NCBI RefSeq assembly: GCF_016107395.1
Contig: NZ_JAAIKO010000006.1
Location: 124,001 to 188,000, forward strand
DNA length: 64,000 bases
Direction of reading: 5' to 3'
Source of the DNA: Streptomyces fildesensis
Lineage (GTDB): Bacteria; Actinomycetota; Actinomycetes; Streptomycetales; Streptomycetaceae
This document shows, in pieces, positions 1-64,000 of the stretch; within the stretch, counting starts at the first letter, position 1; each line of letters starts with the position of its first letter. Both the position numbers and the translations under genes were made by a program. A model generated the notes under the pieces. It worked only from the letters and a program-made list of their open reading frames with translations, searched no databases and had not been told where the DNA came from.

Positions 1-930
1 GTCGTCTACATCTCGCACCGGCTGGAGGAGATCCGCGAGATCGGCGACCGCATCACCGTCCTCAAGGACGGCCGCACCCGGGCCGTCGGACTGCCCGCCC
101 GCACCACCCCGACCGCCGACGTGGTCGCCCTGATGACCGGCCGCGCCGTGGAGCACACCTTCCCGCGCCGGCCCGCGCCGGGAATGCGCAAGGGCGGTCC
201 CGAAGTGCTGCGCGTCGAGGGGCTGTCGGTGGCGGGCCGCGTCCACGACGTCTCGTTCAGCGTCCGGGCCGGCGAGATCGTCGGGATCGCGGGGCTGGTG
301 GGCTCCGGCCGCTCCGAGATCCTGGAGGGGATCTACGGCGCCCGTACCCCGCTGGCCGGCCGCGTCCTGCTCGGCGGTGCGCCCCTGCGCCCCGGCAGCA
401 CCACGGCGGCCGTCCGCCGGGGCATGGGCTTCGCCCCGGAAGAACGCAAGTCGCAGGCGCTCCTCATGTTGGAGAGCGTCGGACGCAACATCACCGTCGC
501 CTCGCTCAGCCGCTACACCCGCTACGGCTGGTTCGACCGCCGCCGCGAATCGGCCGACGCGGCCCAGCAGATCGCCGCCGTACAGCTGCGCCCCGACGAT
601 CCGGAGCGGCCGGTACGCACCCTGTCGGGCGGCAACCAGCAGAAGGCGGTGCTGGCCCGCTGGCTGCTGCGCCGCTGCAAGGTGCTGCTGCTGGACGAAC
701 CGACCCGGGGCGTCGACGTCGGCGCCCGCAGCGAGCTGTACGCGCAGATGAGAGCGCTGGCCGACGCGGGTCTCGCGATCGTGCTGGTGTCCAGCGAGGT
801 GCCGGAGGTACTCGGTCTGGCCGACCGGATCCTCGTGCTCCGCGAAGGCCGGGTGATCCACGCCTGTGACGCGGTGGACATCGACGAACACGGGGTCCTC
901 GACCTGGTGATGGAAGGAAGCGCGCTATGA
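1..930 (+). CDS. Sugar ABC importer ATP-binding protein, 5' end outside window
   Basis: ATPase of an RbsA/MglA-type sugar importer; it hydrolyses ATP on the cytoplasmic side to drive uptake by the next two gene products. The reading frame is open from base 1, which encodes the end of the first ATPase domain (VVYISHRLEEI, the H-switch). A complete second domain follows, with Walker A GLVGSGRSE (Arg for Lys, usual for the second domain of this family), signature LSGGNQQK and Walker B VLLLDEPTRGVD. About 310 codons are present against roughly 500 in full-length proteins, so the N-terminal part is missing because of the window edge, not because the gene is broken. It overlaps the permease gene by ATGA, implying translational coupling. 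Confidence 0.93.
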   Translation, partial: VVYISHRLEEIREIGDRITVLKDGRTRAVGLPARTTPTADVVALMTGRAVEHTFPRRPAPGMRKGGPEVLRVEGLSVAGRVHDVSFSVRAGEIVGIAGLVGSGRSEILEGIYGARTPLAGRVLLGGAPLRPGSTTAAVRRGMGFAPEERKSQALLMLESVGRNITVASLSRYTRYGWFDRRRESADAAQQIAAVQLRPDDPERPVRTLSGGNQQKAVLARWLLRRCKVLLLDEPTRGVDVGARSELYAQMRALADAGLAIVLVSSEVPEVLGLADRILVLREGRVIHACDAVDIDEHGVLDLVMEGSAL

Positions 931-2069
931 GCGACACACCACACGCCCCCGCCCCGGGCCTCTCCGCTCCCGCCGACATCCCCACCGCCGTTCCCGAGGC
1001 GGACGAGCACCGCCGGGTGGAGGAGCTCGCCGCGCACGCCGCCAAGGAGGGCGTACGCACCGGGCCGTTCGCCTCCCTGGGCGGGATCGGCGGGCTCGGG
1101 GGACGCGGCGGGGGATCCGGCGGCGGCCGGGGCGCCGGCGCGCTGCGGCATCTGGCGCTGGTGATCGCCCTCGGCATCCTGTGCGGCATCGGGGCCGTCA
1201 CCAAGGGCAGCAGCTTCGCGACCACCAGCAACATGGTGCTGATCCTCAGCCTCGCCGCGGTGATCGGGGTGGTCACCGTCGGGATGACGTTCGTCATCAT
1301 CGGCGGCGGCATCGACCTGTCGGTCGGCGCGCTGATCGCGCTCGCGTCGGTGTGGTCGACCACCACCGGCAGCCAGGCCCAGGGCCCGGCCGTCATGATC
1401 TTCACCTCCGTACTGGTCGGCACGCTCTGCGGGTTGCTGAACGGTCTGCTGATCGCCTACGGGCGGCTGGTCGCGTTCATCGTGACGCTGGCGACGATGG
1501 TCGCCACCCGCGGTCTGGCCGAACAGCTCTCCGACCGCAAGTCGCAGATCGTCACCGCGGACACGTTCCTGTCCATCGCCGAGACCCGCTGGCTGGGCAT
1601 GCCGCTGCTGGTCTACATCTTCGCCGCGGTCGTCGTGCTGGGCTGGCTGGTGCTGAACCGCACCACGTTCGGCCGCCGCACCTTCGCCGTCGGCGGCAAC
1701 CCGGAGGCCGCCCGGCTGGCGGGCATCAACGTCCGGCTGCACACCTGTCTGCTCTACGTGGTCTCCGGTTTCTGCTGCGGAATCGCCGCCGTGATGCTCA
1801 CCGCGCAGGCCAACACCGGTGCGAGCACCCACGGCATGCTCTACGAACTCAACGCCATCGCCGCGGTCGTCGTCGGCGGGACGCTGCTGACCGGCGGCTT
1901 CGGCTCCGTGCTCGGCTCGATCCTCGGCGTCCTGGTCTTCACGACCATCACCGACCTGTTCATCCTCAACAACCTCACCACCCCCATCCAGGAGATCGCC
2001 CAGGGCGCGATCATCATCGCCGTCCTGCTCATCCAGCGCTGGGGCCGTGGCCGGTCCGTCACCACCTGA
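927..2069 (+). CDS. Sugar ABC importer permease (RbsC/XylH type)
   Basis: Membrane channel of the RbsA/B/C-type importer, 380 residues. The first 70 residues are a hydrophilic tail ending in a glycine-rich stretch (GGIGGLGGRGGGSGGG); the rest is hydrophobic with the segments expected of the BPD_transp_2 family, including the conserved IIGGGIDLSVGALIAL and GGTLLTGGFGSVLGS stretches. The N-terminal tail is longer than in E. coli RbsC; the start is fixed by the ATGA overlap with the ATPase gene. The binding-protein gene starts 13 bp after the stop, so all three genes form one operon. The substrate cannot be read from sequence; ribose-, xylose- or inositol-like sugars are typical of this subfamily. 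Confidence 0.93.
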   Translation: MSDTPHAPAPGLSAPADIPTAVPEADEHRRVEELAAHAAKEGVRTGPFASLGGIGGLGGRGGGSGGGRGAGALRHLALVIALGILCGIGAVTKGSSFATTSNMVLILSLAAVIGVVTVGMTFVIIGGGIDLSVGALIALASVWSTTTGSQAQGPAVMIFTSVLVGTLCGLLNGLLIAYGRLVAFIVTLATMVATRGLAEQLSDRKSQIVTADTFLSIAETRWLGMPLLVYIFAAVVVLGWLVLNRTTFGRRTFAVGGNPEAARLAGINVRLHTCLLYVVSGFCCGIAAVMLTAQANTGASTHGMLYELNAIAAVVVGGTLLTGGFGSVLGSILGVLVFTTITDLFILNNLTTPIQEIAQGAIIIAVLLIQRWGRGRSVTT

Positions 2070-2082
2070 TTCGGAGACCGAT

Positions 2083-3135
2083 ATGAGCACCAGCTTGGAC
2101 CGCAGACACGTCCTCTTCGGCGGGGCGGCGATCGGCGCGGGCGCCCTCCTCACCGGATGCACCAACAGCAGCGACAACGACAAGAGCGCCCCGCAGGTGA
2201 AGGCCGGCGCGTCCTCGTCGGGAGCGACCGCGGGCAAGGCGGTCACCATCGGGTTCTCGGCCCCGGCCGCCGACCACGGCTGGACCGCCGCGATCACCAT
2301 CAACGCCAAGGCACAGGCCCAGCAGTACTCCGACGTCACCCTCAAGGCGACCGAGGGCACCAACGACGTCGCCGCGCAGATCCAGCAGGTGCAGTCGCTG
2401 ATCGACGCCAAGGTGGACGCGCTCGTCATCCTGCCCTTCGACGGCAAGGCCCTCACCGAGATCGCCAAGAAGGCGATGGCGTCCGGTATTCCGGTGATCA
2501 ACCTGGACCGGATCTTCGCCAGCGGACTGGCCTACCGGACCTGGATCGGCGGCGACAACTACGGCATGGGCGTGAACGCAGGCAACTTCATCGCCCGCCG
2601 GATGAAGGCGGCGGGCAAGAGCGACCCGGTCATCGTCGAGGTCGCCGGGATCGACAACCTCGAACTCACCCAGCAGCGCAGCAAGGGCTTCAAGGACGCG
2701 CTGGCCGCCAACGGGCTGCGGCTGGCGGCCCGGCAGGCCGCCGACTTCACCGCCGCCACCGGCCAGCGGGTCACCGCGCAGCTGCTGCAGGCCACTCCGA
2801 AGATCGACGCGATGTGGAACCACGACGACGACCAGGGGATCGGCGTGCTCGCGGCGATCAAGCAGGCGCAGCGCGACAAGGAGTTCGTCGTGGTCGGGGG
2901 CGCCGGATCCCGCAAGGCCATGGAGTCGATCAAGGCCGACGACAGCCCGGTGAAGGCCACCGTGCTCTACAGCCCGAGCATGGCGTCGTCCTCGATCACC
3001 GTGGCCCGGCTCATCGCCCAGGGCCATGGCATGGCCGACCTCGTCGAGCACGAGGTACCGGCCTCGGTCACCACCTTCTCGGCGGTGGTGACGAAGGAGA
3101 ACGTCGACCAGTACATGGCCGTCGGCTTCTCGTAA
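2083..3135 (+). CDS. Sugar ABC importer substrate-binding lipoprotein
   Basis: Periplasmic-binding-protein-like (RbsB, Peripla_BP_4 type) lipoprotein that captures the sugar outside the membrane. The N-terminus has an arginine pair (DRRHVLFGG) followed by a hydrophobic run and a lipobox LLTGC, so export (possibly by Tat) and lipid anchoring are likely. The mature part carries typical RbsB features such as IGFSAPAADHGW and the DALVILPFDGKAL segment. The start at 2083 is chosen because it places the signal peptide at the N-terminus and follows GGAGACCG; the frame is open further upstream but that sequence lies inside the permease end. 350 residues, normal length for the family. Confidence 0.93.
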   Translation: MSTSLDRRHVLFGGAAIGAGALLTGCTNSSDNDKSAPQVKAGASSSGATAGKAVTIGFSAPAADHGWTAAITINAKAQAQQYSDVTLKATEGTNDVAAQIQQVQSLIDAKVDALVILPFDGKALTEIAKKAMASGIPVINLDRIFASGLAYRTWIGGDNYGMGVNAGNFIARRMKAAGKSDPVIVEVAGIDNLELTQQRSKGFKDALAANGLRLAARQAADFTAATGQRVTAQLLQATPKIDAMWNHDDDQGIGVLAAIKQAQRDKEFVVVGGAGSRKAMESIKADDSPVKATVLYSPSMASSSITVARLIAQGHGMADLVEHEVPASVTTFSAVVTKENVDQYMAVGFS

Positions 3136-3166
3136 CCACCCGGCCGGACGGCGGCACGGCCGTTCC

Positions 3167-3224
3167 GGAAACGAACGACGGAAACGAACGACGGAAACGA
3201 ACGACGGAAACGAACGACGGAAAG
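3167..3224 (+). repeat. Four tandem copies of a 13-bp repeat upstream of the dehydrogenase gene
   Basis: Unit GGAAACGAACGAC is repeated four times without mismatch (3167-3218) and begins a fifth copy (GGAAAG) that merges with the ribosome-binding site AAAGGGA of the next gene. It lies in the 101-bp gap between the binding-protein and dehydrogenase genes. Thirteen is not a multiple of three and the stretch is non-coding. Because it abuts the ribosome-binding site, copy-number changes would alter the leader. Basis: seen directly. Confidence 0.95.
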
Positions 3225-3236
3225 GGATCGACGACG

Positions 3237-4418
3237 ATGTCCCCAGCACAGCCACCGGCCCTCGGCGTCGGCCTGGTCGGGTACTCCTTCATGGGGCGCG
3301 CCCACTCCCAGGCCTGGCGGTCCGTGGGCGCGTTCTTCGAGCTGCCTCGCCGCCCCGCGATGGTGGCCGTCGCCGGCCGGTCGGGTCCCGATGTGGCGCG
3401 CGCAGCGGAACAGCTCGGCTGGGCCGAGGCCGTCACCGATGTGAAGGAGCTGCTGGTCCGCGACGACATCCACGTCCTGGACATCTGCACTCCCGGCGAC
3501 AGTCATGCCGAGCTGGCCGTCGCCGCGCTGGAGGCCGGCAAGCACGTGCTGTGCGAGAAGCCGCTCGCCAACACCGTCGCCGAGGCCGAGGCGATGACGG
3601 CGGCCGCCGAACGGGCCGCCGCCCGCGGTGTCCGCTCCATGGTCGGCTTCAACTACCGGCGGGTGCCGGCCATCGCGCTCGCCCGCCGGCTGGTGGCCGA
3701 CGGCAGACTGGGGCGGATCCGGCACATCCGCGCCCAGTACCTCCAGGACTGGATCACCGATCCGCTGTTCCCGCTGGTGTGGCGGCTGCAGAAGGAACGG
3801 GCGGGCTCCGGCGCCCTCGGCGACATCGGCGCGCACATCATCGACCTGGCGCAGTTCGTCGGCGGCTCCCGGATCACCGGCGTCTCGGCGGTGACCGAGA
3901 CCTTCGTCAAGGAACGCCCGCTCGCCGGCACCTCGGACGGGCTCACCCCGGGAGCGGCGGCCGGCGGGACGGGTCCGGTGACGGTCGACGACGCCGCCCT
4001 GTTCACCGCGCGCACCGCGGCCGGCGCGCTCGCCTCGTTCGAGGCCACCCGGTTCGCCGCGGGCCGTAAGAACGCCCTGCGGATCGAACTCAACGGATCC
4101 GAGGGGTCACTGGCCTTCGACTTCGAGTCGATGAACGACCTCTGGTTCCACGACCACACCGAGAACGCGCGGACCGCCGGTTTCCGCCGCATCCTCGTCA
4201 CCGAACCCGACCACCCCTACGCCGGCGCCTGGTGGCCGCCCGGCCATCTCCTGGGCTACGAGCACAGCTTCACCCATGAGATCCGGGACTTCGTGCAGGC
4301 GATCGGGGACGGTTCCGATCCCGCACCGTCGTTCGCCGACGGACTGCAGGTGCAGCGGGTGCTGGCCGCCGTCGAGGCCAGCGCGCGCGACGACAGCCGG
4401 TGGACACCGGTCGGCTGA
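3237..4418 (+). CDS. Gfo/Idh/MocA-family oxidoreductase
   Basis: NAD(P)-dependent sugar or polyol dehydrogenase of the glucose-fructose/inositol dehydrogenase family, 393 residues. The N-terminal Rossmann fold begins GVGLVGYSFMGRAHSQAW, and the family motif CEKPLAN follows at about residue 105; the C-terminal half is the substrate-binding alpha/beta domain. The start follows AAAGGGA with good spacing. It lies in the sugar-importer operon, so it probably oxidises the imported sugar or polyol. The substrate is an inference; inositol-like compounds are one option because such dehydrogenases and IolE-like isomerases often occur together. Confidence 0.92.
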   Translation: MSPAQPPALGVGLVGYSFMGRAHSQAWRSVGAFFELPRRPAMVAVAGRSGPDVARAAEQLGWAEAVTDVKELLVRDDIHVLDICTPGDSHAELAVAALEAGKHVLCEKPLANTVAEAEAMTAAAERAAARGVRSMVGFNYRRVPAIALARRLVADGRLGRIRHIRAQYLQDWITDPLFPLVWRLQKERAGSGALGDIGAHIIDLAQFVGGSRITGVSAVTETFVKERPLAGTSDGLTPGAAAGGTGPVTVDDAALFTARTAAGALASFEATRFAAGRKNALRIELNGSEGSLAFDFESMNDLWFHDHTENARTAGFRRILVTEPDHPYAGAWWPPGHLLGYEHSFTHEIRDFVQAIGDGSDPAPSFADGLQVQRVLAAVEASARDDSRWTPVG

Positions 4419-4553
4419 CCCAGGACCTCGTTCGACCGCCCCCCTCAGCGCGGGGTGGTGGCTCCTGCCGCCGACAGGCGCCGCCGCCCCGCTTTCCACC
4501 GGCCGTCCGACAGCCGACGACCGGACCGACCCGCTTCCCGCCGGAGGACCGCC

Positions 4554-5561
4554 ATGCCCCGTCCCGTCACCCTCTTCACCGGCCAGTGGGCGGACCTGCC
4601 CTTCGAGGAGGTCTGCGCGCTCGCCTCCGGCTGGGGATACGACGGCCTGGAGATCGCCTGCTGGGGCGACCACTTCGAGGTCGACCGCGCGCTCGCCGAC
4701 AGCAGTTACGTACCGCGGCGGCTGGAGATTCTGGAGAAGCACCACCTCAAGGTGTGGGCGATCTCCACACACCTCGTCGGCCAGGCCGTCTGCGACCACC
4801 CCATTGACCAGCGCCACCAAGACATCCTCCCGGCCCGCATCTGGGCCGACGGCGACGGCGAAGGGGTACGCCGCCGTGCGGCGCAGGAGTTGAAGGACAC
4901 CGCCCGCGCCGCCGCACTGCTGGGCGTCGACACCGTGGTCGGATTCACCGGCTCGTCGATCTGGCACACCGTCGCCATGTTCCCGCCCGCGCCCGCCGCC
5001 ATGATCGAAGCGGGCTACCAGGACTTCGCCGACCGCTGGAACCCGATCCTCGACGTCTTCGACACCGAGGGCGTCCGGTTCGCCCACGAGGTGCACCCGT
5101 CGGAGATCGCCTACGACTACTACACGACGGTCCGCGCGCTGGAGGCCATCGGCCACCGGCCCGCGTTCGGTCTCAACTGGGACCCCTCGCACTTCGTCTG
5201 GCAGGACCTCGACCCGGTGAACTTCATCCTCGACTTCGCCGACCGGATCTACCACGTCGACTGCAAGGACGCCAAGGTCCGCACCGGGGACGGGCGGCGC
5301 GGCAGGCTCTCCTCGCACCTCCCGTGGTCCGACCTCCGGCGCGGCTGGGACTTCATCTCCACCGGGCACGGCGACGTGCCCTGGGAGGACAGTTTCCGGG
5401 CGCTGAACGCCATCGGCTACACCGGACCGCTCAGCGTCGAATGGGAGGACGCGGGCATGGACCGGCTGTTCGGTGCCCCCGAAGCGCTGGCCTTCGTGCG
5501 CCGCCTGGCGGCGATCGAACCCCCCGCCGCCTCGTTCGACGCGGCGTTCTCCGCGAAGTGA
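4554..5561 (+). CDS. Sugar phosphate isomerase/epimerase (xylose-isomerase-like TIM barrel)
   Basis: AP-endonuclease-2-type TIM barrel, 335 residues, the family of sugar and inosose isomerases, epimerases and dehydratases. Metal-binding acidic and His residues are visible in [36 protein letters not shown] and LSVEWEDAG. The start at 4554 has a ribosome-binding site CGGAGGA six bases upstream. It is the last gene of the importer/dehydrogenase operon, so it probably acts on the oxidised sugar (for example keto-inositol or a keto-sugar). The exact reaction cannot be read from sequence. Confidence 0.9.
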
Positions 5562-5565
5562 ACGC

Positions 5566-5982
5566 TCAGCGGGAGCCGGGCGACGGCAGCAGCAGGTAGG
5601 CACCGCCGGTGCCGTCGACGTGCACGACATGTGCGCCGACCCGGACGACCTGGCCCGGTCCTGCCCGCCAGGCGCCGCACGGGCCGCCGCCGTCCGGGAG
5701 AGGTCCCCAGATCTCCCGGAAGGTGCTGCCGTCGGGGTTGGTGCCGGTCTCGGTCAGGTTCTCGCCGTCCGGCCTGAGCGTGCCGGTGTCGTCGCCGGCC
5801 TCGCCCACGTCATGGTGGAAGCGGACCTGCTCACCGTCGTACGAGGTACGGCCGGCGAAACCGCGGCTGTCCGCGTAGTACGCGCCGGCCTGCAACCACA
5901 CCACATGGTGGTCCTCGCGCAGCGGTCCGCCGTCGCGGCTGATTCCGGCGCGCAGCCACGCGCCGCGGGTGGGAACGTTCAT
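5566..5982 (-). CDS. Hypothetical protein, possibly lipocalin-like
   Basis: 138-residue soluble protein without signal peptide. Alternating segments such as DHHVVWLQAG, RTSYDGEQVRFHHD, TGTLRPDGENLTETGTN and STFREIWGPLPDGGG suggest a beta-rich fold of the type found in small lipocalin-like or fatty-acid-binding-like actinobacterial proteins. I do not recognise a precise family. It converges on the isomerase gene with only 4 bp between the stops and lies 37 bp upstream of the next minus-strand stop. Function unknown. Confidence 0.72.
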   Translation of the reverse strand: MNVPTRGAWLRAGISRDGGPLREDHHVVWLQAGAYYADSRGFAGRTSYDGEQVRFHHDVGEAGDDTGTLRPDGENLTETGTNPDGSTFREIWGPLPDGGGPCGAWRAGPGQVVRVGAHVVHVDGTGGAYLLLPSPGSR

Positions 5983-6019
5983 GCCGCCCAGCCTGCCCGA
6001 CGCGGTACCACCCCGTCGG

Positions 6020-7735
6020 TCATGCGAGGAGCTTGCCGGCCCGCGCGTACGCCCACTGCAGCAGACCCGCGGTGACGGCCGCGCTCACACACACCGTGAG
6101 GAGGAGATGCTCAGCCGTCGGTGTGTGCAGGGCGAGCACGAAGGGAACGATCAGCGCGGCGATCGCCACCAGCGGTCCCGACAGGTACCAGGCCAGGAAG
6201 AGCACCGGGCCGACGCTGCCGGTCGGACTCTGCGCGGGCGACAGCAGCAGATGCTGCTTGGACACACCCCGGCAGGCGTTCACCAGGCCGGCGGCGACGA
6301 ACGCCGGCACCACGGCCGGCGCCAGCGCGACGCGCACCCCGCCGCCGAGCAGCACCACGCAGACCCCCGCGACCAGGGCGAACACCAGCCCCAGGACCAC
6401 GGGCACGATGGTGTGCCGCAGCATGAGGCCGCCGTACGGGTACGGGGACCACGAACCGCGCCGGGTGTCGTCGGTCTCCAGCCGGGCCGGTTCCAGAAGC
6501 TGTGCGACGGCCCAGTAGCCGAAGACCAGTGCGGCGGCCGTGGCAGCGACGCCCCCGGCGTGCCGTGAGTCGGCGGCCACGACCGCGCTCAGGACCGCGA
6601 GCACGGACAGCAGAACGGAACGCCCGATCCGGCCGGGGGCGTGGATCAGCGCGAGCGCGTCGCGCCACGGCACGGCCAGGGCCGCGTGGCGCGGGGCGGG
6701 CAGCTGCAGCCGCGCGGGGCGCGGCGTCCCGGAGGCGCCCGCGGCGACCTGGCGGGCGGTGCGCAGTTCCACCGTCTGCAAAGCGGCCAGCACACCGGTC
6801 GTGGTGCGGGACCGCTGCCGCACGGTGGCCAGCGGTAGCGAACCCACCGCCCGCCGCGCCAGCTCGATCGCCGCCGCCGTGACGGCCAGCGCCAGCAGCG
6901 CCGCGACCGGACCGCCCGGCACGGCTGCCGGGGTCGGCGACAGGGCGGCGATACCGCTCCAGCCCCACGGCCCCGACCACAGCTCGATCCGTTCCAGCCA
7001 GGTCACCCGGTGACCTGCCGCCGCCAGCGCGCTCTGCGCGGCGAGGGCCAGTACGAGGAGACCCGCGTACGGGGTCGCGGTCCGCACCCACCGGGCCACG
7101 GACTCGCGGGCTTCGACGGCCACGGCGAGCGCGGTGGCGAGCAGCGGTACGCACACGCCGCCGACCCCGCACCAGGCGAAGGCGGCCGCGAGCCCGGTCT
7201 TGACCGTCAGTCCCAGCGTCACCATGCCGATCACGGAGGCCAGCAGCCCGACCGAGAGCGACACCCCGCAGGACACCCAGAACCACGGCAGCAGGATGCG
7301 GGAGATCCGCACCGGCTGGGTCAGCAGCCAGTCCGCGGTGTCGCGTGGCGGCACCACCGGTCCCCGCCACAGCGCGTCGCGCGCGGCGACCAGTAGCGCG
7401 CCGAGTGCCAGCGCGCAGACCCCCGACGGGACGGCGGCGAGGATCGCCGCGCCGTGCACGGTGTAGTCCGCGCCCATGGAGCTCTTGATGAACAGACTGA
7501 AGCCGGGGAGCACACCCCACACGACCAGGATCAGCAGGACGCAGTAGACCGCGAAGCCGACCTGGCCGGCCCGCTTGCGGCGGTGCGGGGAGCGCAGATT
7601 GCGCAACAGCAGCAGCGCCTCGGCGGTCCAGTCGTCCTCCTCCTCGTCCCAGGAGGCGTCCCGCTCATCGTCGAGGCCGCCGTCGGCTCCGTCGTTTCCG
7701 GCCTGTTCCCCGGTGTGCCGTGTCGTCGTACTCAC
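6020..7735 (-). CDS. ABC exporter membrane protein, partner of the adjacent ATPase
   Basis: 571-residue integral membrane protein. The first 40 residues are acidic and hydrophilic (WDEEEDDWTAEALLLL); about a dozen hydrophobic segments follow, spread through the whole length (for example VYCVLLILVVWGVLP, VLSVLAVLSAVVAA, VVLGLVFALVAGVCVVLL). The start is a GTG that overlaps the stop of the ATPase gene (GTGA), so the two are translationally coupled and almost certainly form one ABC transporter. The fold resembles ABC-2/DUF6297-like actinobacterial permeases, but I cannot assign a substrate. Alternative in-frame starts upstream would lie inside the ATPase gene. Confidence 0.82.
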   Translation of the reverse strand: MSTTTRHTGEQAGNDGADGGLDDERDASWDEEEDDWTAEALLLLRNLRSPHRRKRAGQVGFAVYCVLLILVVWGVLPGFSLFIKSSMGADYTVHGAAILAAVPSGVCALALGALLVAARDALWRGPVVPPRDTADWLLTQPVRISRILLPWFWVSCGVSLSVGLLASVIGMVTLGLTVKTGLAAAFAWCGVGGVCVPLLATALAVAVEARESVARWVRTATPYAGLLVLALAAQSALAAAGHRVTWLERIELWSGPWGWSGIAALSPTPAAVPGGPVAALLALAVTAAAIELARRAVGSLPLATVRQRSRTTTGVLAALQTVELRTARQVAAGASGTPRPARLQLPAPRHAALAVPWRDALALIHAPGRIGRSVLLSVLAVLSAVVAADSRHAGGVAATAAALVFGYWAVAQLLEPARLETDDTRRGSWSPYPYGGLMLRHTIVPVVLGLVFALVAGVCVVLLGGGVRVALAPAVVPAFVAAGLVNACRGVSKQHLLLSPAQSPTGSVGPVLFLAWYLSGPLVAIAALIVPFVLALHTPTAEHLLLTVCVSAAVTAGLLQWAYARAGKLLA

Positions 7736-8454
7736 CGGGCCGCGCCCGCGACGCCGGTCTGCCACGTGGTGTCGGCCGCGTCGTCGGAGAGCACCTCATC
7801 GGGTGTGCCGTCGGCGACCAGCTTGCCCTCGCGCAGCACCAGCACCCGGTCCGCGACCGCGCGCGCCAGCTCGGCGTGGTGGGTGACCAGCAGGACGCCC
7901 ACCCCGTCGGCCGCCTCCGCGGCGATCAGGTCGGCCAGCCGCCGCCGCGCGTCGGGGTCGAGCCGCTGCTCGGGCTCGTCCAGCAGCAGCAGATCCCGCG
8001 GCCGCACGAGCGCGGACGCCAGCAGCAGCGACTGCAGCTGCCCGGAGGAGAGGCCCGAGGGCAGCGACCTGGCGTGCTCGCTCAGCAGCCGGTCGGCGAG
8101 TACGTGATCGATCCACGCGTCCGCCCCCTCCACCCCGTGCGCGACGGCGACGAGCTGCAGGTGCTGGCGCACGGTGAGGTCCGGGTAGCACGCCACGGTG
8201 TCCCCGACCACCGCCACCCGGGCCCGCACCCGGGCGGCGTTCTCCGTCATGGGCCGGCCGTCGAAGGTGACCTTGCCCTTGGTGGGCTTGTCCCGCCCGG
8301 CGGCGATCCGCAGCAGTGTGGACTTCCCCGACCCGTTGTGGCCGAGCAGCGCGACGCACTGGCCGCCGTCCAGCGAGAGGTCCACCGGATGCAGCACCGT
8401 GCGCTTTCCGTAGGAGCGGCTCACGCCGGTGAGTTGCAGTAGCGGTGCGCCCAT
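7732..8454 (-). CDS. ABC transporter ATP-binding protein
   Basis: 240-residue ABC ATPase with Walker A LLGHNGSGKSTLL, a slightly degenerate signature (SSGLSSGQLQSLLLASAL, LSSGQ) and Walker B LLLLDEPEQRLD, followed by the H-loop LLVTHHAELAR. It starts the two-gene transporter operon and its stop overlaps the start of the membrane partner. The organisation (single ATPase plus a large permease) fits an exporter or resistance pump. No regulator gene is adjacent. Confidence 0.9.
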   Translation of the reverse strand: MGAPLLQLTGVSRSYGKRTVLHPVDLSLDGGQCVALLGHNGSGKSTLLRIAAGRDKPTKGKVTFDGRPMTENAARVRARVAVVGDTVACYPDLTVRQHLQLVAVAHGVEGADAWIDHVLADRLLSEHARSLPSGLSSGQLQSLLLASALVRPRDLLLLDEPEQRLDPDARRRLADLIAAEAADGVGVLLVTHHAELARAVADRVLVLREGKLVADGTPDEVLSDDAADTTWQTGVAGAAR

Positions 8455-8515
8455 CGGCCGTGCTCCTCAGAACGTGTCCTTCACCTTGCTGAGGCGAACG
8501 GTATCCGAACACGAA

Positions 8516-8554
8516 GGTGTCTCCCGCAGCGACGGGGGCGCTGCGGGAGACACC
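8516..8554 (-). terminator. Strong hairpin downstream of the MFS gene
   Basis: Perfect 16-bp stem (GGTGTCTCCCGCAGCG at 8516-8531 pairing with 8539-8554) with a 7-nt loop. It sits between the end of the MFS gene and the start of the ABC operon on the same strand, so it probably ends MFS transcription and insulates the ABC genes. No clear U tract, as is common in Streptomyces. Confidence 0.8.
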
Positions 8555-8586
8555 CGTCCGGTTGCCGGGCGTACACCAAGGGGGTG

Positions 8587-10056
8587 TCAGTCCTCCCGAT
8601 GGTGCGTCCGGCTCGGGAGCAGGAAGGCTGACGCGAAGGCCGCGGTCAGCAGCCCGGCCGCGATCCAGAAGGTCACCTGCATGGCCCCGTCGAATCCTCC
8701 GGTGCCCCCGTGGGTGAGGCAGCTCAGGAAGACCGTGCCCAGAGCTGCCACCCCGATACTGTTGCCCACCTGCTGGAAGGCGTTCAGCAGTCCGGAGGCC
8801 GAGCCGGTCTCCTTGATGGCCACGCTCCCGATGGCGATGTTGTAGTAGGGCGTCAGTACGCCGCCCATACCCAGTCCGATCACCAGCAGCGCCGGCAGCA
8901 GCTGCCACGCTGTCACCGTTTGATCGCTGGAGTGGATGTTGGCGACGACGACGGTCAGGGCCACCGCCCCGACGGCCAGGGCCCCCAGCCCCGCCTGCAG
9001 GGTCGCCCGGTCACCCCACCGGCGCACCAGCACCGCTCCGGCGAGGGCCGCACCGATGGCCGAGCCGAGTGTCCAGGGCATCATCACCAGCCCGGCGTCC
9101 AGGGCCGAGAACCCGTGGCCGAGCTGCAGCTGAACGATGAGCGCGAACATCATGCCGCTCAGCGCCACGTAGTACAGCATGCCCAGCAGCAGCGCGACGA
9201 CGAACCGCATGTTGTTGAACAGCCCGAGTTCCACGAGCGGGGTGCGCCCTGCCGCGGCACGGCGCCGCTGGTGCATCCCGAAGACGACGAGCACGGGTAG
9301 TGCGGCGGCCATGCTGATGAAGCACCAGGCGGGCCAGCCCTTGTCGCGTCCCTGCATCAGGGGGTAGGCGAGCAGGAGCATCGCCGCCGCCGCCAGCGCC
9401 GTACCCACTCCGTCCAGCCGGCGCGATCGGCCTCGGTCGGTGGGGCCGGTGCCGGGGATGAGTTTGATCCCGCCGATGACCGCGGCGAGACCGATCGGTG
9501 CGTTGACGAAGAACACCGCGCGCCAGCCCAGGCCGAACAGGTCGCCACTGGCCAGAGCGCCGCCCAGGATGGGTCCGATGATCGCCGCCATACCCACGAC
9601 CGGGCCCATCATGCCGATCGCCTTCGGGAGTTCACGCCCCGGGAACAGCTCCCGCATGATGCCGAGGCCCTGCGGGACCATGATGGCGACGAAGAACCCC
9701 TGCAGGCTGCGCATCCCGATGAGCATGTCGGTGTTCACGGAGAGTCCGGCGACCACCGACGCGACGGTGAAGCCGGCGGTGCCGACCAGGAACACCCGCT
9801 TGAGGCCGAAGATGTCGCCCATCCGCCCCCCGGTGATCAGCATCGTGGCGAAGGCGAGGGTGTAGCCGGCGGTCATCCACTGGAGATCGGAGTAGCTGCC
9901 GTGCAGTCCGGTGCGGATCGTCGGGCCGGCGGTGCTGACCATCATGGAGTCGAGCAGGTCCATGCAGTGGGTGGCCAGGACCGCGGCCAGCGCGTACCAG
10001 CGCAGGCGGTGCCTTGCCGGGACGGCGGTGGTGGTGGCCTCCGCGACGACAGCCAT
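8587..10056 (-). CDS. MFS drug efflux transporter (DHA2, EmrB/QacA type)
   Basis: 489-residue proton-driven antiporter of the 14-TM DHA2 family. Visible motifs are the family N-terminus with MDLLDSMMVSTAGPTIRTGL (TM1 motif D1) and motif A TGGRMGDIFGLKRVF between TM2 and TM3. Length and spacing are normal. A ribosome-binding site AAGGGA precedes the ATG. No TetR or MarR regulator gene is adjacent, unlike many DHA2 loci. The exported substrate is unknown. Confidence 0.93.
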   Translation of the reverse strand: MAVVAEATTTAVPARHRLRWYALAAVLATHCMDLLDSMMVSTAGPTIRTGLHGSYSDLQWMTAGYTLAFATMLITGGRMGDIFGLKRVFLVGTAGFTVASVVAGLSVNTDMLIGMRSLQGFFVAIMVPQGLGIMRELFPGRELPKAIGMMGPVVGMAAIIGPILGGALASGDLFGLGWRAVFFVNAPIGLAAVIGGIKLIPGTGPTDRGRSRRLDGVGTALAAAAMLLLAYPLMQGRDKGWPAWCFISMAAALPVLVVFGMHQRRRAAAGRTPLVELGLFNNMRFVVALLLGMLYYVALSGMMFALIVQLQLGHGFSALDAGLVMMPWTLGSAIGAALAGAVLVRRWGDRATLQAGLGALAVGAVALTVVVANIHSSDQTVTAWQLLPALLVIGLGMGGVLTPYYNIAIGSVAIKETGSASGLLNAFQQVGNSIGVAALGTVFLSCLTHGGTGGFDGAMQVTFWIAAGLLTAAFASAFLLPSRTHHRED

Positions 10057-10152
10057 GAGGGATCCCTTCGAAGAACTGCGCAGGCAACTGCGAGCAGGGT
10101 TCCCCGAAGCGCTCCAGCATCGCTTGAGACTCCCGGACCGCCGAAGCGATCA

Positions 10153-10173
10153 GGCCCGGATGCGGTCCGGGCC
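10153..10173 (-). terminator. Short hairpin after the sigma-CAP gene
   Basis: Inverted repeat GGCCCGGA (10153-10160) / TCCGGGCC (10166-10173) with a 5-nt loop, 5 bases beyond the stop codon of the sigma-CAP gene on the minus strand. A plausible intrinsic terminator, modest stem length. Confidence 0.55.
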
Positions 10174-10178
10174 GGACG

Positions 10179-11780
10179 TCAGTGGGCGGCGAAGTCCTGG
10201 GTCCACCAAGGGCCGCCGGAACCGAGGTGGGCGCCCACTCCGATGTGCGTGAACTGGCAGTTGAGGATGTTGTCCCGGTGTGCGGCATCGCTCATCCAGT
10301 CGGCGACGGCACGGGAGGCGGTCGACGGGCCGCGGTCGATGTTCTCGCCCCATCTGCTCCACGTGTAGCCCGCGGCGGTGATCCTCGCGTCCGGGCCCAC
10401 CCCCTCCGGGGTGTCGTGCTCGTAGTAGCCACGGGCGGCCATGTCGTCGGAGTGTGCCTGTGCCGCCGCATGCAGCTTCGCGTCCGCGCGCACCGGGCGG
10501 CAGCCGTGCAGCGCCCGCTGCGCGTTGACCAGCTCGGTGACCTGCTGTTCGAGGGTGGGCCGGGGACGGGCGGGCGGCGCCGCGGGCTTGGTGGTCGGAG
10601 CCGGCGTCGCGGTCGGCGTCGGAGATAGGGGGGCGGGCGCGGTGGTCACGGGTGCGGTGGCCGCCAGGGAGGGCGCGGCAGCCGGCGCGGGGGACGCCTG
10701 ACCGGGTCCCCACCGCAGCGCGGCCACCACCGCTGTGCCCGTCACCAGCAGCACGCCGGCGACGACGGCTGGCGTACGGGGCCGCCGGGAGCGCGGCGGT
10801 TTTCCGCGCGAGCCCGAGCCGCGTGAGCCTCCCGAGCCGCCACCGGAGCGGTGCGAACCGCCGGAGCCGTGCGCACCGGCGGGACCATGGGCACCGCTTG
10901 AACCACCCGAGCCGTGTGCTGCGAGCGGTGAGCCGGTCGGGGCCACCGGCAGGCCGGCCGGGGAGCCGAGGCCGGGGGAGTGGAGGACGGGCACCAGGCT
11001 GAGCCGGGCGAGCAGCCCCTCGGCCGGTACCAGGTCGGCGGCGCGCCCGGAGCAGTCCGGGCAGTCGCGGGCGTGCCGGGCGATGCGCTTGCGCCACAGC
11101 GCGGACGGTATCTGGTCCCAGGGCGCGACGAGGTAGCCCAGCTCGGGGCAGCGCGGTACGGCGGCCAGCGCCCGCACCACGAGCCGGCCGGTCTCCAGCT
11201 GCTCCTTCATCCGCTGGACGCGCACCGCCGCGTGCCGTGCCGGGACCCCGAGCCCGGCGGCCAGCTCCTCGCGGGTGATGACGTCGGCCGCCTCCAGCCA
11301 CCACAGGGACAGCAGCTCCCGGTCGTCGGCGTCGAGCCAGCGGGTGGCCTCGGCCACCTCCCGGCGCTGCCCGGACAGGCCGAGCCGCCAGATCGTCAGG
11401 TCGGTGAAGTCGGCCGTCGGGTCGGCGATCTCCCGCGCCTGGTCGAGCCCATCGGCGCGGGGCGTACCGCTCGCCGACCGCAGCCGGCGGACCTGGTTCA
11501 TGGCGATGGCGACGAGCCAGGAGCGGAAGGCCGCCGGATCGCGGAGGTCGGGCAGGGAGCTCAGGACGCGCAGCATCGTCTCCTGCACGACGTCGTCGAC
11601 ATCGGCATGCCCGTCCAGCGCCCGGCCCACGATGTTGTAGACCAGCGGCAGATACGCCGCGACCAGCTCCTCGCGGGCCCCTTCGTCCCCGGCCCTGGCG
11701 GCCGCCACCAGCGCGGCCCCGCTGTCCCGCTCCACGTCCGACCGCTCCCGTCCACCGTCTCGTGCCGTGTTGCCCCGCAC
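10179..11780 (-). CDS. ECF sigma factor fused to zinc anti-sigma motif, TM helix and external CAP/SCP domain
   Basis: One 533-residue polypeptide with an unusual domain order. Residues 20-100 are sigma region 2 (LVYNIVGRAL, DVDDVVQETMLRVL); 135-200 look like region 4 (LDADDRELLSLWWLEAADV, a helix-turn-helix following). HARDCPDC at 236-243 matches the HX3CX2C signature of zinc anti-sigma proteins. A Gly/Ser/His-rich linker (285-325) leads to one TM helix (337-356) and a Pro/Thr/Ala-rich stalk. Residues 408-533 are a CAP/SCP domain (HSDDMAARGYYEHDTPEG, GENI, HRDNILNC). The predicted topology is sigma inside and CAP outside. The GTG start at 11780 has GAGG nine bases upstream; a GTG at 11735 is an alternative. 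It follows a second CAP gene by 11 bp. Confidence 0.88.
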   Translation of the reverse strand: MRGNTARDGGRERSDVERDSGAALVAAARAGDEGAREELVAAYLPLVYNIVGRALDGHADVDDVVQETMLRVLSSLPDLRDPAAFRSWLVAIAMNQVRRLRSASGTPRADGLDQAREIADPTADFTDLTIWRLGLSGQRREVAEATRWLDADDRELLSLWWLEAADVITREELAAGLGVPARHAAVRVQRMKEQLETGRLVVRALAAVPRCPELGYLVAPWDQIPSALWRKRIARHARDCPDCSGRAADLVPAEGLLARLSLVPVLHSPGLGSPAGLPVAPTGSPLAAHGSGGSSGAHGPAGAHGSGGSHRSGGGSGGSRGSGSRGKPPRSRRPRTPAVVAGVLLVTGTAVVAALRWGPGQASPAPAAAPSLAATAPVTTAPAPLSPTPTATPAPTTKPAAPPARPRPTLEQQVTELVNAQRALHGCRPVRADAKLHAAAQAHSDDMAARGYYEHDTPEGVGPDARITAAGYTWSRWGENIDRGPSTASRAVADWMSDAAHRDNILNCQFTHIGVGAHLGSGGPWWTQDFAAH

Positions 11781-11791
11781 CGTCCGTGACC

Positions 11792-12712
11792 TCAGGAGGC
11801 CGCGCCGAAGTCCTGGGTCCACCAGGGACCGTTCGCACTCATGTTGATGCCGACGCCGATCTCTTTGAAGGCGCAGTTGAGGATGTTGTCACGGTGTCCC
11901 GGGCTCTTCATCCAGCCGTCCATCGCGGTTTGGGCGTCCTTGGGGCTCTTGTAGATGTTTTCGCCCCATGTGCTCCAGTGGTAGCCGGCGGCCGTCATCC
12001 GCGCGCCCGGCCCGACGCCCTCAGGGGTGTCGTGCTCGTAGTAGTTGCGGGCGGCCATGTCATCGGAGTGCGCCTGGGCCGCGGCCTGGAGCTTCGCGTT
12101 GACGGTGACGGGTTTGCAGCCCTGTCGGGCGCGTTCGGTGTTGACCATGTCCACGACCTGCTGCGCGTACCGGGCGGTGGTTCCGCCGCCGGACAGCGTG
12201 CCCGAGGAGGGTGCCTTACGGGAGCCGACGCCCGTGCCGGTCCCCCCGGTGCCGGTGCCCGTTCCGGTGGTGTGCGGCACGGTGGTGGCCGGGTGGGTGC
12301 CCGGCCGCTGCGCGGAGGGGGTCGCCGTGGCGGAGGCGCTGTGGGAAGGGGTGGCGGGGGCCGCGGATCCCGTGGCGGCCGAGGCGCCGCCCGGGGTGCC
12401 GGCCGGATCGGGGGCGTCCGTGACCGGCGCGGGTCCGGCGGCCGCACGCGTCTCGTCGGTCCGGTCCGTCGTCGACTGGACCACGGTGTACCCGCCGCCC
12501 GCGACGGCTATGAGCGCGGCGGCGCCACCGACGGTCGCCGCCCACCGCGAGCGGCGCCCCCGGTGCTGCCCGCTCCGCCCGCTGTGCCGCCCGGCGCTGC
12601 GGCCCCGCCCGGCGGCCGAATGCGTGCCCCGGCCGTCCGGGCGCTGCTGGTACGGGGCGCTGCTCGCGCCCGGTTCCGGGGTGGACGTCGGGGGCTGGGT
12701 CTCACGGTTCAC
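11792..12712 (-). CDS. Membrane-anchored CAP/SCP-domain protein
   Basis: 306 residues: a basic, disordered cytoplasmic N-terminus, one TM helix at about 57-78 (WAATVGGAAALIAVAGGGY), a Ser/Thr/Pro/Ala-rich stalk and a C-terminal CAP domain (from about 185) with the same motifs as the sigma fusion downstream (HSDDMAARNYYEHDTPEG, WGENI, HRDNILNC). There is no sigma domain. Its TGA overlaps the ribosome-binding region of the sigma-CAP gene, so the two form a tight operon. The two CAP domains are clearly paralogous. Bacterial CAP proteins are extracellular with poorly known roles. Confidence 0.9.
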   Translation of the reverse strand: MNRETQPPTSTPEPGASSAPYQQRPDGRGTHSAAGRGRSAGRHSGRSGQHRGRRSRWAATVGGAAALIAVAGGGYTVVQSTTDRTDETRAAAGPAPVTDAPDPAGTPGGASAATGSAAPATPSHSASATATPSAQRPGTHPATTVPHTTGTGTGTGGTGTGVGSRKAPSSGTLSGGGTTARYAQQVVDMVNTERARQGCKPVTVNAKLQAAAQAHSDDMAARNYYEHDTPEGVGPGARMTAAGYHWSTWGENIYKSPKDAQTAMDGWMKSPGHRDNILNCAFKEIGVGINMSANGPWWTQDFGAAS

Positions 12713-12862
12713 GCGGCTTCACTTTCCGGTGCGGGGTCTGCTGGGTGCGGGTGCACACACAGGAGATCCGGCGGGCGGAGGCCGATAACAGAAATCCGCG
12801 GACGAGTTCCGGCAGGCCGTCAGGCGGGGGTGCGGCTCCGCGCCCAGAGCATTGGCGGCGGC

Positions 12863-13069
12863 ATGCGGTGGAAGACACCGGAGCAGGGCACGGCCACCTC
12901 CGTGCTGGTCGCGACCTCGCCGCTGCTCGACGGCATCGGCGGCCGGTACTTCGAGGACTGCAACGAAGCCGCACCGAACGAGCCGGGCAGCTGCAGTGGG
13001 GTCGCCCCCTAGGCCCTCGACCCCGAAGCGGCCGAGCGGCTGGTGTCCGTGGGGACGCCGGCCTCGTAA
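12863..13069 (+). pseudogene. C-terminal remnant of a short-chain dehydrogenase/reductase
   Basis: In one plus-strand frame the sequence reads like the last 65-70 residues of an actinobacterial SDR oxidoreductase: WKTPEQGTATSVLVATSP, then LLDGIGGRYFEDCNEA, then GVAP, a TAG codon at 13010-13012 where Tyr is usual, then ALDPEAAERLVSV. The coenzyme-binding Rossmann part is absent and no start or ribosome-binding site precedes it. The remnant therefore lost its 5' two thirds and gained an internal stop. Its tail overlaps, on the opposite strand, the last codons of the Pls-like gene. Confidence 0.78.
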
Positions 13070-16000
13070 CCGGACGCTCCGTCCTCCGGACCACGGGGCC
13101 GGCCCGGGGACCTGAGGCGTCCGGTGCCCGCGCCGGCTCCGGGCGGCGTGCCGGGATCCTCCCGCGGCCACGGAGCCACCGGATTGCCCACCCACCGGGA
13201 CCCCGCCGGCACACCCTCGCCGCGCATGACCAGCGAGGCGGCGCCGACGCAGGATCCGGCGCCGAGCACCGAGCCGGGCAGCACGATGGAGTGCGGGCCG
13301 AGCGTGGCGCCCGCCCCGACGTGGACCGCGTCGAGACGCATCAGCCGGTCGTGGAACAGATGCGTCTGCAGGACGCACCCGCGGTTGACGCTGACGCCGT
13401 CGTCCAGCCGCACCAGATCCGCCTCGGGCAGCCAGTGGCTCTCGCACCACACCCCACGGCCGATGCGCGCACCCAGGCTGCGCAGCCAGATGTTCAGGAA
13501 CGGTGTGCCCGTCAGGGTCGTGCCGATCCAGGGCATGGCCAGCTCTTCCACGAAGTTGTCGTACAGCTCGTTGCGCCAGACGAAGGACGACCACAACGGG
13601 TGCTCGCCCGTGCGGAAGCGGCCCACCAGCATCCACTTGGCCGCGGTCGTGAGGAGCAGCGCGACGATGCCGGCGCCCACGCTCACCAGACCGGAGACGG
13701 CCGCGCCGACCAGCAGCCCGTACGTGGTGAAGACGGCCTGCAGCACCGCGAGGGACCCGGCGCCCAGCAGCGCGGAGCACAGCACCGGGACGACACGGCA
13801 CAGTTCCACCGCCGAGCGGGCCAGCACCAGCCGGCGGGGCGGGTCGTAGGTACGCCCGGGATCGGCGTGGTCCGGGACGCGGGGCAGCGGGAAGCCCGGC
13901 CGTCCGGTCCAGGACGAGCCCGGCTCCGCGTGCTCGGGGGCGTCGGACAGCACTCCGATGAGGGCGTGGTCGGGCAGCTCCCGTCCCGGGCCGACGATGC
14001 CGGAGTTCCCGACGAAGGCCCGGCGGCCGACCCGTGCGGCGCCGAGCCGCAACCAGCCGCCACGGATCTCGAACGGGGCGACGAGCGAGTCGTCGGCCAG
14101 GAACGCGCCGTCGTCGGCGCGCAGCAGTCCGGGCAGCGCCAGCACGGTGGACGCCTCGACCCGGCGGCCCACCCGGGCGCCGAGCAGCCGCAGCCAGACC
14201 GGGGTGAACAGGCTGGCGTAGAACGGGAAGAGCGAGCCGCGCGCCGTGGTCATCAGACCCGACACGATCCAGGTGCAGAAGGCGACACCGCCGTGCGCGC
14301 GGTGATGACCGGGCTTCACCGGGATGCCGAACAGCCGCACGAGGACGACGATCAGCCCCGCGTACGCCACGACGCCCACCACCATGAGCAGCGGGGTCAG
14401 CCCCAGCAGCCGCACCAGGACCCCGGTGAGCGTCCCCTCGCCGCGGACCGCCTGGTACGTCATCCACAGCGCGGGCGCCGCCGCGATCAGCGGCAGCAGG
14501 TTGAAGACCGGCAGGGCGAGCGCGTAGGCGAGGTCCCAGCGGCGTGCACGGCGGTGGTCGGGGAGCGGCCAGCCGTCGCCGGCCTGCGGTGCGCCGGTGA
14601 CGGGGCGGGCGGGGGAGCCGTGCCACTGCCGGTGGTCCGGGACGTCGCCGAGGACGCAGCTGCCGGGCGCGATGTCGGCGCCGTCGCCGATCCTGGCACC
14701 GGGCATCAGGGTGCTCCGGGTGCCGACGCGGGCACCGGCCCCGATCTCGACGGCGCCCAGGTGCAGGACATCGCCGTCCAGCCACCACCCGGCCACGTCG
14801 GCCTCCGGTTCGACGGCGCATCCGTCGCCGAACCGGGCCATGCCCGTCACCGGCGGCGCGGTGTGCAGATCGACGTCCCGCCCGACCCTGCAGCCCAGCG
14901 CGCGGGCGTAGTGCCGGGCCCAGGGTGTGCCGAGCAGCGAGGCGATGTTGAACATGGCCACCGTCCGCTCCGCCGCCCACAGCCGCAGATGGAACCGGCC
15001 GCCGCGCGGATAGGAACCCGGTCGCATCCCGGCGGTGAGCAGCCGGGCCGCCGCCGAGCCGATGGCGACCCGGCCGGCGGCGCTCGACAGCACCATCCAG
15101 CCGCCCAGGATCAGCCACCAGGAGGTGTGCGGCGCCCAGGGCAGCGGCCCGATCAGGTTGTCGACCGTCGCGAGGCCGAGCATCCACCGCAGTCCGCCGA
15201 GCGTGTACAGCACGGACAGCACCAGCAGTTGAACGGCTCCGGCGCGGCGCGGCGTCGGCCGGACCTGCCGTTCCTCGCGCGGGCCGCCGCCGAGTTCGTC
15301 GAGGTGGGCGGCGAGGTCGCGCAGCCGGGGGCGGCCGTAGACCTCCGCCACCGAGACCCCGGGGTACCGCTCCCGCAGGACCGAGACGAGTCGCGCGGCG
15401 GCCAGGCTGGTGCCGCCGAGCGCGAAGAAGTCGCTGTCACCGGTGACGGGCAGGCCGAGCGCCTCCCGCCACTTCCCGGCGAGCCAGGCCGCCGTCTCCC
15501 CGAGCGTGGCGCCGTCGCCCGACGGGTCCGCTCCGGTACCGGCGGTCGTCGGCAGCGGCCAGGGCAGGGCGTCGCGGTCGACTTTTCCCGAGGTGCGGGT
15601 CGGCAGTTCGTCCACCACGGCCAGGGCGGGGACCAGCGTCGCCGGAAGCCGTTCGAGCAGCAGGGCACGCGCCGCAGCCGAGTCGAACCGCGGCGGGTCC
15701 TGCTGGGCGGTCGCGTCTCCGCCGTCCTGTCCCTTCTCCCCGTCCGGTGGGTCCAGGACGAGGTAGCCGACCAGTACCTGGCCGCCCGCCGCCGTGTTCC
15801 GCACGGCCGCCGCGGCGGAGCGCACCCCGGACAGCGCCCGCAACGCCGCGTCGATCTCACCGAGTTCGACCCGGCGGCCGGCCAGCTTCACCTGCTCGTC
15901 GGCGCGCCCGACGAAGACCAGGCCCTCAGGTTCCGCCACCACCAGGTCACCGCTGCGATAGACGCGCGGGCCGCGCAGCCACGGGTGCGGACAGAACTTC

Positions 16001-17166
16001 TCGGCGTCCTTGGCGGGGTCGAGGTACCGGGCGGCGCCGACCCCGCCGATCAGCAGTTCTCCCGTCTCGTGCCAGGCGACGGGCTTGCCCTCACTGTTGA
16101 CGACGGCGATCTCCCAGCCGTCCAGCGGTGTGCCGATCCGGACCGGCTGCCCCGGCGTCAGCAGCGCGGCGCACGCGACCACGGTGGTCTCCGTCGGCCC
16201 GTAGGTGTTCCACAGCTCGCGGCCCGGCGCTGCCAGCCGGTCGACGAGTCCGGCCGGGCACGCCTCACCGCCGAGGATCAGCAGCCGCACCCGGGCCAGC
16301 GACTCCACGGGCCACAGCGCCACCAGCGTCGGCACCGTGGAGGCGACGGTGACGCCCCGTTCGACCAGCCAGGGCCCCAGGTCGACGCCGGCCCGCACCA
16401 GCGACCGGGGGGCCGGTACGAGGCACGCCCCGTGCCGCCAGGCCAGCCACATCTCCTCGCACGAGGCGTCGAACGCGACGGACAGCCCCGCCAGCACCCG
16501 GTCGCCCGGGCCCAGCGGCGCGTCCGTGAGGAAGATCCGCGCCTCGGCGTCGACGAACGCGGCGGCCGAACGGTGGCTGACCGCCACTCCCTTGGGACGG
16601 CCGGTGGTGCCGGAGGTGAAGATGATCCAGGCGTCGTCGTCGGGTCCCGGGCGGCCCGGCCGGCCACCGGGCCGCTGCGCGGGGCGCGGCACGATCTCGC
16701 ATCCTGCGCCGATCACCGCGCACACCGCGGCGTCGGCCCAGATCAGCTCCGCGCGCTCGTCCGGATCGTCGGCGTCCACCGGTACGTAGGCCGCCCCGGT
16801 GTGCAGCACTGCCAGGATCGCCAGATATAGCTCCGCCGTGCCCGACGGGACGCGCACCCCGACCCGGTCGCCCCTGCCGATGCCCGCGGCCGCCAGTCGG
16901 TCGGCCAGTTCCGTGACCCGGGCCGTCAGGGCGCGGTAGTCGAGCAGCCCGGAACCGCCATCGGCCCGCGAGCCCGTGCTGGTGTCCAGAGCGGGCGCGT
17001 CGGGATGCGCCCGGGCCGACGCCTCCAGCACATCGAGCAGAGTTCTGGCCGGTGCCGCCCCGGCCACCGGCCACACCGCCCCGGCCGCGAGTCCTGGGGC
17101 GCCGCCACCGAAGCCGCCGGTGCCGGTTCTGGCTGGGACTTCGCCACGTTGTTCCGGTGCTTTCAC
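13009..17166 (-). CDS. Pls/PosA-family membrane-bound non-ribosomal peptide synthetase
   Basis: 1,385 residues with the architecture of epsilon-poly-L-lysine synthetase. The adenylation domain (about 40-535) has A3 FTSGTTGRPKG at 183, A5 NTYGPTETT at 320, A7 YRSGDL at 403, A8 GRADEQVKLAGRRVELGE at 420, and the A10 Lys at 528. The thiolation domain (560-625) has GGTSL with Ser587 for phosphopantetheine. The remainder alternates membrane pairs with three left-handed beta-helix-like repeats (GARVGRRV, GARIGRGV, VHVGAGATLG), matching the TM/C1-C3 tandem of Pls; no classical condensation domain or thioesterase is present. Manual alignment to PheA gives pocket residues D233 A234 E237 S276 I297 G299 T321 V329 V330 K528, a lysine-like code. 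It starts at GTG with a weak ribosome-binding site. Product inferred, not proven. Confidence 0.88.
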   Translation of the reverse strand: MKAPEQRGEVPARTGTGGFGGGAPGLAAGAVWPVAGAAPARTLLDVLEASARAHPDAPALDTSTGSRADGGSGLLDYRALTARVTELADRLAAAGIGRGDRVGVRVPSGTAELYLAILAVLHTGAAYVPVDADDPDERAELIWADAAVCAVIGAGCEIVPRPAQRPGGRPGRPGPDDDAWIIFTSGTTGRPKGVAVSHRSAAAFVDAEARIFLTDAPLGPGDRVLAGLSVAFDASCEEMWLAWRHGACLVPAPRSLVRAGVDLGPWLVERGVTVASTVPTLVALWPVESLARVRLLILGGEACPAGLVDRLAAPGRELWNTYGPTETTVVACAALLTPGQPVRIGTPLDGWEIAVVNSEGKPVAWHETGELLIGGVGAARYLDPAKDAEKFCPHPWLRGPRVYRSGDLVVAEPEGLVFVGRADEQVKLAGRRVELGEIDAALRALSGVRSAAAAVRNTAAGGQVLVGYLVLDPPDGEKGQDGGDATAQQDPPRFDSAAARALLLERLPATLVPALAVVDELPTRTSGKVDRDALPWPLPTTAGTGADPSGDGATLGETAAWLAGKWREALGLPVTGDSDFFALGGTSLAAARLVSVLRERYPGVSVAEVYGRPRLRDLAAHLDELGGGPREERQVRPTPRRAGAVQLLVLSVLYTLGGLRWMLGLATVDNLIGPLPWAPHTSWWLILGGWMVLSSAAGRVAIGSAAARLLTAGMRPGSYPRGGRFHLRLWAAERTVAMFNIASLLGTPWARHYARALGCRVGRDVDLHTAPPVTGMARFGDGCAVEPEADVAGWWLDGDVLHLGAVEIGAGARVGTRSTLMPGARIGDGADIAPGSCVLGDVPDHRQWHGSPARPVTGAPQAGDGWPLPDHRRARRWDLAYALALPVFNLLPLIAAAPALWMTYQAVRGEGTLTGVLVRLLGLTPLLMVVGVVAYAGLIVVLVRLFGIPVKPGHHRAHGGVAFCTWIVSGLMTTARGSLFPFYASLFTPVWLRLLGARVGRRVEASTVLALPGLLRADDGAFLADDSLVAPFEIRGGWLRLGAARVGRRAFVGNSGIVGPGRELPDHALIGVLSDAPEHAEPGSSWTGRPGFPLPRVPDHADPGRTYDPPRRLVLARSAVELCRVVPVLCSALLGAGSLAVLQAVFTTYGLLVGAAVSGLVSVGAGIVALLLTTAAKWMLVGRFRTGEHPLWSSFVWRNELYDNFVEELAMPWIGTTLTGTPFLNIWLRSLGARIGRGVWCESHWLPEADLVRLDDGVSVNRGCVLQTHLFHDRLMRLDAVHVGAGATLGPHSIVLPGSVLGAGSCVGAASLVMRGEGVPAGSRWVGNPVAPWPREDPGTPPGAGAGTGRLRSPGRPRGPEDGASGYEAGVPTDTSRSAASGSRA

Positions 17167-17359
17167 TTACCTTGCTCTCGCAGTGTGGCTCAGATATCGG
17201 TGCGCGGCGCCCGGTCCCGCCGCCGCGGGAGTCGGGGCCCGCACGGCCCCGCGAGACCGTGAGACGACACTGGTGGTGGATGCACGTTCCCGCGGTGTCC
17301 CACGCAGGGGAACGCCTTGTATGCACCCAAATGATGTCATTCACTGATGTGATGGGGCG

Positions 17360-17382
17360 GTCGGCCGGCTGCTGCGGCCGAC
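17360..17382 (-). terminator. Possible terminator after the chaplin gene
   Basis: Inverted repeat GTCGGCCG / CGGCCGAC with a 7-nt loop, about 65 bp beyond the chaplin stop on the minus strand and 190 bp upstream of the synthetase start. The same 17167-17447 gap also holds the short palindrome AATGATGTCATT near 17330, a possible regulatory site. No further gene is visible in this gap. Confidence 0.45.
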
Positions 17383-17447
17383 GTGCCGCGGCCGGGGGCC
17401 GGGGCCAGGGGAGTTCGGCCGCCGGCCCGGGCCGGCCCAGGAGCCCG

Positions 17448-18125
17448 TCACGTCCGCGGACGTGACCTCCGGTACAGCACGGTGCCGCCGATCAGCAGGG
17501 CAGCGCCCGCCGGTACGGTGAAGCCCAGGGAGTCCGTGCCCGTGTGCGCGAGCGACTCGCCGGCCTCGGCCTGGACGAGCGGGGCCTGATGACCCGCCGG
17601 TACCGGCACGGTCAGCCGCGGAGGCGCGGGGAGGGTGCGGACGGGAGGCGTGTCCGGCCGGTTTGAAGAGACGTTTCCGCTCGACGGGTTCCCGATACCC
17701 ACGACGCTGACCGCGTTCCCCGTGATGTTCACCGGCAGATCGATCGGCAACTGCAGGCCGTTGCCCGACAGGAGCCCCGGCGAGCCCTTCGTCGCGCCGT
17801 GCGCGGCCGAGTCGCCGGTGGTCGTGGACCGGGCGCCTCCGGTGCCCTGGCCGGCGGCCGGACCCGCGGCAGGACCGCCACCGTGCGAGACGTCGGCACA
17901 TCCGTTGCCGGACGACGGGTTGAGCAGGCCGACCACACTGACCGTGTTCCCGCACAGGTTGACCGGAACGTGCACCGGGATCTGCACCGAGTTGCCCGAC
18001 AGCACCCCGGGAGATCCCACCGAGTCACCACCGGCGCCCGCGTCGGCGTGCGCGTATCCGGCACTGGCCAGTGCTCCGCCGGCGACCATGGCGGTGAGCA
18101 GTCCCTTTCTGGCGACCTGTTTCAT
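17448..18125 (-). CDS. Long chaplin with two chaplin domains and LAXTG sorting signal
   Basis: 225-residue secreted surface protein. Signal peptide MKQVARKGLLTAMVAGGALA with cleavage after AHA; two chaplin domains (GSPGVLSGNSVQIPVHVPVN and, about 75 residues later, GSPGLLSGNGLQLPIDLPVN, each with GN.V.VVG..NPSSGN); then a proline-rich spacer and the sortase signal LAHTG, a hydrophobic helix and the basic tail YRRSRPRT. The first domain has two Cys, the second none. Long chaplins (ChpA-C type) are covalently anchored to the wall and display amyloid-forming domains needed for aerial hyphae. The start was placed at 18125 because it gives an intact signal peptide and has AGGA upstream. Confidence 0.93.
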   Translation of the reverse strand: MKQVARKGLLTAMVAGGALASAGYAHADAGAGGDSVGSPGVLSGNSVQIPVHVPVNLCGNTVSVVGLLNPSSGNGCADVSHGGGPAAGPAAGQGTGGARSTTTGDSAAHGATKGSPGLLSGNGLQLPIDLPVNITGNAVSVVGIGNPSSGNVSSNRPDTPPVRTLPAPPRLTVPVPAGHQAPLVQAEAGESLAHTGTDSLGFTVPAGAALLIGGTVLYRRSRPRT

Positions 18126-18334
18126 AGGTTTCCTGCCTTCCGGAATTCCACGCGGACCGAACGTCCGCACCCGTCACAACGCACCGGAGGCATTCGGGTT
18201 ATGGCTCATATGTATTTCACTCCCTTCGAGTGGTCGTGTACGGCCCGGCCCAAGTGGCCTGGGGTTCCGGCCTCGCGCGCGGCGGAGCACCCGGCCCGAA
18301 GCGGCGAACCGCACGTCCTTTAGCATGTCGGAGC

Positions 18335-20908
18335 ATGACGTTCACCCACCGCCCGAGCGGCGTTCCCGAGAGGCCCGTCCTCGACGGGCTGGAAGAGAAG
18401 TGGTCTCAACGGTGGGACACGTCAGGCGTATACGTATTTGACCGCTCCAGGACGCGCGAGCAGGTGTTCTCCATCGACACCCCGCCGCCCACCGTCAGCG
18501 GTTCGCTGCACGTCGGCCATGTCTTCTCGTACACGCACACCGACGCGATCGCGCGGTACCAGCGCATGTGCGGCAAGGAGGTCTTCTACCCGATGGGGTG
18601 GGACGACAACGGCCTGCCGACCGAGCGGCGCGTGCAGAACTACTTCGGTGTCCGGTGCGACCCGGCGCTGCCCTATGACCCGGAGTTCACCCCGCCCGAG
18701 AACCCGGGGAAGCAGCAGCTCCCCGTCTCCCGGCGCAACTTCATCGAACTGTGCGAGCGGCTGACCGTCGAGGACGAGAAGGCGTTCGAGGACCTGTGGC
18801 GCCGGCTCGGCCTGTCGGTGGACTGGACGCGGACGTACCAGACGATCAACGACGAGGCCCGTGCCACCTCGCAGCTCGCTTTCCTCAACTGCCTCGCCCG
18901 CGGCGAGGCGTACATGGCCGAGGCACCGACGCTGTGGGACGTCACCTTCCGCACCGCCGTCGCCCAGGCCGAACTGGAGGACCGCGAGCGGCCGGCCGCT
19001 TACCACCGGCTGGTGTTCCACGGCGCCGACGGCCGCCGCGTCCTGATCGACACCACCCGCCCCGAACTGCTCCCCGCCTGCGTCGCGCTCGTCGCCCACC
19101 CCGACGACGCCCGCTACCAGGACCTGTTCGGCACGACGGTCCGCACCCCGCTCTTCGATGTCGCCGTGCCCGTGCTGGCGCACCAGCTGGCCGACCCGGA
19201 GAAGGGCTCGGGCATCGCCATGGTGTGCACCTTCGGCGACACCACCGACGTCACCTGGTGGCGCGAACTCCGGCTCGACACCCGCCCGGTGATCGGCTGG
19301 GACGGCCGCTTCACCGCGGATCCGCCCCCGGGCGTCGACTCCGAAGCGGCGCGCGCCGCCTACGGCCGGCTGGCCGGAGCCACCGCGCACACCGCCCGCG
19401 AGCGCGTCGTGGAGATGCTGCGGGCCGGCGGCGAGATGGAGGGCGACCCGCGGCCGGTCACCCACACGGTGAAGTTCTTCGAGAAGGGCGACAAGCCCCT
19501 GGAGATCGTCACCACCCGCCAGTGGTACCTGCGCAACGGCGGGCGCGACGTCCCGCTGCGTGAGGAACTGCTCCGGCGCGGCGCCGAACTGCGCTGGCAC
19601 CCCGAACACATGCGGGTGCGCTACGAGAACTGGGTGAGCGGACTCAACGGTGACTGGCTCGTCAGCCGCCAGCGGTTCTTCGGCGTGCCGATCCCGGTCT
19701 GGTATCCGCTGGACCAGGAGGGCAACCCGGAGTACGACCGGCCGATCGCCCCGGACCCGGCGGCGCTGCCGGTCGACCCCAGCACCGAGGCGCCCGCGGG
19801 ATACACCGAGCAACAGCGCGGCGCGCCCGGCGGGTTCACCGGCGACCCCGACATCATGGACACCTGGGCCACCTCGTCGCTCACCCCGCAGATCGCCGGC
19901 CGGTGGCTGAAGGACCCGGATCTGTTCGAGCGGGTCTTCCCCATGGACCTCCGCCCGCAGGCCCACGAGATCATCCGTACCTGGCTGTTCTCCACCGTCG
20001 TCCGCTCGCACGCCGAACACGGCGTACTGCCCTGGAAGCACGCCACGATCTCCGGGTGGATCCTCGATCCGGACCGCAAGAAGATGTCGAAGTCCAAGGG
20101 CAATGTGGTCACCCCCGCCGACCTCCTCGTCCAGCACGGTTCCGACGCCGTCCGCTACTGGGCCGCCAGCGGCCGTCCCGGCACCGACACGGCCTTCGAC
20201 ACCGGCCAGATGAAGATCGGCCGCCGGCTCGCGGTGAAGATCCTCAACGCCAGCAAGTTCGTCCGCGGCTTCGGCGAGGTGCCCGACGGGACCCCCGTCA
20301 CCGGTCCCCTGGACCGCGCGATGCTCGCCGAACTCGCCGCGGCGGTCGAGGAGGTCACCGCCGCGTTCGAGGACTTCAACTACGCGCGCGCCCTGGAGCG
20401 AACGGAGCACTTCTTCTGGCGCTTCTGCGACGACTACGTCGAACTGGTCAAGGACCGTGCCTACGGCGCCGAGGGCAGTGCCAACGGATCATGGGACATC
20501 GACGGGACGCACTCGGCCCGCGCGGCCCTGACCACTGCCCTCGACACGCTGCTGCGGCTCTTCGCCCCCGTGCTGCCGTTCGTCACGGAGGAAGTGTGGT
20601 CCTGGCACGCCGAGGGCTCGGTCCACCGTGCGGCCTGGCCCGCGGCGGCGGAGATCCGCGCCCTGGCCGCCGACGGGGACGGAGAGCTGCTGGCGACGGC
20701 GGCCGAGGTCATCGCGGCGGTCCGCAAGGCCAAGTCGGAGGCGAAGGTGTCCATGCGCGCCGAGGTGAAGGAGGCCGTGGTCTCCGGTCCGCGTGAGGTG
20801 CTCGACCGCTACGCCCTCGTCGACGCCGATGTGCGTGCCGCCGGCCGGATCGGCGCCGTGGAACAGCAGGAGGACGCCGGACCCTTGGCGGTGCGCGTCA
20901 GTCTGTGA
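18335..20908 (+). CDS. valS: Valine--tRNA ligase
   Basis: Class I aminoacyl-tRNA synthetase that charges tRNA-Val, 857 residues. Motifs: PPPTVSGSLHVGHVFSY (HIGH region), MGWDDNGLPTERRVQN, a CP1 editing insertion and KKMSKSKGN (KMSKS), followed by the anticodon-binding domain. The N-terminus and short length resemble the archaeal/rickettsial-like ValS group rather than the longer E. coli-like type. The ATG at 18335 lies eight bases after TAGCAT, a possible -10 box, and has no well-spaced ribosome-binding site, so a leaderless message is possible. A stable hairpin follows the gene. Confidence 0.95.
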   Translation: MTFTHRPSGVPERPVLDGLEEKWSQRWDTSGVYVFDRSRTREQVFSIDTPPPTVSGSLHVGHVFSYTHTDAIARYQRMCGKEVFYPMGWDDNGLPTERRVQNYFGVRCDPALPYDPEFTPPENPGKQQLPVSRRNFIELCERLTVEDEKAFEDLWRRLGLSVDWTRTYQTINDEARATSQLAFLNCLARGEAYMAEAPTLWDVTFRTAVAQAELEDRERPAAYHRLVFHGADGRRVLIDTTRPELLPACVALVAHPDDARYQDLFGTTVRTPLFDVAVPVLAHQLADPEKGSGIAMVCTFGDTTDVTWWRELRLDTRPVIGWDGRFTADPPPGVDSEAARAAYGRLAGATAHTARERVVEMLRAGGEMEGDPRPVTHTVKFFEKGDKPLEIVTTRQWYLRNGGRDVPLREELLRRGAELRWHPEHMRVRYENWVSGLNGDWLVSRQRFFGVPIPVWYPLDQEGNPEYDRPIAPDPAALPVDPSTEAPAGYTEQQRGAPGGFTGDPDIMDTWATSSLTPQIAGRWLKDPDLFERVFPMDLRPQAHEIIRTWLFSTVVRSHAEHGVLPWKHATISGWILDPDRKKMSKSKGNVVTPADLLVQHGSDAVRYWAASGRPGTDTAFDTGQMKIGRRLAVKILNASKFVRGFGEVPDGTPVTGPLDRAMLAELAAAVEEVTAAFEDFNYARALERTEHFFWRFCDDYVELVKDRAYGAEGSANGSWDIDGTHSARAALTTALDTLLRLFAPVLPFVTEEVWSWHAEGSVHRAAWPAAAEIRALAADGDGELLATAAEVIAAVRKAKSEAKVSMRAEVKEAVVSGPREVLDRYALVDADVRAAGRIGAVEQQEDAGPLAVRVSL

Positions 20909-20949
20909 CCGGCCGGACGGCCAGTCCGTGACCGACCGGACGGACCGAA

Positions 20950-20984
20950 GCGGCTGCCCCGGGCCCATGAACCGGGGCAGCCGC
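20950..20984. terminator. Bidirectional hairpin between convergent genes
   Basis: Perfect 13-bp stem GCGGCTGCCCCGG (20950-20962) / 20972-20984 with a 9-nt loop, placed between the valS stop and the stop of the opposing secreted-protein gene. It is positioned to end transcription from both sides. Confidence 0.82.
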
Positions 20985-21020
20985 GGCTGCGGGGCGCGAT
21001 CACACGCCGGGGGGGAGCGG

Positions 21021-21506
21021 TCAGTTGTGGTCGGCCCGGCGGCGGCGCAGCATCACGACGCCGCCGGCCGCGACGCCGAGGAGGGCGATGCCGCCCGTGA
21101 TCCGGCCGGTGTTCATCCCGCCGACCGAACCGCCCAGACCGGTCCTGGCACCCTTGCTCGCCGTGCCGACCTCGAACTGGTAGGTGCTGGTGGCGCCACC
21201 GGGACACGCGACGTCGATCGAGTACGTGCCGGCCTTGATGGCGGACCTGATCGTCGCGGTGCCGGTGTAGATGCGCGCCGAGCCGGTGGAGAGCTCGACC
21301 TTGCCGGTGAAGGCCTCCGACGTGGCCGAGGCCGAGGAGGCGGTGCAGCCGCCGCTGACGGAGATGACGACGGTGGAGCCGGGCATGGCCGGGCTCGGGG
21401 TGACGCTCAGCGAGGGCTGGTCCGCGGCGTACGCGGCACTGGCACCGGCTCCGATCGCGACGGAGGCGAGGGCGGTGGCAGCCAGGACCGTGGCTATGCG
21501 ACGCAT
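21021..21506 (-). CDS. Secreted, C-terminally membrane-anchored hypothetical protein
   Basis: 161 residues: signal peptide MRRIATVLAATALASVAIGAG with cleavage near AYA-ADQ, a beta-rich extracellular domain of about 85 residues with a Cys pair (GGCTAS and DVACPGG), a Gly-rich linker and a C-terminal TM helix (GGIALLGVAAGGVVMLRRRR) with basic tail. No LPXTG box is visible, so the anchor is the helix itself. The start has GGAG eight bases upstream. Such Ig-like anchored proteins are common in Streptomyces; function unknown. Confidence 0.83.
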   Translation of the reverse strand: MRRIATVLAATALASVAIGAGASAAYAADQPSLSVTPSPAMPGSTVVISVSGGCTASSASATSEAFTGKVELSTGSARIYTGTATIRSAIKAGTYSIDVACPGGATSTYQFEVGTASKGARTGLGGSVGGMNTGRITGGIALLGVAAGGVVMLRRRRADHN

Positions 21507-22025
21507 GGTGCGAACTCCGTTCACCGACACGGGGAGCGCACGATGTGCACGCAGTCGACTCCATGCCTGAGATCCATCCAAAGGGGATATGTATCGGCCC
21601 GCGCATCCTCGCCGGGGCCCGAGCGTCCCTCGGACGGCGGCACCCGACGTCGTCCTGGGCAGCGATCCGGCAGGTCACAGCATCATGGGCGGGAGGGACG
21701 GCCGCTGCCCGGCGCACCGCCGAACGAGTGGGAGCGCCACGGCCGGGGCGCCACTCGGCGACCGGAGGGGCGACCGGGCGGGTTCGGACCGGGGTGGGAC
21801 CGGGGCGGGATCGGTCGCCGCGACACAGGCCGCACCTGCACAAAATGTGCCGACCGGCAAGGCGTTCGGCGAAATTCACCCACAGGACTGAACCGCCAGC
21901 TGCCTGCACGTTTCTGCTTTTCCCACGGTCCCTTAGAGTTCAGGGATGTCGCCCGGGACTCCGGTGGTAGTCCGTATGGCTGAGTGCTTCCGTCGATCCG
22001 GAAGCTGTTGGACAGGGGACCGCGC
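21507..22025. other. 519-bp region without a supported gene
   Basis: This holds the promoter region of the secreted protein (minus strand) and the upstream region of the STAS gene (plus strand). Open frames exist on both strands but none has a ribosome-binding site, conserved motif or normal codon pattern. I see no clear hairpin or operator in it. Confidence 0.6.
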
Positions 22026-22447
22026 ATGGATGAGGACACCCAGCCCGCCACCGCGGGCCAGACCTCCCTCCGGTCGGACTCCGCGCTGTCGCGGCGCCGG
22101 CTCGTCCACACCTACGAGCGGGGCGAGTTCACCGTGGTGGAGTTACGCGGGGAGATCGACCTGTCCACGATCGAGGAGGTCGGCGCGGGCGTGTCCGCCG
22201 TGACGGAGTCGCCGGGCGCCCTGGTGGTCGTGGACCTGCGGCCCGCCCAGTTCTTCGACTGCGCCGCCTGACGCTGCTGGTCCGCACCCACCGCCGGCTT
22301 CTGGAGCACGACGGCTGGATGGGGCTGGTCTGCACCCATCCCTGGCATCTGCGGATCCTGCGGCTGGCCGGCCTCACGATGGACCTGCGCCCCGTCGCGA
22401 CGGTGGAGGCCGCCTGCGCCCGCGCACCGCGCAAGCGCCCGGACTGA
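22026..22447 (+). pseudogene. STAS-domain anti-sigma factor antagonist, frameshifted
   Basis: The first 80 codons (from ATG 22026, preceded by AGGGGA) encode the start of an anti-anti-sigma protein (EFTVVELRGEIDLSTIEEV, VVVDLRPAQFFDC) and then hit TGA at 22269-22271. The missing half continues in the next frame from 22268 (LTLLVRTHRRLLEHDGWMG, LVCTHPWHLRILRLAGL) to a TGA at 22445. Restoring one base near 22266 (GCCGC to GCCGGC) rejoins the STAS domain as FFDCAG. Even so, Cys and Ala occupy the usual phospho-acceptor Ser positions. This is either a genuine frameshift or a sequencing error; as written the product is truncated. Confidence 0.8.
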
Positions 22448-22498
22448 CGCAGCGCCCGCAGTGACGCCGGCGGTACGGCGGCCCGGAGTCGGACGGGC

Positions 22499-24484
22499 TC
22501 AGCCGCAGGTGATGTTGGCGTGGTCGAAGGACGCCGTGAAGGGCCGCTTCTGCGGATCACCCTGGGGCGACTGGGCGCGGTTGACGACGGAGAGGCCGAT
22601 CCGGAGTTCCGGTGTCCCCTTGCCTCCCGACGTGCCCGGAGTCGGCGCCTGCCCCAGCTGCTGCCAGTCCGCCGCACCGCTCGCCCGCCAGGACGCGGTC
22701 ACCGTATCTCCGGCGCGCCGCAGCCGCAGTTGGAGGCTGGTGGCGTCCGTCCTGACGAGCGTCCTGCCCTTGGCCGCCGCGGTGGTGAAGGCGTAGTCCA
22801 CGGTGACGTACTTCCCGTCGTCCCTGAAGTACTCGAAGGTGATGCCGCCGGTGTCGCCGTAGCCGCGCTCCAGGCGGATGTACCCGAAGTCGGCCGCGCT
22901 GAGGAAGAGGCCGGCTCCCTGGTAGGTGTAATGCGGGGACGCGTTCACTTCGGTCTCGGCGGTGAAGTTCCCGTTCACCTCCCGGTAGAACATGGGCGCC
23001 CTGGCACCGATCGAGGGGATGTCGGCGCGCAGATCGGCGCCGTCGGCGGCGGTGATGTCGAGCTTGCCGCCGGGGAGCGCGATGGTGTCTTCCATCTTGT
23101 TGATCGGATGCCAGCCGGCGGCGCTCACGTTCGAGGTGAAGGGGTCGTTGATGCCGCCGCAGGGCAGCGCGGTGGCCGGGCCGTCCGGGGCGGGTGAGGC
23201 CGTGCTCGGCGCGCCCGAAGCCTTGCTGTCCCCACCCGTGTCGTCCTTGTTCCCCAACTGGTTCAGCGCGATGGCCACACCGCCGCCGATCAGCAGCACC
23301 GCGACGGCCACCGCGAGGATCGCGCGGCGGCGCTTCGGCGGCCGCTGGACTCCGGGATGCTGCGGGGCCTGCGGGGCCGGGACGGTGGAGTACGCGCTGT
23401 GGCTGCCGGGTCCGTTGTACCCGGTCCCGCCGGAGGCCGGGACGAACGGCGGCGGGCCGAACCCCGCGGGCGGGCCGGCTCCCTCCGCACGACCCGATCC
23501 CTCCGCCGGACCGGGATAGCCGTAGCCGGACGGCGCCGGTGCGGTGAGCGGAGCGGTGGGGGCCGGAGGGGGGTCCAGCACGGTCCGTTCCTCGTCGAGC
23601 ATCCCCGACTGCCGCAGGATCGCCCGGGTCAGCGGCGCGGGCAGCCAGCGCCCGCCCGACGCGAACGCCGCGGTCGGCGCCTGATCGGGGGAGTCCAGCC
23701 CGTCCAGGATCTGCGCCGCGCTGGGCCGTTCCCACGGGTTCTTGGCCAGACAGCTCCGAGCCAGCGGGCGCAGTCCGCCCGGCAGGTCGTCCACCTCGAC
23801 CTCGTCGTTGACCACCCGGTAGAGCAGCGCGGGGGTGGGGCCGGTGCCGAAGGGGGACCGGCCGGTCGCGGCGAAGACCAGCACCGCGCCCAGCGCGAAG
23901 ATGTCGGTGGCGAAGGTGACCTCGCCACCGGTGACCTGCTCGGGCGCCATGAATCCCGGTGAGCCGATCGCCGATCCGGCCATCGTCAGCCCCACGGACT
24001 CCAGCGCCTTGGCGATGCCGAAGTCGATGACCTTGGGACCGTCCAGGGCGAGCAGCACATTCGACGGCTTGAGGTCCCGGTGGACCAGCCCCGCCCGGTG
24101 GATGGCGACCAGTGCCTCGGCGAGCCCGGCGACGAGCATGCGCACGGAGTCCTCGGGCAGCGGGCCGAACTCCGTCACGGCGCTGGTGAGGGACGGTCCG
24201 GGGACGTAGCCGGTGGCCAGCCACGGCGGGTCCGCGTTCGGATCGGCGTCGATGACCGGTGCCGTGAAGACCCCGCTGACCCGTTTCGCGGCCTCGACCT
24301 CACGGGCGAACCTGATGCGGAACTGCGGGTCCTGGGCCAGATCGGCCCGGACCACCTTCACCGCGACGGACCGGCCGCCCGGTGAGCGCGCCAGATAGAC
24401 CTGCCCCATGCCGCCCGCGCCGAGCCGTGCGCTGATCCGGTACTGCGCCACCTGCCGCGGATCCCCGGGCCCCAGTTGTTCCAC
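22499..24484 (-). CDS. PknB-type serine/threonine protein kinase with external DUF1349-like sensor
   Basis: 661-residue receptor kinase. The kinase domain (15-265) has the glycine loop GAGGMGQVYLA, catalytic Lys43, HRDLKPSN (Asp137), DFG at 154-156 and MAPEQ. A proline/glycine-rich juxtamembrane segment (300-385) precedes one TM helix (388-408). The external 200 residues carry no PASTA repeats; they read as a concanavalin-like beta sandwich (DPFTSNVSAAGWHP, GAGLFLSAADFGYIRLERG, WRASGAADWQQLG) resembling the DUF1349 family, which suggests binding of a carbohydrate or similar ligand. It is a single gene, divergent from the acetyltransferase. The DUF1349 assignment is from pattern memory. Confidence 0.9.
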   Translation of the reverse strand: MEQLGPGDPRQVAQYRISARLGAGGMGQVYLARSPGGRSVAVKVVRADLAQDPQFRIRFAREVEAAKRVSGVFTAPVIDADPNADPPWLATGYVPGPSLTSAVTEFGPLPEDSVRMLVAGLAEALVAIHRAGLVHRDLKPSNVLLALDGPKVIDFGIAKALESVGLTMAGSAIGSPGFMAPEQVTGGEVTFATDIFALGAVLVFAATGRSPFGTGPTPALLYRVVNDEVEVDDLPGGLRPLARSCLAKNPWERPSAAQILDGLDSPDQAPTAAFASGGRWLPAPLTRAILRQSGMLDEERTVLDPPPAPTAPLTAPAPSGYGYPGPAEGSGRAEGAGPPAGFGPPPFVPASGGTGYNGPGSHSAYSTVPAPQAPQHPGVQRPPKRRRAILAVAVAVLLIGGGVAIALNQLGNKDDTGGDSKASGAPSTASPAPDGPATALPCGGINDPFTSNVSAAGWHPINKMEDTIALPGGKLDITAADGADLRADIPSIGARAPMFYREVNGNFTAETEVNASPHYTYQGAGLFLSAADFGYIRLERGYGDTGGITFEYFRDDGKYVTVDYAFTTAAAKGRTLVRTDATSLQLRLRRAGDTVTASWRASGAADWQQLGQAPTPGTSGGKGTPELRIGLSVVNRAQSPQGDPQKRPFTASFDHANITCG

Positions 24485-24696
24485 CGTGCCGCACCCCCTC
24501 CGGAACCCGTGCCGGCCGGGCGCCGCAAGCTCCCCCGCCGACGTCGCATCCGGCCCACGATCAGAGTAGAGCCGCGCGGCCCGCGGTGGGGTGTGTCGCG
24601 CAAGTCGGCGTGCCGCCGGATCCGGCGGGGCTGTCGAGCCCCGCCTGCCCGCCCGCGCTGTTGGCTATCGTGGCTGATCTGGGAGAGAGGACCCCT

Positions 24697-25266
24697 GTGG
24701 GCGAGAACAAGGAACGCATGCTGGCAGGCGACTGGTACCTCCCGGACGACCCCGACCTGGGTGCGGATTCCGAGCGGCGAGCCGAGCTGTGCGCGGCCTA
24801 CAACTCGGTCGACCCGGGTGCGCGGCCCGCACCGGCCGAGCGTCGCAAGCTCCTGGAGCACCTGCTCGGCGCGGTGGGCGAAGGGGTGGTGATCCGTGCG
24901 CCGTTCCAGTGCGACTACGGGCGTCAGATCACTGTCGGCGCCCGGACGTTCGTGAACTTCGGTGCGGTCTTCCTCGACGCGGCGCCCATCACCATCGGAG
25001 CCGACGTGCAGATCGGTCCTAACGTCCAACTGCTGACGCCGGCCCATGAGCTGGACACCGAGCGGCGGCGGGCCGGCTGGGAGAAGGCGGTGCCGATCAC
25101 GATCGGCGACAACGTCTGGCTCGGCGGCGGGGTGATCGTCTGCCCCGGAGTGACCATCGGCGAGAACACCGTGGTCGGCGCCGGTGCGGTGGTCACCAAG
25201 GACCTGCCGGCCGGCGTCCTGGCGGTCGGCAATCCGGCCCGGGTCATCCGCTCGCTGGACACCTGA
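24697..25266 (+). CDS. Maltose/galactoside O-acetyltransferase-like hexapeptide enzyme
   Basis: 189-residue acetyl-CoA:sugar O-acetyltransferase (Maa/LacA type). The N-terminal helical Mac domain (KERMLAGDWYLPDDPDL, RAELCAAYNSVDPG) precedes left-handed beta-helix repeats (ITVGARTFVNFGAVFLD, ITIGADVQIGPNVQLLTPAHELD, VWLGGGVIVCPGVTIGENTVVGAGAVVTKD). His in TPAHELD is the usual catalytic residue. The GTG start at 24697 is chosen because AGAGAGG lies seven bases upstream; a later ATG at 24718 is less likely. Confidence 0.92.
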   Translation: MGENKERMLAGDWYLPDDPDLGADSERRAELCAAYNSVDPGARPAPAERRKLLEHLLGAVGEGVVIRAPFQCDYGRQITVGARTFVNFGAVFLDAAPITIGADVQIGPNVQLLTPAHELDTERRRAGWEKAVPITIGDNVWLGGGVIVCPGVTIGENTVVGAGAVVTKDLPAGVLAVGNPARVIRSLDT

Positions 25267-25285
25267 CCGCCCTGGTCGGAGGGGG

Positions 25286-25316
25286 TTGACTTAGAGCGCT
25301 CTCCAGGATGCAGACT
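25286..25316 (+). promoter_or_regulatory. Candidate promoter with palindrome before the aldo/keto reductase
   Basis: TTGACT (25286-25291), a 19-bp spacer and CAGACT (25311-25316), with the perfect palindrome AGAGCGCTCT (25293-25302) inside the spacer. A long 19-bp spacer with a dyad is reminiscent of MerR-type promoters, but no MerR gene is adjacent and the dyad is off-centre, so the regulator family is a guess. Confidence 0.4.
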
Positions 25317-25361
25317 CCTGCTCAAAGCCCGGCACCGATGGGCTCGACGAGGGGAACGCAC

Positions 25362-26348
25362 ATGCGGTACCGCACGATCGGCAAGGACCCGGCGACCCGC
25401 CGCGAGGTGAGCGTGCTGAGTCTCGGCGCCATGCTGTTCGGCACGATCACCGATGAGGCGACATCGTTCGCGATCCTCGACCGGTTCGTCGAAGCCGGCG
25501 GCACCTTCATCGACACGTCCAACAACTACGCCTACTGGGTCAACGGCACCCAGGGCGGCGAGAGCGAGGAACTGCTCGGCCGTTGGCGCCGCAGCCGCGG
25601 TGCCGGTGACGAGCTGACCATCGCCACCAAGCTCGGGGGGCGGCCGCTCGCCCCCAGCGCCACCATGGCCCTCGACGTCGAAGGCCTGTCGGCCAAGACG
25701 ATCCGGGAGTCCGCGGAGCGCAGCCGGGAGCGGCTCGGTATGGAGAAGCTGGACCTGCTGTACGCGCACACCCAGATCACGAGCGTACCGACGCAGGAGA
25801 TCGTCGAGAGCTTCGCCGAACTGGTCGCCGAGGGCGCCGTCGGTCTGCTCGGGGCGAGCAACCACTACGCGTGGCGGGTGGAGCAGGCCCGCAGCCTGGC
25901 CGCGGCGGCCGGCCTGCCGGGGTACGAGGTCCTGCAGTTCCACCACAGCTATCTGCGGCAGCGCACCGACTTCCCGAGCCGGCGCTCCCCGGACGGCCAG
26001 GAGGGCGTGCTCAGCGGCGACCATCTCAGCTATCTGCGCTCCGACCCCGAACTCGCGCTCGTCGCCTACTCGCCACTGCTGGGCGGTGCCTACGTCCGTG
26101 AGGACAAGCCGCTGGGCCCCGAGTTCGACCACTCGGGCACGCCGGTCCGGCTCGCCGCACTGCGGCAGGTGGCCAAGGAGACCGGGGCGACCGCCAACCA
26201 GGTGGTGCTGTCCTGGCTGATCGGATCCGAGATCCCGGCGATCCCGCTGGTCGGCGCCTCCTCGGTGGCGCAGCTGGACGAGAGTCTGGCCGCGGTCGAC
26301 CTGGAGCTGACGGCGGAACAGCGCGAGCGGCTGGACGCGGCGCGGTAA
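25362..26348 (+). CDS. Aldo/keto reductase
   Basis: 328-residue NADPH-dependent oxidoreductase with the TIM-barrel AKR fold. Visible: GTFIDTSNNYAYW (catalytic Asp and Tyr), KLGGRPL (catalytic Lys), DLLYAHTQ (His) and the cofactor-binding tail AIPLVGASSVAQLDESLAAVD. The ATG at 25362 follows GAGGGGA with ideal spacing; two earlier ATGs in frame lie inside the probable promoter and are unlikely. Single gene; substrate unknown. Confidence 0.92.
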   Translation: MRYRTIGKDPATRREVSVLSLGAMLFGTITDEATSFAILDRFVEAGGTFIDTSNNYAYWVNGTQGGESEELLGRWRRSRGAGDELTIATKLGGRPLAPSATMALDVEGLSAKTIRESAERSRERLGMEKLDLLYAHTQITSVPTQEIVESFAELVAEGAVGLLGASNHYAWRVEQARSLAAAAGLPGYEVLQFHHSYLRQRTDFPSRRSPDGQEGVLSGDHLSYLRSDPELALVAYSPLLGGAYVREDKPLGPEFDHSGTPVRLAALRQVAKETGATANQVVLSWLIGSEIPAIPLVGASSVAQLDESLAAVDLELTAEQRERLDAAR

Positions 26349-26435
26349 CCCGTCGCCTGCGGCGGGCACCCTCGTACCGCCGGTGTGATCTCCGACCCCG
26401 CCCCGATGCAGGACCGACGGCCACGGCGTTGCGGC

Positions 26436-26786
26436 TCAGCGGAACTCGTGGACCACGTCGATCGTGCCGGCGATGTGGGCGTTGAACTTGTCGAGCTCCT
26501 CGGCCGGGACCCACAGTTCGAGGATCGTCCGGCCGCCGGCCTGCTGGACGGGGTACCGGGCCACGAAGTCGGAGTCGACCTCGAAGCGGGTGACGAAGCC
26601 CGCGCCGTCGTGCTTGACGTTCCAGTCCCGGGCGATCCTGACCGCGTAGTCCTCGTTGAGCACCGGGTAGAAGATCGGCTGCTCCGGCAGGCGCGGCGGC
26701 CAGGCACGCCACTCCAGCTCCCGGACCAGCTCCAGCTCCTTCGGACCGGTCGGGCGCCAGAGGGTTGTCGTCGGTCGGCCGGTCAT
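26436..26786 (-). CDS. Conserved hypothetical protein (annotated elsewhere as ADP-ribosylation/crystallin J1-like)
   Basis: 116 residues, soluble. The pattern TLWRPTGPKELELV, RAWPPRLPEQPIFYPVLNE, TRFEVDSDFVARYPVQ and LWVPAEELDKFNAHI is one I recall from a small conserved actinobacterial family usually labelled ADP-ribosylation/crystallin J1, a label without experimental meaning. It converges on the aldo/keto reductase gene. No catalytic motif is evident. Confidence 0.83.
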   Translation of the reverse strand: MTGRPTTTLWRPTGPKELELVRELEWRAWPPRLPEQPIFYPVLNEDYAVRIARDWNVKHDGAGFVTRFEVDSDFVARYPVQQAGGRTILELWVPAEELDKFNAHIAGTIDVVHEFR

Positions 26787-26958
26787 GGTGAGTGCCTTCT
26801 GCGGAGGGGCGGAAGTCGGTGATTCCGCTGGTCAGGAGAGTGCAGGATAGCGGCGCCGCGCGTCGGGCGGCCAGGGAGTTCTCCGGGGCCGGGGCCGGGG
26901 CCCGTGCGCCGGGAGTGCCGATTACCGCTGGGGCCGCCGCGTTCGGCAGGATGCGGGT

Positions 26959-27492
26959 ATGACCGAAATCCGTACCCCCCGCCTCATCCTCCGTCGCTGG
27001 CATGACGACGACCTCGCGCCCATGGCGGAGATCAACGCCGACCCGCAGGTGATGCGCTACATCGCGGACGGCTCGGTCCGTGATCTGGAGAGCACCGCAG
27101 AGGCCATCGAGCGCTGGGAGGAGGAGTGGGACGAGGAAGGCTTCGGGCTCTTCGCCGTCGAGCTGCTCGCCTCCGGTGAACTGGCCGGATTCACCGGGCT
27201 GTCCGTGCCCAGCTTCCTGCCGGAGGTGCTGCCCGCCGTGGAGATCGGCTGGCGGCTCGGCCGGCAGTTCTGGGGCCAGGGCTACGCGTCGGAGGCCGCC
27301 CACGCCACGCTGGAGTTCGCGCTCCAGGATCGCGGCCTGGACCGCGTCATCAGCATCGCCGCGGTGGGCAACGACGCCTCCGAGAACGTCATGCGGAAGC
27401 TCGGCATGGTCGTGGAGCGTGAGACCGTGCACCCGGAGTACGGGACGCCGCTTCGCGTGCACAGCATCGACCTCACCGAGTACCACGCCTGA
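26959..27492 (+). CDS. GNAT-family N-acetyltransferase (RimJ/RimL type)
   Basis: 177 residues with the full GNAT fold: TPRLILRRWHDDDLAPM at the N-terminus, GWRLGRQFWGQGYASEAAHATLEF as the acetyl-CoA pyrophosphate loop, and NDASENVMRKLGMVVE near the end. The ATG follows AGGA with eight-base spacing. It converges on the PadR gene. Likely acetylates an amine or a protein N-terminus; the substrate is unknown. Confidence 0.92.
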   Translation: MTEIRTPRLILRRWHDDDLAPMAEINADPQVMRYIADGSVRDLESTAEAIERWEEEWDEEGFGLFAVELLASGELAGFTGLSVPSFLPEVLPAVEIGWRLGRQFWGQGYASEAAHATLEFALQDRGLDRVISIAAVGNDASENVMRKLGMVVERETVHPEYGTPLRVHSIDLTEYHA

Positions 27493-27509
27493 CGCGAACG
27501 GGCCCCGGA

Positions 27510-28127
27510 TCAGACGCCAGGGATCGAGGCCGTGGCGAGCTTCCGGAGCTCCTCGTAGTCCCAGGTGAGAGAGCCGTCGCGCAGGGAGTCGAGGACGCCG
27601 GTGACCCATGCCAGTTCGGCGCCGGTGATCGTGCGGACGTATTCGGTCTCCAGCATGGTCACGCGGGGAAGTTGGAAGCCCTCGGCCTCGGTGGCCAGTG
27701 CCGCGTCCAGTTCGGCGATCTCCCGGAGCAGCAGGTCCCGGCGCTCGGTGAGCAGCTTCTGAGCGGTCTCCGGGGTGAGCATCAGGAAGAAGGAGAGCGC
27801 GGCGGGGAACTCCGGGAACTCGTTGCGTGGCGTGGAGAGGATCTCCGCGAGCCACTGGCGTGCGGCGTCCCGGCCGCTGTCGGTGACCTGGTAGGTCGTG
27901 CGCTCGGGATACCGGTGATCGCGGTCGGTGTCCTGGACTTGGATCAGCCCTGCCTCCTGGAGCCGGCTGATCATCTTGTAGAGGGTCGCGCGCTGGCCGA
28001 CGTTGACGACCTGGTCCTTGCCCCACTGCTTGATGAGGCGCTGGATGCCGTACGGATGCATCGGGCCGTTCTCCAGAAGGCTGAGGATCGCCAGGGCCAA
28101 CGGGGAGCGCCGGAACTTAGTGGTCAC
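27510..28127 (-). CDS. PadR-family transcriptional regulator
   Basis: 205 residues. The winged helix is at the N-terminus (RSPLALAILSLLENGPMHPYGIQRLI, RATLYKMISRLQEAGLI, TTYQVTDSGRDAARQWL), followed by a long helical dimerisation domain of the PadR subfamily-2 type. The GTG at 28127 gives the expected N-terminus; its ribosome-binding site is weak, and AGGAGG lies too far upstream. Divergent from the next gene across a 66-bp gap that contains an inverted repeat, so autoregulation and control of the neighbour are likely. Confidence 0.9.
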   Translation of the reverse strand: MTTKFRRSPLALAILSLLENGPMHPYGIQRLIKQWGKDQVVNVGQRATLYKMISRLQEAGLIQVQDTDRDHRYPERTTYQVTDSGRDAARQWLAEILSTPRNEFPEFPAALSFFLMLTPETAQKLLTERRDLLLREIAELDAALATEAEGFQLPRVTMLETEYVRTITGAELAWVTGVLDSLRDGSLTWDYEELRKLATASIPGV

Positions 28128-28153
28128 AGAGATAAATGTACACCGCCCTCCTA

Positions 28154-28172
28154 CTAGTTGCCGGAACACTAG
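28154..28172. promoter_or_regulatory. Inverted repeat between the PadR gene and its divergent neighbour
   Basis: CTAGT (28154-28158) and ACTAG (28168-28172) separated by 9 bp. The arms are short but AT-containing in an otherwise GC-rich region and lie midway between two divergent starts. It could be the PadR operator; it does not match the common ATGT-N8-ACAT pattern. Confidence 0.4.
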
Positions 28173-28193
28173 AGGGTGTGCCACTATGAAGCC

Positions 28194-28706
28194 ATGGCGA
28201 ACACAGAGAACCTCCGCGAAGACTTCACTCCCGACAACGGCCCGGTCTGCATCGACGCGGACCACACGATGACCAAGCACCTCGGCAACTGGACCAAGGC
28301 CAACCGCTTCCAGATCCGCACCCGGCGCGGCGCGGTCGTCCTGGACCTGCGCTCTCCCGAGATCGCCGACGGCGACATCCACGTCCACGTCGACATCGAC
28401 CACGGCATGCTCAAGCTGCTCGTGCCCTCCGACGCGACCATCGACCACTTCGGGAGCCTGTCCTGGGTCGGCCGCGGCCGCGTCAAGGACCTCGAGAGCG
28501 CCTCGGCGACCCCCAGCGGCCGCCGGATCCACATCAGTGGCAAGGTGCACGGCGGTGAGATCCGCGTTCACCGCAACGGCATGGCGCACCTGTCCGCGAT
28601 CTTCTCCCGCGCCTTCCTCGAAGACGCCAAGCGCGCCCGCCGCGAAGGCGTCCTGCCCACCGTCGACGACCCGACCCGCTCCGTCTCCGGCACCACCGAT
28701 CGGTGA
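28194..28706 (+). CDS. Conserved hypothetical protein divergent from PadR
   Basis: 170-residue soluble protein. The centre reads GDIHVHVDIDHGMLKLLVPSDATIDHFGSLSWVGRGRVKDLES and RRIHISGKVHGGEIRVHRNGMAHL, a repeated beta-strand pattern like that of bactofilin or DUF4097-type beta-helix proteins. No signal peptide or TM helix. The ATG at 28194 starts the conserved-looking part. Being divergent from a PadR gene suggests it is the regulated target. Family not identified with confidence. Confidence 0.8.
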   Translation: MANTENLREDFTPDNGPVCIDADHTMTKHLGNWTKANRFQIRTRRGAVVLDLRSPEIADGDIHVHVDIDHGMLKLLVPSDATIDHFGSLSWVGRGRVKDLESASATPSGRRIHISGKVHGGEIRVHRNGMAHLSAIFSRAFLEDAKRARREGVLPTVDDPTRSVSGTTDR

Positions 28707-28754
28707 CCCGGTGCCGCCACGTCAGTAGTCAAGAATTCCGTTCCACGAACATGG

Positions 28755-28795
28755 TGAGGGCGGCGCGGATCCTCCACGGATCCGCGCCGCCCTCA
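28755..28795. terminator. Very strong bidirectional hairpin
   Basis: Perfect 18-bp stem (28755-28772 pairing with 28778-28795) with a 5-nt loop TCCAC, followed by TTGCTTTG on the plus strand. It lies between the convergent beta-rich hypothetical and HD-domain genes and should terminate both. Confidence 0.9.
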
Positions 28796-28842
28796 TTGCT
28801 TTGCAGACCGCTTCCGGGCAGTCGGGCAGCCGGGGAGCCGGT

Positions 28843-29490
28843 CTACTCGGGCCAGGGCGAGTTCTGGATGGTCTCCACGAAGTCGCCGCGCTCGAACCCC
28901 GGGACGAAGTGCTGGAGGACATCGGCCTTCACGTTCCCGAACGTCGTCTCCGGCTTCGGGGCGATGCCCGCGGTGAACGCCTCCAGGATCCGCCGCTTGA
29001 AGTCCGGGCGGGGGTGCAGCGCGGTGATCTCGGCGCGGTCGCTGTCACGGATGTCCCGGTATCCGATGCCCAGGACGTCGTACTCGACGCCGGCGGTGAG
29101 CAGCGCGACCTCAGGCTCCATGAAGCCGGGGATGCCGGGGGTGGTGTGCAGGGCGATGGCCGTCCAGACCCGCCGGATGCCGTCCTCGGGGAGACCGTGG
29201 CCGAGCAGGAAGCGGCGTGCCTCGTCGGCGCTGTCCACCTCGAAGCGGCGCCCGCTGCCACGGAAGGTTTCGCCGAGGCCCAAGTCGTGGAACATCGCTG
29301 CGACGTAGAGCAGTTCCGCGTCGAACCGCAGACCGCGGTTGGCTCCCTGCAGGCTGCCGAACCAGTAGACGCGGCGGGAGTGGTGGTAGATCAGCTCGCC
29401 GACCGTGTCGCGCACCAGCTCGGTGGCCTCGGCTGCGAGTTTGGTGTCCGGAACGGACACTCCGGCGGCGCTGGACTCCTGGACCGTCAT
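28843..29490 (-). CDS. HD-domain hydrolase, cyanamide-hydratase-like
   Basis: 215 residues with the metal-binding HD pattern: HHSRRVYWFG near residue 36, AAMFHDLGLGE near 66 and IALHTTPGIPG near 112. The surrounding sequence (FRGSGRRFEVDSADEARRFL) resembles the cyanamide hydratase/DDI2-like branch of HD phosphohydrolases, which act on small molecules. The start at 29490 has GAGGAG seven bases upstream. The neighbouring GlxA-type regulator gene is divergent, which often marks a regulator-target pair. The substrate is unknown. Confidence 0.87.
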   Translation of the reverse strand: MTVQESSAAGVSVPDTKLAAEATELVRDTVGELIYHHSRRVYWFGSLQGANRGLRFDAELLYVAAMFHDLGLGETFRGSGRRFEVDSADEARRFLLGHGLPEDGIRRVWTAIALHTTPGIPGFMEPEVALLTAGVEYDVLGIGYRDIRDSDRAEITALHPRPDFKRRILEAFTAGIAPKPETTFGNVKADVLQHFVPGFERGDFVETIQNSPWPE

Positions 29491-29631
29491 GGAACGGCTC
29501 CTCTCCTCTGCTCGGGGAACGGGCCCGACCGGCCCTGGTGACTGTTCCAGCCTGCTCGCGGTGCCGGACGCCGCGCCATGTCGCTGAAGACAGGAACCCC
29601 ACAGATGCGGACATGCGGCTACCGTGGACGG

Positions 29632-30672
29632 GTGCAGCGCCAAGTGATCGTCTTTGCCTTCGACGGGGTGCGGCTGATGGACGTCGCCGCTCCGCTGGAG
29701 GTCTTCGCCACCGCCGCGCGGGACACGGGCGCCTACGCCGTGCGGGTGTGCACCCCCGGGGGACGGGACGTCATCACCTCCACCGGCCTGCGGATCGCGG
29801 CCGACCTCTCCGCGGAGCAGGCCGAACGCACTCGGTGGACGGACGGGGACGCCCCGGCGGAAGCGGTTGGCCCCGGGGAGCGGGCGGGCCAGGAGGTCAC
29901 GCTCATCGTCCCCGGCCCCGCCGAACTCGACACCCTCCGGAGGGAACCCGCCCTGGTCGAGCAGGTGGCTCGGCTGGCGGCGCGGGCGCAGCGCGTGGCG
30001 GCGGTCTGCACCGGGGCGTTCGCGCTCGCGGCGGCCGGCCTGCTGCACGGCCGCAGGGCGACGACGCACTGGGAGCACGCGGCGGAACTCGCCCGCCGGT
30101 ACCCGGACATCCGGGTCACGCCCGATGCCATCCACGTCCAGGACGGGACCGTCCTCACCTCGGCCGGGGTGACGGCCGGCATCGACGTCTGCCTGGCGAT
30201 GGTCGAACAGGACCACGGCCCGGAAGAGGCCCGCCGGGTCGCGCGTGACCTGGTGGTTTTCCTGCAACGGCCGGGAGGGCAGTCCCAGTTCTCCGCCGCC
30301 TCCCGCATCACCGCGACGCTCCACCCCGTCGTGCGTCCGCTGTTGGACGCCATCGCGGCCGACCCGGCGTCCGACCACAGCCCGCAGGCCCTGGCCGGGC
30401 AGGCCGGTGTGAGCCCGCGTCATCTGTCCCGGCTGTTCCGCGATCACACCGGCAGCACCCCGGCCGCGTACGTGGAGACCATGCGGCTGGAAGCCGCCCG
30501 GATGCTGCTGGAACGCGGCGAGAGCGTGACTTCCGCGGCCCGCCACAGTGGACTGGGCAGCGACGAGACCCTCCGCAGGACCTTCGCCCGCCACCTGGGA
30601 ACCACGCCCTCCGCCTACGCCGCGCGCTTCCGCAGCACGCGCACCGAGGTTCCGCCGGCTCCGGCAACCTGA
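29632..30672 (+). CDS. GlxA-family transcriptional regulator (DJ-1/PfpI plus AraC HTH)
   Basis: 346 residues. The N-terminal DJ-1/PfpI-like amidotransferase domain includes VCTGAFALAAAGLLHGRRATTHW (nucleophile-elbow Cys and downstream His) and TSAGVTAGIDVCLAM; the C-terminal AraC/XylS domain has two helix-turn-helices (ALAGQAGVSPRHLSRLFRDHTGSTP and TSAARHSGLGSDETLRRTFARHLGTTP). The GTG at 29632 matches the family N-terminus (QRQVIVFAFDGVRLMDVAAPLEVF); an ATG 54 bp upstream is in frame but adds an unlikely leader. Divergent from the HD-domain gene, its probable target. Confidence 0.9.
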   Translation: MQRQVIVFAFDGVRLMDVAAPLEVFATAARDTGAYAVRVCTPGGRDVITSTGLRIAADLSAEQAERTRWTDGDAPAEAVGPGERAGQEVTLIVPGPAELDTLRREPALVEQVARLAARAQRVAAVCTGAFALAAAGLLHGRRATTHWEHAAELARRYPDIRVTPDAIHVQDGTVLTSAGVTAGIDVCLAMVEQDHGPEEARRVARDLVVFLQRPGGQSQFSAASRITATLHPVVRPLLDAIAADPASDHSPQALAGQAGVSPRHLSRLFRDHTGSTPAAYVETMRLEAARMLLERGESVTSAARHSGLGSDETLRRTFARHLGTTPSAYAARFRSTRTEVPPAPAT

Positions 30673-30693
30673 CGTAACGCCTCGTGAACGCCT

Positions 30694-30725
30694 GTGGGGC
30701 CGGTCCCGTCCGGGGCCGGCCCCAC
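30694..30725 (+). terminator. Hairpin after the GlxA-type gene
   Basis: 14-bp stem GTGGGGCCGGTCCC / GGGGCCGGCCCCAC with one G-U pair and a 4-nt loop, 22 bp after the stop. Likely intrinsic terminator. Confidence 0.78.
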
Positions 30726-30804
30726 GGGCAGTGTCAGACCTCCGCGGTAGCGTCGAAAACCGGTCCGTGAACCGGCGGACGGCGTATGGCTGAGGAGGAC
30801 CACG

Positions 30805-31059
30805 ATGGGAAACAGGATCACGGTCGACCGGCAGGGCCTGGGCCGGTCACTGACCCAATGGGGAGACGTCTACGGCACGTCCTACCAGCGCGACTTCGCC
30901 TCCCTCAGCCGATCCCACCGCGGCCGGCCCGTCGCCGAGATACTTCCCCTGCTGCGCCGGGCGGCCGAGAACGCGAGGCTCGGCTTCTCCCCGGCCGACC
31001 TGCTGGAACAGGCCGAAGCCATCAGCACCGGCGCTCCGTACGAGGTGCGGATCGGGTGA
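30805..31059 (+). CDS. Small hypothetical protein
   Basis: 84 residues, no signal peptide or TM helix. It contains a helical central part (AEILPLLRRAAENARLG, ADLLEQAEAIS). A strong ribosome-binding site GAGGAGG lies six bases before the ATG, which is the main support. It precedes the convergent DinB-type gene. Family not recognised. Confidence 0.7.
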   Translation: MGNRITVDRQGLGRSLTQWGDVYGTSYQRDFASLSRSHRGRPVAEILPLLRRAAENARLGFSPADLLEQAEAISTGAPYEVRIG

Positions 31060-31092
31060 GGTGAGCGGTGGCGGGCCGGGGAGGCGGGCGAG

Positions 31093-31791
31093 TTACGGCC
31101 GGGGCTCGCCGAACCAGCGCCATGTGGTCACGCGGGGGTGGCCGGGCAGTTCGGCTCGCCCGGTCGCCCACAGCAGGGTGGGCCAGGGGTGGGTGGTCCG
31201 CGGCGCCTCCGGGAAGAGCCGGTCGAGCACGCGCGAGCAGATGTCGGTGGGCGGGGTCCAGGCGAGGCCGAGTCCCTCTGCCAGATCGTGGGTGTGCACC
31301 AGGGTCTCCACGATCCCCATCGCGGCGAACCCTTCCGGATCCGACACGCCGAAGCCGTGGAAGGCGCGAGTCCGCGATGGCGTCGTGCGCACCATGGCGA
31401 CCAGCAGGGCACCGCACGCCTCCAGCACCTGCAGCAGTCCGTCAGGTCCCGCCGTACGGTCCGCGTGGACGGCGTTCGCCGGGCCACCGGGTCGCCGGCT
31501 CTCCCAGACGAACGGCACCTCACCCTCCAAAGGCGGTGTCCTGGGGCCCAGTTGAGCCGCGTAGGCGAACAGATCGTCGCTCAGGTGCTCGACGGTCTCC
31601 CAGCAATCCCACTCCAGCGAACCGGCCTTACCGTCCCAAGCCGTCGTGGGCGCGTTCCGCAGGGCGGCGACGGCGAGCTGGACCGACCGGTCGAGATCGT
31701 CCGCAGTCACGGCGGAAGGCGCGGATGACGGTGCGGCGGACGGCGACGCGGCGGCGGAGGGCGACGGTGAGGCTTCCGATGATGCAGACAT
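31093..31791 (-). CDS. Mycothiol-dependent maleylpyruvate isomerase-like / DinB-superfamily protein
   Basis: 232 residues. After a low-complexity Ser/Ala/Pro leader (EASPSPSAAASPSAAPSS) the sequence follows the four-helix DinB/MDMPI fold: WDCWETVEHLSDDLFAYAAQL (metal-ligand His), and VETLVHTHDLAEGLGL with the second His pair. Members of this superfamily use mycothiol in thiol transfer or isomerisation. There is no ribosome-binding site before the ATG, but TACGGT (31798-31803 on the complementary strand) ends six bases upstream, so a leaderless mRNA is plausible. Confidence 0.83.
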   Translation of the reverse strand: MSASSEASPSPSAAASPSAAPSSAPSAVTADDLDRSVQLAVAALRNAPTTAWDGKAGSLEWDCWETVEHLSDDLFAYAAQLGPRTPPLEGEVPFVWESRRPGGPANAVHADRTAGPDGLLQVLEACGALLVAMVRTTPSRTRAFHGFGVSDPEGFAAMGIVETLVHTHDLAEGLGLAWTPPTDICSRVLDRLFPEAPRTTHPWPTLLWATGRAELPGHPRVTTWRWFGEPRP

Positions 31792-31885
31792 GGCAGGACC
31801 GTACCCGGCCGGAAGCGTTGCGCGCCGCGCTGCGGTCCCGATCTGCGCGCCGCGCTGCCGTGCCGCTGACCGCTTCCGGATACGA

Positions 31886-32281
31886 CTAGCGCTTGTCGAT
31901 GTGCACGTCGGTCGACTTCACCCGGGCGGTGACGGTCACCCCGACCGCCAGCCCCAGCTCCTCCACGGCCTCCCGCGTCACCACCGACACGATCCGGTGC
32001 GGCCCGGCCTGGATCTCCACCTGAGCGGCCACATCGTCGAGCGTCACGCCCGTCACGATCCCGCTGAACGCGTTCCGCAGGGACGTCGCGACCGCGTCGG
32101 GCCCCGTCGGTACCCCGGCGGCCCGCTCCCCGGCGAACGCGGCCAGACTCACCCCGTCGATCACCCGGTTCCCCGGGCCGTGCCGGTCCATCCGGATCTG
32201 GCCACCGTCGGCCCATCGCCGGACCGTCTCGGGACTCACACCCAGCACTCTCGCTGCCTGGCCAATGCTGTAGGACGACAC
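31886..32281 (-). CDS. Excisionase/MerR-type HTH fused to a TOBE (molybdate-binding-like) domain
   Basis: 131 residues. Residues 1-60 form a BldC/MerR-like winged helix (SIGQAARVLGVSPETVRRWADGGQI, then GNRVIDGVSLAAF); residues 70-131 form a Mop/TOBE domain (NAFSGIVTGVTLDDVAAQVEI, IVSVVTREAVEELGLAVG, VTARVKSTDVHIDK). This architecture is known for molybdate- or tungstate-responsive regulators. No modABC genes lie in the window, so the target must be elsewhere. The GTG start at 32281 places the HTH directly at the N-terminus; its ribosome-binding site is weak. Confidence 0.86.
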   Translation of the reverse strand: MSSYSIGQAARVLGVSPETVRRWADGGQIRMDRHGPGNRVIDGVSLAAFAGERAAGVPTGPDAVATSLRNAFSGIVTGVTLDDVAAQVEIQAGPHRIVSVVTREAVEELGLAVGVTVTARVKSTDVHIDKR

Positions 32282-32489
32282 GTCCGCACGATACCCGTGC
32301 GCCGCGCGCCGGCGGCTTCCGATCCGCCGGATCCCGGACGCGCCACGGCACGGCCAACTTCGGCGGCAGCACCGGCAGGTGTGTACGTTGGCCCAGTCCA
32401 AACGGCTCACTTCGCTCCGAGATCCGGACATCGGTGCCGTACGGCGGGGCAGCACACACCTCAGCAGCTCTCTACGCAGGAGAATCCGC

Positions 32490-33719
32490 ATGACGACCGT
32501 CGAGGACCACGAGCAGACGCTGCCCGGGGCCGGTGCGCCAACGGTGCCGGGCGAGCTGTCGTACCCGGAACGGAAGCAGCGGATACGGCGCCGGCTGGAG
32601 CGGCTCATCGGTATCGCGGCGACCGAGAACAACGCCCTGGTGCCGCTGCGCAACGGTGACGAGATCTTCGCGGCGATGCTGGGCAGCATCCGGGCGGCGC
32701 GGTACACGGTCGACATGATGACCTTCGTCTACTGGCGCGGTGCGATCGCCCGGGAGTTCGCGGCCGCGCTCGCCGGCCGGGCCCGCGAGGGCGTGCGGGT
32801 CCGGCTGCTGCTGGACGGATTCGGCAGCCGGCTCATCGAGCAGGAACTGCTGGACGAGATGGAGCAGGCCGGGGTGCAGGTCGCCTGGTTCCGCAAGCCG
32901 CTGTGGCTCTCACCGCTCAAGCAGAACCACCGCTGCCACCGCAAGGTCCTGGTCGTCGACGAGTCGACCGGGTACACCGGCGGCGTGGGCATCGCCGAGG
33001 AGTGGTGCGGCGACGCCCGCGACGAGAAGGAGTGGCGCGACACCCATGTGCAGGTGCGCGGCCCGGCGGTGGACGGTATCGCGGCGGCGTTCGCCCAGAA
33101 CTGGGCCGAGTGCCACGCCGACCTCTTCGACGACCGTGACCGCTTCATCGAACACGCTCCGCAGGGCGACGCGATCGTCCAGGTGGTGCGCGGCTCCGCC
33201 AGCTTCGGCTGGCAGGACATGCAGACCCTGATCCGAGTGGTCATCGAGTCGGCCCAGGAACGTCTGCGCCTGGCCACCGCGTATTTCGCACCCGACGCCT
33301 TCTTCATCCATCTGCTGTGCGAGGCGGCCCGGCGTGGGGTGGAGGTGGAGATCCTGCTGCCAGGACCTCACACCGACAAGCGGGTGTGCCAGCTGGCGGG
33401 GCAGAACTTCTACGAGGAGCTGGTCGCGGCCGGAGTGAAGATCTGGCAGTACCAGCCGACGATGATGCACGCCAAGGTGATCACCATCGACCATGTCGCC
33501 TCGCTCATCGGGTCGACGAACTTCAACCGGCGCTCGCTGGACCATGACGAAGAGGTCATGCTGGCCGTTCTCGACGAGACCTTCACCGCCACCCTCGACG
33601 GGCACTTCGAGGAGGACCGGGCGGTCAGCGAACTGATCGAATCCGGCTCGTGGAACCGGCGTTCCTCCATGCAGCGGCTTCAGGAAGTCGCGGTCATCCC
33701 GATCCGGCGTTTCCTGTGA
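32490..33719 (+). CDS. Phospholipase D-family protein, cardiolipin synthase-like
   Basis: 409 residues with two HKD motifs: HRKVLVVDESTGYTGG in the first half and HAKVITIDHVASLIGSTNFN in the second. No N-terminal TM helices, unlike classical bacterial cardiolipin synthases, so the enzyme is soluble or peripheral. It may make cardiolipin or act as a phosphodiesterase. ATG preceded by GCAGGAGA. Its end overlaps the convergent STAS gene by 26 bp. Confidence 0.9.
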   Translation: MTTVEDHEQTLPGAGAPTVPGELSYPERKQRIRRRLERLIGIAATENNALVPLRNGDEIFAAMLGSIRAARYTVDMMTFVYWRGAIAREFAAALAGRAREGVRVRLLLDGFGSRLIEQELLDEMEQAGVQVAWFRKPLWLSPLKQNHRCHRKVLVVDESTGYTGGVGIAEEWCGDARDEKEWRDTHVQVRGPAVDGIAAAFAQNWAECHADLFDDRDRFIEHAPQGDAIVQVVRGSASFGWQDMQTLIRVVIESAQERLRLATAYFAPDAFFIHLLCEAARRGVEVEILLPGPHTDKRVCQLAGQNFYEELVAAGVKIWQYQPTMMHAKVITIDHVASLIGSTNFNRRSLDHDEEVMLAVLDETFTATLDGHFEEDRAVSELIESGSWNRRSSMQRLQEVAVIPIRRFL

Positions 33720-34083
33720 TGCCGGTGGCGCCGGGAGGCAGCAGGAGTCCGGCGGCCTCCTCGACGCCGTCGGTCAGCGTGAGGACCTGGTCGGCGCCGG
33801 TGAGTTCGAGGGTGCGCAGCAGCTGATCGCTCGGCGCGGCCAGGACCAGGGAGCCCCCGCGGTCGTCCAGGGTCTGCCGCAGGCTGAGCAGCAGCCCCAG
33901 TCCGCGTGAATCGCAGAAGCTGAGTTGGCCGCAGTCCAGGATCAGCCGCACCTGGCCGGTGTCCAGCACCGATGCGGTGGCATCGGCCAGCACCTGCTCG
34001 CTGTCCAGGTCCAGTTCACCGACGACCGCCAGGACGGCCACGCCGTCATGACGGTGTATCCGTCGCGCCTGCAAGCGCGTCAT
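33694..34083 (-). CDS. STAS-domain anti-sigma factor antagonist
   Basis: 129-residue anti-anti-sigma protein. It contains VAVLAVVGELDLDSEQVL and LDCGQLSFCDSRGLGLLLSLR, where Ser after Asp is the expected phosphorylation site for a partner kinase. The start at 34083 has GGAG seven bases upstream. No anti-sigma kinase or sigma gene is adjacent, so it acts on a distant partner. It is intact, unlike the STAS gene at 22026. Confidence 0.9.
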   Translation of the reverse strand: MTRLQARRIHRHDGVAVLAVVGELDLDSEQVLADATASVLDTGQVRLILDCGQLSFCDSRGLGLLLSLRQTLDDRGGSLVLAAPSDQLLRTLELTGADQVLTLTDGVEEAAGLLLPPGATGITGNAGSG

Positions 34084-34331
34084 GGAGCACTCCCACTCGA
34101 AGATCGACTGCCCCGTGCCGTCATTCTGCCAGGCGGTCCGCCTCCGGTCAGGCGCTTCGCACACTTGTGCCCTCGTGCACCGATGGAACCCGGCCGGACC
34201 AGCAGAACAGGACCGGGGCCGGGGACTGGGATGGAGTGGTGAGTGGTCCCCCGGCCTTCCGGGAGACCTTTCGGGAGCCTTTCCCGGAGCACGTCCCAGA
34301 ACAGTGTCCAGAGCACATCCGAGGAGAAGCG

Positions 34332-34481
34332 ATGATCACCATTGTGTGTCACTGCGGCGACAACATCGGCCTCCCGAGCGGGACCGAAACCGATCAGGAC
34401 GATGGGCGTATCTACCACGGTGACGACGACGGCAGGCCCACGGCCTGCCCGCTCGACGACGAAGGGGAGATCCGCGCCTAG
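34332..34481 (+). CDS. 49-residue acidic peptide with CxC and ACP motifs
   Basis: Short gene preceded by GAGGAG at ideal spacing, coding MITIVCHCGDNIGLPSG...TACPLDDEGEIRA. Three Cys, two His and about a dozen Asp/Glu suggest a small metal-binding or zinc-ribbon-like protein. The 34084-34331 gap before it has imperfect direct repeats (GGGAGCCTTTCC-like, CAGAACAGTGTCCAGAGCAC) but no recognisable operator. The stop overlaps the convergent tag gene by 4 bp. Function unknown. Confidence 0.65.
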   Translation: MITIVCHCGDNIGLPSGTETDQDDGRIYHGDDDGRPTACPLDDEGEIRA

Positions 34482-35068
34482 CGAGACGTGGGCCGGCCCT
34501 GGGCCGTGCACGTCGTGGCGTGGTCGTTCACGACGCCGACCGCCTGGAGATAGGCATAGGTGATGGTGGTGCCGACGAAGGTGAAACCACGCCGCTTCAG
34601 GTCCTTGCTCAGCCGGTCGGAGAGATCGGTGCGCGCCGGCAGCGGATCCGTGGGCCGGGGACGGTTGACCACGGGCGTGCCGTCGACCCACTGCCACAGG
34701 TAGGTGTCGAAGGAGCCGAACTCCTCGCGTGTCGCGATGAAGGCGCGGGCGTTCTTCACCGTGGAGGCGACCTTGAGACGGTTGCGGACGATACCCGCAT
34801 CGGTCATCAGGTCGTCCAGCTTGGCCTGCTCGTACCGGACGATCTTCCAGTAGTCGAAACCGTCGAGGGCCTTGCGGTAGTTCTCGCGCTTGTTCAGCAC
34901 CGTGGACCAGGACAGACCCGCCTGGGCGCCTTCCAGGAGCAGCAGCTCGAACAGATAGGCGTCGTCATGGGACGGGACGCCCCATTCGGTGTCGTGATAG
35001 TCGGCCATGAGCTCGGAGCCCTCGGACCAGGCACAACGGTTGACGGTACCGGCGGTCGCTGCGCTCAC
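34478..35068 (-). CDS. tag: DNA-3-methyladenine glycosylase I
   Basis: Base-excision repair enzyme that removes 3-methyladenine from DNA, 196 residues. Motifs: RCAWSEGSELMADYHDTEWGVP (zinc ligand Cys and substrate-pocket residues), FELLLLEGAQAGLSWSTVLNKRENYR, and GFTFVGTTITYAYLQAVGVVNDH with the C-terminal zinc ligands (H, C). The GTG at 35068 has GAGGA six bases upstream. Normal length. Confidence 0.95.
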   Translation of the reverse strand: MSAATAGTVNRCAWSEGSELMADYHDTEWGVPSHDDAYLFELLLLEGAQAGLSWSTVLNKRENYRKALDGFDYWKIVRYEQAKLDDLMTDAGIVRNRLKVASTVKNARAFIATREEFGSFDTYLWQWVDGTPVVNRPRPTDPLPARTDLSDRLSKDLKRRGFTFVGTTITYAYLQAVGVVNDHATTCTAQGRPTSR

Positions 35069-35298
35069 GGGCTGTCCTCGGGGCTGCTGGGTCGGGCAGG
35101 GAATGTCGGGCAGGGCATACGGACTCGGCCGCCGCCCCGGAACTGCCGGCCCGGGGCGGCCGCCGGTGGTCCGGATACACCGGATGCTACTGCGGGGCAC
35201 TGACAGTCGCGGGTGCGCGACACCGCACTGCGGGGTGGTGGCGCGCACGGGCCGCCGGATCTTCTCCGGACGCCGCGGAACCGTGGTGTGATGGCGCC

Positions 35299-35691
35299 GT
35301 GAGCAGCGCAGCAGAAGAGACCAACCGCCGCATGCTGCGGGCCCGGGACGCGATGGACCGTGCCTACGCGCAGCCGCTGGACGTCGCGGCCCTGGCCCGG
35401 ATCGCCCATGTGTCGCAGGCCCACTTCGCCCGCACCTTCCGGGCCACGTTCGGGGAGACGCCGCACCGCTATCTGCAGCGCCGCCGGGTCGAGCGCGCGA
35501 TGTTCCTGCTGCGGGAGACCGACCACAGCGTGACGGACATCTGCTTCGAGGTCGGCTTCGGCAGCCCGGGGACCTTCAGCCGCACGTTCCGGGACATCGT
35601 CGGCCGGTCACCGAGGACGTACCGCAAGGAGGCGGCGGCCGCGAACGTACCGACGTGCTTCACGATGGCGTGGACGCGGCCGAGCGCCTGA
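35299..35691 (+). CDS. AraC-family transcriptional regulator, HTH domain only
   Basis: 130 residues, essentially just the AraC/XylS double helix-turn-helix (DVAALARIAHVSQAHFARTFRATFGETPHRYL and VTDICFEVGFGSPGTFSRTFRDIVGRSPRTYR) without a sensor domain. It lies 88-94 bp before a VOC-family gene on the same strand; such stand-alone AraC/VOC pairs recur in Streptomyces and suggest control of the neighbour. Confidence 0.9.
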   Translation: MSSAAEETNRRMLRARDAMDRAYAQPLDVAALARIAHVSQAHFARTFRATFGETPHRYLQRRRVERAMFLLRETDHSVTDICFEVGFGSPGTFSRTFRDIVGRSPRTYRKEAAAANVPTCFTMAWTRPSA

Positions 35692-35785
35692 CCGCAGTCA
35701 CTGCCCGTCGGCGCTGTCGGGCCCCTCCGGAGACCGAGCAGTTTTGGATAAGTTTTCGCCCGGCCCGCTCGGTAGCGTGATGCAC

Positions 35786-36196
35786 ATGTTCACCGCAATC
35801 ACGCACTCACAGATCTACGTCCTCGACCAGGACGAAGCCCTCGACTTCTACGTCGGTAAGCTCGGCCTGGAGGTCGGCGCCGACATCGACATGGGCTTCA
35901 TGCGCTGGCTGACCGTCAGCATCCCGGGTCACCCCGAGCGGCAGATCCTGCTGGAGAGGCCGGGCACTCCGGCGATGTCCGAGGAGACGGCACAGCAGGT
36001 CCGCGAGCTGGTGACCAAGGGCGCCATGGGCGGCCACCTCATCTTCAGCACGGACGACTGCCGCAAGACGTACGAGACGCTGCTGAGCCGGGGCGTCGAG
36101 TTCACCGAGGAACCCACCGACCGCCCGTACGGAATCGACTGCGGCCTGCGCGACCCCTTCGGCAACAGCATCCGCTTCACCCAGCCGAAGGCCTGA
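35786..36196 (+). CDS. VOC/glyoxalase-superfamily protein
   Basis: 136 residues with two beta-alpha-beta-beta-beta modules: ITHSQIYVLDQDEALDFYVGKLGLEV and GHLIFSTDDCRKTYETLLSRGVEF, ending CGLRDPFGNSIRFTQP. Metal-dependent dioxygenase, glyoxalase or resistance protein are all possible. There is no ribosome-binding site; TAGCGT (35773-35778) ends seven bases before the ATG at 35786, which suggests a leaderless message. An in-frame ATG at 35780 is the alternative. Confidence 0.88.
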   Translation: MFTAITHSQIYVLDQDEALDFYVGKLGLEVGADIDMGFMRWLTVSIPGHPERQILLERPGTPAMSEETAQQVRELVTKGAMGGHLIFSTDDCRKTYETLLSRGVEFTEEPTDRPYGIDCGLRDPFGNSIRFTQPKA

Positions 36197-36218
36197 GGCC
36201 CCTCCGGGCCACGACCGC

Positions 36219-36251
36219 TCCAGCGGCTGCTGTCGGACAGCAGCCGCTGGA
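36219..36251. terminator. Bidirectional hairpin between VOC and nagB genes
   Basis: Perfect 14-bp stem TCCAGCGGCTGCTG (36219-36232) / 36238-36251 with a 5-nt loop TCGGA, between convergent stops. Confidence 0.85.
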
Positions 36252-36261
36252 ATGGCACGGA

Positions 36262-37044
36262 CTAGAGGAACTGCCGGGTGGGCTTCGCCGCGTACGTGGC
36301 GCGGAAGTAGTCCGCGAGCTTGAGGCCGGACGCGGCCGCTTCGTCGATGACGACGGTGGCATGCGGGTGCAGCTGCAGCGCCGAGGCCGGCACCATCGCG
36401 GACAGCGGGCCCTCCACGGAGAGCGCCACGGCCTCGGCCTTGGCCTCGCCGGTCGCCAGCAGCACCAGGTGGCGCGCTTCCAGGATGGTGCCGATGCCCT
36501 GGGTGATGACGTGGTGCGGAACCTCGTCCAGCGAGTCGAAGAACCGGGCGTTGTCCACGCGGGTCTGCTGGGTGAGCGTCTTGATGCGGGTGCGGGAAGC
36601 GAGCGAGGAGCAGGGCTCGTTGAACCCGATGTGCCCGTCCGTGCCGATGCCGAGCAGCTGCAGGTCGACACCGCCCGCGGCGGCCAGCGCGCGGTCGTAG
36701 TCGGAGCTGGCGGCGGCGACGTCCTCGGCGGTGCCGTCGGGGCCGATGAAGGACGCCTCGGTCAGTCCGAGCGGCTCGACGACCTCGCGAAGCACCACCG
36801 AGCGGTAGGACTCGGGGTGCCCCTTGGGGAGGCCCACGTACTCGTCGAGCTGGCAGATGCGTGCCCGCGAGGCGTCGAGGGTGGCGGCGCGGACCCGGGC
36901 GGCCAGCGCTTGGTAGATCGGCAGCGGCGTCGATCCGGTGGCAACGCCGAGCAGGGCGTCGGGCTTGCGGGCGAGCAGGCCGGCGATCGCGGAGGCGATG
37001 AGTTCGCCGCCCGCTTCGGCGTCCGGAACGATCACTACTTCCAT
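36262..37044 (-). CDS. nagB: Glucosamine-6-phosphate deaminase
   Basis: Converts glucosamine-6-phosphate to fructose-6-phosphate and ammonia, the last step of N-acetylglucosamine catabolism. 260 residues with the NagB motifs GVATGSTPLPIY, ICQLDEYVGLPKGHPESYRS, LLGIGTDGHIGFNEPCSS (catalytic Asp and His) and TVVIDEAAASGL. The start at 37044 follows GGTGGA. A near-consensus DasR operator lies just upstream, as in characterised Streptomyces nagB genes, so repression by DasR relieved by glucosamine-6-phosphate is expected. Confidence 0.95.
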   Translation of the reverse strand: MEVVIVPDAEAGGELIASAIAGLLARKPDALLGVATGSTPLPIYQALAARVRAATLDASRARICQLDEYVGLPKGHPESYRSVVLREVVEPLGLTEASFIGPDGTAEDVAAASSDYDRALAAAGGVDLQLLGIGTDGHIGFNEPCSSLASRTRIKTLTQQTRVDNARFFDSLDEVPHHVITQGIGTILEARHLVLLATGEAKAEAVALSVEGPLSAMVPASALQLHPHATVVIDEAAASGLKLADYFRATYAAKPTRQFL

Positions 37045-37074
37045 GCTGATTCCACCGTTCTGAGGCATACATAT

Positions 37075-37090
37075 CGTGGTGTAGACCAAT
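37075..37090 (-). promoter_or_regulatory. DasR-responsive element (dre) upstream of nagB
   Basis: Read on the nagB strand: ATTGGTCTACACCACG. This matches the published dre pattern (AGTGGTCTAGACCACT) at most positions with the central TGGTCTA-ACCA dyad preserved. It ends 31 bp before the nagB start. Confidence 0.85.
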
Positions 37091-37173
37091 TTACCGGAGG
37101 AGGGCGGCGGACGGGGCGGCGGTCCAGCACTCGGAACCCGCGGTACGGCAAAGGTTCACGACCAGGTCACGCG

Positions 37174-40100
37174 CTATCCGCCGGCCGCCAGGATCCGTTC
37201 CAGCACGTCGGCATAGCGCGTCCGCCGGTCCGGTCGGGCGTGGTCGGCCGCGTACCGCAGAGCGGGGACCGCCGGTGCGCCCATGACGATCAGCCCCTCG
37301 GCCGCTGTCTTCCGGACAACGGGATGGGCGTGCTCCAGCAGTCCGGTGATGGCGGGGATCGCGGGCTCCCAGCGCGCGTGGCTCAGGGCCAGGACCGCCG
37401 TGCGGACGACATTCGGCTCGGGGTCGTCCAGCAGCACCGAGGTGTGCCGCAGATACGTCCGCCGGTCGAGCACCGTCCGTGAGGTCCGGTGGGCGTGCAG
37501 GCGCACCCTGGGCCGGGGATGGCGCAGCAACTCGCCGATCAGTTCCGTCAGTTCGGCATCGTCGGGGTGTGCCCCGGCCAGCCGGGTGAGCGCCCGGCGG
37601 ATCTGGTCGGGGGTACCGGTACGGGCCAGGTTCATCATCTCGTCCCGGGACGGACCGGGCACGGCTCCTCCCGGCGTGTCCTGGGCGCGGGCGCGGAGCG
37701 CCGCCAGAGCGGCGGCGTCCTGCGGCCCGGCGTCCGGGCCGCGCAGGGGGCCCTCGACGAGAAGGAGCCCGTCAGCGAGAGCGTCGTGGCCCTCGGCGCG
37801 CAGCCGCCGGCAGATCCGTTCCAGCGCGGGGGTGCGCAGCGGCGCACGGCCGGTGAGCAGATCGAGGAATCCCCAGGCGCCGGCGTCCAGACGGCCGGCC
37901 AGGTGCTCGGCCAGCGCATCGGCGGGCACCCGGCGGAGCAGGTCACGGGCGGTCGGACGGAACGCGGGCGAGCCTTGCTCCCAGTACTCCAGCAGCAGCG
38001 GGACCAGCGGAAGCAGATCCCCCTGGTGGAGCTGCCCGGCCACGCGGGCCACCCGGTCGGGCAGGATCTCCGGGCCGCGCAGTTCGACCAGGCCGATGCC
38101 GGTCAGCAGACGCGCCACCTCACCGCCTACCCGCACCGTGACACGGCCACGGAGGAACGCCCGCAGTACGAGAAGCCGGGTCTCCGGCTCGGGCCACTCC
38201 AGGAGCGCCCCCGCGGCGGTGTCCCGACGGTCCCGGTCGGCGGAGTCCAGCAGGGTCAGCAGGCGCTCCCGAAGGGCGGTCGAACGGGGCTGGTCCAGGT
38301 CGTCGACCCGTACGGTGCGCGGTGCGGGGACTGCCTCGCGGGCGGTCTCGGCGAGGGTCCAGGCCGGTGCGTCGAGCGGCTGGAGATCCGTCATCCAGTC
38401 GAGGAGCGCATCGCGCGCGCAGGGGCGGGCGAAGGCGTACGCGTCGACCAGCGCGGCCAGCCGCTGCCGGGAGCCAGGGACGTCGTCGTTGCGGTGGCGC
38501 AGCTCCTCCAGTGCCAGGGTGCTCGGGGCGCGTACGCGGAGTCCAGCGCGCCCTGCCATGCGGCGACCTCGGCGGATGCCTCGGCGGCCTCCCGGGTGCC
38601 GGCCCGGGCGGGGGAGTGAGGGTCCGGAAGGACGGTGAATGCCTCCCGCAGGACAGCGGACTCGGCCTGCCAGGCGTCGGCACCGAGCCGGGCCGCGGCG
38701 AGCGCCTGGTCGAGGTCGGTGCGCAGCAGTACCGCTCCGCACCGGCGCAGCAGCGTCAGCGTGCAGCGGTCGCCTGCCGGAGCGGGCGGCAGCGCGCGCA
38801 CCGCGTCGGCGAGAACCGACCTCCCGACGGCGGACAGCTTCGGTGCGAGGGCTTCGAGAACGGCGAGGAGGGCGTCGCGATCGGCGGCCGCGAGGGCGCC
38901 GGGTCCGCCGGCGAGTTCGTCGAGCACGACTCCGGTGGAGCGGGACAGGACCGTCAGCTCGTCGTCCGTCCACGGCGCCGGGCACAGGCGCAGGGTGAAC
39001 CGCAGGACAGGGCCTCGGACGCGGGGTTCCGCGGTGGCCAGCCGGAGCCAGTCAGCCAACAACGGGCGCAGCGCCGTCAACTGCCCGGCGGTCGGCGGAT
39101 CCGGCCGCTCGGCGATACGGAGGGCGACCGAGGGGTCCCAGCCCCGGGTCGTCAACGACCGTACGTCGCGGTCCGGTTGGCCGTCCCCCGCCGGCCGGCT
39201 GCCGGGAGGTACGTCGATTCCGTGCCGGGTCATGGCCGTTGCCAGATCCTCGACGGTTCCGGCCGTGAGGTGGACCCGGCCGGCTGCCACCAGGGCGAGC
39301 AGAGCGGGTGCGACAGGGGAGGCCTGGTGCTCCAGCGCGCGGACCGCGCGTGCGGACAACTCGCCGTCGAGGCCCGCCAGCAGCAGTCCCCGGGTGCGGT
39401 CTTCCCCGTGGTGACCGGATCGGGGCCCGGAGTCGTGCCCGGAATCGTCCTCCGGAGGGTGCTCGGCGGCGGCGAGGACGGTCGCCGCGTACGCGGCGCC
39501 GAGGATGGCGCGCAACGCTGCGACCAGTGCGTCACGTAGCCCCGGATTGTCGTGGTGGCCGAGCCGGAACAGCAGTTTCGGCACCGTCGCCGGCGTGCCC
39601 ACCAGGGCCAGGACCCCGGCGGCGGTCTTCTTGATGTTCATGTTCGGATGGTCGAGACACGCGGCGACCGCACCGGCGGCCCCGCGGGCCCGCGCATGGC
39701 CCAGGGCCAGCAGCGCCTGCCGTACCGTCTGGATGTCCTGGACGTCCCGGGTGGCGGTCAGCGCGATCAACGACGCCGACAGCGCCTGGGCGTCGTCGCC
39801 GGTGGTGTCACGGGCGAGCAGCGCGATCACGTGCTTGCGCACCTGCGGGTCGCGATTCCGCAGCAGGCGGTGCACCCGTCGGCGGGTGCGCGCGTAGGGC
39901 ACCCGCAGCAGCAGTTCGAGCAGGATCGTCCGCTCACCGTCCGACACGCCCGGCCGGTCCAGCAGATCGAGCGCCATGCTCGCGACCAGCGCATGACCGG
40001 CCGCCCGCGCGGTCGTGGCGTCGAGCAGACAGGCAGGCCGGATCCTCCCGCGTTCGTGGAGACGAACCCCCAGAGCACACACGGCATTGAGGACTTCGTC

Positions 40101-41891
40101 GGGAACCGCAGGCTCGCCGGCCGGCGGCCGGTCGCGGACGGGCCGCGCCGCGCCGCTCGCCTCCTCGGCCGCGAGATCGGCCACGACGCGCAGCAGGAGG
40201 TCCGCGACGACCGGCAGGGTGCCGACGGCCGCGTGGGCGGCCAGTCTGCACAGGGAGGCGACCGGCTCGTCCGGGTCCAGATGGGAGCTCAGGAGCGCCA
40301 ACTCCTGTTCGTCCGGGCCGCCGAGGTCGGCCGCGATACGGCGGGGGAGATCGGCGGCGTCGAGACGGCCGAGGAGAGCGCGCCGCTGCTCCGGATCGGT
40401 CGTCAGCAGCCAGAGCAGTTCCAGGGCGCGCTCGCGTACGGCGCGCAGGTGAGGTGCGATGACCCCCGGGTTCTCCGCTCCGGCGAGACCGAGCCCTTCC
40501 CGCAGCGCCGCCACCGTCCGGTGCCCGCCGATGGCTTCCAGGGCGTCGAGAGCAGCCGCGGGCACCGAGGTCAGGTGCGCGATCACCGTGTCCTCGGCGT
40601 CGGTGTGCCGCAGCCTGCGGATCGCGTCGAGCAGTGGTCCTGGCTCGGGAGCGGACGGAAGCAGACGCGTGATCGCCTCCCCGATCCGCGGCTCCTCGCT
40701 CCCGGACCCCTGCTCGGACAGAGCGACGAGCAGGTCCATCCTCCGTTGCCGGTCGGGGTCGGCGGCGGCTGTCTCCCGCTCCAGCAGGACATGGGCCATG
40801 GTCCGACGGCAGGTGAACATGATCGTCGCGAGCTCACCGGCCGGAATCGAGTGATCGGCCAACGCCAGGCCGACGATGGCCGGCACGTCCGTCTCCGTGG
40901 GGAAGTGCCCGCGCCGGTGGAGACCCCGCAGACACGTCACCGCCGGTGCGGCGAACAGCAGCGGGTCCTGCGCGGCGCTCGCGGTCAGGCGGGCGATGTC
41001 AGCACGGTCGGCCAGGTCGCCGAGGAGTTCCATCGCGCGCCGCCGGAGAGCCGGCGACAGGTCGGGATCGTCGACGACCCGCAGGAGGTGGTGGCGGTGC
41101 CCGTGCCGGGCCGCGGTCGTGAGCGCGGCCTCGGCTGCGGCCGGCCCGGCGTTCGCCGAAGCCGGGCCGAGAAAGGGGGCCAGCAGCCCGGCCGGCAACG
41201 GATCCAGCGCCGCCCATGGCTCGGCGAGCTCCTTGAGCACGTCGGCCGTGACGTCGGTGACGTCCGTGGTTCCGGCACCGAGCAGCCGCATCAGCTGTTC
41301 GCGGACCAGCGCCGGAGCCAGCAGCCCGGCGTGCAGGCCCTGCCGGGCCAGTCGCAGCGCCGCGGCCGTCAGCACCGGGTCGTCGGTGCGCGCCAGCTCG
41401 TCCACGAGCTGCCCGGGTCGGTGCGCGTCGGCGACGGATGCTCCCCGTACGGCCTGGTACAGCAGCTCTCCCGGCGGTTCCTCGCGGAGCGCCGCCGGAT
41501 CGTTGAGGAGCTCCGCGCGCAGCCAGGCGATCCGCACCCGCACCGGCAGCGGCGCCGCACGCCACAACGGCCAGGGCCGCCCGTCGAGGTGCGGCCCCAG
41601 CCGTTCGTAGAGTCCTGCCAGTACGAGCGCCGCCTCCGGCGGTCCGGCCGCCGATCCCGGCAGCTGCGCGGCGAACGCGGCCGACTCGACGTCGTCGGGT
41701 CGGGGGTCCGAGGCGAGCCGCTCGCTCAGCAGGGTCAGCCCCAGGTACCGGACCCGGGGATTCTCGTGCCGGACGAGACGTCCGAAGACGTCCGGCGAAC
41801 AGTCCCGCACGTCCAACCGGTCCGCCAACCGGCCGATGTCGGCCCGGCGGAGCGCATCGTGGAAATCTTGGTCTGCCGGAGTCGTCATCAC
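37174..41891 (-). pseudogene. Giant HEAT-repeat protein gene interrupted by a frameshift
   Basis: About 1,572 residues if joined. The first frame runs from 41891 (or ATG 41888) and encodes many HEAT/Armadillo-like helical pairs (NPRVRYLGLTLLSERL, DPQVRKHVIALLARD, HPNMNIKKTAAGVLALVG, NPGLRDALVAALRAIL). Near 38524-38535 the meaningful sequence switches frame within a CCCC run (DSAYAP then STLALEELRHRNDDVPG) and continues to 37174 with further repeats (HPRPRVRLHAHRTSR, EPNVVRTAVLALSHA, HPVVRKTAAEGLIVMG). As written, the first frame ends at 38391 in a nonsense tail; the second part has no start of its own near the switch. One missing base (or programmed frameshifting) explains it. No catalytic domain; probably a scaffold. 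Confidence 0.82.
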
Positions 41892-41961
41892 CGGATGCTA
41901 GCCGCGGCGATTCCGGCTCCACCAGCCGGTTTCCGGTAGCAGGTATCCGGAGGACCCGGCC

Positions 41962-42279
41962 TTAGTTCACATCGATCGCGGTGATCACGGGATTCCCCAA
42001 GGGCGCGGACTGCTCGTCCAGACCGGCGCCGCGCAGCGCGCTCTCGGCGAGGGCGAGGGCCTCCGCACGTGCTGTACCGCTGTTCTCCGCCTCCACTTCC
42101 AGACGGAGGGTGAACGTGGAGGTGTCCGGGTTCAGGCTCAGCGCGTCGAGATCCGCGGACTCGCCCTCCGCGACTTCATGGGGATCGGTGCCCTGGAGAG
42201 CGGCCAGGATCTTCCCCCTGGTCTCAGGGGTGAGCGGCGCCTTCAGGGTGCCCGGCAAGGAGACGACGAAATTACTCAT
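41962..42279 (-). CDS. Small conserved hypothetical protein
   Basis: 105 residues, soluble, acidic. It reads SNFVVSLPGTLKAPLTPETRGKILAALQG, then ESADLDALSLNPDTSTFTLRLEVEAENSGTARAEALALAESALRGAG. The alternation of strands and helices suggests a ferredoxin-like alpha/beta fold. It lies 70 bp upstream of the HEAT-repeat gene on the same strand, so both may be co-transcribed. Function unknown. Confidence 0.72.
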   Translation of the reverse strand: MSNFVVSLPGTLKAPLTPETRGKILAALQGTDPHEVAEGESADLDALSLNPDTSTFTLRLEVEAENSGTARAEALALAESALRGAGLDEQSAPLGNPVITAIDVN

Positions 42280-42448
42280 GAGCGTCGACTACCCACTGCC
42301 GGGCATTTCCCACCAGGCCGGTGCCGGTGAAGCGCCCGGACGGGGCACAGCGTGCGCGGCGGCCCCTGGGCGACATTCCCGCAGGCGGCGGGCCATGGAC
42401 GGGAGTCCGCGTCGATCGTTCCCCGGGAACGGTCCGGCCGTTCCAATC

Positions 42449-42466
42449 GTCTACAGTGCTGTAGAC
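42449..42466. promoter_or_regulatory. Perfect 18-bp palindrome, BlaI/CopY-like operator
   Basis: GTCTACAGTGCTGTAGAC (42449-42466), two perfect 8-bp arms around TG. It contains TACA...TGTA half-sites resembling operators of the BlaI/MecI/CopY family, and its TACAGT could also serve as a -10 box. It lies 70 bp before the PAP2 gene and 170 bp from the divergent small gene. No BlaI-type gene is present in the window. Confidence 0.6.
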
Positions 42467-42536
42467 AGACAGCTCCGCCGCGGGCCGCCGGTAACGGACC
42501 GTGCCGGGCGCTCGGTGGGTGAGGAGGCAGGCCGGC

Positions 42537-43238
42537 ATGATCGCGAACCGCGTCGACCCCGGCGATACGCGGCCGCGCGCCCACTTCCCGCTCTCCCTGG
42601 CCGCCGCCGCGGTCTGCGCAGGGGCCTTCGTCCTGCTGGCGGTGTTCGTCCTCATCCGCCACGGAGCGCCGTTCCCCGGGGACGGGGCCGCGCACACCTG
42701 GTCGATGGTCCACCGGCCGCACCTCGCGTTGACCGTGGCGCGCCGGATCACCGCGAGCGGTACGGGGTTCTGGCCGTACGCGATGGCGGTGGCCGCCGGG
42801 CTGATCGTGGGGCGTGACACCCGGCAGCGGATGTACGCGGTACTCGGGGCCGCGGTCTTCCTCGGCGTCGGGCAGGCCGTCCGGTACGGCCTGATGGAAG
42901 CGATCGGCCGGGCCCGGCCGGCCGTCGGCGACTGGGCCGGCCACGCGTCCGGCTTCGCTTTCCCGTCCGGGCACGCCACCACCTCGGCGATGGCCGCCGG
43001 TCTGCTGGCCTGGGCCGCGGCCGTCCGCGGCCGCCCGGCGGTCGCGCGAGTGTGCTGCGCCGTTCTGCTGTGCTGGGCCGCGGCCGTCGGCGGCACCCGG
43101 GTCTACCTCGGCATGCACTGGCCGAGCGACGTCCTTGCCGGATGGCTACTGGCCGCGGCGTGGATCGGTCTCGGCGCGACCCTTTACGCGCGGTACTTCG
43201 CGCGCCGTGGCCTGGATGGCGGCAGGCCCCCGAACTGA
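42537..43238 (+). CDS. PAP2-family membrane phosphatase
   Basis: 233 residues, about six TM helices. All three PAP2 signature motifs are present: RYGLMEAIGRARP (KX6RP-like), FPSGHATTSAMAA (PSGH) and GGTRVYLGMHWPSDVLAGW (SRX5HX3D). It dephosphorylates a lipid phosphate such as undecaprenyl pyrophosphate or phosphatidate at the outer membrane face. The ATG at 42537 has GAGGAGG nine bases upstream. A palindromic operator-like site precedes it. Confidence 0.92.
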   Translation: MIANRVDPGDTRPRAHFPLSLAAAAVCAGAFVLLAVFVLIRHGAPFPGDGAAHTWSMVHRPHLALTVARRITASGTGFWPYAMAVAAGLIVGRDTRQRMYAVLGAAVFLGVGQAVRYGLMEAIGRARPAVGDWAGHASGFAFPSGHATTSAMAAGLLAWAAAVRGRPAVARVCCAVLLCWAAAVGGTRVYLGMHWPSDVLAGWLLAAAWIGLGATLYARYFARRGLDGGRPPN

Positions 43239-43260
43239 CGATGCGTCACCCTGCCGCCGG

Positions 43261-43368
43261 TCAGCGGACGGCGTAGCCCCGCAGGCCGTTCTCGACGAGA
43301 TCGAAGGCGGCCTTGGCCCGTGCCACCGCGTCCTCGTACATGGCGCCCGGGCGGGCCGTCGCGTTCAC
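43261..43368 (-). pseudogene. Possible C-terminal remnant of a regulator gene
   Basis: A 35-codon minus-strand frame reads VNATARPGAMYEDAVARAKAAFDLVENGLRGYAVR before a TGA. The amphipathic ending resembles the C-terminal helix of TetR-type regulators, but upstream in the same frame there is a stop and no conserved sequence. It could be a remnant or chance. Confidence 0.25.
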
Positions 43369-43447
43369 CGGGGTGCCGCTGCCGCCCGGCCCGGGTCAGG
43401 TACAGTGTTGCCGTCGTTACCAATGATCAACTGAGGAGGTGGGACCC

Positions 43448-43510
43448 ATCACCGCTGTATCAGGTCGGGTGCTCCCCCTTCGCGGCCGTGCGGCTCACCG
43501 TCAGGCATAG
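43448..43510 (+). CDS. Putative 20-residue leader peptide with AUC start
   Basis: A near-perfect Shine-Dalgarno stretch GAGGAGGTG (43433-43441) is followed, at ideal distance, by ATC and a 20-codon frame (ITAVSGRVLPLRGRAAHRQA) ending in TAG, 42 bp before the methyltransferase start. TACAGT at about 43401 could be its -10 box. No ATG, GTG or TTG is in position. Either an AUC-initiated leader peptide, a decayed start codon, or a chance ribosome-binding site. Confidence 0.3.
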   Translation: MTAVSGRVLPLRGRAAHRQA

Positions 43511-43552
43511 GTGACCCGCGGGAGCGCCCAGAGGCGTTCCGAAAGGCTCATC

Positions 43553-44371
43553 GTGCCGGCTTCACCATCAGTGTTTCCCTTCCCCGCCATCGTCACCAGG
43601 CTTCGCGCCGCCGGCTGTGTGTTCGCCGAGGACGAGGCGGAGTTGCTCGTCTCCACCGCACGGACCCCCGCCGAACTCGCCGCCATGGTGGAACGGCGCG
43701 TCGTCGGTCTGCCCCTCGAACACGTCCTCGGCTGGGCGGAGTTCCACGGCCACCGGTTCGTCGTCGACCCCGGGGTCTTCGTGCCCCGCCGCCGCACCGA
43801 GTTCCTCGTCGATCAGGCGGCGGCCCTGCTCCGGCCGGGGTCCGTGGTCGTCGACCTGTGCTGCGGCTCGGGCGCCCTGGGCGCCGCGCTGGTGTCCGAC
43901 CGGAACGGGGACCCGGGTTCCGGGCCCGGCCCGGTGGAGTTGTACGCCGCCGACATCGACCCGGCCGCGGTGCGGTGCGCCCGGCGCAACGTCGACGCCG
44001 TCGGTGGCCAGGTGTACGAAGGGGACCTCTACGCGCCGCTGCCCGGTCCGTTGCGGGGCCGGGTCGGAATCCTGCTCGCGAACGTGCCGTACGTACCGAC
44101 CGAAGAGATCGAACTGCTCCCCACGGAGGCCCGGGTCCACGAGGCCCGGGTGGCACTCGACGGCGGTACCGACGGACTGGACGTCCTGCGGCGGGTGACC
44201 GCGGAAGCGGCCCGTTGGCTGGCCCCGGGCGGCCATCTGCTCTTCGAGACCAGCGAGCGGCAGGTACCGGAGGCCGTCGGCATCGTCGCCCGCGACGGAC
44301 TGATTCCACGGGTGGCAACTTCGGAGGAGCTGTACGCCACCGTCGTCATCGGCACCAGGCCGCCGGGGTAA
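43553..44371 (+). CDS. Putative protein N(5)-glutamine methyltransferase, PrmC/HemK-like
   Basis: 272-residue SAM-dependent methyltransferase. A helical N-terminal domain (EDEAELLVSTARTPAELAAMVERRVVGLPLEHVLGWAEF) precedes the Rossmann domain with VVVDLCCGSGALGAAL (motif I) and LLANVPYVPTEEIELLP, where NVPY replaces the usual NPPY of release-factor methyltransferases. This marks an actinobacterial side branch whose substrate is not certain. The GTG at 43553 is chosen because GAAAGG lies six to eight bases upstream. Confidence 0.88.
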   Translation: MPASPSVFPFPAIVTRLRAAGCVFAEDEAELLVSTARTPAELAAMVERRVVGLPLEHVLGWAEFHGHRFVVDPGVFVPRRRTEFLVDQAAALLRPGSVVVDLCCGSGALGAALVSDRNGDPGSGPGPVELYAADIDPAAVRCARRNVDAVGGQVYEGDLYAPLPGPLRGRVGILLANVPYVPTEEIELLPTEARVHEARVALDGGTDGLDVLRRVTAEAARWLAPGGHLLFETSERQVPEAVGIVARDGLIPRVATSEELYATVVIGTRPPG

Positions 44372-44415
44372 ATCCGGGTGTGCTCCCGGCAGCGCGCGTG
44401 ATACCCCTCGATGCC

Positions 44416-44937
44416 ATGGAAGATCTTGTGACGGCGCGGCTGGTGCTGCATCCGATGAGCGTCGTCGAGGCGCGGCAGGTGATGGCGGGAGTGCCCGGGG
44501 AGGGTGCCCGGTGGGCGCCGGGGTATCCGGACCAGGGGGATGTCGCCGGCGCCCGGCGCTTCCTGAACACCTGTGAGCAGAGCGGGGATCCCCAGCCGTT
44601 CGGCGCGTACGAGCTCCGCCGCCGCGAGGACGATCTGGTGATGGGCGGGCTGGGTTTCCACGGCCCCGCGGACGAGAACGGCGGCGTGACCATCGGCTAC
44701 GGCCTGGTCCCGGCCGCCCGGGGGCACGGCTACGCGGGCGAGGCGCTGCGCGCACTGCTGGTGTTCGCGCGCGCCCGCGGCATCTCCCGCGTGCACGGTG
44801 ACACCGCGCGGGAGAACATCGCGTCGCAGCGTGTCATGGCCGCGGCGGGCATGCGGCTCGTCGCGGAGGACGAGCGGCTGCGGTACTACACGATCGAGTG
44901 GACGGGGATGCCCGGGACGACCTCGGAGAACGCCTGA
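44416..44937 (+). CDS. GNAT-family N-acetyltransferase
   Basis: 173 residues, RimJ/RimL-like: TARLVLHPMSVVEARQVMAG, then VTIGYGLVPAARGHGYAGEALRALLVFA as the acetyl-CoA loop and ENIASQRVMAAAGMRLVAED near the end. The ATG at 44416 and a GTG at 44398 are both possible starts; neither has a convincing ribosome-binding site. It follows the methyltransferase gene by about 45 bp and may be in its operon. Confidence 0.88.
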   Translation: MEDLVTARLVLHPMSVVEARQVMAGVPGEGARWAPGYPDQGDVAGARRFLNTCEQSGDPQPFGAYELRRREDDLVMGGLGFHGPADENGGVTIGYGLVPAARGHGYAGEALRALLVFARARGISRVHGDTARENIASQRVMAAAGMRLVAEDERLRYYTIEWTGMPGTTSENA

Positions 44938-45043
44938 CCGCGCCCCGGTGGCACCGGCTGCCCGCCCTCACGCTGCTACGTCCCGGAGGGTGGGTTGTTC
45001 ATGGTTTGCGTGCCCTCTCGGCGTCCCGCGCGTTACATCGATC

Positions 45044-45301
45044 ATGAACGTTCGTCGATTTCTCACTGCCGCCGCCGCAAGTTCCGCGCTTCTTGCCGCC
45101 GCCGCCCCCTGTGCCCAGGCTCTTGACTTCGGAGGAACCCTGAGTGGCACGGCGCAGACCGCCGCGACCACCGGCCAGCAGGCCAAGGAAGCGGCGCAGG
45201 GCGTCGTCGGAGACAAGCTGGACAGGAAGGTGGGAGCGGTCAAGGACACCGTGAAGGCGGGCAAGGACGCGGTGAAGGCCGGCCACGAACTGGTCAGCTG
45301 A
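45044..45301 (+). CDS. Small secreted helical protein
   Basis: 85 residues. Signal peptide MNVRRFLTAAAASSALLAAA with cleavage after AQA, leaving about 57 residues. The mature part is hydrophilic and helical, with near-repeats KVGAVKDTVKAGKDAVKAG like amphipathic surfactant-type proteins. No ribosome-binding site is visible before the ATG. Family not recognised. Confidence 0.72.
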   Translation: MNVRRFLTAAAASSALLAAAAPCAQALDFGGTLSGTAQTAATTGQQAKEAAQGVVGDKLDRKVGAVKDTVKAGKDAVKAGHELVS

Positions 45302-45509
45302 GCGCACCCGCAGTTCGGGCGCCGTCTCCCGGTCCTCCTGTTCCTCCCGGGCGGCGACCGGGTGACGCTGCCGGCGACACCAGGAGGATGCGTCGCGGCC
45401 CGGACCGGCGCGGGTAACTTCACACCCACGCCGGTCCGCCCGAAGCCCCGTGCCGGTCACCGGCTCAGGTCCGATGCCTGAGCCCTCCATGATCGGGAAG
45501 GGGTGGGAG

Positions 45510-46736
45510 ATGCCCGTCGTACCTGATCCCGTCGTCAAACTCGTCCAGAGGTCCAACGAACCGGTCGTCGCCCAGACCCTGCGCTCCACCGCGGCAGCGG
45601 TCATCGCCTATCAGGCCGCGGTGTGGCTCACCCCCCAACCGGCCCCTCTGACGGCGCCGCTGACCGCGCTCCTCGTCGTCCAGGTCACCCTGTACGCCAC
45701 ACTGACGACGGGGATCCGCCGCGTCAACGCGGTGGTGGCCGGCGTCCTCATCGCGAGCGCCTTCAGCTCCCTGGTCGGGCTGAACTGGTGGACTCTGGGC
45801 CTGACGATCCTCACCTCGCTGGTCATCGGACGCTTCGTACGGGTGGATGAGTTCGTCCCCGAGGTCGCGATCAGCGCCATGCTCGTCCTGGGTGTCAGCC
45901 AGGTGGCGAACACCGCGTGGGACCGCATCCTGGAGACCCTGATCGGGGCCGGCGTGGGTCTGCTGTTCAACCTCCTGTTCGCGCCACCCGTCTGGGTGGA
46001 GTCCGCGGGGGAGTCCATCGAGGGGCTGTCCCGCCGCATGGGCCGGCTCTTCCGCGACATCGGCGCCGAGCTGTCCGGGCACACCCCCGTCGAGCGCGCC
46101 GCCGGCCGGCTGCACGAGGCCCGCCGTCTCGACCACGACATCGTCGAGGTGGACGCCTCCCTGCGGCAGGCGGAGGAGAGCCTGCGGTGGAACCCGCGGG
46201 TCCGCGAGGGGCTGCTGTCCCGGGTCGTCCTGCGGACGGGCCTGGACACGCTGGAGATCTGCGCCGTGGTGCTGCGGGTCCTGACCAGGACGCTGACGGA
46301 CCTCGCGAAGGAGCGCACCGAAGAGGCGCTGTTCCCCGCCGACGTGGCGGTCGCGCTCAACGAACTGCTGCGCCATGTGGCCATCGCCATCGAGAACTTC
46401 GCCGTGCTGATCACCACGCAGGTCAGCGCGAACGCGGAGGAGGCGGAGGACGAGCTGAGCCGGGCGCTCGAGCAGAGCGGCGCGCACCGCGAAACGGTGG
46501 CGCATCTGCTGCTGGACAAGGTGCGCGAGCACCCGCGCCAATGGCAGCTGCACGGGGCGCTGCTGGCGGAGATCGACCGGATCCTGGACGAGCTGGACGT
46601 GGAGAAGCGCTCGGTCCGGCTGGTGGAGGAACTCGACCGTTACTCCCGTGAGCAGCGCGAGCGCTTCCCGCGCCTGGACGCCTTCAAGCGGCGCCTGCTG
46701 GGCTCGGGTCCGCGCCTCTCCCGGGCCGATCCGTGA
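45510..46736 (+). CDS. FUSC/aromatic acid exporter-like membrane protein
   Basis: 408 residues. The N-terminal half has about six TM helices (LTAPLTALLVVQVTLYATLTTG, VAGVLIASAFSSLVGLNWWTLGLTIL, VGLLFNLLFAPPVWV); the C-terminal half is a long hydrophilic, coiled helical region (RLHEARRLDHDIVEVDASLRQAEESL, ELSRALEQSGAHRETVAHLLLDKV). This matches the ArAE/DUF939 and FUSC groups of putative exporters. The ATG at 45510 follows AGGGG with six-base spacing; an ATG at 45489 is in frame but weaker. Confidence 0.87.
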   Translation: MPVVPDPVVKLVQRSNEPVVAQTLRSTAAAVIAYQAAVWLTPQPAPLTAPLTALLVVQVTLYATLTTGIRRVNAVVAGVLIASAFSSLVGLNWWTLGLTILTSLVIGRFVRVDEFVPEVAISAMLVLGVSQVANTAWDRILETLIGAGVGLLFNLLFAPPVWVESAGESIEGLSRRMGRLFRDIGAELSGHTPVERAAGRLHEARRLDHDIVEVDASLRQAEESLRWNPRVREGLLSRVVLRTGLDTLEICAVVLRVLTRTLTDLAKERTEEALFPADVAVALNELLRHVAIAIENFAVLITTQVSANAEEAEDELSRALEQSGAHRETVAHLLLDKVREHPRQWQLHGALLAEIDRILDELDVEKRSVRLVEELDRYSREQRERFPRLDAFKRRLLGSGPRLSRADP

Positions 46737-46769
46737 TGCCGGACACGAGCCCGCAGGGGTGTCGGGCGG

Positions 46770-48284
46770 TCAGTCGACCTTGACCCAGTCCATGGTGCGT
46801 TCCACCGCGCGCTTCCAGTCCGCGTAGCCCGACTCGCGGCGGTCCTCGTCCCATTCGGGATCCCAGCGGTGGGCCTGGTTCCAGTTGGCCCGCAGCTCGT
46901 CGGTGTCGCGCCAGAAGCCCACGGCCAGGCCGGCCGCGTAGGCCGCGCCCAGCGCCGTGGTCTCGGCGACCTGCGGACGGATCACGGGCACGCCCAGTAC
47001 GTCCGCCTGGGTCTGCATGCACAGGCTGTTGGCGGTGACGCCGCCGTCGACCTTCAGTACGGCCAGGTCGACACCGGAGTCCTTGGCCATGGCCTCGACG
47101 ACGTCGCGGCTCTGGTAGCAGATCGCCTCCAGGGTGGCCCGCGCGATGTGCGCGTCGTTGTGGAAGCGGGCCAGACCGACGATGGCGCCGCGCGCGTCGG
47201 AGCGCCAGTACGGCGCGAACAGGCCGGAGAACGCGGGCACGAAGTAGACGCCCGCCGAGTCCTCGACACGGCGGGCCAGGGTCTCGCTGGCCGCCGCGTC
47301 ACCGATGATGTGCAACTGGTCCCGGAGCCACTGCACCGCGGATCCGGTCACCGCGATCGAACCCTCCAGCGCGTAGACCGGGTCCTGGCCGGCGAATTGG
47401 TAGGCGACGGTGGTCAGCAGCCCGTGCTGGGAGCGCACCGGACGGTTGCCGGTGTTGAGGAGCAGGAAGTTGCCGGTGCCGTAGGTGTTCTTCGCCTCGC
47501 CCTCCGCGAAGCAGACCTGGCCCACGGTGGCGGCCTGCTGGTCACCGAGGATTCCGCTGATCGGTACGCCTGCCAGCGGGCTGACGTCGGGCGACTGACC
47601 GTACCCGGCCGGTTCGCTGGACGGTTTGATCTCCGGGAGCATGGCGCGGGGGATGGCGAAGAACGACAGGAGTTCGTCGTCCCAGGCCAGCGTCCGCAGG
47701 TCCATCAGCATGGTGCGGGAGGCGTTGGTGACGTCCGTGATGTGCACGCCGCCCCTCGGGCCGCCGGTGAGGTTCCACAGCACCCAGGTGTCCATCGTGC
47801 CGAAGAGCGCGTCGCCGCGCTCGGCGTCCGCGCGGACCCCGTCCACGTTCTCCAGGATCCACTGGACCTTGCCGGCGGCGAAGTAGGTGGCAGGCGGCAG
47901 GCCGGCCTTGGCGCGGATCACCTCGCCCTTGCCTTCGCGCTCCAGGGCGCTGGCGATCCGGTCGGTGCGGGTGTCCTGCCAGACGATGGCGTTGTAGTAC
48001 GGCCGCCCGGTGTGCCGGTTCCACACCAACGTCGTCTCGCGCTGGTTGGTGATGCCGAGGGCGGCCAGGTCGCTCGCCGCCAGATGGTGCTTGTTCATGG
48101 CGGTGGCGACGACCGAGCGGGTGCGCTCCCAGATCTCCACCGGGCTGTGCTCCACCCAGCCGGCCTTGGGCAGGATCTGCTCGTGTTCCAGCTGATGGCG
48201 GCCGACCTCGTTACCGCCATGATCGAAGATCATGAAACGGGTGCTCGTCGTGCCCTGGTCGATCGCGGCGACGTAGTCCGCCAT
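46770..48284 (-). CDS. glpK: Glycerol kinase
   Basis: Phosphorylates glycerol to sn-glycerol-3-phosphate. 504 residues, normal length, FGGY fold: [16 protein letters not shown] at the N-terminus, [38 protein letters not shown] and [15 protein letters not shown]. It lies downstream of the facilitator gene on the same strand (106 bp gap), as in the gyl operon of Streptomyces, so the two are probably co-transcribed. Neither a GylR-type regulator nor a glycerol-3-phosphate dehydrogenase gene is adjacent. Confidence 0.97.
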
Positions 48285-48389
48285 GTCGGTTCCTCCACGC
48301 GTGATCGCTGCTGACGGCCGGCCGGGACGGCCGGTGGGACGGCTCCGTGCCGGGGACGGGATCCGGGTATCTGTCGGAGACGGCCGCGG

Positions 48390-49232
48390 TCACTCGTCCT
48401 CGGGCAGGATGCTGCCCGCCGGCTGTTCGGCGTGCTCCGGCAGGAACGGTCTGACGACGTAGTGGTAGACGGCGGCGCCGATCGGGCCGCCGATGAGCGG
48501 GCCGACGATGGGCACCCAGAAGTAGAGATCGCCGTACTGGTCGCGCCACGCGCTGTTGTAGCCGGTGATGTAGCTCGCCAGCCGCGGACCGAAGTCACGG
48601 GCCGGGTTGATCGCGTACCCGGCGTCGGTGCCGATGGCCATGCCGATCGCCACCACGAGGAACCCGATCAGCAGGGGGCCCAGGTTCGCCTTGGGAGCGG
48701 TGTTGAGTACATCGGTCAGCGCCATGATGACGAGCAGCAGGATGGCCGTGCCGATGATCTGGTCGCGGAGCGCGCCCCATTCGCTGATCGGGAAGACGCC
48801 GTTGCCGGGCAGGGTGGAGAACACCCCCTGGGTCTTGATGGTGTGACCCGGGTCCGCCTTGGCGAGGACTTCGGAGGAGTTCCAGCGCACCAGCAGCGCG
48901 GCGGTGAAGGCTCCCGCCGTCTGTGCCAGCGCGTACGGGGCGACCCTCGCCCATGGGAAGCCGCGGAAGATGGCCAGCGCGAGGGTCACGGCCGGGTTGA
49001 GATGCGCGCCCGACAGCCGTGCCGCGACGTACACACCGAAGGTGACGCCGAACCCCCACGCCCACGCGATGCTGTCGTGGTCGCCCAGGTCGGCGGCGAC
49101 GACCTGGGCGACCACTCCCACGCCGAACAGGATGAGCACCAGGGTGCCGAGGAACTCGGCGAGCAGTTCGCCCAGCAGCCGGTGCGAGGCCAGCCGGCCC
49201 ACCACTTTGGGAGCATCTGTCGTATCGGCCAT
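48390..49232 (-). CDS. glpF: Glycerol uptake facilitator (aquaporin family)
   Basis: 280-residue MIP channel with six TM helices and both pore motifs: SGAHLNPAVTLALA and AGYAINPARDFGPR, the second with the Asp after NPAR typical of glycerol channels. The start at 49232 has AAGGG nine bases upstream. It heads the glycerol operon with glpK and passes glycerol to the kinase. Confidence 0.95.
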   Translation of the reverse strand: MADTTDAPKVVGRLASHRLLGELLAEFLGTLVLILFGVGVVAQVVAADLGDHDSIAWAWGFGVTFGVYVAARLSGAHLNPAVTLALAIFRGFPWARVAPYALAQTAGAFTAALLVRWNSSEVLAKADPGHTIKTQGVFSTLPGNGVFPISEWGALRDQIIGTAILLLVIMALTDVLNTAPKANLGPLLIGFLVVAIGMAIGTDAGYAINPARDFGPRLASYITGYNSAWRDQYGDLYFWVPIVGPLIGGPIGAAVYHYVVRPFLPEHAEQPAGSILPEDE

Positions 49233-49710
49233 TGGTCCAGCCCTTCCCGACGCGTGGGCCCGCTCCCCGTCGCGGTGCCGGTACTGCGATGTGCCGGCGT
49301 CACGACGTGTCGGTGGACCCGCTTCCGACTCACGTCTGACCCATTCGACAGGTACAGCGGCCCGGCGGCACCGCGGGGAGCCCCTCGTGCTGCCGAACGA
49401 GTGACGCGGCGCTTCCCGCCGCCCCGCGGCGGCCAAAGGCCGAGGTCATGGAGGGGCGGTGGGGCGCGGCCGTTCCACCGGGGAAGAGAAGTCCGCAGAA
49501 AAATGCCCGAGAGGACTTGAGTCGTGCTCGAATACCGGTCGAATCGTGGCCAATTCTTTCTCAATGGCACGTCAACTCGAAGTAATGGATCGTATGTTCA
49601 TATTGCGGAGCCGGAATCCGCCTCGCTACGCTTCCGGGGATTCGAGAGGAAACACTCCCCTTTTCCCCATCTCTGCGGGTATTCCGCCCGGGACGTAGGA
49701 CGGCCTCGCC
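49233..49710. other. 478-bp divergent intergenic region
   Basis: Carries the promoters of the glycerol operon (minus strand) and of the RiPP operon (plus strand). The right half (49500-49690) is unusually AT-rich for this genome (GCCAATTCTTTCTCAATGG, TATGTTCATATTGCGG). Short open frames occur but lack ribosome-binding sites. No gene or clear operator is supported. Confidence 0.6.
49603..49632 (+). promoter_or_regulatory. Candidate promoter of the RiPP operon
   Basis: TTGCGG (49603-49608), an 18-bp spacer and TACGCT (49627-49632), about 70-80 bp before the MFS start, in the AT-rich part of the intergenic region. Pattern-based only. Confidence 0.35.
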
Positions 49711-51042
49711 ATGACCGCTGCACGTCGCACGTCGCCCGGCAGCCAGTCCCGGGACTTCTGGCTGTACTGGTCGGCGGGCACCTCCGACGCGCTCGGCACC
49801 CAGGCCTCGGGCCTGGTACTCCCGCTGCTGCTGCTCGGTCTCGGCTCGTCGCCCGGCACCGTCGGCGTCCTGGCCTCGGTCTCCGCGATCGGTGGACTGC
49901 TGGCCGGGCCGCCCGCGTCCGTGCTGGCCGACCGGCGCTGGCGACGGGGGATGATGGTGGGATCCGCGCTGGTGGCGGCAGGTGCGATGGGTGCGATAGC
50001 CGCTGCCGCGGCCTGGGGCCGGCCCTCGCTGCTCCTTCTGTGCTCGGCCGCGCTCGTCGAGCGGGTGGCCACGGCGTGCTACGAGGCGGCCGCCCGCGGG
50101 ACGCTGGTCACCGTGGTGGCGCCGGTCCACTATCCGCGTGCCATCGCGCGGCTGGAGGCGGGGGAGCAGGGCGCGCTGGTGGCCGGCCCCGCGCTGGGCG
50201 GCCTGCTGTTCCCGCTGGCCCGCTGGCTGCCGTTTCTCATGGACGCTCTTTCCTATGTGTTCTCCGCTCTCTGCGTACGGGCCATCCGAGCCGATCTCAA
50301 TCCGCACCAGAAATCGGAGGATTCGCCTCCGCGCTTTACCGAAGAATTCCTGGCCGGATTACGTTTCGTGCGCAACGAATCGTTTCTTCGATTTGTGCTG
50401 CTGTGGACGGCAGGCGTCAACGGGCTCTTGACAGCGCTGTATTACGGCGCGGTGTTCAGCATCCGCGGCCAGGGCTCCGGCACCGCGTCCACCGGTCTCG
50501 TCCTCGCGCTGTCGGGGGCCGCCGGGCTGGTCGGCGCCGCCGCCGCGCCCCGGCTCGCACGGCGGATCCCCGCCGCGCGGATCGTGATCGCCGCCTCCTG
50601 GACCATGGTGCCGGTCGCCGCCGGCCTGGCCTTCGCCACCCACGCCTGGGTCTACGGCCTGCTGTTGGGCTCCGTGTCGCTGACCGTCCCGGCGGTCGCG
50701 GTCGTCCTGCACTCGCGGGCCGTCCTGGTGACCCCCGACCAGCTCCAGTCCCGGGTCGGCACCACGCTGGACACCGCCTGCGGAGTCGCCTCCGTCCTGG
50801 CCCCGGCCGCCGCCGGACTGCTCACCGACCACCTCGGGTCCACCCGTACGGCACTGCTCTGCGCGGCCGGGCTGGCTGTGCTCGCCGCCTACGCCACCGC
50901 GACCGCGGCCCGCCGGTTCCTGCCCTCGGACCACGACCCCGACCGTGAACCCGGCTCCGACAACGACCCGGCCACCGACCCGAACCACGACCCCGCCCTG
51001 CTGTCCCGTCCCCAGCCGCTGGAAGCCGGTGAGCCCTCATGA
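49711..51042 (+). CDS. MFS transporter, probable RiPP exporter
   Basis: 443-residue 12-TM transporter of the MFS type that resembles macrolide/enterobactin-type exporters (FWLYWSAGTSDALGTQASGLVLPLLLL; motif A-like ASVLADRRWRRGMM; LARLEAGEQGALVAGPALGG). The tail is a hydrophilic Asp/Pro/Asn-rich stretch (DHDPDREPGSDNDPATDPNHD). Bases 50230-50410 inside it are noticeably less GC-rich than the surroundings, a hint of transfer. It overlaps the peptidase gene by ATGA, tying it to the peptide-maturation genes; export of the mature peptide is inferred. Confidence 0.9.
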   Translation: MTAARRTSPGSQSRDFWLYWSAGTSDALGTQASGLVLPLLLLGLGSSPGTVGVLASVSAIGGLLAGPPASVLADRRWRRGMMVGSALVAAGAMGAIAAAAAWGRPSLLLLCSAALVERVATACYEAAARGTLVTVVAPVHYPRAIARLEAGEQGALVAGPALGGLLFPLARWLPFLMDALSYVFSALCVRAIRADLNPHQKSEDSPPRFTEEFLAGLRFVRNESFLRFVLLWTAGVNGLLTALYYGAVFSIRGQGSGTASTGLVLALSGAAGLVGAAAAPRLARRIPAARIVIAASWTMVPVAAGLAFATHAWVYGLLLGSVSLTVPAVAVVLHSRAVLVTPDQLQSRVGTTLDTACGVASVLAPAAAGLLTDHLGSTRTALLCAAGLAVLAAYATATAARRFLPSDHDPDREPGSDNDPATDPNHDPALLSRPQPLEAGEPS

Positions 51043-52952
51043 GCGATCTGCCCGCCGTCCCCGCCACCCCCGTCGGCCGGGACTCCGGACTGGGCTACCA
51101 GGTCTACCGGCCCGTGCTGCCCGCCACCTGCCGGCGGTCGCCCGGTCTGATGGTGCTCACCGGGGACGTCGACGGCCGCTGCGAGGTCTTCGCGTGGGAC
51201 GCCGCCACCGGCGCCGCCCGCCAGGTCACCGACCGCCCGTACGGCACCCTGCTGTACGCCATCGACGCCGATGCCGTCATCTGGTGGTTCGACGAGGACC
51301 GGAACGGCCGCGGCACCTGGTGGATCCAGCCCTTCTCCGGCGGTCCCGACACCCCGGGGCTGACCGGCACCGGACCTGGCCGCCCCTGCGGGCTGGCCGT
51401 CAGCGACAGCGGGACCGTCGCGCTCGGGCTCGGGGACGAGCACGGACTGCGCGTCCACCTGGGCCCCCGGGGCGGCGCCGGACGCGAAGTGCTGCGCACC
51501 GACGGTCACGGCCTGCTGGTCGATCTCGCCCCGGCGGGCGACCTGCTGGCCGTCGCGCGCGGTGCGGCCGGAAAGGACGCGGTCACCCTGCTGACACCGG
51601 ACGGCGCTGTGGTGGAGAGCCTGCCGGGCACCGACGGTCGGCTGTGGGCACTTGGCTTCGCCCCCGGGCGCAGCACCCCCGAACTGCGCCCCGGGCGCAG
51701 CACCCCCGAACTGCTGCTCGTCGCCGAGCGCGACGGCCGCTACGTGATCGCCACCTGGCGCGCCGACACCGGACTCGAACTGCACCGCTGGTGCTCCTTC
51801 GACACCGAGATCACCGCCCGCTGGTGCCCGCAGGGCCGCACGGTACTGGTCCGCCAGGACCGGCACGGCCGCAGCAGGCTGGTCACCGCGGACCTCGACC
51901 GGCGTGAACTGGCGCCCGTCGCCGTCCCCGTGGGCACCGTGCTCGACGCGGCCCCGCAGCCCGGCGGCGATGTGCACTACCTGTGGACCGACGCGCTCAC
52001 CCCGCCGCGCACCCGCTCCCTGCTCGGTGCGCCGCTGCCCGGTCTCGAGGCGGTACCGCCGCCGATCGCCGGCCGCGCCGACGATGTGTGGACCCAGGGT
52101 CCCGACGGCCCCGTACACACCCTGCTCACCGTGCCCAGCGGCACGGCGGGACCGTACCCGCTGGTCTTCCTGGTGCACGGCGGCCCCGCCGCGCACGACC
52201 GGGACGCCTACGACCCGGCCGTGCACTCGCTCGTGGAGTCCGGCTTCGCCGTCGCCCGCGTCAACTACCGCGGCTCCACCGGCTACGGACCGCGCTGGCG
52301 GGCCGCGTACGGACAGGGCGTGGGACTGACCCAGGTCGCCGATCTCGCGCTGGTCCGCGCCGACCTGGTGCGCCGCGGCATCGCCCGCGCGGACGCGATC
52401 GGCCTGTGGGGGACCTCCTGGGGCGGCTACCTGGTGCTGCTGGCGCTGGGCACCCGTCCCGACCTGTGGCAGGCGGCCGTCGCGGTCAAACCGCTGGCCG
52501 ACTGCGCGACGGCGTTCGCGGCCGGCACCCCGGCGCTGCGCGCCCTGGACACCGAGCTGTTCGGCGGCACCCCGCTGCAGGTGCCCGAGATCTACGCGCG
52601 TTCGTCCCCGTCGAGTTACGCCGCCTCGGTCCGGGCACCGCTGCTGGTGGTCGCCGCGACCCAGGACGCCAAGTGCCCGCCGGAACAGGTCGAGACGTAT
52701 CTGGCGGCGCTGCGCGCCTCCGGCGTCCGGCACGACGCGCTGTGGCTGGACAGCGGCCATGACGGGCACGACGGCGGCGACCACGTACAGGTGCTGCACC
52801 GGGCGCTGGTCTTCCTGGACCGGCATCTGCGCGGCCCCCGTCGTCCGCAGCGCGCCGCGTACGAAGAGCTCCCCGCCCCGTCAGGGGTGGGGGCCAGGGG
52901 ACCGGCGGCCGAACCCGCCGGTTCCACCCGCCGGAACGCAGAGAGGAGGTAG
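51039..52952 (+). CDS. S9-family prolyl oligopeptidase, probable RiPP-processing peptidase
   Basis: 637-residue serine peptidase. The N-terminal beta-propeller (about 1-370) precedes an alpha/beta-hydrolase domain with VFLVHGGPAAHDRDAYD, GLWGTSWGGYLVLL (Ser460), ATQDAKCPPEQ (Asp543) and DSGHDGHDGGDH (His574 or a nearby His). No signal peptide, so it acts in the cytoplasm. It is coupled to the exporter gene and is followed within 5 bp by the precursor gene, so cleavage of the leader from the modified peptide is the obvious role, though unproven. Confidence 0.92.
   Translation: MSDLPAVPATPVGRDSGLGYQVYRPVLPATCRRSPGLMVLTGDVDGRCEVFAWDAATGAARQVTDRPYGTLLYAIDADAVIWWFDEDRNGRGTWWIQPFSGGPDTPGLTGTGPGRPCGLAVSDSGTVALGLGDEHGLRVHLGPRGGAGREVLRTDGHGLLVDLAPAGDLLAVARGAAGKDAVTLLTPDGAVVESLPGTDGRLWALGFAPGRSTPELRPGRSTPELLLVAERDGRYVIATWRADTGLELHRWCSFDTEITARWCPQGRTVLVRQDRHGRSRLVTADLDRRELAPVAVPVGTVLDAAPQPGGDVHYLWTDALTPPRTRSLLGAPLPGLEAVPPPIAGRADDVWTQGPDGPVHTLLTVPSGTAGPYPLVFLVHGGPAAHDRDAYDPAVHSLVESGFAVARVNYRGSTGYGPRWRAAYGQGVGLTQVADLALVRADLVRRGIARADAIGLWGTSWGGYLVLLALGTRPDLWQAAVAVKPLADCATAFAAGTPALRALDTELFGGTPLQVPEIYARSSPSSYAASVRAPLLVVAATQDAKCPPEQVETYLAALRASGVRHDALWLDSGHDGHDGGDHVQVLHRALVFLDRHLRGPRRPQRAAYEELPAPSGVGARGPAAEPAGSTRRNAERR
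51662..51714 (+). repeat. 27-bp tandem duplication inside the S9 peptidase gene
   Basis: Two copies of a 26-bp identical block (51662-51687 and 51689-51714, period 27 bp) give the repeated peptide PGRSTPEL-R-PGRSTPEL in the propeller. In-frame, so the protein stays intact. Confidence 0.9.
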
Positions 52953-52957
52953 CCACC

Positions 52958-53077
52958 ATGCAGAAGGACGTCATCCACAACGATCCGCTCGAGGACGAGG
53001 CGGAGAACCGGAAGCCGGGCGTGGGGGTGGTCATCAGGATCCCCTTCCGTAACGCCGACGAGCCGGAGAACAGCTGA
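52958..53077 (+). CDS. RiPP precursor peptide, 39 residues
   Basis: Encodes MQKDVIHNDPLEDEAENRKP followed by GVGVVIRIPFRNADEPENS. The ribosome-binding site GAGAGGAGGT precedes the ATG at good spacing. It lies between the S9 peptidase and the radical SAM maturase. The N-terminal half is acidic, like a leader; the central GVGVVIRIPF segment is the likely modified core. There is no Cys, and Ser occurs only at the C-terminus, so lanthionine or sactionine chemistry is ruled out and C-methylation or another radical modification of Val, Ile, Pro or Phe is more plausible. The leader/core boundary is a guess. Confidence 0.8.
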   Translation: MQKDVIHNDPLEDEAENRKPGVGVVIRIPFRNADEPENS

Positions 53078-53084
53078 GTCCGGA

Positions 53085-53115
53085 GGCCGGCCCGGCTCAA
53101 GCCGCCGGGCCGGCC
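53085..53115 (+). terminator. Hairpin between precursor and maturase genes
   Basis: Perfect 12-bp GC stem GGCCGGCCCGGC (53085-53096) / 53104-53115 with a 7-nt loop, 8 bp after the precursor stop and 76 bp before the maturase. Position fits an attenuating or mRNA-stabilising hairpin that yields more precursor than enzyme. Confidence 0.8.
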
Positions 53116-53191
53116 CACTCCGCACCACCCGATGCACCCCGTTACCGAATCCCTGTGCTGAACCCCTGTGCGACGAGGAAGAGAAGAAGCC

Positions 53192-55099
53192 GTGCGCGTA
53201 CTCCTGGTGAACATGCCCTGGTCCCCCATCGACCTTCCGTCGCTCGCGCTGGGCATCCTCAAGCGCAGCGTCGACGAGAAGACCCCCGGAGCGAGTGCGG
53301 AGGTGTTGCACGCCAACCTCGAATACGTGGACTGGATCACCCGACGGCGGGAGTTCACGCTGGAGGACTACGAGTACTTCTCGCTCTCCTCCTACTTCAT
53401 GGGATGCGGCGACTGGGTCTTCTCCGCCGCCCTGTACGAGGACCCGCAGTGGCGGGTCGCCGAGTTCACCGAGGCGATGAAGGGCCGGCTGCGCAAGGAG
53501 CGCATGGCCATGACCCTCGAACTGCACGAGGACGCGGCCGAGTTCGTCCAGCTGATGGCCGACCGGATCGTGGCGGCCGAGCCCGACGTCGTCGGCTTCA
53601 CCTCGACGTTCCAGCAGAACACCGCGGCGCTGGCCGCGGCCAAGTACGTCAAGCGCATGGCCCCGCACATCCGCATCGTCATGGGCGGCGCCAACTGCGA
53701 CGGCGCGCAGGGCGAGTCGGTGCACCGGAACTTCCCGTTCGTCGACTTCGTGATCCGCGGCGAGGGCGAGCAGACGTTCCCCGCGCTCCTGACCGCGCTC
53801 CAGGAGGACACCGACCTGACGAAGGTCCCCGGTCTGTGCCACCGGGTGGACGGGCGGAGCGTGGCCAACCCGATGAGCACCGTGCCGATGCCGCCGGCCG
53901 CCATCCTGCCGCCCGACTACACCGGCTACTTCGAGCGGCTGGCCGCGTCGAAGGCCCGGTCCTGGGTGGAGCCCAAGCTGGTGGTCGAGGGCGCCCGCGG
54001 CTGCTGGTGGGGCGAGAAGCACCACTGCACGTTCTGCGGCCTCAACGGCTCGTCGATGCAGTTCCGCAGCAAGAGCCCGGACACCTTCTACGAGGAGATC
54101 ATCGGCCTCGCAGAGAAGCACAAGGTGCTGGACATGTACGTCGTCGACAACATCCTCGACATGGGCTACCTCAGCACCGTCCTGCCGTGCATCATCGAGA
54201 GCGACTACGACCTGCGCATGCACATCGAGATCAAGTCCAACATGCGCGTCAACCAGCTGCAGATCCTCGCCGACGCCGGACTGATCTATGTGCAGCCCGG
54301 CATCGAGAGCCTCAACAGCCGGGTGCTCGACCTGATGGACAAGGGGGTCAGCGGCACCCAGAACGTGCGGATGCTGCGCGACGGCGCCGCGGTGGGGCTG
54401 TCCATCTCCTGGAACTACCTGCACGGCTTCCCCGGCGAGACCGCCGCCGACTACGACGACGTCATCGCCCAGATTCCGGCACTCGAGCACCTCAACCCGC
54501 CGGTCGACCTGTCGGCGCGGATCGCCATCGAACGGTTCAGCCCCTACTTCAACAAGCCCGAACTGGGCTTCTCCGAACTGCGTCCCGCGGAGCCCTACCG
54601 GCTGACGTACGACCTGCCGGAATCGGAGATGCTCGATCTGGCGTACGTCTTCGACGTGCCGCCGCGCGGCGTGGGCGACGAGACGGTCAAGCCGCTCAAC
54701 GACGCCCTTGCCGCCTGGAAGACGAACTACCGCAGCAGCCGTCTCACCCACGCGGACCTCGGTGACCGCGTCATCCTGGTCAACCGCCGGCGCGCCTTCG
54801 ACTGGACCACCCTCGAACTCGCCGACCCCGTCCAGGTGTCCGCGTTCCGGCTGCTGGAGCAGCCGCACGCGCCGGCCGCCCTCACCCGCAAGATCGCCGC
54901 CCGTAACCCGGGGGTGGCGGTCACCGAGGCGTCGGTCGAGGAGCTGCTGCTCGAATGGCGCCGGCTGGGAGTGGTGTTCACCGACGGCGGCCAGTACGTC
55001 CACGTGGCGCCGCCGGCGGTCAACGAGGACATGCTGCGGCTGGACTTCATGCGCTACGCCCACCAGGTCCGGCAGGTACAGCCCCCGGCCCTGGTGTGA
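53192..55099 (+). CDS. RiPP maturation radical SAM protein 1, cobalamin-binding type
   Basis: 635 residues. The N-terminal 200 residues match a B12-binding Rossmann domain (RVLLVNMPWSPIDLPSLALG, PDVVGFTSTFQQNTAALAAAKYVK, VMGGANC, VIRGEGEQTFPALL). The radical SAM core follows with C271-X7-C279-X2-C282 (GCWWGEKHHCTFCGLNG), the spacing I recall for the TIGR03975 peptide-maturation family rather than CX3CX2C. The C-terminal 150 residues are a helical extension, possibly peptide-binding. The GTG at 53192 follows GAAGAAG and gives the family N-terminus. It is the central modifying enzyme of the cluster; C-methylation is typical of B12-radical SAM enzymes but not shown for this family. Confidence 0.9.
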   Translation: MRVLLVNMPWSPIDLPSLALGILKRSVDEKTPGASAEVLHANLEYVDWITRRREFTLEDYEYFSLSSYFMGCGDWVFSAALYEDPQWRVAEFTEAMKGRLRKERMAMTLELHEDAAEFVQLMADRIVAAEPDVVGFTSTFQQNTAALAAAKYVKRMAPHIRIVMGGANCDGAQGESVHRNFPFVDFVIRGEGEQTFPALLTALQEDTDLTKVPGLCHRVDGRSVANPMSTVPMPPAAILPPDYTGYFERLAASKARSWVEPKLVVEGARGCWWGEKHHCTFCGLNGSSMQFRSKSPDTFYEEIIGLAEKHKVLDMYVVDNILDMGYLSTVLPCIIESDYDLRMHIEIKSNMRVNQLQILADAGLIYVQPGIESLNSRVLDLMDKGVSGTQNVRMLRDGAAVGLSISWNYLHGFPGETAADYDDVIAQIPALEHLNPPVDLSARIAIERFSPYFNKPELGFSELRPAEPYRLTYDLPESEMLDLAYVFDVPPRGVGDETVKPLNDALAAWKTNYRSSRLTHADLGDRVILVNRRRAFDWTTLELADPVQVSAFRLLEQPHAPAALTRKIAARNPGVAVTEASVEELLLEWRRLGVVFTDGGQYVHVAPPAVNEDMLRLDFMRYAHQVRQVQPPALV

Positions 55100-55184
55100 C
55101 CGGCCCCGGCACCTTCTCGTCGCTGGATCAGCACCGGCCCCGCACACAACAGCACCAGCGTCCGCGCACGCGAAGGAGACTCCG

Positions 55185-55853
55185 TTGAGCATCACCACCG
55201 ACACCACCCGGCCACCGGCCACGCTGACGATCACCGCCTGGCGCGACCACGATCCGGCCGCCTGCGAGCTTCCCGGCATGCTGCTGGGACGGCTGGAGGT
55301 CCAGGGCGGCGGATCGGCGGCGGTCCGGCAACTGTGGGACCAGGGCGCGCGCCGGGTCGAACTGCCGGGCGTCGTCGATCTGACCGACCCCACCGCGGCC
55401 GCGGACACCGTCCGTACTCTGTGCCTCATCCGCGATCTGACCGCCCGCGCCGTCTACGTCGACTGGCGGCTGCGCACCGGACCGGATCCGGAGGCCTGGC
55501 TGCCGCTGAACCATCTGCACCCGCCCCTGGAGGTGGAGGGTCCGCCGGACCCCGAGGAGGTGGTGCGCCAATGGCGCGACGGGCACTACCTGTGCAAGTG
55601 CATCTGGCGCAACGGTCCCGGCTTCGTGCAGATCCGCGACCGGCGCTGGGGCGAACTGCACCGCTTCACCGCCGAGGAGCCGCACTACCACCGGGCGATC
55701 ACCCTGCTGGAGCACGGCGCACCGGCCGCGGAGCTTCCCGCGGACGTGCTGGCCGACTTCCGCGAGGAGCGGCTGATCGGTGAGGTCGGCGAGCTGGCGT
55801 GGTGGCTGCCGTACCGGATCCAGCGCTGGATCCACACAGCGATGGTGGTGTGA
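55185..55853 (+). CDS. DUF5825-like RiPP-cluster accessory protein
   Basis: 222 residues, soluble, TTG start with AGGAGA five bases upstream. Conserved-looking features: ARRVELPGVVDLTD, AVYVDWRLR, WLPLNHLHPP, YLCKCIWRNGPGFVQIRDRRWGELHRFT. I recall this as the DUF5825 family that accompanies radical SAM maturase 1. No catalytic motif; it may be a partner that positions the peptide or substrate. Last gene of the RiPP operon. Confidence 0.85.
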   Translation: MSITTDTTRPPATLTITAWRDHDPAACELPGMLLGRLEVQGGGSAAVRQLWDQGARRVELPGVVDLTDPTAAADTVRTLCLIRDLTARAVYVDWRLRTGPDPEAWLPLNHLHPPLEVEGPPDPEEVVRQWRDGHYLCKCIWRNGPGFVQIRDRRWGELHRFTAEEPHYHRAITLLEHGAPAAELPADVLADFREERLIGEVGELAWWLPYRIQRWIHTAMVV

Positions 55854-55902
55854 GCTCCGCTCTCCTTCAGCTGGTGTCGTGGCGGCCTCCTGCGCAGGCG
55901 AT

Positions 55903-55935
55903 CGATCGTAACGATCGGAAAGCGATCGATATGAT
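55903..55935 (+). promoter_or_regulatory. Operator-like CGATCG repeats and -10 box before the regulator gene
   Basis: Dyad CGATCGT-A-ACGATCG (55903-55917), then CGATCGAT (55923-55930) and a -10 box TATGAT (55930-55935). The same CGATCGAT motif recurs before the binding-protein gene, so autoregulation by the DeoR/LacI hybrid regulator is likely. Confidence 0.65.
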
Positions 55936-56011
55936 AGAGGCGTAGAGTGCGGTCATGTCGTGAGCGGATCGCACACGGCCGGCCATTGCTGCCGCGACCA
56001 GGGGGAATCCA

Positions 56012-57148
56012 ATGCGGATGCACGTCGACCAGCGTCATGAACTGGTGCTGAAGCTCGTCCGCGAACGGGGCAGTATCCGGGTCGCCGACCTGGCCGCCGA
56101 GCTGGGCGTCTCCTCCGTCACGCTACGCCGGGACGTGGAGACGCTGGCCGAGCAGGGTCGGGTGCGCAGGCTGCACGGATCGGTCGTCTGGCCGCACGAT
56201 CCGCAGGCCGCCGACCGGGCCGCGCCGAGCGCTCCCGCCGCCCCGGCCGGCGGCGGCCAGGGGCCCGTGATCGGCATGGTCGTGCCCACCACCGACTACT
56301 ACTTCGCGGCCGTCGTCGCCGGCGCCCGCGAGGCCGCCGCCGCCCGTGGCGCGCGCCTGGTCATCGGCCTGTCGCAGTACCTGCCGCACGAGGACCGCGC
56401 GCAGGCCGCGCGGCTGCTGTCGACAGGCGCCGACGGGCTGCTGCTCACCCCGAGCTGGGGGCACGGCGTGCCGGAGCCCGGCCAGGAGGAGTGGATCGCG
56501 CAGCAGGGCGTTCCCGCCGTGCTGGTGGAGCGCTGGGCGCCGCTCGGCAGTCCGGCGGCGGCGCTGGACCGAGTGCGTACCGACCACGCGCACGGCGCCG
56601 CGCTCGCCGTGCGCCATCTGGCCTCGCTCGGGCACCGTACGGTCGCGCTGGCCGCCCAGGAGAGCCCGACCGCCGTGCAGTTGGCCATCGGGCACGCGGC
56701 CGCGGTCGAAGCGCTGGGACTCGACCCGGCCCCCCGGTCGCCGCTGGAACTCGAGCCGTCGCGCGACGAGTCCGACCGGTTCGACCGGACGTTGGAGTAC
56801 CTGTGCGACGCGGTCGGCAAGCACGGGGTGACGGCGACGCTGGTGCACAGCGACGCGGACGCCATCGTGCTCATCCCACGGTTGCAGGCGCGCGGTGTGC
56901 GGGTGCCCGAGGACCTGGCCCTGATCGCGTACGACGACGAGGTCGCGGGTCTCGCGGATCTGCCGCTGACGGCGGTCGCCCCGCCGAAGCGCGTGGTCGG
57001 GGCGCTCGCCGCCGACCTGCTGCTCGACCGGCTCGCGGAGCACTCCCAGGGGGCCCCGGCGCAGCCGCGCCGGCATGTGGAGCTGCTGCCGGAGCTGCGG
57101 GTACGGCAGTCCTGCGGTGCGGCGGCCGGTAGCACGCTGAGCGAGTGA
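56012..57148 (+). CDS. Transcriptional regulator with DeoR-type HTH and LacI-type sensor
   Basis: 378 residues. The N-terminus is a DeoR-family winged helix (RHELVLKLVRERGSIRVADLAAELGVSSVTLRRDVETLAEQGRVRRLHG) rather than a LacI headpiece; a Pro/Ala/Gly linker (70-85) leads to a periplasmic-binding-like effector domain (IGMVVPTTDYYFAAVVAGAREAAAA, LIAYDDEVAGLADLPLTAVAPP). This hybrid is a known actinobacterial GntR/DeoR/LacI-sensor style and should repress the sugar operon downstream until an effector sugar binds. Confidence 0.9.
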   Translation: MRMHVDQRHELVLKLVRERGSIRVADLAAELGVSSVTLRRDVETLAEQGRVRRLHGSVVWPHDPQAADRAAPSAPAAPAGGGQGPVIGMVVPTTDYYFAAVVAGAREAAAARGARLVIGLSQYLPHEDRAQAARLLSTGADGLLLTPSWGHGVPEPGQEEWIAQQGVPAVLVERWAPLGSPAAALDRVRTDHAHGAALAVRHLASLGHRTVALAAQESPTAVQLAIGHAAAVEALGLDPAPRSPLELEPSRDESDRFDRTLEYLCDAVGKHGVTATLVHSDADAIVLIPRLQARGVRVPEDLALIAYDDEVAGLADLPLTAVAPPKRVVGALAADLLLDRLAEHSQGAPAQPRRHVELLPELRVRQSCGAAAGSTLSE

Positions 57149-57160
57149 TCGCAGTTATCT

Positions 57161-57230
57161 GATCGATATTCGATCTAGACGATCGAATCACTCATTCGCT
57201 CTTGACGGCGATCGATGTTGCGCAAATGAT
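57161..57230 (+). promoter_or_regulatory. Promoter with operator repeats before the sugar-uptake operon
   Basis: Dyad GATCGA-TAT-TCGATC (57161-57175), GATCGAATCA (57181-57190), then a strong promoter TTGACG (57202-57207), 17-bp spacer and AATGAT (57225-57230). The spacer itself contains CGATCGAT (57209-57216). Same motif as upstream of the regulator, arguing for shared control. Confidence 0.7.
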
Positions 57231-57277
57231 GGCCTGCATTCACCTCATCTGTCGGGGTCACCGTAGGAGCACGCGCA

Positions 57278-58606
57278 ATGAAGCCCATCTCCCAGCCCAC
57301 CTCCCGTACGACCCGTCTCGCGCTCGCGGCCGTTGTGGCCTCCCTCGCGCTGGCCACCACCGCCTGCGGTGGGGACAAGGCCGCGGCCGGCGGCGCCGCG
57401 CCGGACGCCAAGCCGGTCACCCTGACGTACTGGGGGTGGGCCAAGGGGGCCCAGGCGACCGTCGACGCGTTCAACAAGACCCACAAGGACATCCACGTCA
57501 GGTACTCGGAGATCGCCGGGGGTCCGGACGGATACTCCAAGATCACCAACGCGGTCAAGGCCGGCAACGCCCCCGACGTGGCGGGGATCGAGTACACCCA
57601 GCTTCCGGAGTTCGCCAGCCAGGGACTGCTCGAGGACCTGACCGAGCGGGCCGGCGACACCGTCAAGCAGAAGTTCCCGGCCTCCATCCAGGACCTGGTG
57701 ACCTTCGGCGGCAAGACCTGGGCCGTGCCCTACGACGTCGCGCCCCAGCTGTACTACTACCGCACGGACCTGTTCCAGAAGTACGGCATAGCCGTCCCCA
57801 AGACCTGGGCAGAGTTCAAGACCGCCGGCGAGAAGCTCCAGCAGGCCGACAAGAACGTGCACATCGCGTCCTGGCCCGACAACGACGCCGTGCTGCTCGC
57901 GGCCCTCGCCTGGCAGGGCGGCGGCAAGTGGTTCAGCACCGAGGGCGACGCCTGGAAGGTCGGCATCAACGACGCCGCGTCCCAGAAGGTCGCCTCCTAC
58001 TGGCAGGGACTCGTCGACAGCGGCGTCGTCAACTCCATCCCGGCCGGCAGCGAGGACGAGACCAAGGCCAGGACCTCCGGCACCGTCGCCAGCTTCCTCG
58101 GTGCCTCCTGGAGCGCGGGCGGCATGACCGTCGCGATGCCGAAGCTGAGCGGCAAGTGGGGGATCGCCCCGCTGCCCACCTGGGACGGGAAGCCCGCCAG
58201 CGGCGGCTACGGCGGCACCACGTACGCCGTGCCGAAGGGCAGCAAGCACGTCAAGGAAGCGGCCGAGTTCTCCCGGTGGGTCACCACGGACGCCGCCGCC
58301 GTCACCGCCCGCCTCAGCTCGCTGACCTCGCCGAGCAGCGCCCTGCCCGCCAACGTCGAGATGCGTGACGTGGCCGCGAAGGCGTTCAAGGGCGGGGCCT
58401 ACTACGCGGGCTTCGACGTCTACAAGATCGCCGGTGCGCAGGTCGACACCATCGTCCCGGGCTGGACGTTCGGCCCCGTGCAGATCGCGACCAACACCGC
58501 CATCACCGACGCGGCGGCCAAGGGAAACCTGACTCAGGGACTGACGGCAGGTCAGGCGTCCGCCGAGAAGGGCATCAAGGAGCGCGGGCTGAACCTGGTC
58601 AAGTGA
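57278..58606 (+). CDS. Carbohydrate ABC importer binding lipoprotein (CUT1 type)
   Basis: 442 residues. Signal peptide RLALAAVVASLALATTAC with lipobox Cys (TACGG); the mature part is a type-1 extracellular solute-binding protein (VTLTYWGWAKGAQATVDAFNKTHKDI, ITNAVKAGNAPDVAGIEYTQL, YDVAPQLYYYRTDLFQKYGI, GASWSAGGMTV). The ATG follows AGGAG nine bases upstream. First gene of the operon with two permeases but, as in most Streptomyces CUT1 systems, no ATPase of its own; a shared MsiK-type ATPase elsewhere is expected. Confidence 0.93.
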   Translation: MKPISQPTSRTTRLALAAVVASLALATTACGGDKAAAGGAAPDAKPVTLTYWGWAKGAQATVDAFNKTHKDIHVRYSEIAGGPDGYSKITNAVKAGNAPDVAGIEYTQLPEFASQGLLEDLTERAGDTVKQKFPASIQDLVTFGGKTWAVPYDVAPQLYYYRTDLFQKYGIAVPKTWAEFKTAGEKLQQADKNVHIASWPDNDAVLLAALAWQGGGKWFSTEGDAWKVGINDAASQKVASYWQGLVDSGVVNSIPAGSEDETKARTSGTVASFLGASWSAGGMTVAMPKLSGKWGIAPLPTWDGKPASGGYGGTTYAVPKGSKHVKEAAEFSRWVTTDAAAVTARLSSLTSPSSALPANVEMRDVAAKAFKGGAYYAGFDVYKIAGAQVDTIVPGWTFGPVQIATNTAITDAAAKGNLTQGLTAGQASAEKGIKERGLNLVK

Positions 58607-58726
58607 CCGCCGGGCCGGCGGGACCGCCCGCCGGCCCCGTCGTCCGGTCTCCGGCCACCCGCCGGGCACGCGCTGACGTGCCCGGCGGGCCCCACTCCCC
58701 ACGACCCCGCTCCCAAGGAGTCCCCC

Positions 58727-59653
58727 GTGGCAGTACCACTCGCCCGGACCCCGCGCCGCCGCGCCGCCGCCCGACCGGGCCAACGCGGCGCCGTGACCGT
58801 GCTCCTGGTCCCGTTCTTCGCCCTGTTCGGCCTCGTGATGGTGGCGCCCATCGGCTACGCGGTGTGGATGAGCCTGTTCCAGGAACGCTCCTCCGGTCTC
58901 GGCTTCGGCGGCACCGAACGCGTCTTCTCGGGCCTGGGCAACTACTCCAGAGCCCTGTCCGACCCGGCGTTCCGTACCTCGTTCCTGCACATCGCCGTGT
59001 ACTGCGTCGCCTACATCCCGGTGATGATCGGCGGCGCGCTCGTCCTCGCGCTACTCCTGGACTCCGCCCTCAGCAGGGCGAAGCGCTTCCTGCAGCTCGC
59101 CCTCTTCCTGCCGCACGCGGTGCCCAGCATGATCGCGGCGATCATCTGGATCTACCTCTACACGCCGGGCCTCAGCCCGGTCACCGGCTGGATCGAGAGC
59201 CTCGGCGGCAACTGGGCCTTCTTCTCCGCCGACCACGCGCTCTCCTCGATGATCAATATCGCGGTGTGGCAGTGGATCGGCTACAACATGGTCATCTTCT
59301 ACGCCGCGCTGCAGGCCGTCCCGCGCGAGACGCTGGAGGCGGCGGTGGTCGACGGGGCGGGCGAACTGCGGATCGCCTGGCAGATCAAGGTGCCGGTGAT
59401 CCGCTCGTCCGTGGTGCTGACACTGCTGTTCACCTGCGTCGGCGCGGTCCAGCTCTTCAACGAGCCGAAGATCCTCTCCAGTCGGGCCTCCTCCCTCGGC
59501 TCGACCTGGTCACCGACCATGTACATCTTCAAAGCCGCCTTCGAACGCCATGACTACGGTCTGGCCGCCGCGTCCTCGCTGCTGCTGGCCCTGGCCGCCG
59601 CCGCACTCTCCTTCATCGTCAGCAGGATCGGAAACCGGGGGAAGACGGCATGA
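58727..59653 (+). CDS. Carbohydrate ABC importer permease (MalF type)
   Basis: 308 residues, six TM helices. The EAA loop LEAAVVDGAGELRIAWQIKVPVIRSS marks the MalF side of a CUT1 sugar importer. GTG start with AAGGAG at good spacing, 120 bp after the binding protein. The C-terminus overlaps the next permease by ATGA. Confidence 0.93.
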   Translation: MAVPLARTPRRRAAARPGQRGAVTVLLVPFFALFGLVMVAPIGYAVWMSLFQERSSGLGFGGTERVFSGLGNYSRALSDPAFRTSFLHIAVYCVAYIPVMIGGALVLALLLDSALSRAKRFLQLALFLPHAVPSMIAAIIWIYLYTPGLSPVTGWIESLGGNWAFFSADHALSSMINIAVWQWIGYNMVIFYAALQAVPRETLEAAVVDGAGELRIAWQIKVPVIRSSVVLTLLFTCVGAVQLFNEPKILSSRASSLGSTWSPTMYIFKAAFERHDYGLAAASSLLLALAAAALSFIVSRIGNRGKTA

Positions 59654-60606
59654 GCACCCTTGATCTCGACGGCCGCCAGGCCGTCCCCGGCACGCTTCCG
59701 GCCACCCCCGTTCGCGAAGGACCCGGGCCGGACCACCGCCCCACCGGACGCTCCCGGCGCCGGCGCCCCACCGGCGCCCTGCTGTCCCGGGCGGCAGTCA
59801 ACGGCCTGCTCGCCGTCGCCGCCCTCTACACCCTGATGCCGCTGGCCTGGCTGCTGATCGCGGCGACCAAGGACCACGGCGATCTGTTCGGCACCGGCGG
59901 CTTCACCCTCGGCGCGTTCCACCTCTTCGACAACCTCCGGGCCGTGTTCACCGCCGACGGCGGCATCTACGGCCGCTGGCTGCTCAACAGCCTGCTGTAC
60001 TCGCTCGTGGGCTCGCTCGTCTCGACCCTCATCTGCGTGGCCGCCGGATACGCCTTCGACAAGTACCACTTCGCGGGCAAGGACAAGCTCTTCGGTGTCG
60101 TCCTGGCGGGCATCCTCGTACCCGGCACCGTCATCTCGCTGCCCATGTACCTGCTCGCCTCCGAGGCCGGCCTGGTCAACACCTACTGGGCGGTGCTGAT
60201 CCCGTCCCTGGTCAACCCGTTCGGGGTCTATCTGGCCCGGGTCTTCTCCGAGGGCTACATCCCGAACGAGGTGCTGGAAGCGGCCCGGATGGACGGCGCG
60301 GGCGAGCTGAAGACGTTCCGGACCGTCTCGCTGCCCATGCTGGCGCCGGGCTTCATGACCATCTTCCTGTTCTCGTTCACCGGCAGCTGGAACAGCTTCT
60401 ACCTGCCGCTGATGATGCTCAACGACCAGCACCTCTACCCGGTCGGCCTGGGCATCTACAACTGGAACACCGTCGTCGTGAACAACCCCGAGTACTACAG
60501 CCTGGCGATCACCGGAGCCCTCGTCGCCGTACTGCCCCTCATCGCCGTCTTCATCGGCCTGCAGCGCTTCTGGCGCTCCGGCCTCACCGCCGGAGCCGTC
60601 AAGTGA
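59650..60606 (+). CDS. Carbohydrate ABC importer permease (MalG type)
   Basis: 318 residues. After a 55-residue hydrophilic, Arg/Pro-rich N-terminus come six TM helices with the EAA loop NEVLEAARMDGAGELKTFRTVSLPML. The MalG-side partner of the preceding permease. It overlaps its neighbours on both sides (ATGA with the first permease, GTGA with the dehydrogenase). Confidence 0.93.
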   Translation: MSTLDLDGRQAVPGTLPATPVREGPGPDHRPTGRSRRRRPTGALLSRAAVNGLLAVAALYTLMPLAWLLIAATKDHGDLFGTGGFTLGAFHLFDNLRAVFTADGGIYGRWLLNSLLYSLVGSLVSTLICVAAGYAFDKYHFAGKDKLFGVVLAGILVPGTVISLPMYLLASEAGLVNTYWAVLIPSLVNPFGVYLARVFSEGYIPNEVLEAARMDGAGELKTFRTVSLPMLAPGFMTIFLFSFTGSWNSFYLPLMMLNDQHLYPVGLGIYNWNTVVVNNPEYYSLAITGALVAVLPLIAVFIGLQRFWRSGLTAGAVK

Positions 60607-61616
60607 ACCGTCCCCGCACCGTCCTGGCCATGAGCGCCGAGACCCGGGACTCCGTCCTCGACCCGGCCGCGCTGCGCCGGCTGGAACGCACCGCGCAGAT
60701 CGACACCGGCCTGCTGGCCGTTGACTTCAGCCCCCGTGACACCGCGCTGACCAGGGCCCTGAGCGAAGCGGAAGTGCTGTTCACCGGCTGGGGCTGCCCG
60801 CCTCTGACGCGGCAGGCGCTCGCCGGGATGCCCCGGCTGCGCGCCGTCGTGCACGCGGCCGGCTCCGTCAAGGGCCATATGACGGAGGCGGCCTGGGAGC
60901 GCGGCATCACGGTGTCCACGGCCGCGGCCGCCAACGCGCTGCCGGTCGCCGAGTACACGCTCGCCGCCGTCCTGTTCGCCAACAAGCGCGTCCTGGCGGG
61001 CGCCGAGGCCTACCGGCGTACCCGCGACCGGGTCCGGTTGCTCGAACATTTTCCGACGGTCGGCAACTACCGCCGCACCATCGGCGTGGTCGGCGCTTCC
61101 GCCGTCGGCCGCCGCGTCATCGAACTCCTGCGGCCGTTCGATCTCACCGTCCTCGTCCACGACCCGTATCTCGAACCGTCGGAAGCGGCCCTTCTGGGCG
61201 CGACCCCGGTCGAGCTCGACGACCTGGTGCGGCGCAGCGACGTGGTCACCATCCACGCCCCCGAACTGCCCGAGACCCGGAACCTGTTCGACGCCGCCAG
61301 GATCGCCCTGATGCGGGACGGCGCCACGCTCGTCAACACCGCGCGCGGTTCGCTCGTCGACACCCAGGCGCTCACGGCCGAACTCGTCTCCGGCCGCCTG
61401 CACGCGGTCCTGGACATCACCGTCCCCGACGTCCTCCCGGCGGGCTCCCCGCTCTACGACCTGCCGAACGTCCTGCTGACCCCGCACATGGCCGGCTCGC
61501 TGGGCGGCGAACTGCGGCGGCTCGCCGACACGGCCATCGATGAACTGGAGCGGTACGCGCAGGGGTTGCCCTTCGCGCACCCGGTGCACGCCGCCGCACT
61601 CGTGCACTCCGCCTGA
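60603..61616 (+). CDS. D-2-hydroxyacid dehydrogenase-family protein
   Basis: 337 residues. The NAD-binding half has IGVVGASAVGRRVIELLRPF (a GXSXXG variant of GXGXXG) and later NTARGSLVDTQAL (catalytic Arg) and LLTPHMAGSLGGEL (catalytic His). It is coupled to the permease gene. In such sugar loci these enzymes oxidise or reduce a 2-hydroxy acid from the imported sugar; substrate unknown. Confidence 0.9.
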   Translation: MNRPRTVLAMSAETRDSVLDPAALRRLERTAQIDTGLLAVDFSPRDTALTRALSEAEVLFTGWGCPPLTRQALAGMPRLRAVVHAAGSVKGHMTEAAWERGITVSTAAAANALPVAEYTLAAVLFANKRVLAGAEAYRRTRDRVRLLEHFPTVGNYRRTIGVVGASAVGRRVIELLRPFDLTVLVHDPYLEPSEAALLGATPVELDDLVRRSDVVTIHAPELPETRNLFDAARIALMRDGATLVNTARGSLVDTQALTAELVSGRLHAVLDITVPDVLPAGSPLYDLPNVLLTPHMAGSLGGELRRLADTAIDELERYAQGLPFAHPVHAAALVHSA

Positions 61617-61670
61617 TCCGTCTCGTCCGCCACCACCGGCCACGTACGTTCCGCCCGAGAGGAAACCCCG

Positions 61671-63221
61671 TTGTCCGAGCCGTCCCAGCCCGCATCCACG
61701 CCGGAGAAGGCGCGCCGTGTCCTGGTCGTCGGGATCGACGGTGTCCGTCACGACGTCCTCCTCGCGCTCCCGACCCCGCACATCGACGCGGTCGCGGCCG
61801 CCGGCTTCCTGGCCGCCGTCGAGGTCGCCGACGGCACGCCCACGATGTCGGGGCCGTGCTGGGCCACGATCACCACCGGGGTCACCGTCGACAAGCACGC
61901 GGTCTGGAGCAACGACTTCTCCGGGAACCGGCTCAGGGTCTTTCCCGACTTCGCCACCCGCCTCGCCCGGCAGGACGGCAGGCGCACGTATGTCGCCGCC
62001 GGCTGGGACCCGCTGGTCACCGTCGCGAACGGCGGGCCACTCTTCGCGCACCCGTCCCGGCTGAGCTACAGCGCCCCGGCCGCCGACACTCCCCAGGCGT
62101 GGGAGGACTGCGACGAGCAGATCACCGAGGACGCCGTGCGGGTCCTCGGTACCGACGACTCCGAGGCCTCGTTCGTCTACCTCGGAGCCCCGGACGAGAC
62201 CGCCCACTTCCTGGGCTGCGGGGCGGAGTACGAGCGGTCCGTCGTCCGGGCCGACGAGCGGCTGGGCCGCATACTGGCCGCCGTTCGCCACCGGGCCGGC
62301 TACGACGACGAGACCTGGACGGTGATCGTGGTGACCGACCACGGCCACGTCCGGGCCGGCGGCCACGGCGGTCGGTCGGGCGCGGAACGCACCGCCTGGG
62401 TGGCCTGCTCAGGACCGGACGTCACTGCGGGCCGCACCCCGGACCGGGTACGCCACGAGGACGTGGCGGCGCATGTGTACGCGGCCCTGGGGCGGACCGC
62501 CGACCGGCACTGGACGCTCGACGGACGTCCGTTCACCGCGGCGCCGCGCGCGGTGCTGTTCGACATGGACGGCACCCTCGTCGACACCGAATCCCTGTGG
62601 TGGCAGACGGTCGCGGCGCTCGCCCAGGAGCTCGGCCACGAACTCGGCGACGCGGACCTGCCGGCCGTCCTGGGCCGGAGCGTCCACGACACCGCCGCCC
62701 ATCTGCACGACGTCACCGGCACCGGCCGCGAGCCGGCCGGGCTCGCCGCCGAACTCGACCGCCGGTTCCTCGCCGCCGTCCAGGAGCGGACCGTCGCACG
62801 GCCCGGTGCCGTCGAACTCCTCGACCTGCTGGAACGCGAGGGCGTTCCGGTCGGGTTGGTGTCGGCGTCGCCGCGAAGTGTCATGGACGCCGTACTGAAA
62901 ACCCTGGGCGCGTACCGCTTCCAGGTCACCGTCGCCGAGGGCGAGACCCCCGCCACGAAGCCGGCCCCCGATCCGTATCTCGCCGCCGCCGGGTCACTCG
63001 GCGTGCCGCCCGCCGCCTGCGTCGCGGTGGAGGACACCCCGGTCGGGGTGGCCTCGGCGGAGGCCGCGGGCTGCGTCGTGCTCGCGGTGCCGTCGCTCGC
63101 ACCCATCCCCGCGGCGCCCGGCCGGACGGTGCGCGGCAGCCTCGAAGGGATCGACTTCGACTGGCTGAGGACGCTCGTCGCCGCGGGGAACGCGTCAGGA
63201 CCCCTCAGGCAGGGTGGTTGA
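61671..63221 (+). CDS. Fused type-I phosphodiesterase/nucleotide pyrophosphatase and HAD phosphatase
   Basis: 516 residues in two enzymes. Residues 15-285 are an alkaline-phosphatase-superfamily phosphodiesterase: GIDGVRHD (metal Asp), GTPTMSGPCWATITTG (nucleophile Thr/Ser), PDETAH and TDHGH metal ligands, GGHGG. Residues 293-505 are a HAD hydrolase of the beta-phosphoglucomutase branch: LFDMDGTLVDTES (D298, D300), SASPRS, KPAPDPYL, VEDTPVGV. The TTG start has GAGAGG upstream. The fusion could hydrolyse a phosphodiester and then the resulting phosphomonoester, so the imported compound may be a sugar or polyol phosphodiester. Confidence 0.9.
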   Translation: MSEPSQPASTPEKARRVLVVGIDGVRHDVLLALPTPHIDAVAAAGFLAAVEVADGTPTMSGPCWATITTGVTVDKHAVWSNDFSGNRLRVFPDFATRLARQDGRRTYVAAGWDPLVTVANGGPLFAHPSRLSYSAPAADTPQAWEDCDEQITEDAVRVLGTDDSEASFVYLGAPDETAHFLGCGAEYERSVVRADERLGRILAAVRHRAGYDDETWTVIVVTDHGHVRAGGHGGRSGAERTAWVACSGPDVTAGRTPDRVRHEDVAAHVYAALGRTADRHWTLDGRPFTAAPRAVLFDMDGTLVDTESLWWQTVAALAQELGHELGDADLPAVLGRSVHDTAAHLHDVTGTGREPAGLAAELDRRFLAAVQERTVARPGAVELLDLLEREGVPVGLVSASPRSVMDAVLKTLGAYRFQVTVAEGETPATKPAPDPYLAAAGSLGVPPAACVAVEDTPVGVASAEAAGCVVLAVPSLAPIPAAPGRTVRGSLEGIDFDWLRTLVAAGNASGPLRQGG

Positions 63222-63705
63222 AGTAGCGGTCACCCTTCTCGATGAGATGGGACGAGTAGATCCAGCCCAGAGCGGGCTTGCCGCGGAAGAGTCCGACGTA
63301 GTGCCGGGCGGTGTCGACCACGACGGGCCGGGCGAAGCAGGCGAACTGGTTGCGCTGCTTCTCCTCCGCCCACGCCATCGCGGCCGGATCGACGCGCTCG
63401 CTGACGAGGACGGGGAAGACGGCGACCCCGGTCTGCAACCCCACGGGGAGGCCGCCCTTGTTCTTCTTGGCGAAGCTCAGGGTCTGCGTGGTGAACGTGT
63501 CAATGGTGGCGGCGGTTATCTCGGGGACGGCCGCGGCGATCGTGAACACATGCAGATTGGTGGCCATCCAGCGCAGCCGGAAGTCGGACCGCCGGCCGAC
63601 CAGCACGCGGACACCGGACCAGTCCTGCCACTGCGGGTTGCAGCCGTCGGCCGTCAGCCGGCTTTCCACCGCGGCCAGATAGTTTCGTGGTGACTCTTCG
63701 CTCAT
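63205..63705 (-). CDS. Conserved hypothetical protein
   Basis: 166 residues, soluble. Reads NYLAAVESRLTADGCNPQWQDWSGVRVLVGRRSDFRLRWMATNLHVFTIAAAVPEI, with VSERVDPAAMAWAEEKQRNQFACFARPVVVD near the end. I recall similar actinobacterial proteins mislabelled levansucrase, but no glycosidase motif is present. The stop overlaps the convergent phosphodiesterase-HAD gene by 17 bp. Function unknown. Confidence 0.75.
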   Translation of the reverse strand: MSEESPRNYLAAVESRLTADGCNPQWQDWSGVRVLVGRRSDFRLRWMATNLHVFTIAAAVPEITAATIDTFTTQTLSFAKKNKGGLPVGLQTGVAVFPVLVSERVDPAAMAWAEEKQRNQFACFARPVVVDTARHYVGLFRGKPALGWIYSSHLIEKGDRYFNHPA

Positions 63706-63748
63706 GGACGCGATTGTCCCCGGAACCGCCGCCCCCGTGAAGATCCCG

Positions 63749-63781
63749 GGAGGGGCGGACCCGAACCGGGTCCGCCCCTCC
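63749..63781 (-). terminator. Strong hairpin, first of two
   Basis: Perfect 14-bp stem GGAGGGGCGGACCC (63749-63762) / 63768-63781 with a 5-nt loop, between the hypothetical gene and the DoxX-like gene on the minus strand. Confidence 0.85.
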
Positions 63782-63788
63782 GTACGAC

Positions 63789-63805
63789 CGGGCGGGCTCC
63801 GCCCG
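63789..63805 (-). terminator. Short hairpin immediately after the DoxX-like stop
   Basis: CGGGCGG (63789-63795) / CCGCCCG (63799-63805) with a 3-nt loop, adjoining the stop codon. With the larger hairpin next to it this forms a double terminator. Confidence 0.6.
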
Positions 63806-64000
63806 TTACACGGAGGAGGAGGCGGGAACCTCGGACCGCGCGGGGGTCACGGAACCGGTGTCGTTGCCGTCGTGCGAGCCGGAGGCGAAGACCGCCGCGG
63901 CCGGTGCGACGGCCGTCGCGGTGTTGTTGGCGGCGATCCGCCCGAACAGCGCGTCGAGCGACCAGCGGCCCGGCCCTGCGACGACGATCAGCAGAAACGT
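63806..64000 (-). CDS. C-terminus of a DoxX-like membrane protein, 5' end outside window
   Basis: 65 codons entering from the right edge. A hydrophobic start (TFLLIVVAGPGRWSLDALFG) with the AGPGRWSLD signature found near the end of DoxX-family four-TM proteins, then a flexible Ala/Ser/Thr/Pro-rich tail ending at TAA. DoxX proteins act in redox or oxidative-stress complexes. Partial only because the window ends. Confidence 0.75.
   Translation of the reverse strand, partial: TFLLIVVAGPGRWSLDALFGRIAANNTATAVAPAAAVFASGSHDGNDTGSVTPARSEVPASSSV

Follow-up and report, generated by a model that had tools for sequence, protein, structure and literature searches.

A probable clavusporin-type RiPP operon with an arginine-bearing precursor core in Streptomyces fildesensis

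The window analysed here is a stretch of 64,000 nucleotides from Streptomyces fildesensis (contig NZ_JAAIKO010000006.1). It contains a complete operon of five genes, read from the sequence as exporter, S9 peptidase, precursor, B12-radical SAM maturase and DUF5825 protein, all encoded on the plus strand (Table 1). This is the tight same-strand order given in an earlier note on this DNA, and the gene junctions are also as described there: exporter and peptidase genes overlap by 4 bp (51039-51042), and the precursor ATG at 52958, preceded by a GGAGG-type ribosome site, follows 5 bp after the peptidase stop codon (52950-52952). The frames of all five genes are intact. The maturase probably starts at the GTG at 53192, from which its residues are numbered, since its relatives begin there; for the DUF5825 gene, the TTG at 55185 is the probable start. 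A cluster extending further upstream or downstream was considered and rejected, as the operon is flanked by glpK with a MIP channel gene and by a sugar-ABC locus (part of the flank ORFs scanned).

Table 1 Features of the operon in the window (positions on the 64,000-nucleotide stretch)
Feature	Position	Strand	Evidence
MFS exporter, 443 aa, probable peptide exporter	49711..51042	+	PF07690 105 bits
S9 / prolyl-oligopeptidase-type peptidase, 637 aa, probable leader peptidase	51039..52952	+	PF00326 123 bits, cut-off 22.6
Precursor peptide, 39 aa, MQKDVIHNDPLEDEAENRKPGVGVVIRIPFRNADEPENS	52958..53077	+	Homologue in 78/89 loci; 60 distinct sequences aligned
Leader, residues 1-20, Pro-terminated	52958..53017	+	Conserved over 60 distinct precursors
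Core strand GVGVVIRIPF, residues 21-30	53018..53047	+	Alternation test; family pattern
Acidic tail RNADEPENS, residues 31-39	53048..53074	+	Acidic tail in most of 60 distinct precursors
B12-dependent radical SAM maturase, TIGR03975, CX7CX2C	53192..55099	+	601.7 bits; start from alignment A1
DUF5825 partner, 222 aa, C-terminal half predicted RRE-like	55185..55853	+	PF19142 256-258 bits, cut-off 25

The maturase matches TIGR03975 from model position 1 to 605 of 606, far above the cut-off of 281.85 bits, which bears out its assignment as a RiPP-type B12-radical SAM enzyme; the NCBIfam title of this family is 'RiPP maturation radical SAM C-methyltransferase'. It also matches PF02310 (B12-binding) and PF04055 (radical SAM). 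The profile check suggested earlier, with TIGR03975, PF04055 and DUF5825, returned all three, the last for the partner gene. The CX7CX2C motif is C271-x7-C279-x2-C282 and is unchanged in 8/8 aligned sequences including the window, and the longer motif RGCWWGxxxHCTFCG is present at all 89 loci, window included (24 motif-negative entries in the locus scan are overlapping ORFs in other frames). Among solved B12-radical SAM enzymes, TokK, OxsB and CysS match the maturase in profile comparison with E values of 4e-14, 8.7e-9 and 1.2e-7, and all four have a common architecture of B12-binding and radical SAM domains. TokK, OxsB and CysS act on small molecules or carrier-bound substrates and are not known to act on RiPP precursors.

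The precursor was described earlier as free of Cys and nearly free of Ser and Thr, and its 39 residues indeed include no Cys, no Thr and a single Ser. Apart from one His, Phe30 is its only aromatic residue; Tyr is absent. The neighbourhood of the maturase includes a homologous small ORF with this leader at 78 of 89 loci, window included (homologue limit E = 0.001), corresponding to 77 of 88 separate loci because L019 repeats the contig of L012. With homologues in most relatives, the small ORF stands as the precursor, and a chance frame was rejected. A lack of such ORFs in related loci, named in the earlier note as a refutation, was not what the comparison showed. Among loci lacking such a precursor, L021 has an assembly gap at that place, and in L039 and L054 the sequence upstream of the maturase match is just 38 and 107 bases long. 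L078 contains two leader-like ORFs with other cores that fall short of the E limit, and L094, L096 and L098 carry precursors with YHTYTY or YHSYTY in place of the window type. At L016, L018, L093 and L095, the small-ORF search near the maturase found no precursor.

Conservation was assessed on 60 distinct precursors; L045 was left out of the precursor alignment for its masked letters. Alignment A2 comprises 75 of the 79 loci L020-L098 and the window, and alignment A3 comprises 60 of these 76 rows. The leader motif is MQKDxIHNDPL, with K3 and P10 found in 60/60 and D9 in 58/60 distinct precursors. Residue 20 is Pro in 44/60, and we propose from this pattern that the leader is cleaved after K19-P20. 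Pro is absent before the core in the other 16, yet the S9 gene is still present for 11 of these, so a Pro at this place is not required. Within the window core GVGVVIRIPF, V/V/I/I/F point to one side and G/G/V/R/P to the opposite one. The longest alternation run is 5 against a shuffle mean of 2.56 (p=0.02); across the 60 distinct precursors it averages 4.95 as compared with 2.30 in shuffles. Judged by residue pattern, the cores of the family alternate V/I with other residues in the fashion of an amphipathic beta-strand. The tail is missing in 6/60 distinct precursors, which stop at a Phe. The computed [M+H]+ is 2069.0774 for GVGVVIRIPFRNADEPENS and 1056.6564 for GVGVVIRIPF, both free of methyl groups, each of which would add 14.0157.

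The DUF5825-like partner noticed beside the maturase is confirmed by a PF19142 match far above the cut-off. DUF5825 is encoded directly 3' of the maturase at 78/78 loci with room among the 80 loci that the maturase scan retained. Of 345 Streptomycetaceae genomes sampled, 80 have the domain, that of the window counted. Starting from DUF5825 and considering best matches only, a same-strand maturase is found within 1.5 kb at 31 of 33 loci, and the two loci without one both score under Pfam's cut-off. Upstream genes are somewhat less constant: at the 80 kept loci, an MFS homologue is located upstream in 62/74 with room and an S9 homologue close upstream in 64/75, the S9 gene being missing from 11/75.

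In structure comparison, the model of the C-terminal half of DUF5825 (residues 119-222) superposes on 63 residues of TbiB1, a lasso-peptide B1 protein, at 2.8 A (Z 5.7) and on 59 residues of the ThcOx RRE domain at 2.2 A (Z 4.5). VIA-align placed RRE chains at ranks 1, 2 and 4 for this half and at ranks 1 and 3 when the whole model was compared. Their Z scores are below 8 and differ by 1 or less from those of unrelated rows; 3h92, which is not known as an RRE protein, is nearly level with the best (Z 4.7 vs 5.7). With Foldseek, neither DUF5825 as a whole nor its C-terminal half matched any structure at E <= 0.001. Comparison with a profile of 26 PqqD-family stretches (L158-L161 and matches without a locus left out) was weak, with an hhalign probability of 1.8% and a score of 15.8 that 3 of 100 column shuffles equalled, and a Pfam search at a loose limit over 76 DUF5825 members yielded no convincing second family (best 0.041). 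A fold like that of TbiB1 and ThcOx, leader-binding (RRE) proteins with a winged helix and N-terminal strands, is predicted for the C-terminal half, with these modest scores and weak sequence support. Sequence similarity to the two is not significant and, unlike them, DUF5825 carries an extra N-terminal alpha/beta half. For this half, RadC (Z 4.7) and TIM-barrel pieces (Z up to 4.0, including radical SAM enzymes at Z 2.7-3.6) were rejected as matches because the scores are too low.

The closest characterised system is that of the clavusporins. According to PMC12257519 and PMC12951456, these peptides are C-methylated by a B12-radical SAM/DUF5825 pair and their leader is removed by an S9-type protease, the POP MpcP. 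The operon, mpc, was described by Zhang, Li, Overton and Seyedsayamdost (Nat Chem Biol 2025, doi 10.1038/s41589-025-01882-8), as cited in PMC12257519, PMC12026744 and PMC12951456. The window operon is alike in its B12-radical SAM and DUF5825 pair and its POP-type S9 protease, the probable leader peptidase. Plasmid pF1D25A of Streptomyces clavuligerus, which is presumably the clavusporin producer judging from the compound's name, has the same five-gene order as the window, with identities of 75% (maturase), 62% (S9), 57% (DUF5825) and 48% (MFS). Its precursor, MQKDVIHNDPLAGDEENRKPSVGITITVPFRNAEDADED, on which our comparison is based, has the leader and acidic-tail architecture of the window precursor, but its core SVGITITVPF differs from GVGVVIRIPF in Thr5 (Val in the window) and Thr7 (Arg), among others. 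Taken together, the window operon is very probably a clavusporin-type RiPP operon with a C-methylated hydrophobic peptide as product (probability roughly 0.88). The RiPP reading of the earlier note is thereby supported and C-methylation remains the best guess for the window pathway. The note's statement that no product of the maturase family was structurally known does not hold, clavusporins having already been reported from such a pair. Nor is C-methylation a new modification type, as the note had expected, since it was reported for clavusporins and TIGR03975 is named a C-methyltransferase. The available part of a review of RiPP methyltransferases (PMC11285071) does not name clavusporins.

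In the proposed pathway, the ribosome would supply the 39-residue precursor, and DUF5825, probably via its RRE-like C-terminal half, would grip the leader at MQKDxIHNDPL and offer the core to the maturase. The maturase would take hydrogen from unactivated side-chain carbons and add methyls from methylcobalamin, most likely at the conserved V/I of GVGVVIRIPF. The S9 peptidase would cut behind the Pro that ends the leader, and the MFS protein would export the finished product. By analogy with clavusporins, the latter may be an amphipathic, beta-strand-like hydrophobic peptide that is probably surface-acting.

A pair of this kind might instead form a cross-link or introduce another non-methyl modification. 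B12-radical SAM enzymes of RiPP operons can cross-link rather than methylate: PbsB forms the C-C bond joining ortho-tyrosines in biphenomycin-like peptides (PMC12257519). The loci with YHTYTY or YHSYTY precursors (L094, L096 and L098) combine a TIGR03975-type maturase and DUF5825 with a second maturase-profile stretch (scores 311-326), and L094, the one of the three that was scanned for it, also has an MNIO. For the window we consider such chemistry very unlikely. With a single Phe and without Tyr, its core offers no aromatic pair for cross-linking, and the motifs FHAFRF, FHTFMF and YHxYxY are absent from the precursor. Biphenomycin-like operons (pbs and relatives) likewise have a B12-radical SAM enzyme, with DUF5825 in the YHxYxY branch, but according to PMC12257519 they have an MNIO, cores rich in aromatic residues and, in some cases, an arginase, in contrast to the single aromatic residue here; and the characterised B12-radical SAM/DUF5825 pair methylates (PMC12257519 and PMC12951456). 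The sole MNIO match (PF05114) of the window's genome is located on C54, a different contig from that of the window (C438). It is also highly improbable that the operon is a silent or decayed relic of a former pathway. Clusters are often silent in culture, but here five frames are intact, the maturase motif is retained, and L011 has an identical precursor with a 99% identical maturase.

The reading as a clavusporin-type operon leaves the Arg at core position 7, where Thr is usual. Arg occupies this column in 7/60 and Lys in 4/60 distinct precursors, and on the maturase tree (L019, a duplicate contig, and L080, truncated, excluded) a minimum of four changes is needed to explain the Arg state. 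With Arg in place of Thr, the product may not behave as a neutral surfactant. A C-methylated product that is cationic and acts on membranes (as an antimicrobial), instead of a surfactant with a role in development, would be consistent with a charge on the polar face and with the repeated changes of the Arg state, but we regard it as unlikely, given that a single charge is added and the hydrophobic face is unaltered. Mmp10, another B12-radical SAM enzyme, C-methylates an Arg. It is a still more speculative idea, and a rather improbable one, that the Arg7 lineages, that of the window included, form a chemically distinct cationic subclass of membrane-active C-methylated beta-strands in which the Arg is essential or itself C-methylated, with DUF5825 as a hidden RRE, joined to a new alpha/beta half, that delivers the core to the maturase. 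The literature searched made no mention of the core alternation, of Arg7 or of an RRE-like DUF5825; the primary clavusporin paper may contain the alternation or the RRE.

The clavusporin-type family is thus one already known in Streptomyces, to which the window adds a member with an unusual Arg-bearing core. Besides correcting the claim of a maturase family without products, the analysis places the window in a system that is widespread among actinomycetes, as seen from the sampled Streptomycetaceae genomes with DUF5825. With 60 distinct precursors catalogued, it also yields a design rule for their cores, V/I at each second residue. The predicted RRE-like half offers a structural hypothesis for leader recognition by DUF5825, which Pfam lists without a function, and the natural series of Arg and Lys variants is a means to probe the role of the polar face.

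The operon of the window is genuine and complete, and it belongs to a kind that is already known. An earlier note had placed its five genes, and all five positions were borne out (see the table). The exporter and peptidase genes overlap by 4 bp, and the precursor gene follows the peptidase gene after 5 bp. The start of the maturase was shifted to the GTG with which the starts of its relatives align, and that of the DUF5825 gene to a TTG preceded by AAGGAG. Sugar-ABC genes are found downstream of the DeoR/LacI-type regulator. Both flanks appear unremarkable and without a link to the operon, whose last gene is therefore most likely that of DUF5825.

Genes of the operon and its flanks
Feature	Position	Strand	Remark
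Glycerol kinase glpK	46770-48284	-	flank, divergent from operon
MIP-family channel	48390-49436	-	flank, divergent from operon
MFS exporter	49711-51042	+	105 bits to MFS_1
S9 peptidase	51039-52952	+	123 bits to PF00326
Precursor gene	52958-53077	+	
Maturase	start 53192 (GTG)	+	TIGR03975
DUF5825 gene	55185 (TTG)-55853	+	
Regulator, DeoR-type helix-turn-helix joined to LacI-type sugar-binding domain	56012-57148	+	flank

The maturase carries B12-binding and radical SAM domains and is the only TIGR03975 match in its genome (601.7 bits, cut-off 281.85; RiPP maturation radical SAM C-methyltransferase). By profile, TokK is the nearest solved enzyme (E 4e-14). The DUF5825 protein scores 256 bits against a cut-off of 25. 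The earlier note's expectation of new chemistry is unsupported, as C-methylation of clavusporins by a B12-radical SAM/DUF5825 pair is already reported (PMC12257519). An MNIO (PF05114, 263.8 bits) is encoded on another contig of this genome (G000:C54:98343-99134, + strand), possibly in a separate RiPP locus.

Homologues of the maturase (E <= 1e-60) are present in 8 of 35 genomes of the genus, including that of the window. The eight loci from the seven genus mates contain DUF5825 in 7, the S9 gene in 5 and the MFS gene in 6 cases. Across named genomes at least 561 relatives were found, and the best 80 of these are mostly from Streptomyces, the other genera being Micromonospora, Saccharothrix, Actinokineospora, Kutzneria, Actinomadura, Nonomuraea and Streptantibioticus. 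Among these best 80 of at least 561, DUF5825 lies directly 3' of the maturase in all 78 loci with sufficient room, and S9 and MFS genes are found upstream in 64/75 and 62/74 such loci, respectively. Searches starting from DUF5825 were positive in 80 of 345 Streptomycetaceae genomes and, in an even draw across the phylum, in 6 of 396 (4 above the cut-off), the window's own genome included in both. For the best matches of both searches, 31 of 33 loci have a same-strand maturase within 1.5 kb, and the two exceptions are matches below the cut-off. In a plasmid collection, 53 records contain a maturase homologue at E <= 1e-60, among them rhizobial plasmids of Rhizobium (18), Sinorhizobium (4) and Mesorhizobium (4).

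Clavusporins reportedly reduce the surface tension of water, assist Streptomyces development and derive from an operon widespread in actinomycetes; their name suggests S. clavuligerus as the source. The S. clavuligerus plasmid pF1D25A shows the same five-gene order as the window. Its PLSDB gene table, incomplete as distributed, has entries for the MFS, S9 and maturase genes and calls the DUF5825 product a "hypothetical protein"; the precursor gene, without an entry, was located at L162:5836-5955.

A profile built from five seeds detected a precursor homologue in 78 of 89 loci, counting the window and including one repeated contig (L019, a repeat of L012). Because it is so deeply conserved, the precursor ORF is regarded as coding. 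Among 60 distinct precursors the leader is nearly fixed (K3 and P10 in 60, D9 in 58, D4 in 54) and is followed by Pro in 44; the core comes next, in most cases with an acidic tail behind it. Tailless precursors ending at Phe make up six of the 60, namely forms from Micromonospora, Saccharothrix and Actinokineospora and that of one genus mate (G004, locus L017). The precursor at L011 is identical to that of the window, and the one at L012 differs by two synonymous and three replacement codon changes, too few to measure selection among close relatives. When the genus was searched with the window peptide as query, the window's genome yielded no further copy. Two operons of this type are assigned to Streptomyces sp. 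H39-S7, with the cores GVGVVVRIPF (L012/L019) and GVGVVVYL (L013). At a Streptomyces antioxidans locus, two small ORFs combine family-like leaders with very different cores: L078:8805-8882(+) (MKKDVVHDDP) and L078:5051-5140(-) (MKKTIVHGDP), one just 3' of DUF5825, the other on the opposite strand.

The core follows an alternation rule. Columns 25, 27, 29 and 31 hold V or I in 56, 58, 60 and 51 of the 60 distinct precursors, column 33 is F, I or L in 58, and the intervening columns mainly carry G/S, G/S, T, T and P. The longest hydrophobic run at every second position averages 4.95 compared to 2.30 after shuffling within each core. Branches with otherwise different cores keep the rule (VTVTVTVKF, VEVSVSVSVGF). 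The QTGMRLIDIPI and GGMRWIDIPI forms break it (run 3, p 0.25-0.27), and the AGMIWINIPI form has a short run (run 4, p 0.04), these per-core p-values not being independent as the sequences are related. The five carriers of such cores (L076, L079, L081, L088, L089) form one clade and retain the leader; no S9 gene was found near any of them and, where the sequence extends 6 kb upstream (all but L089, with 2.8 kb), no MFS gene either. Judged from sequence, an alternating strand would place V/I/F on a single face, in the window V22, V24, I26, I28 and F30, opposite G21, G23, V25, R27 and P29. Core position 7 is Arg in 7/60 and Lys in 4/60 distinct precursors. On the maturase tree (75 rows with readable precursors), a quick FastTree reconstruction with some long branches flagged, the Arg state requires at least four changes; the window, L011 and L012 form a three-member clade with full local support.

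Biphenomycin-like operons occur at L094, L096 and L098, in Streptomyces sp. NRRL F-525, S. turgidiscabies and Nonomuraea. Each pairs DUF5825 and a TIGR03975-type maturase with another radical SAM stretch that resembles the maturase, and the precursors, in stretches near 2008-2115, contain YHTYTY or YHSYTY. An MNIO is present at L094, the one locus of the three that was scanned.

The AlphaFold2 model of DUF5825 (76 sequences) reached a mean pLDDT of 90.2, and its C-terminal half modelled alone (60 sequences) 86.4; neither gave a Foldseek match at E <= 0.001. The top chains were re-aligned and ranked, rows within 1 Z being tied and a Z below 8 possibly reflecting merely a common arrangement. For the full model (992 chains), TbiB1 with leader peptide is best (Z 5.3, 2.7 A, 63 residues), with RadC second, aligned to the N-terminal half (Z 4.7), and ThcOx third (Z 4.7, 2.2 A, 61 residues); residues 11-89 of ThcOx are a RiPP recognition element (RRE). 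For the C-terminal half (995 chains), under the same reading of Z, TbiB1 holds ranks 1 and 2 (Z 5.7 and 5.5), ahead of 3h92, a Methanocaldococcus protein of unknown function (Z 4.7), and ThcOx (Z 4.5, 2.2 A, 59 residues); further down, winged-helix regulators are numerous and some ribosomal proteins also occur. Sequence-profile comparison lends an RRE weak support. From the models, the C-terminal half may be an RRE, a reading that we favor slightly (probability about 0.55).

Most likely, DUF5825 would bind the leader, the B12-radical SAM enzyme would methylate unactivated carbons of the V/I face, the S9 enzyme would remove the leader after Pro and the MFS protein would export the product. An S9 gene accompanies 44/44 distinct precursors with Pro before the core versus 11/16 without, a comparison confounded by descent; as these 11 still occur with S9, the Pro is not required. 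Two features merit specialist attention: the Arg in the window's core and the half of DUF5825 whose predicted fold resembles an RRE.
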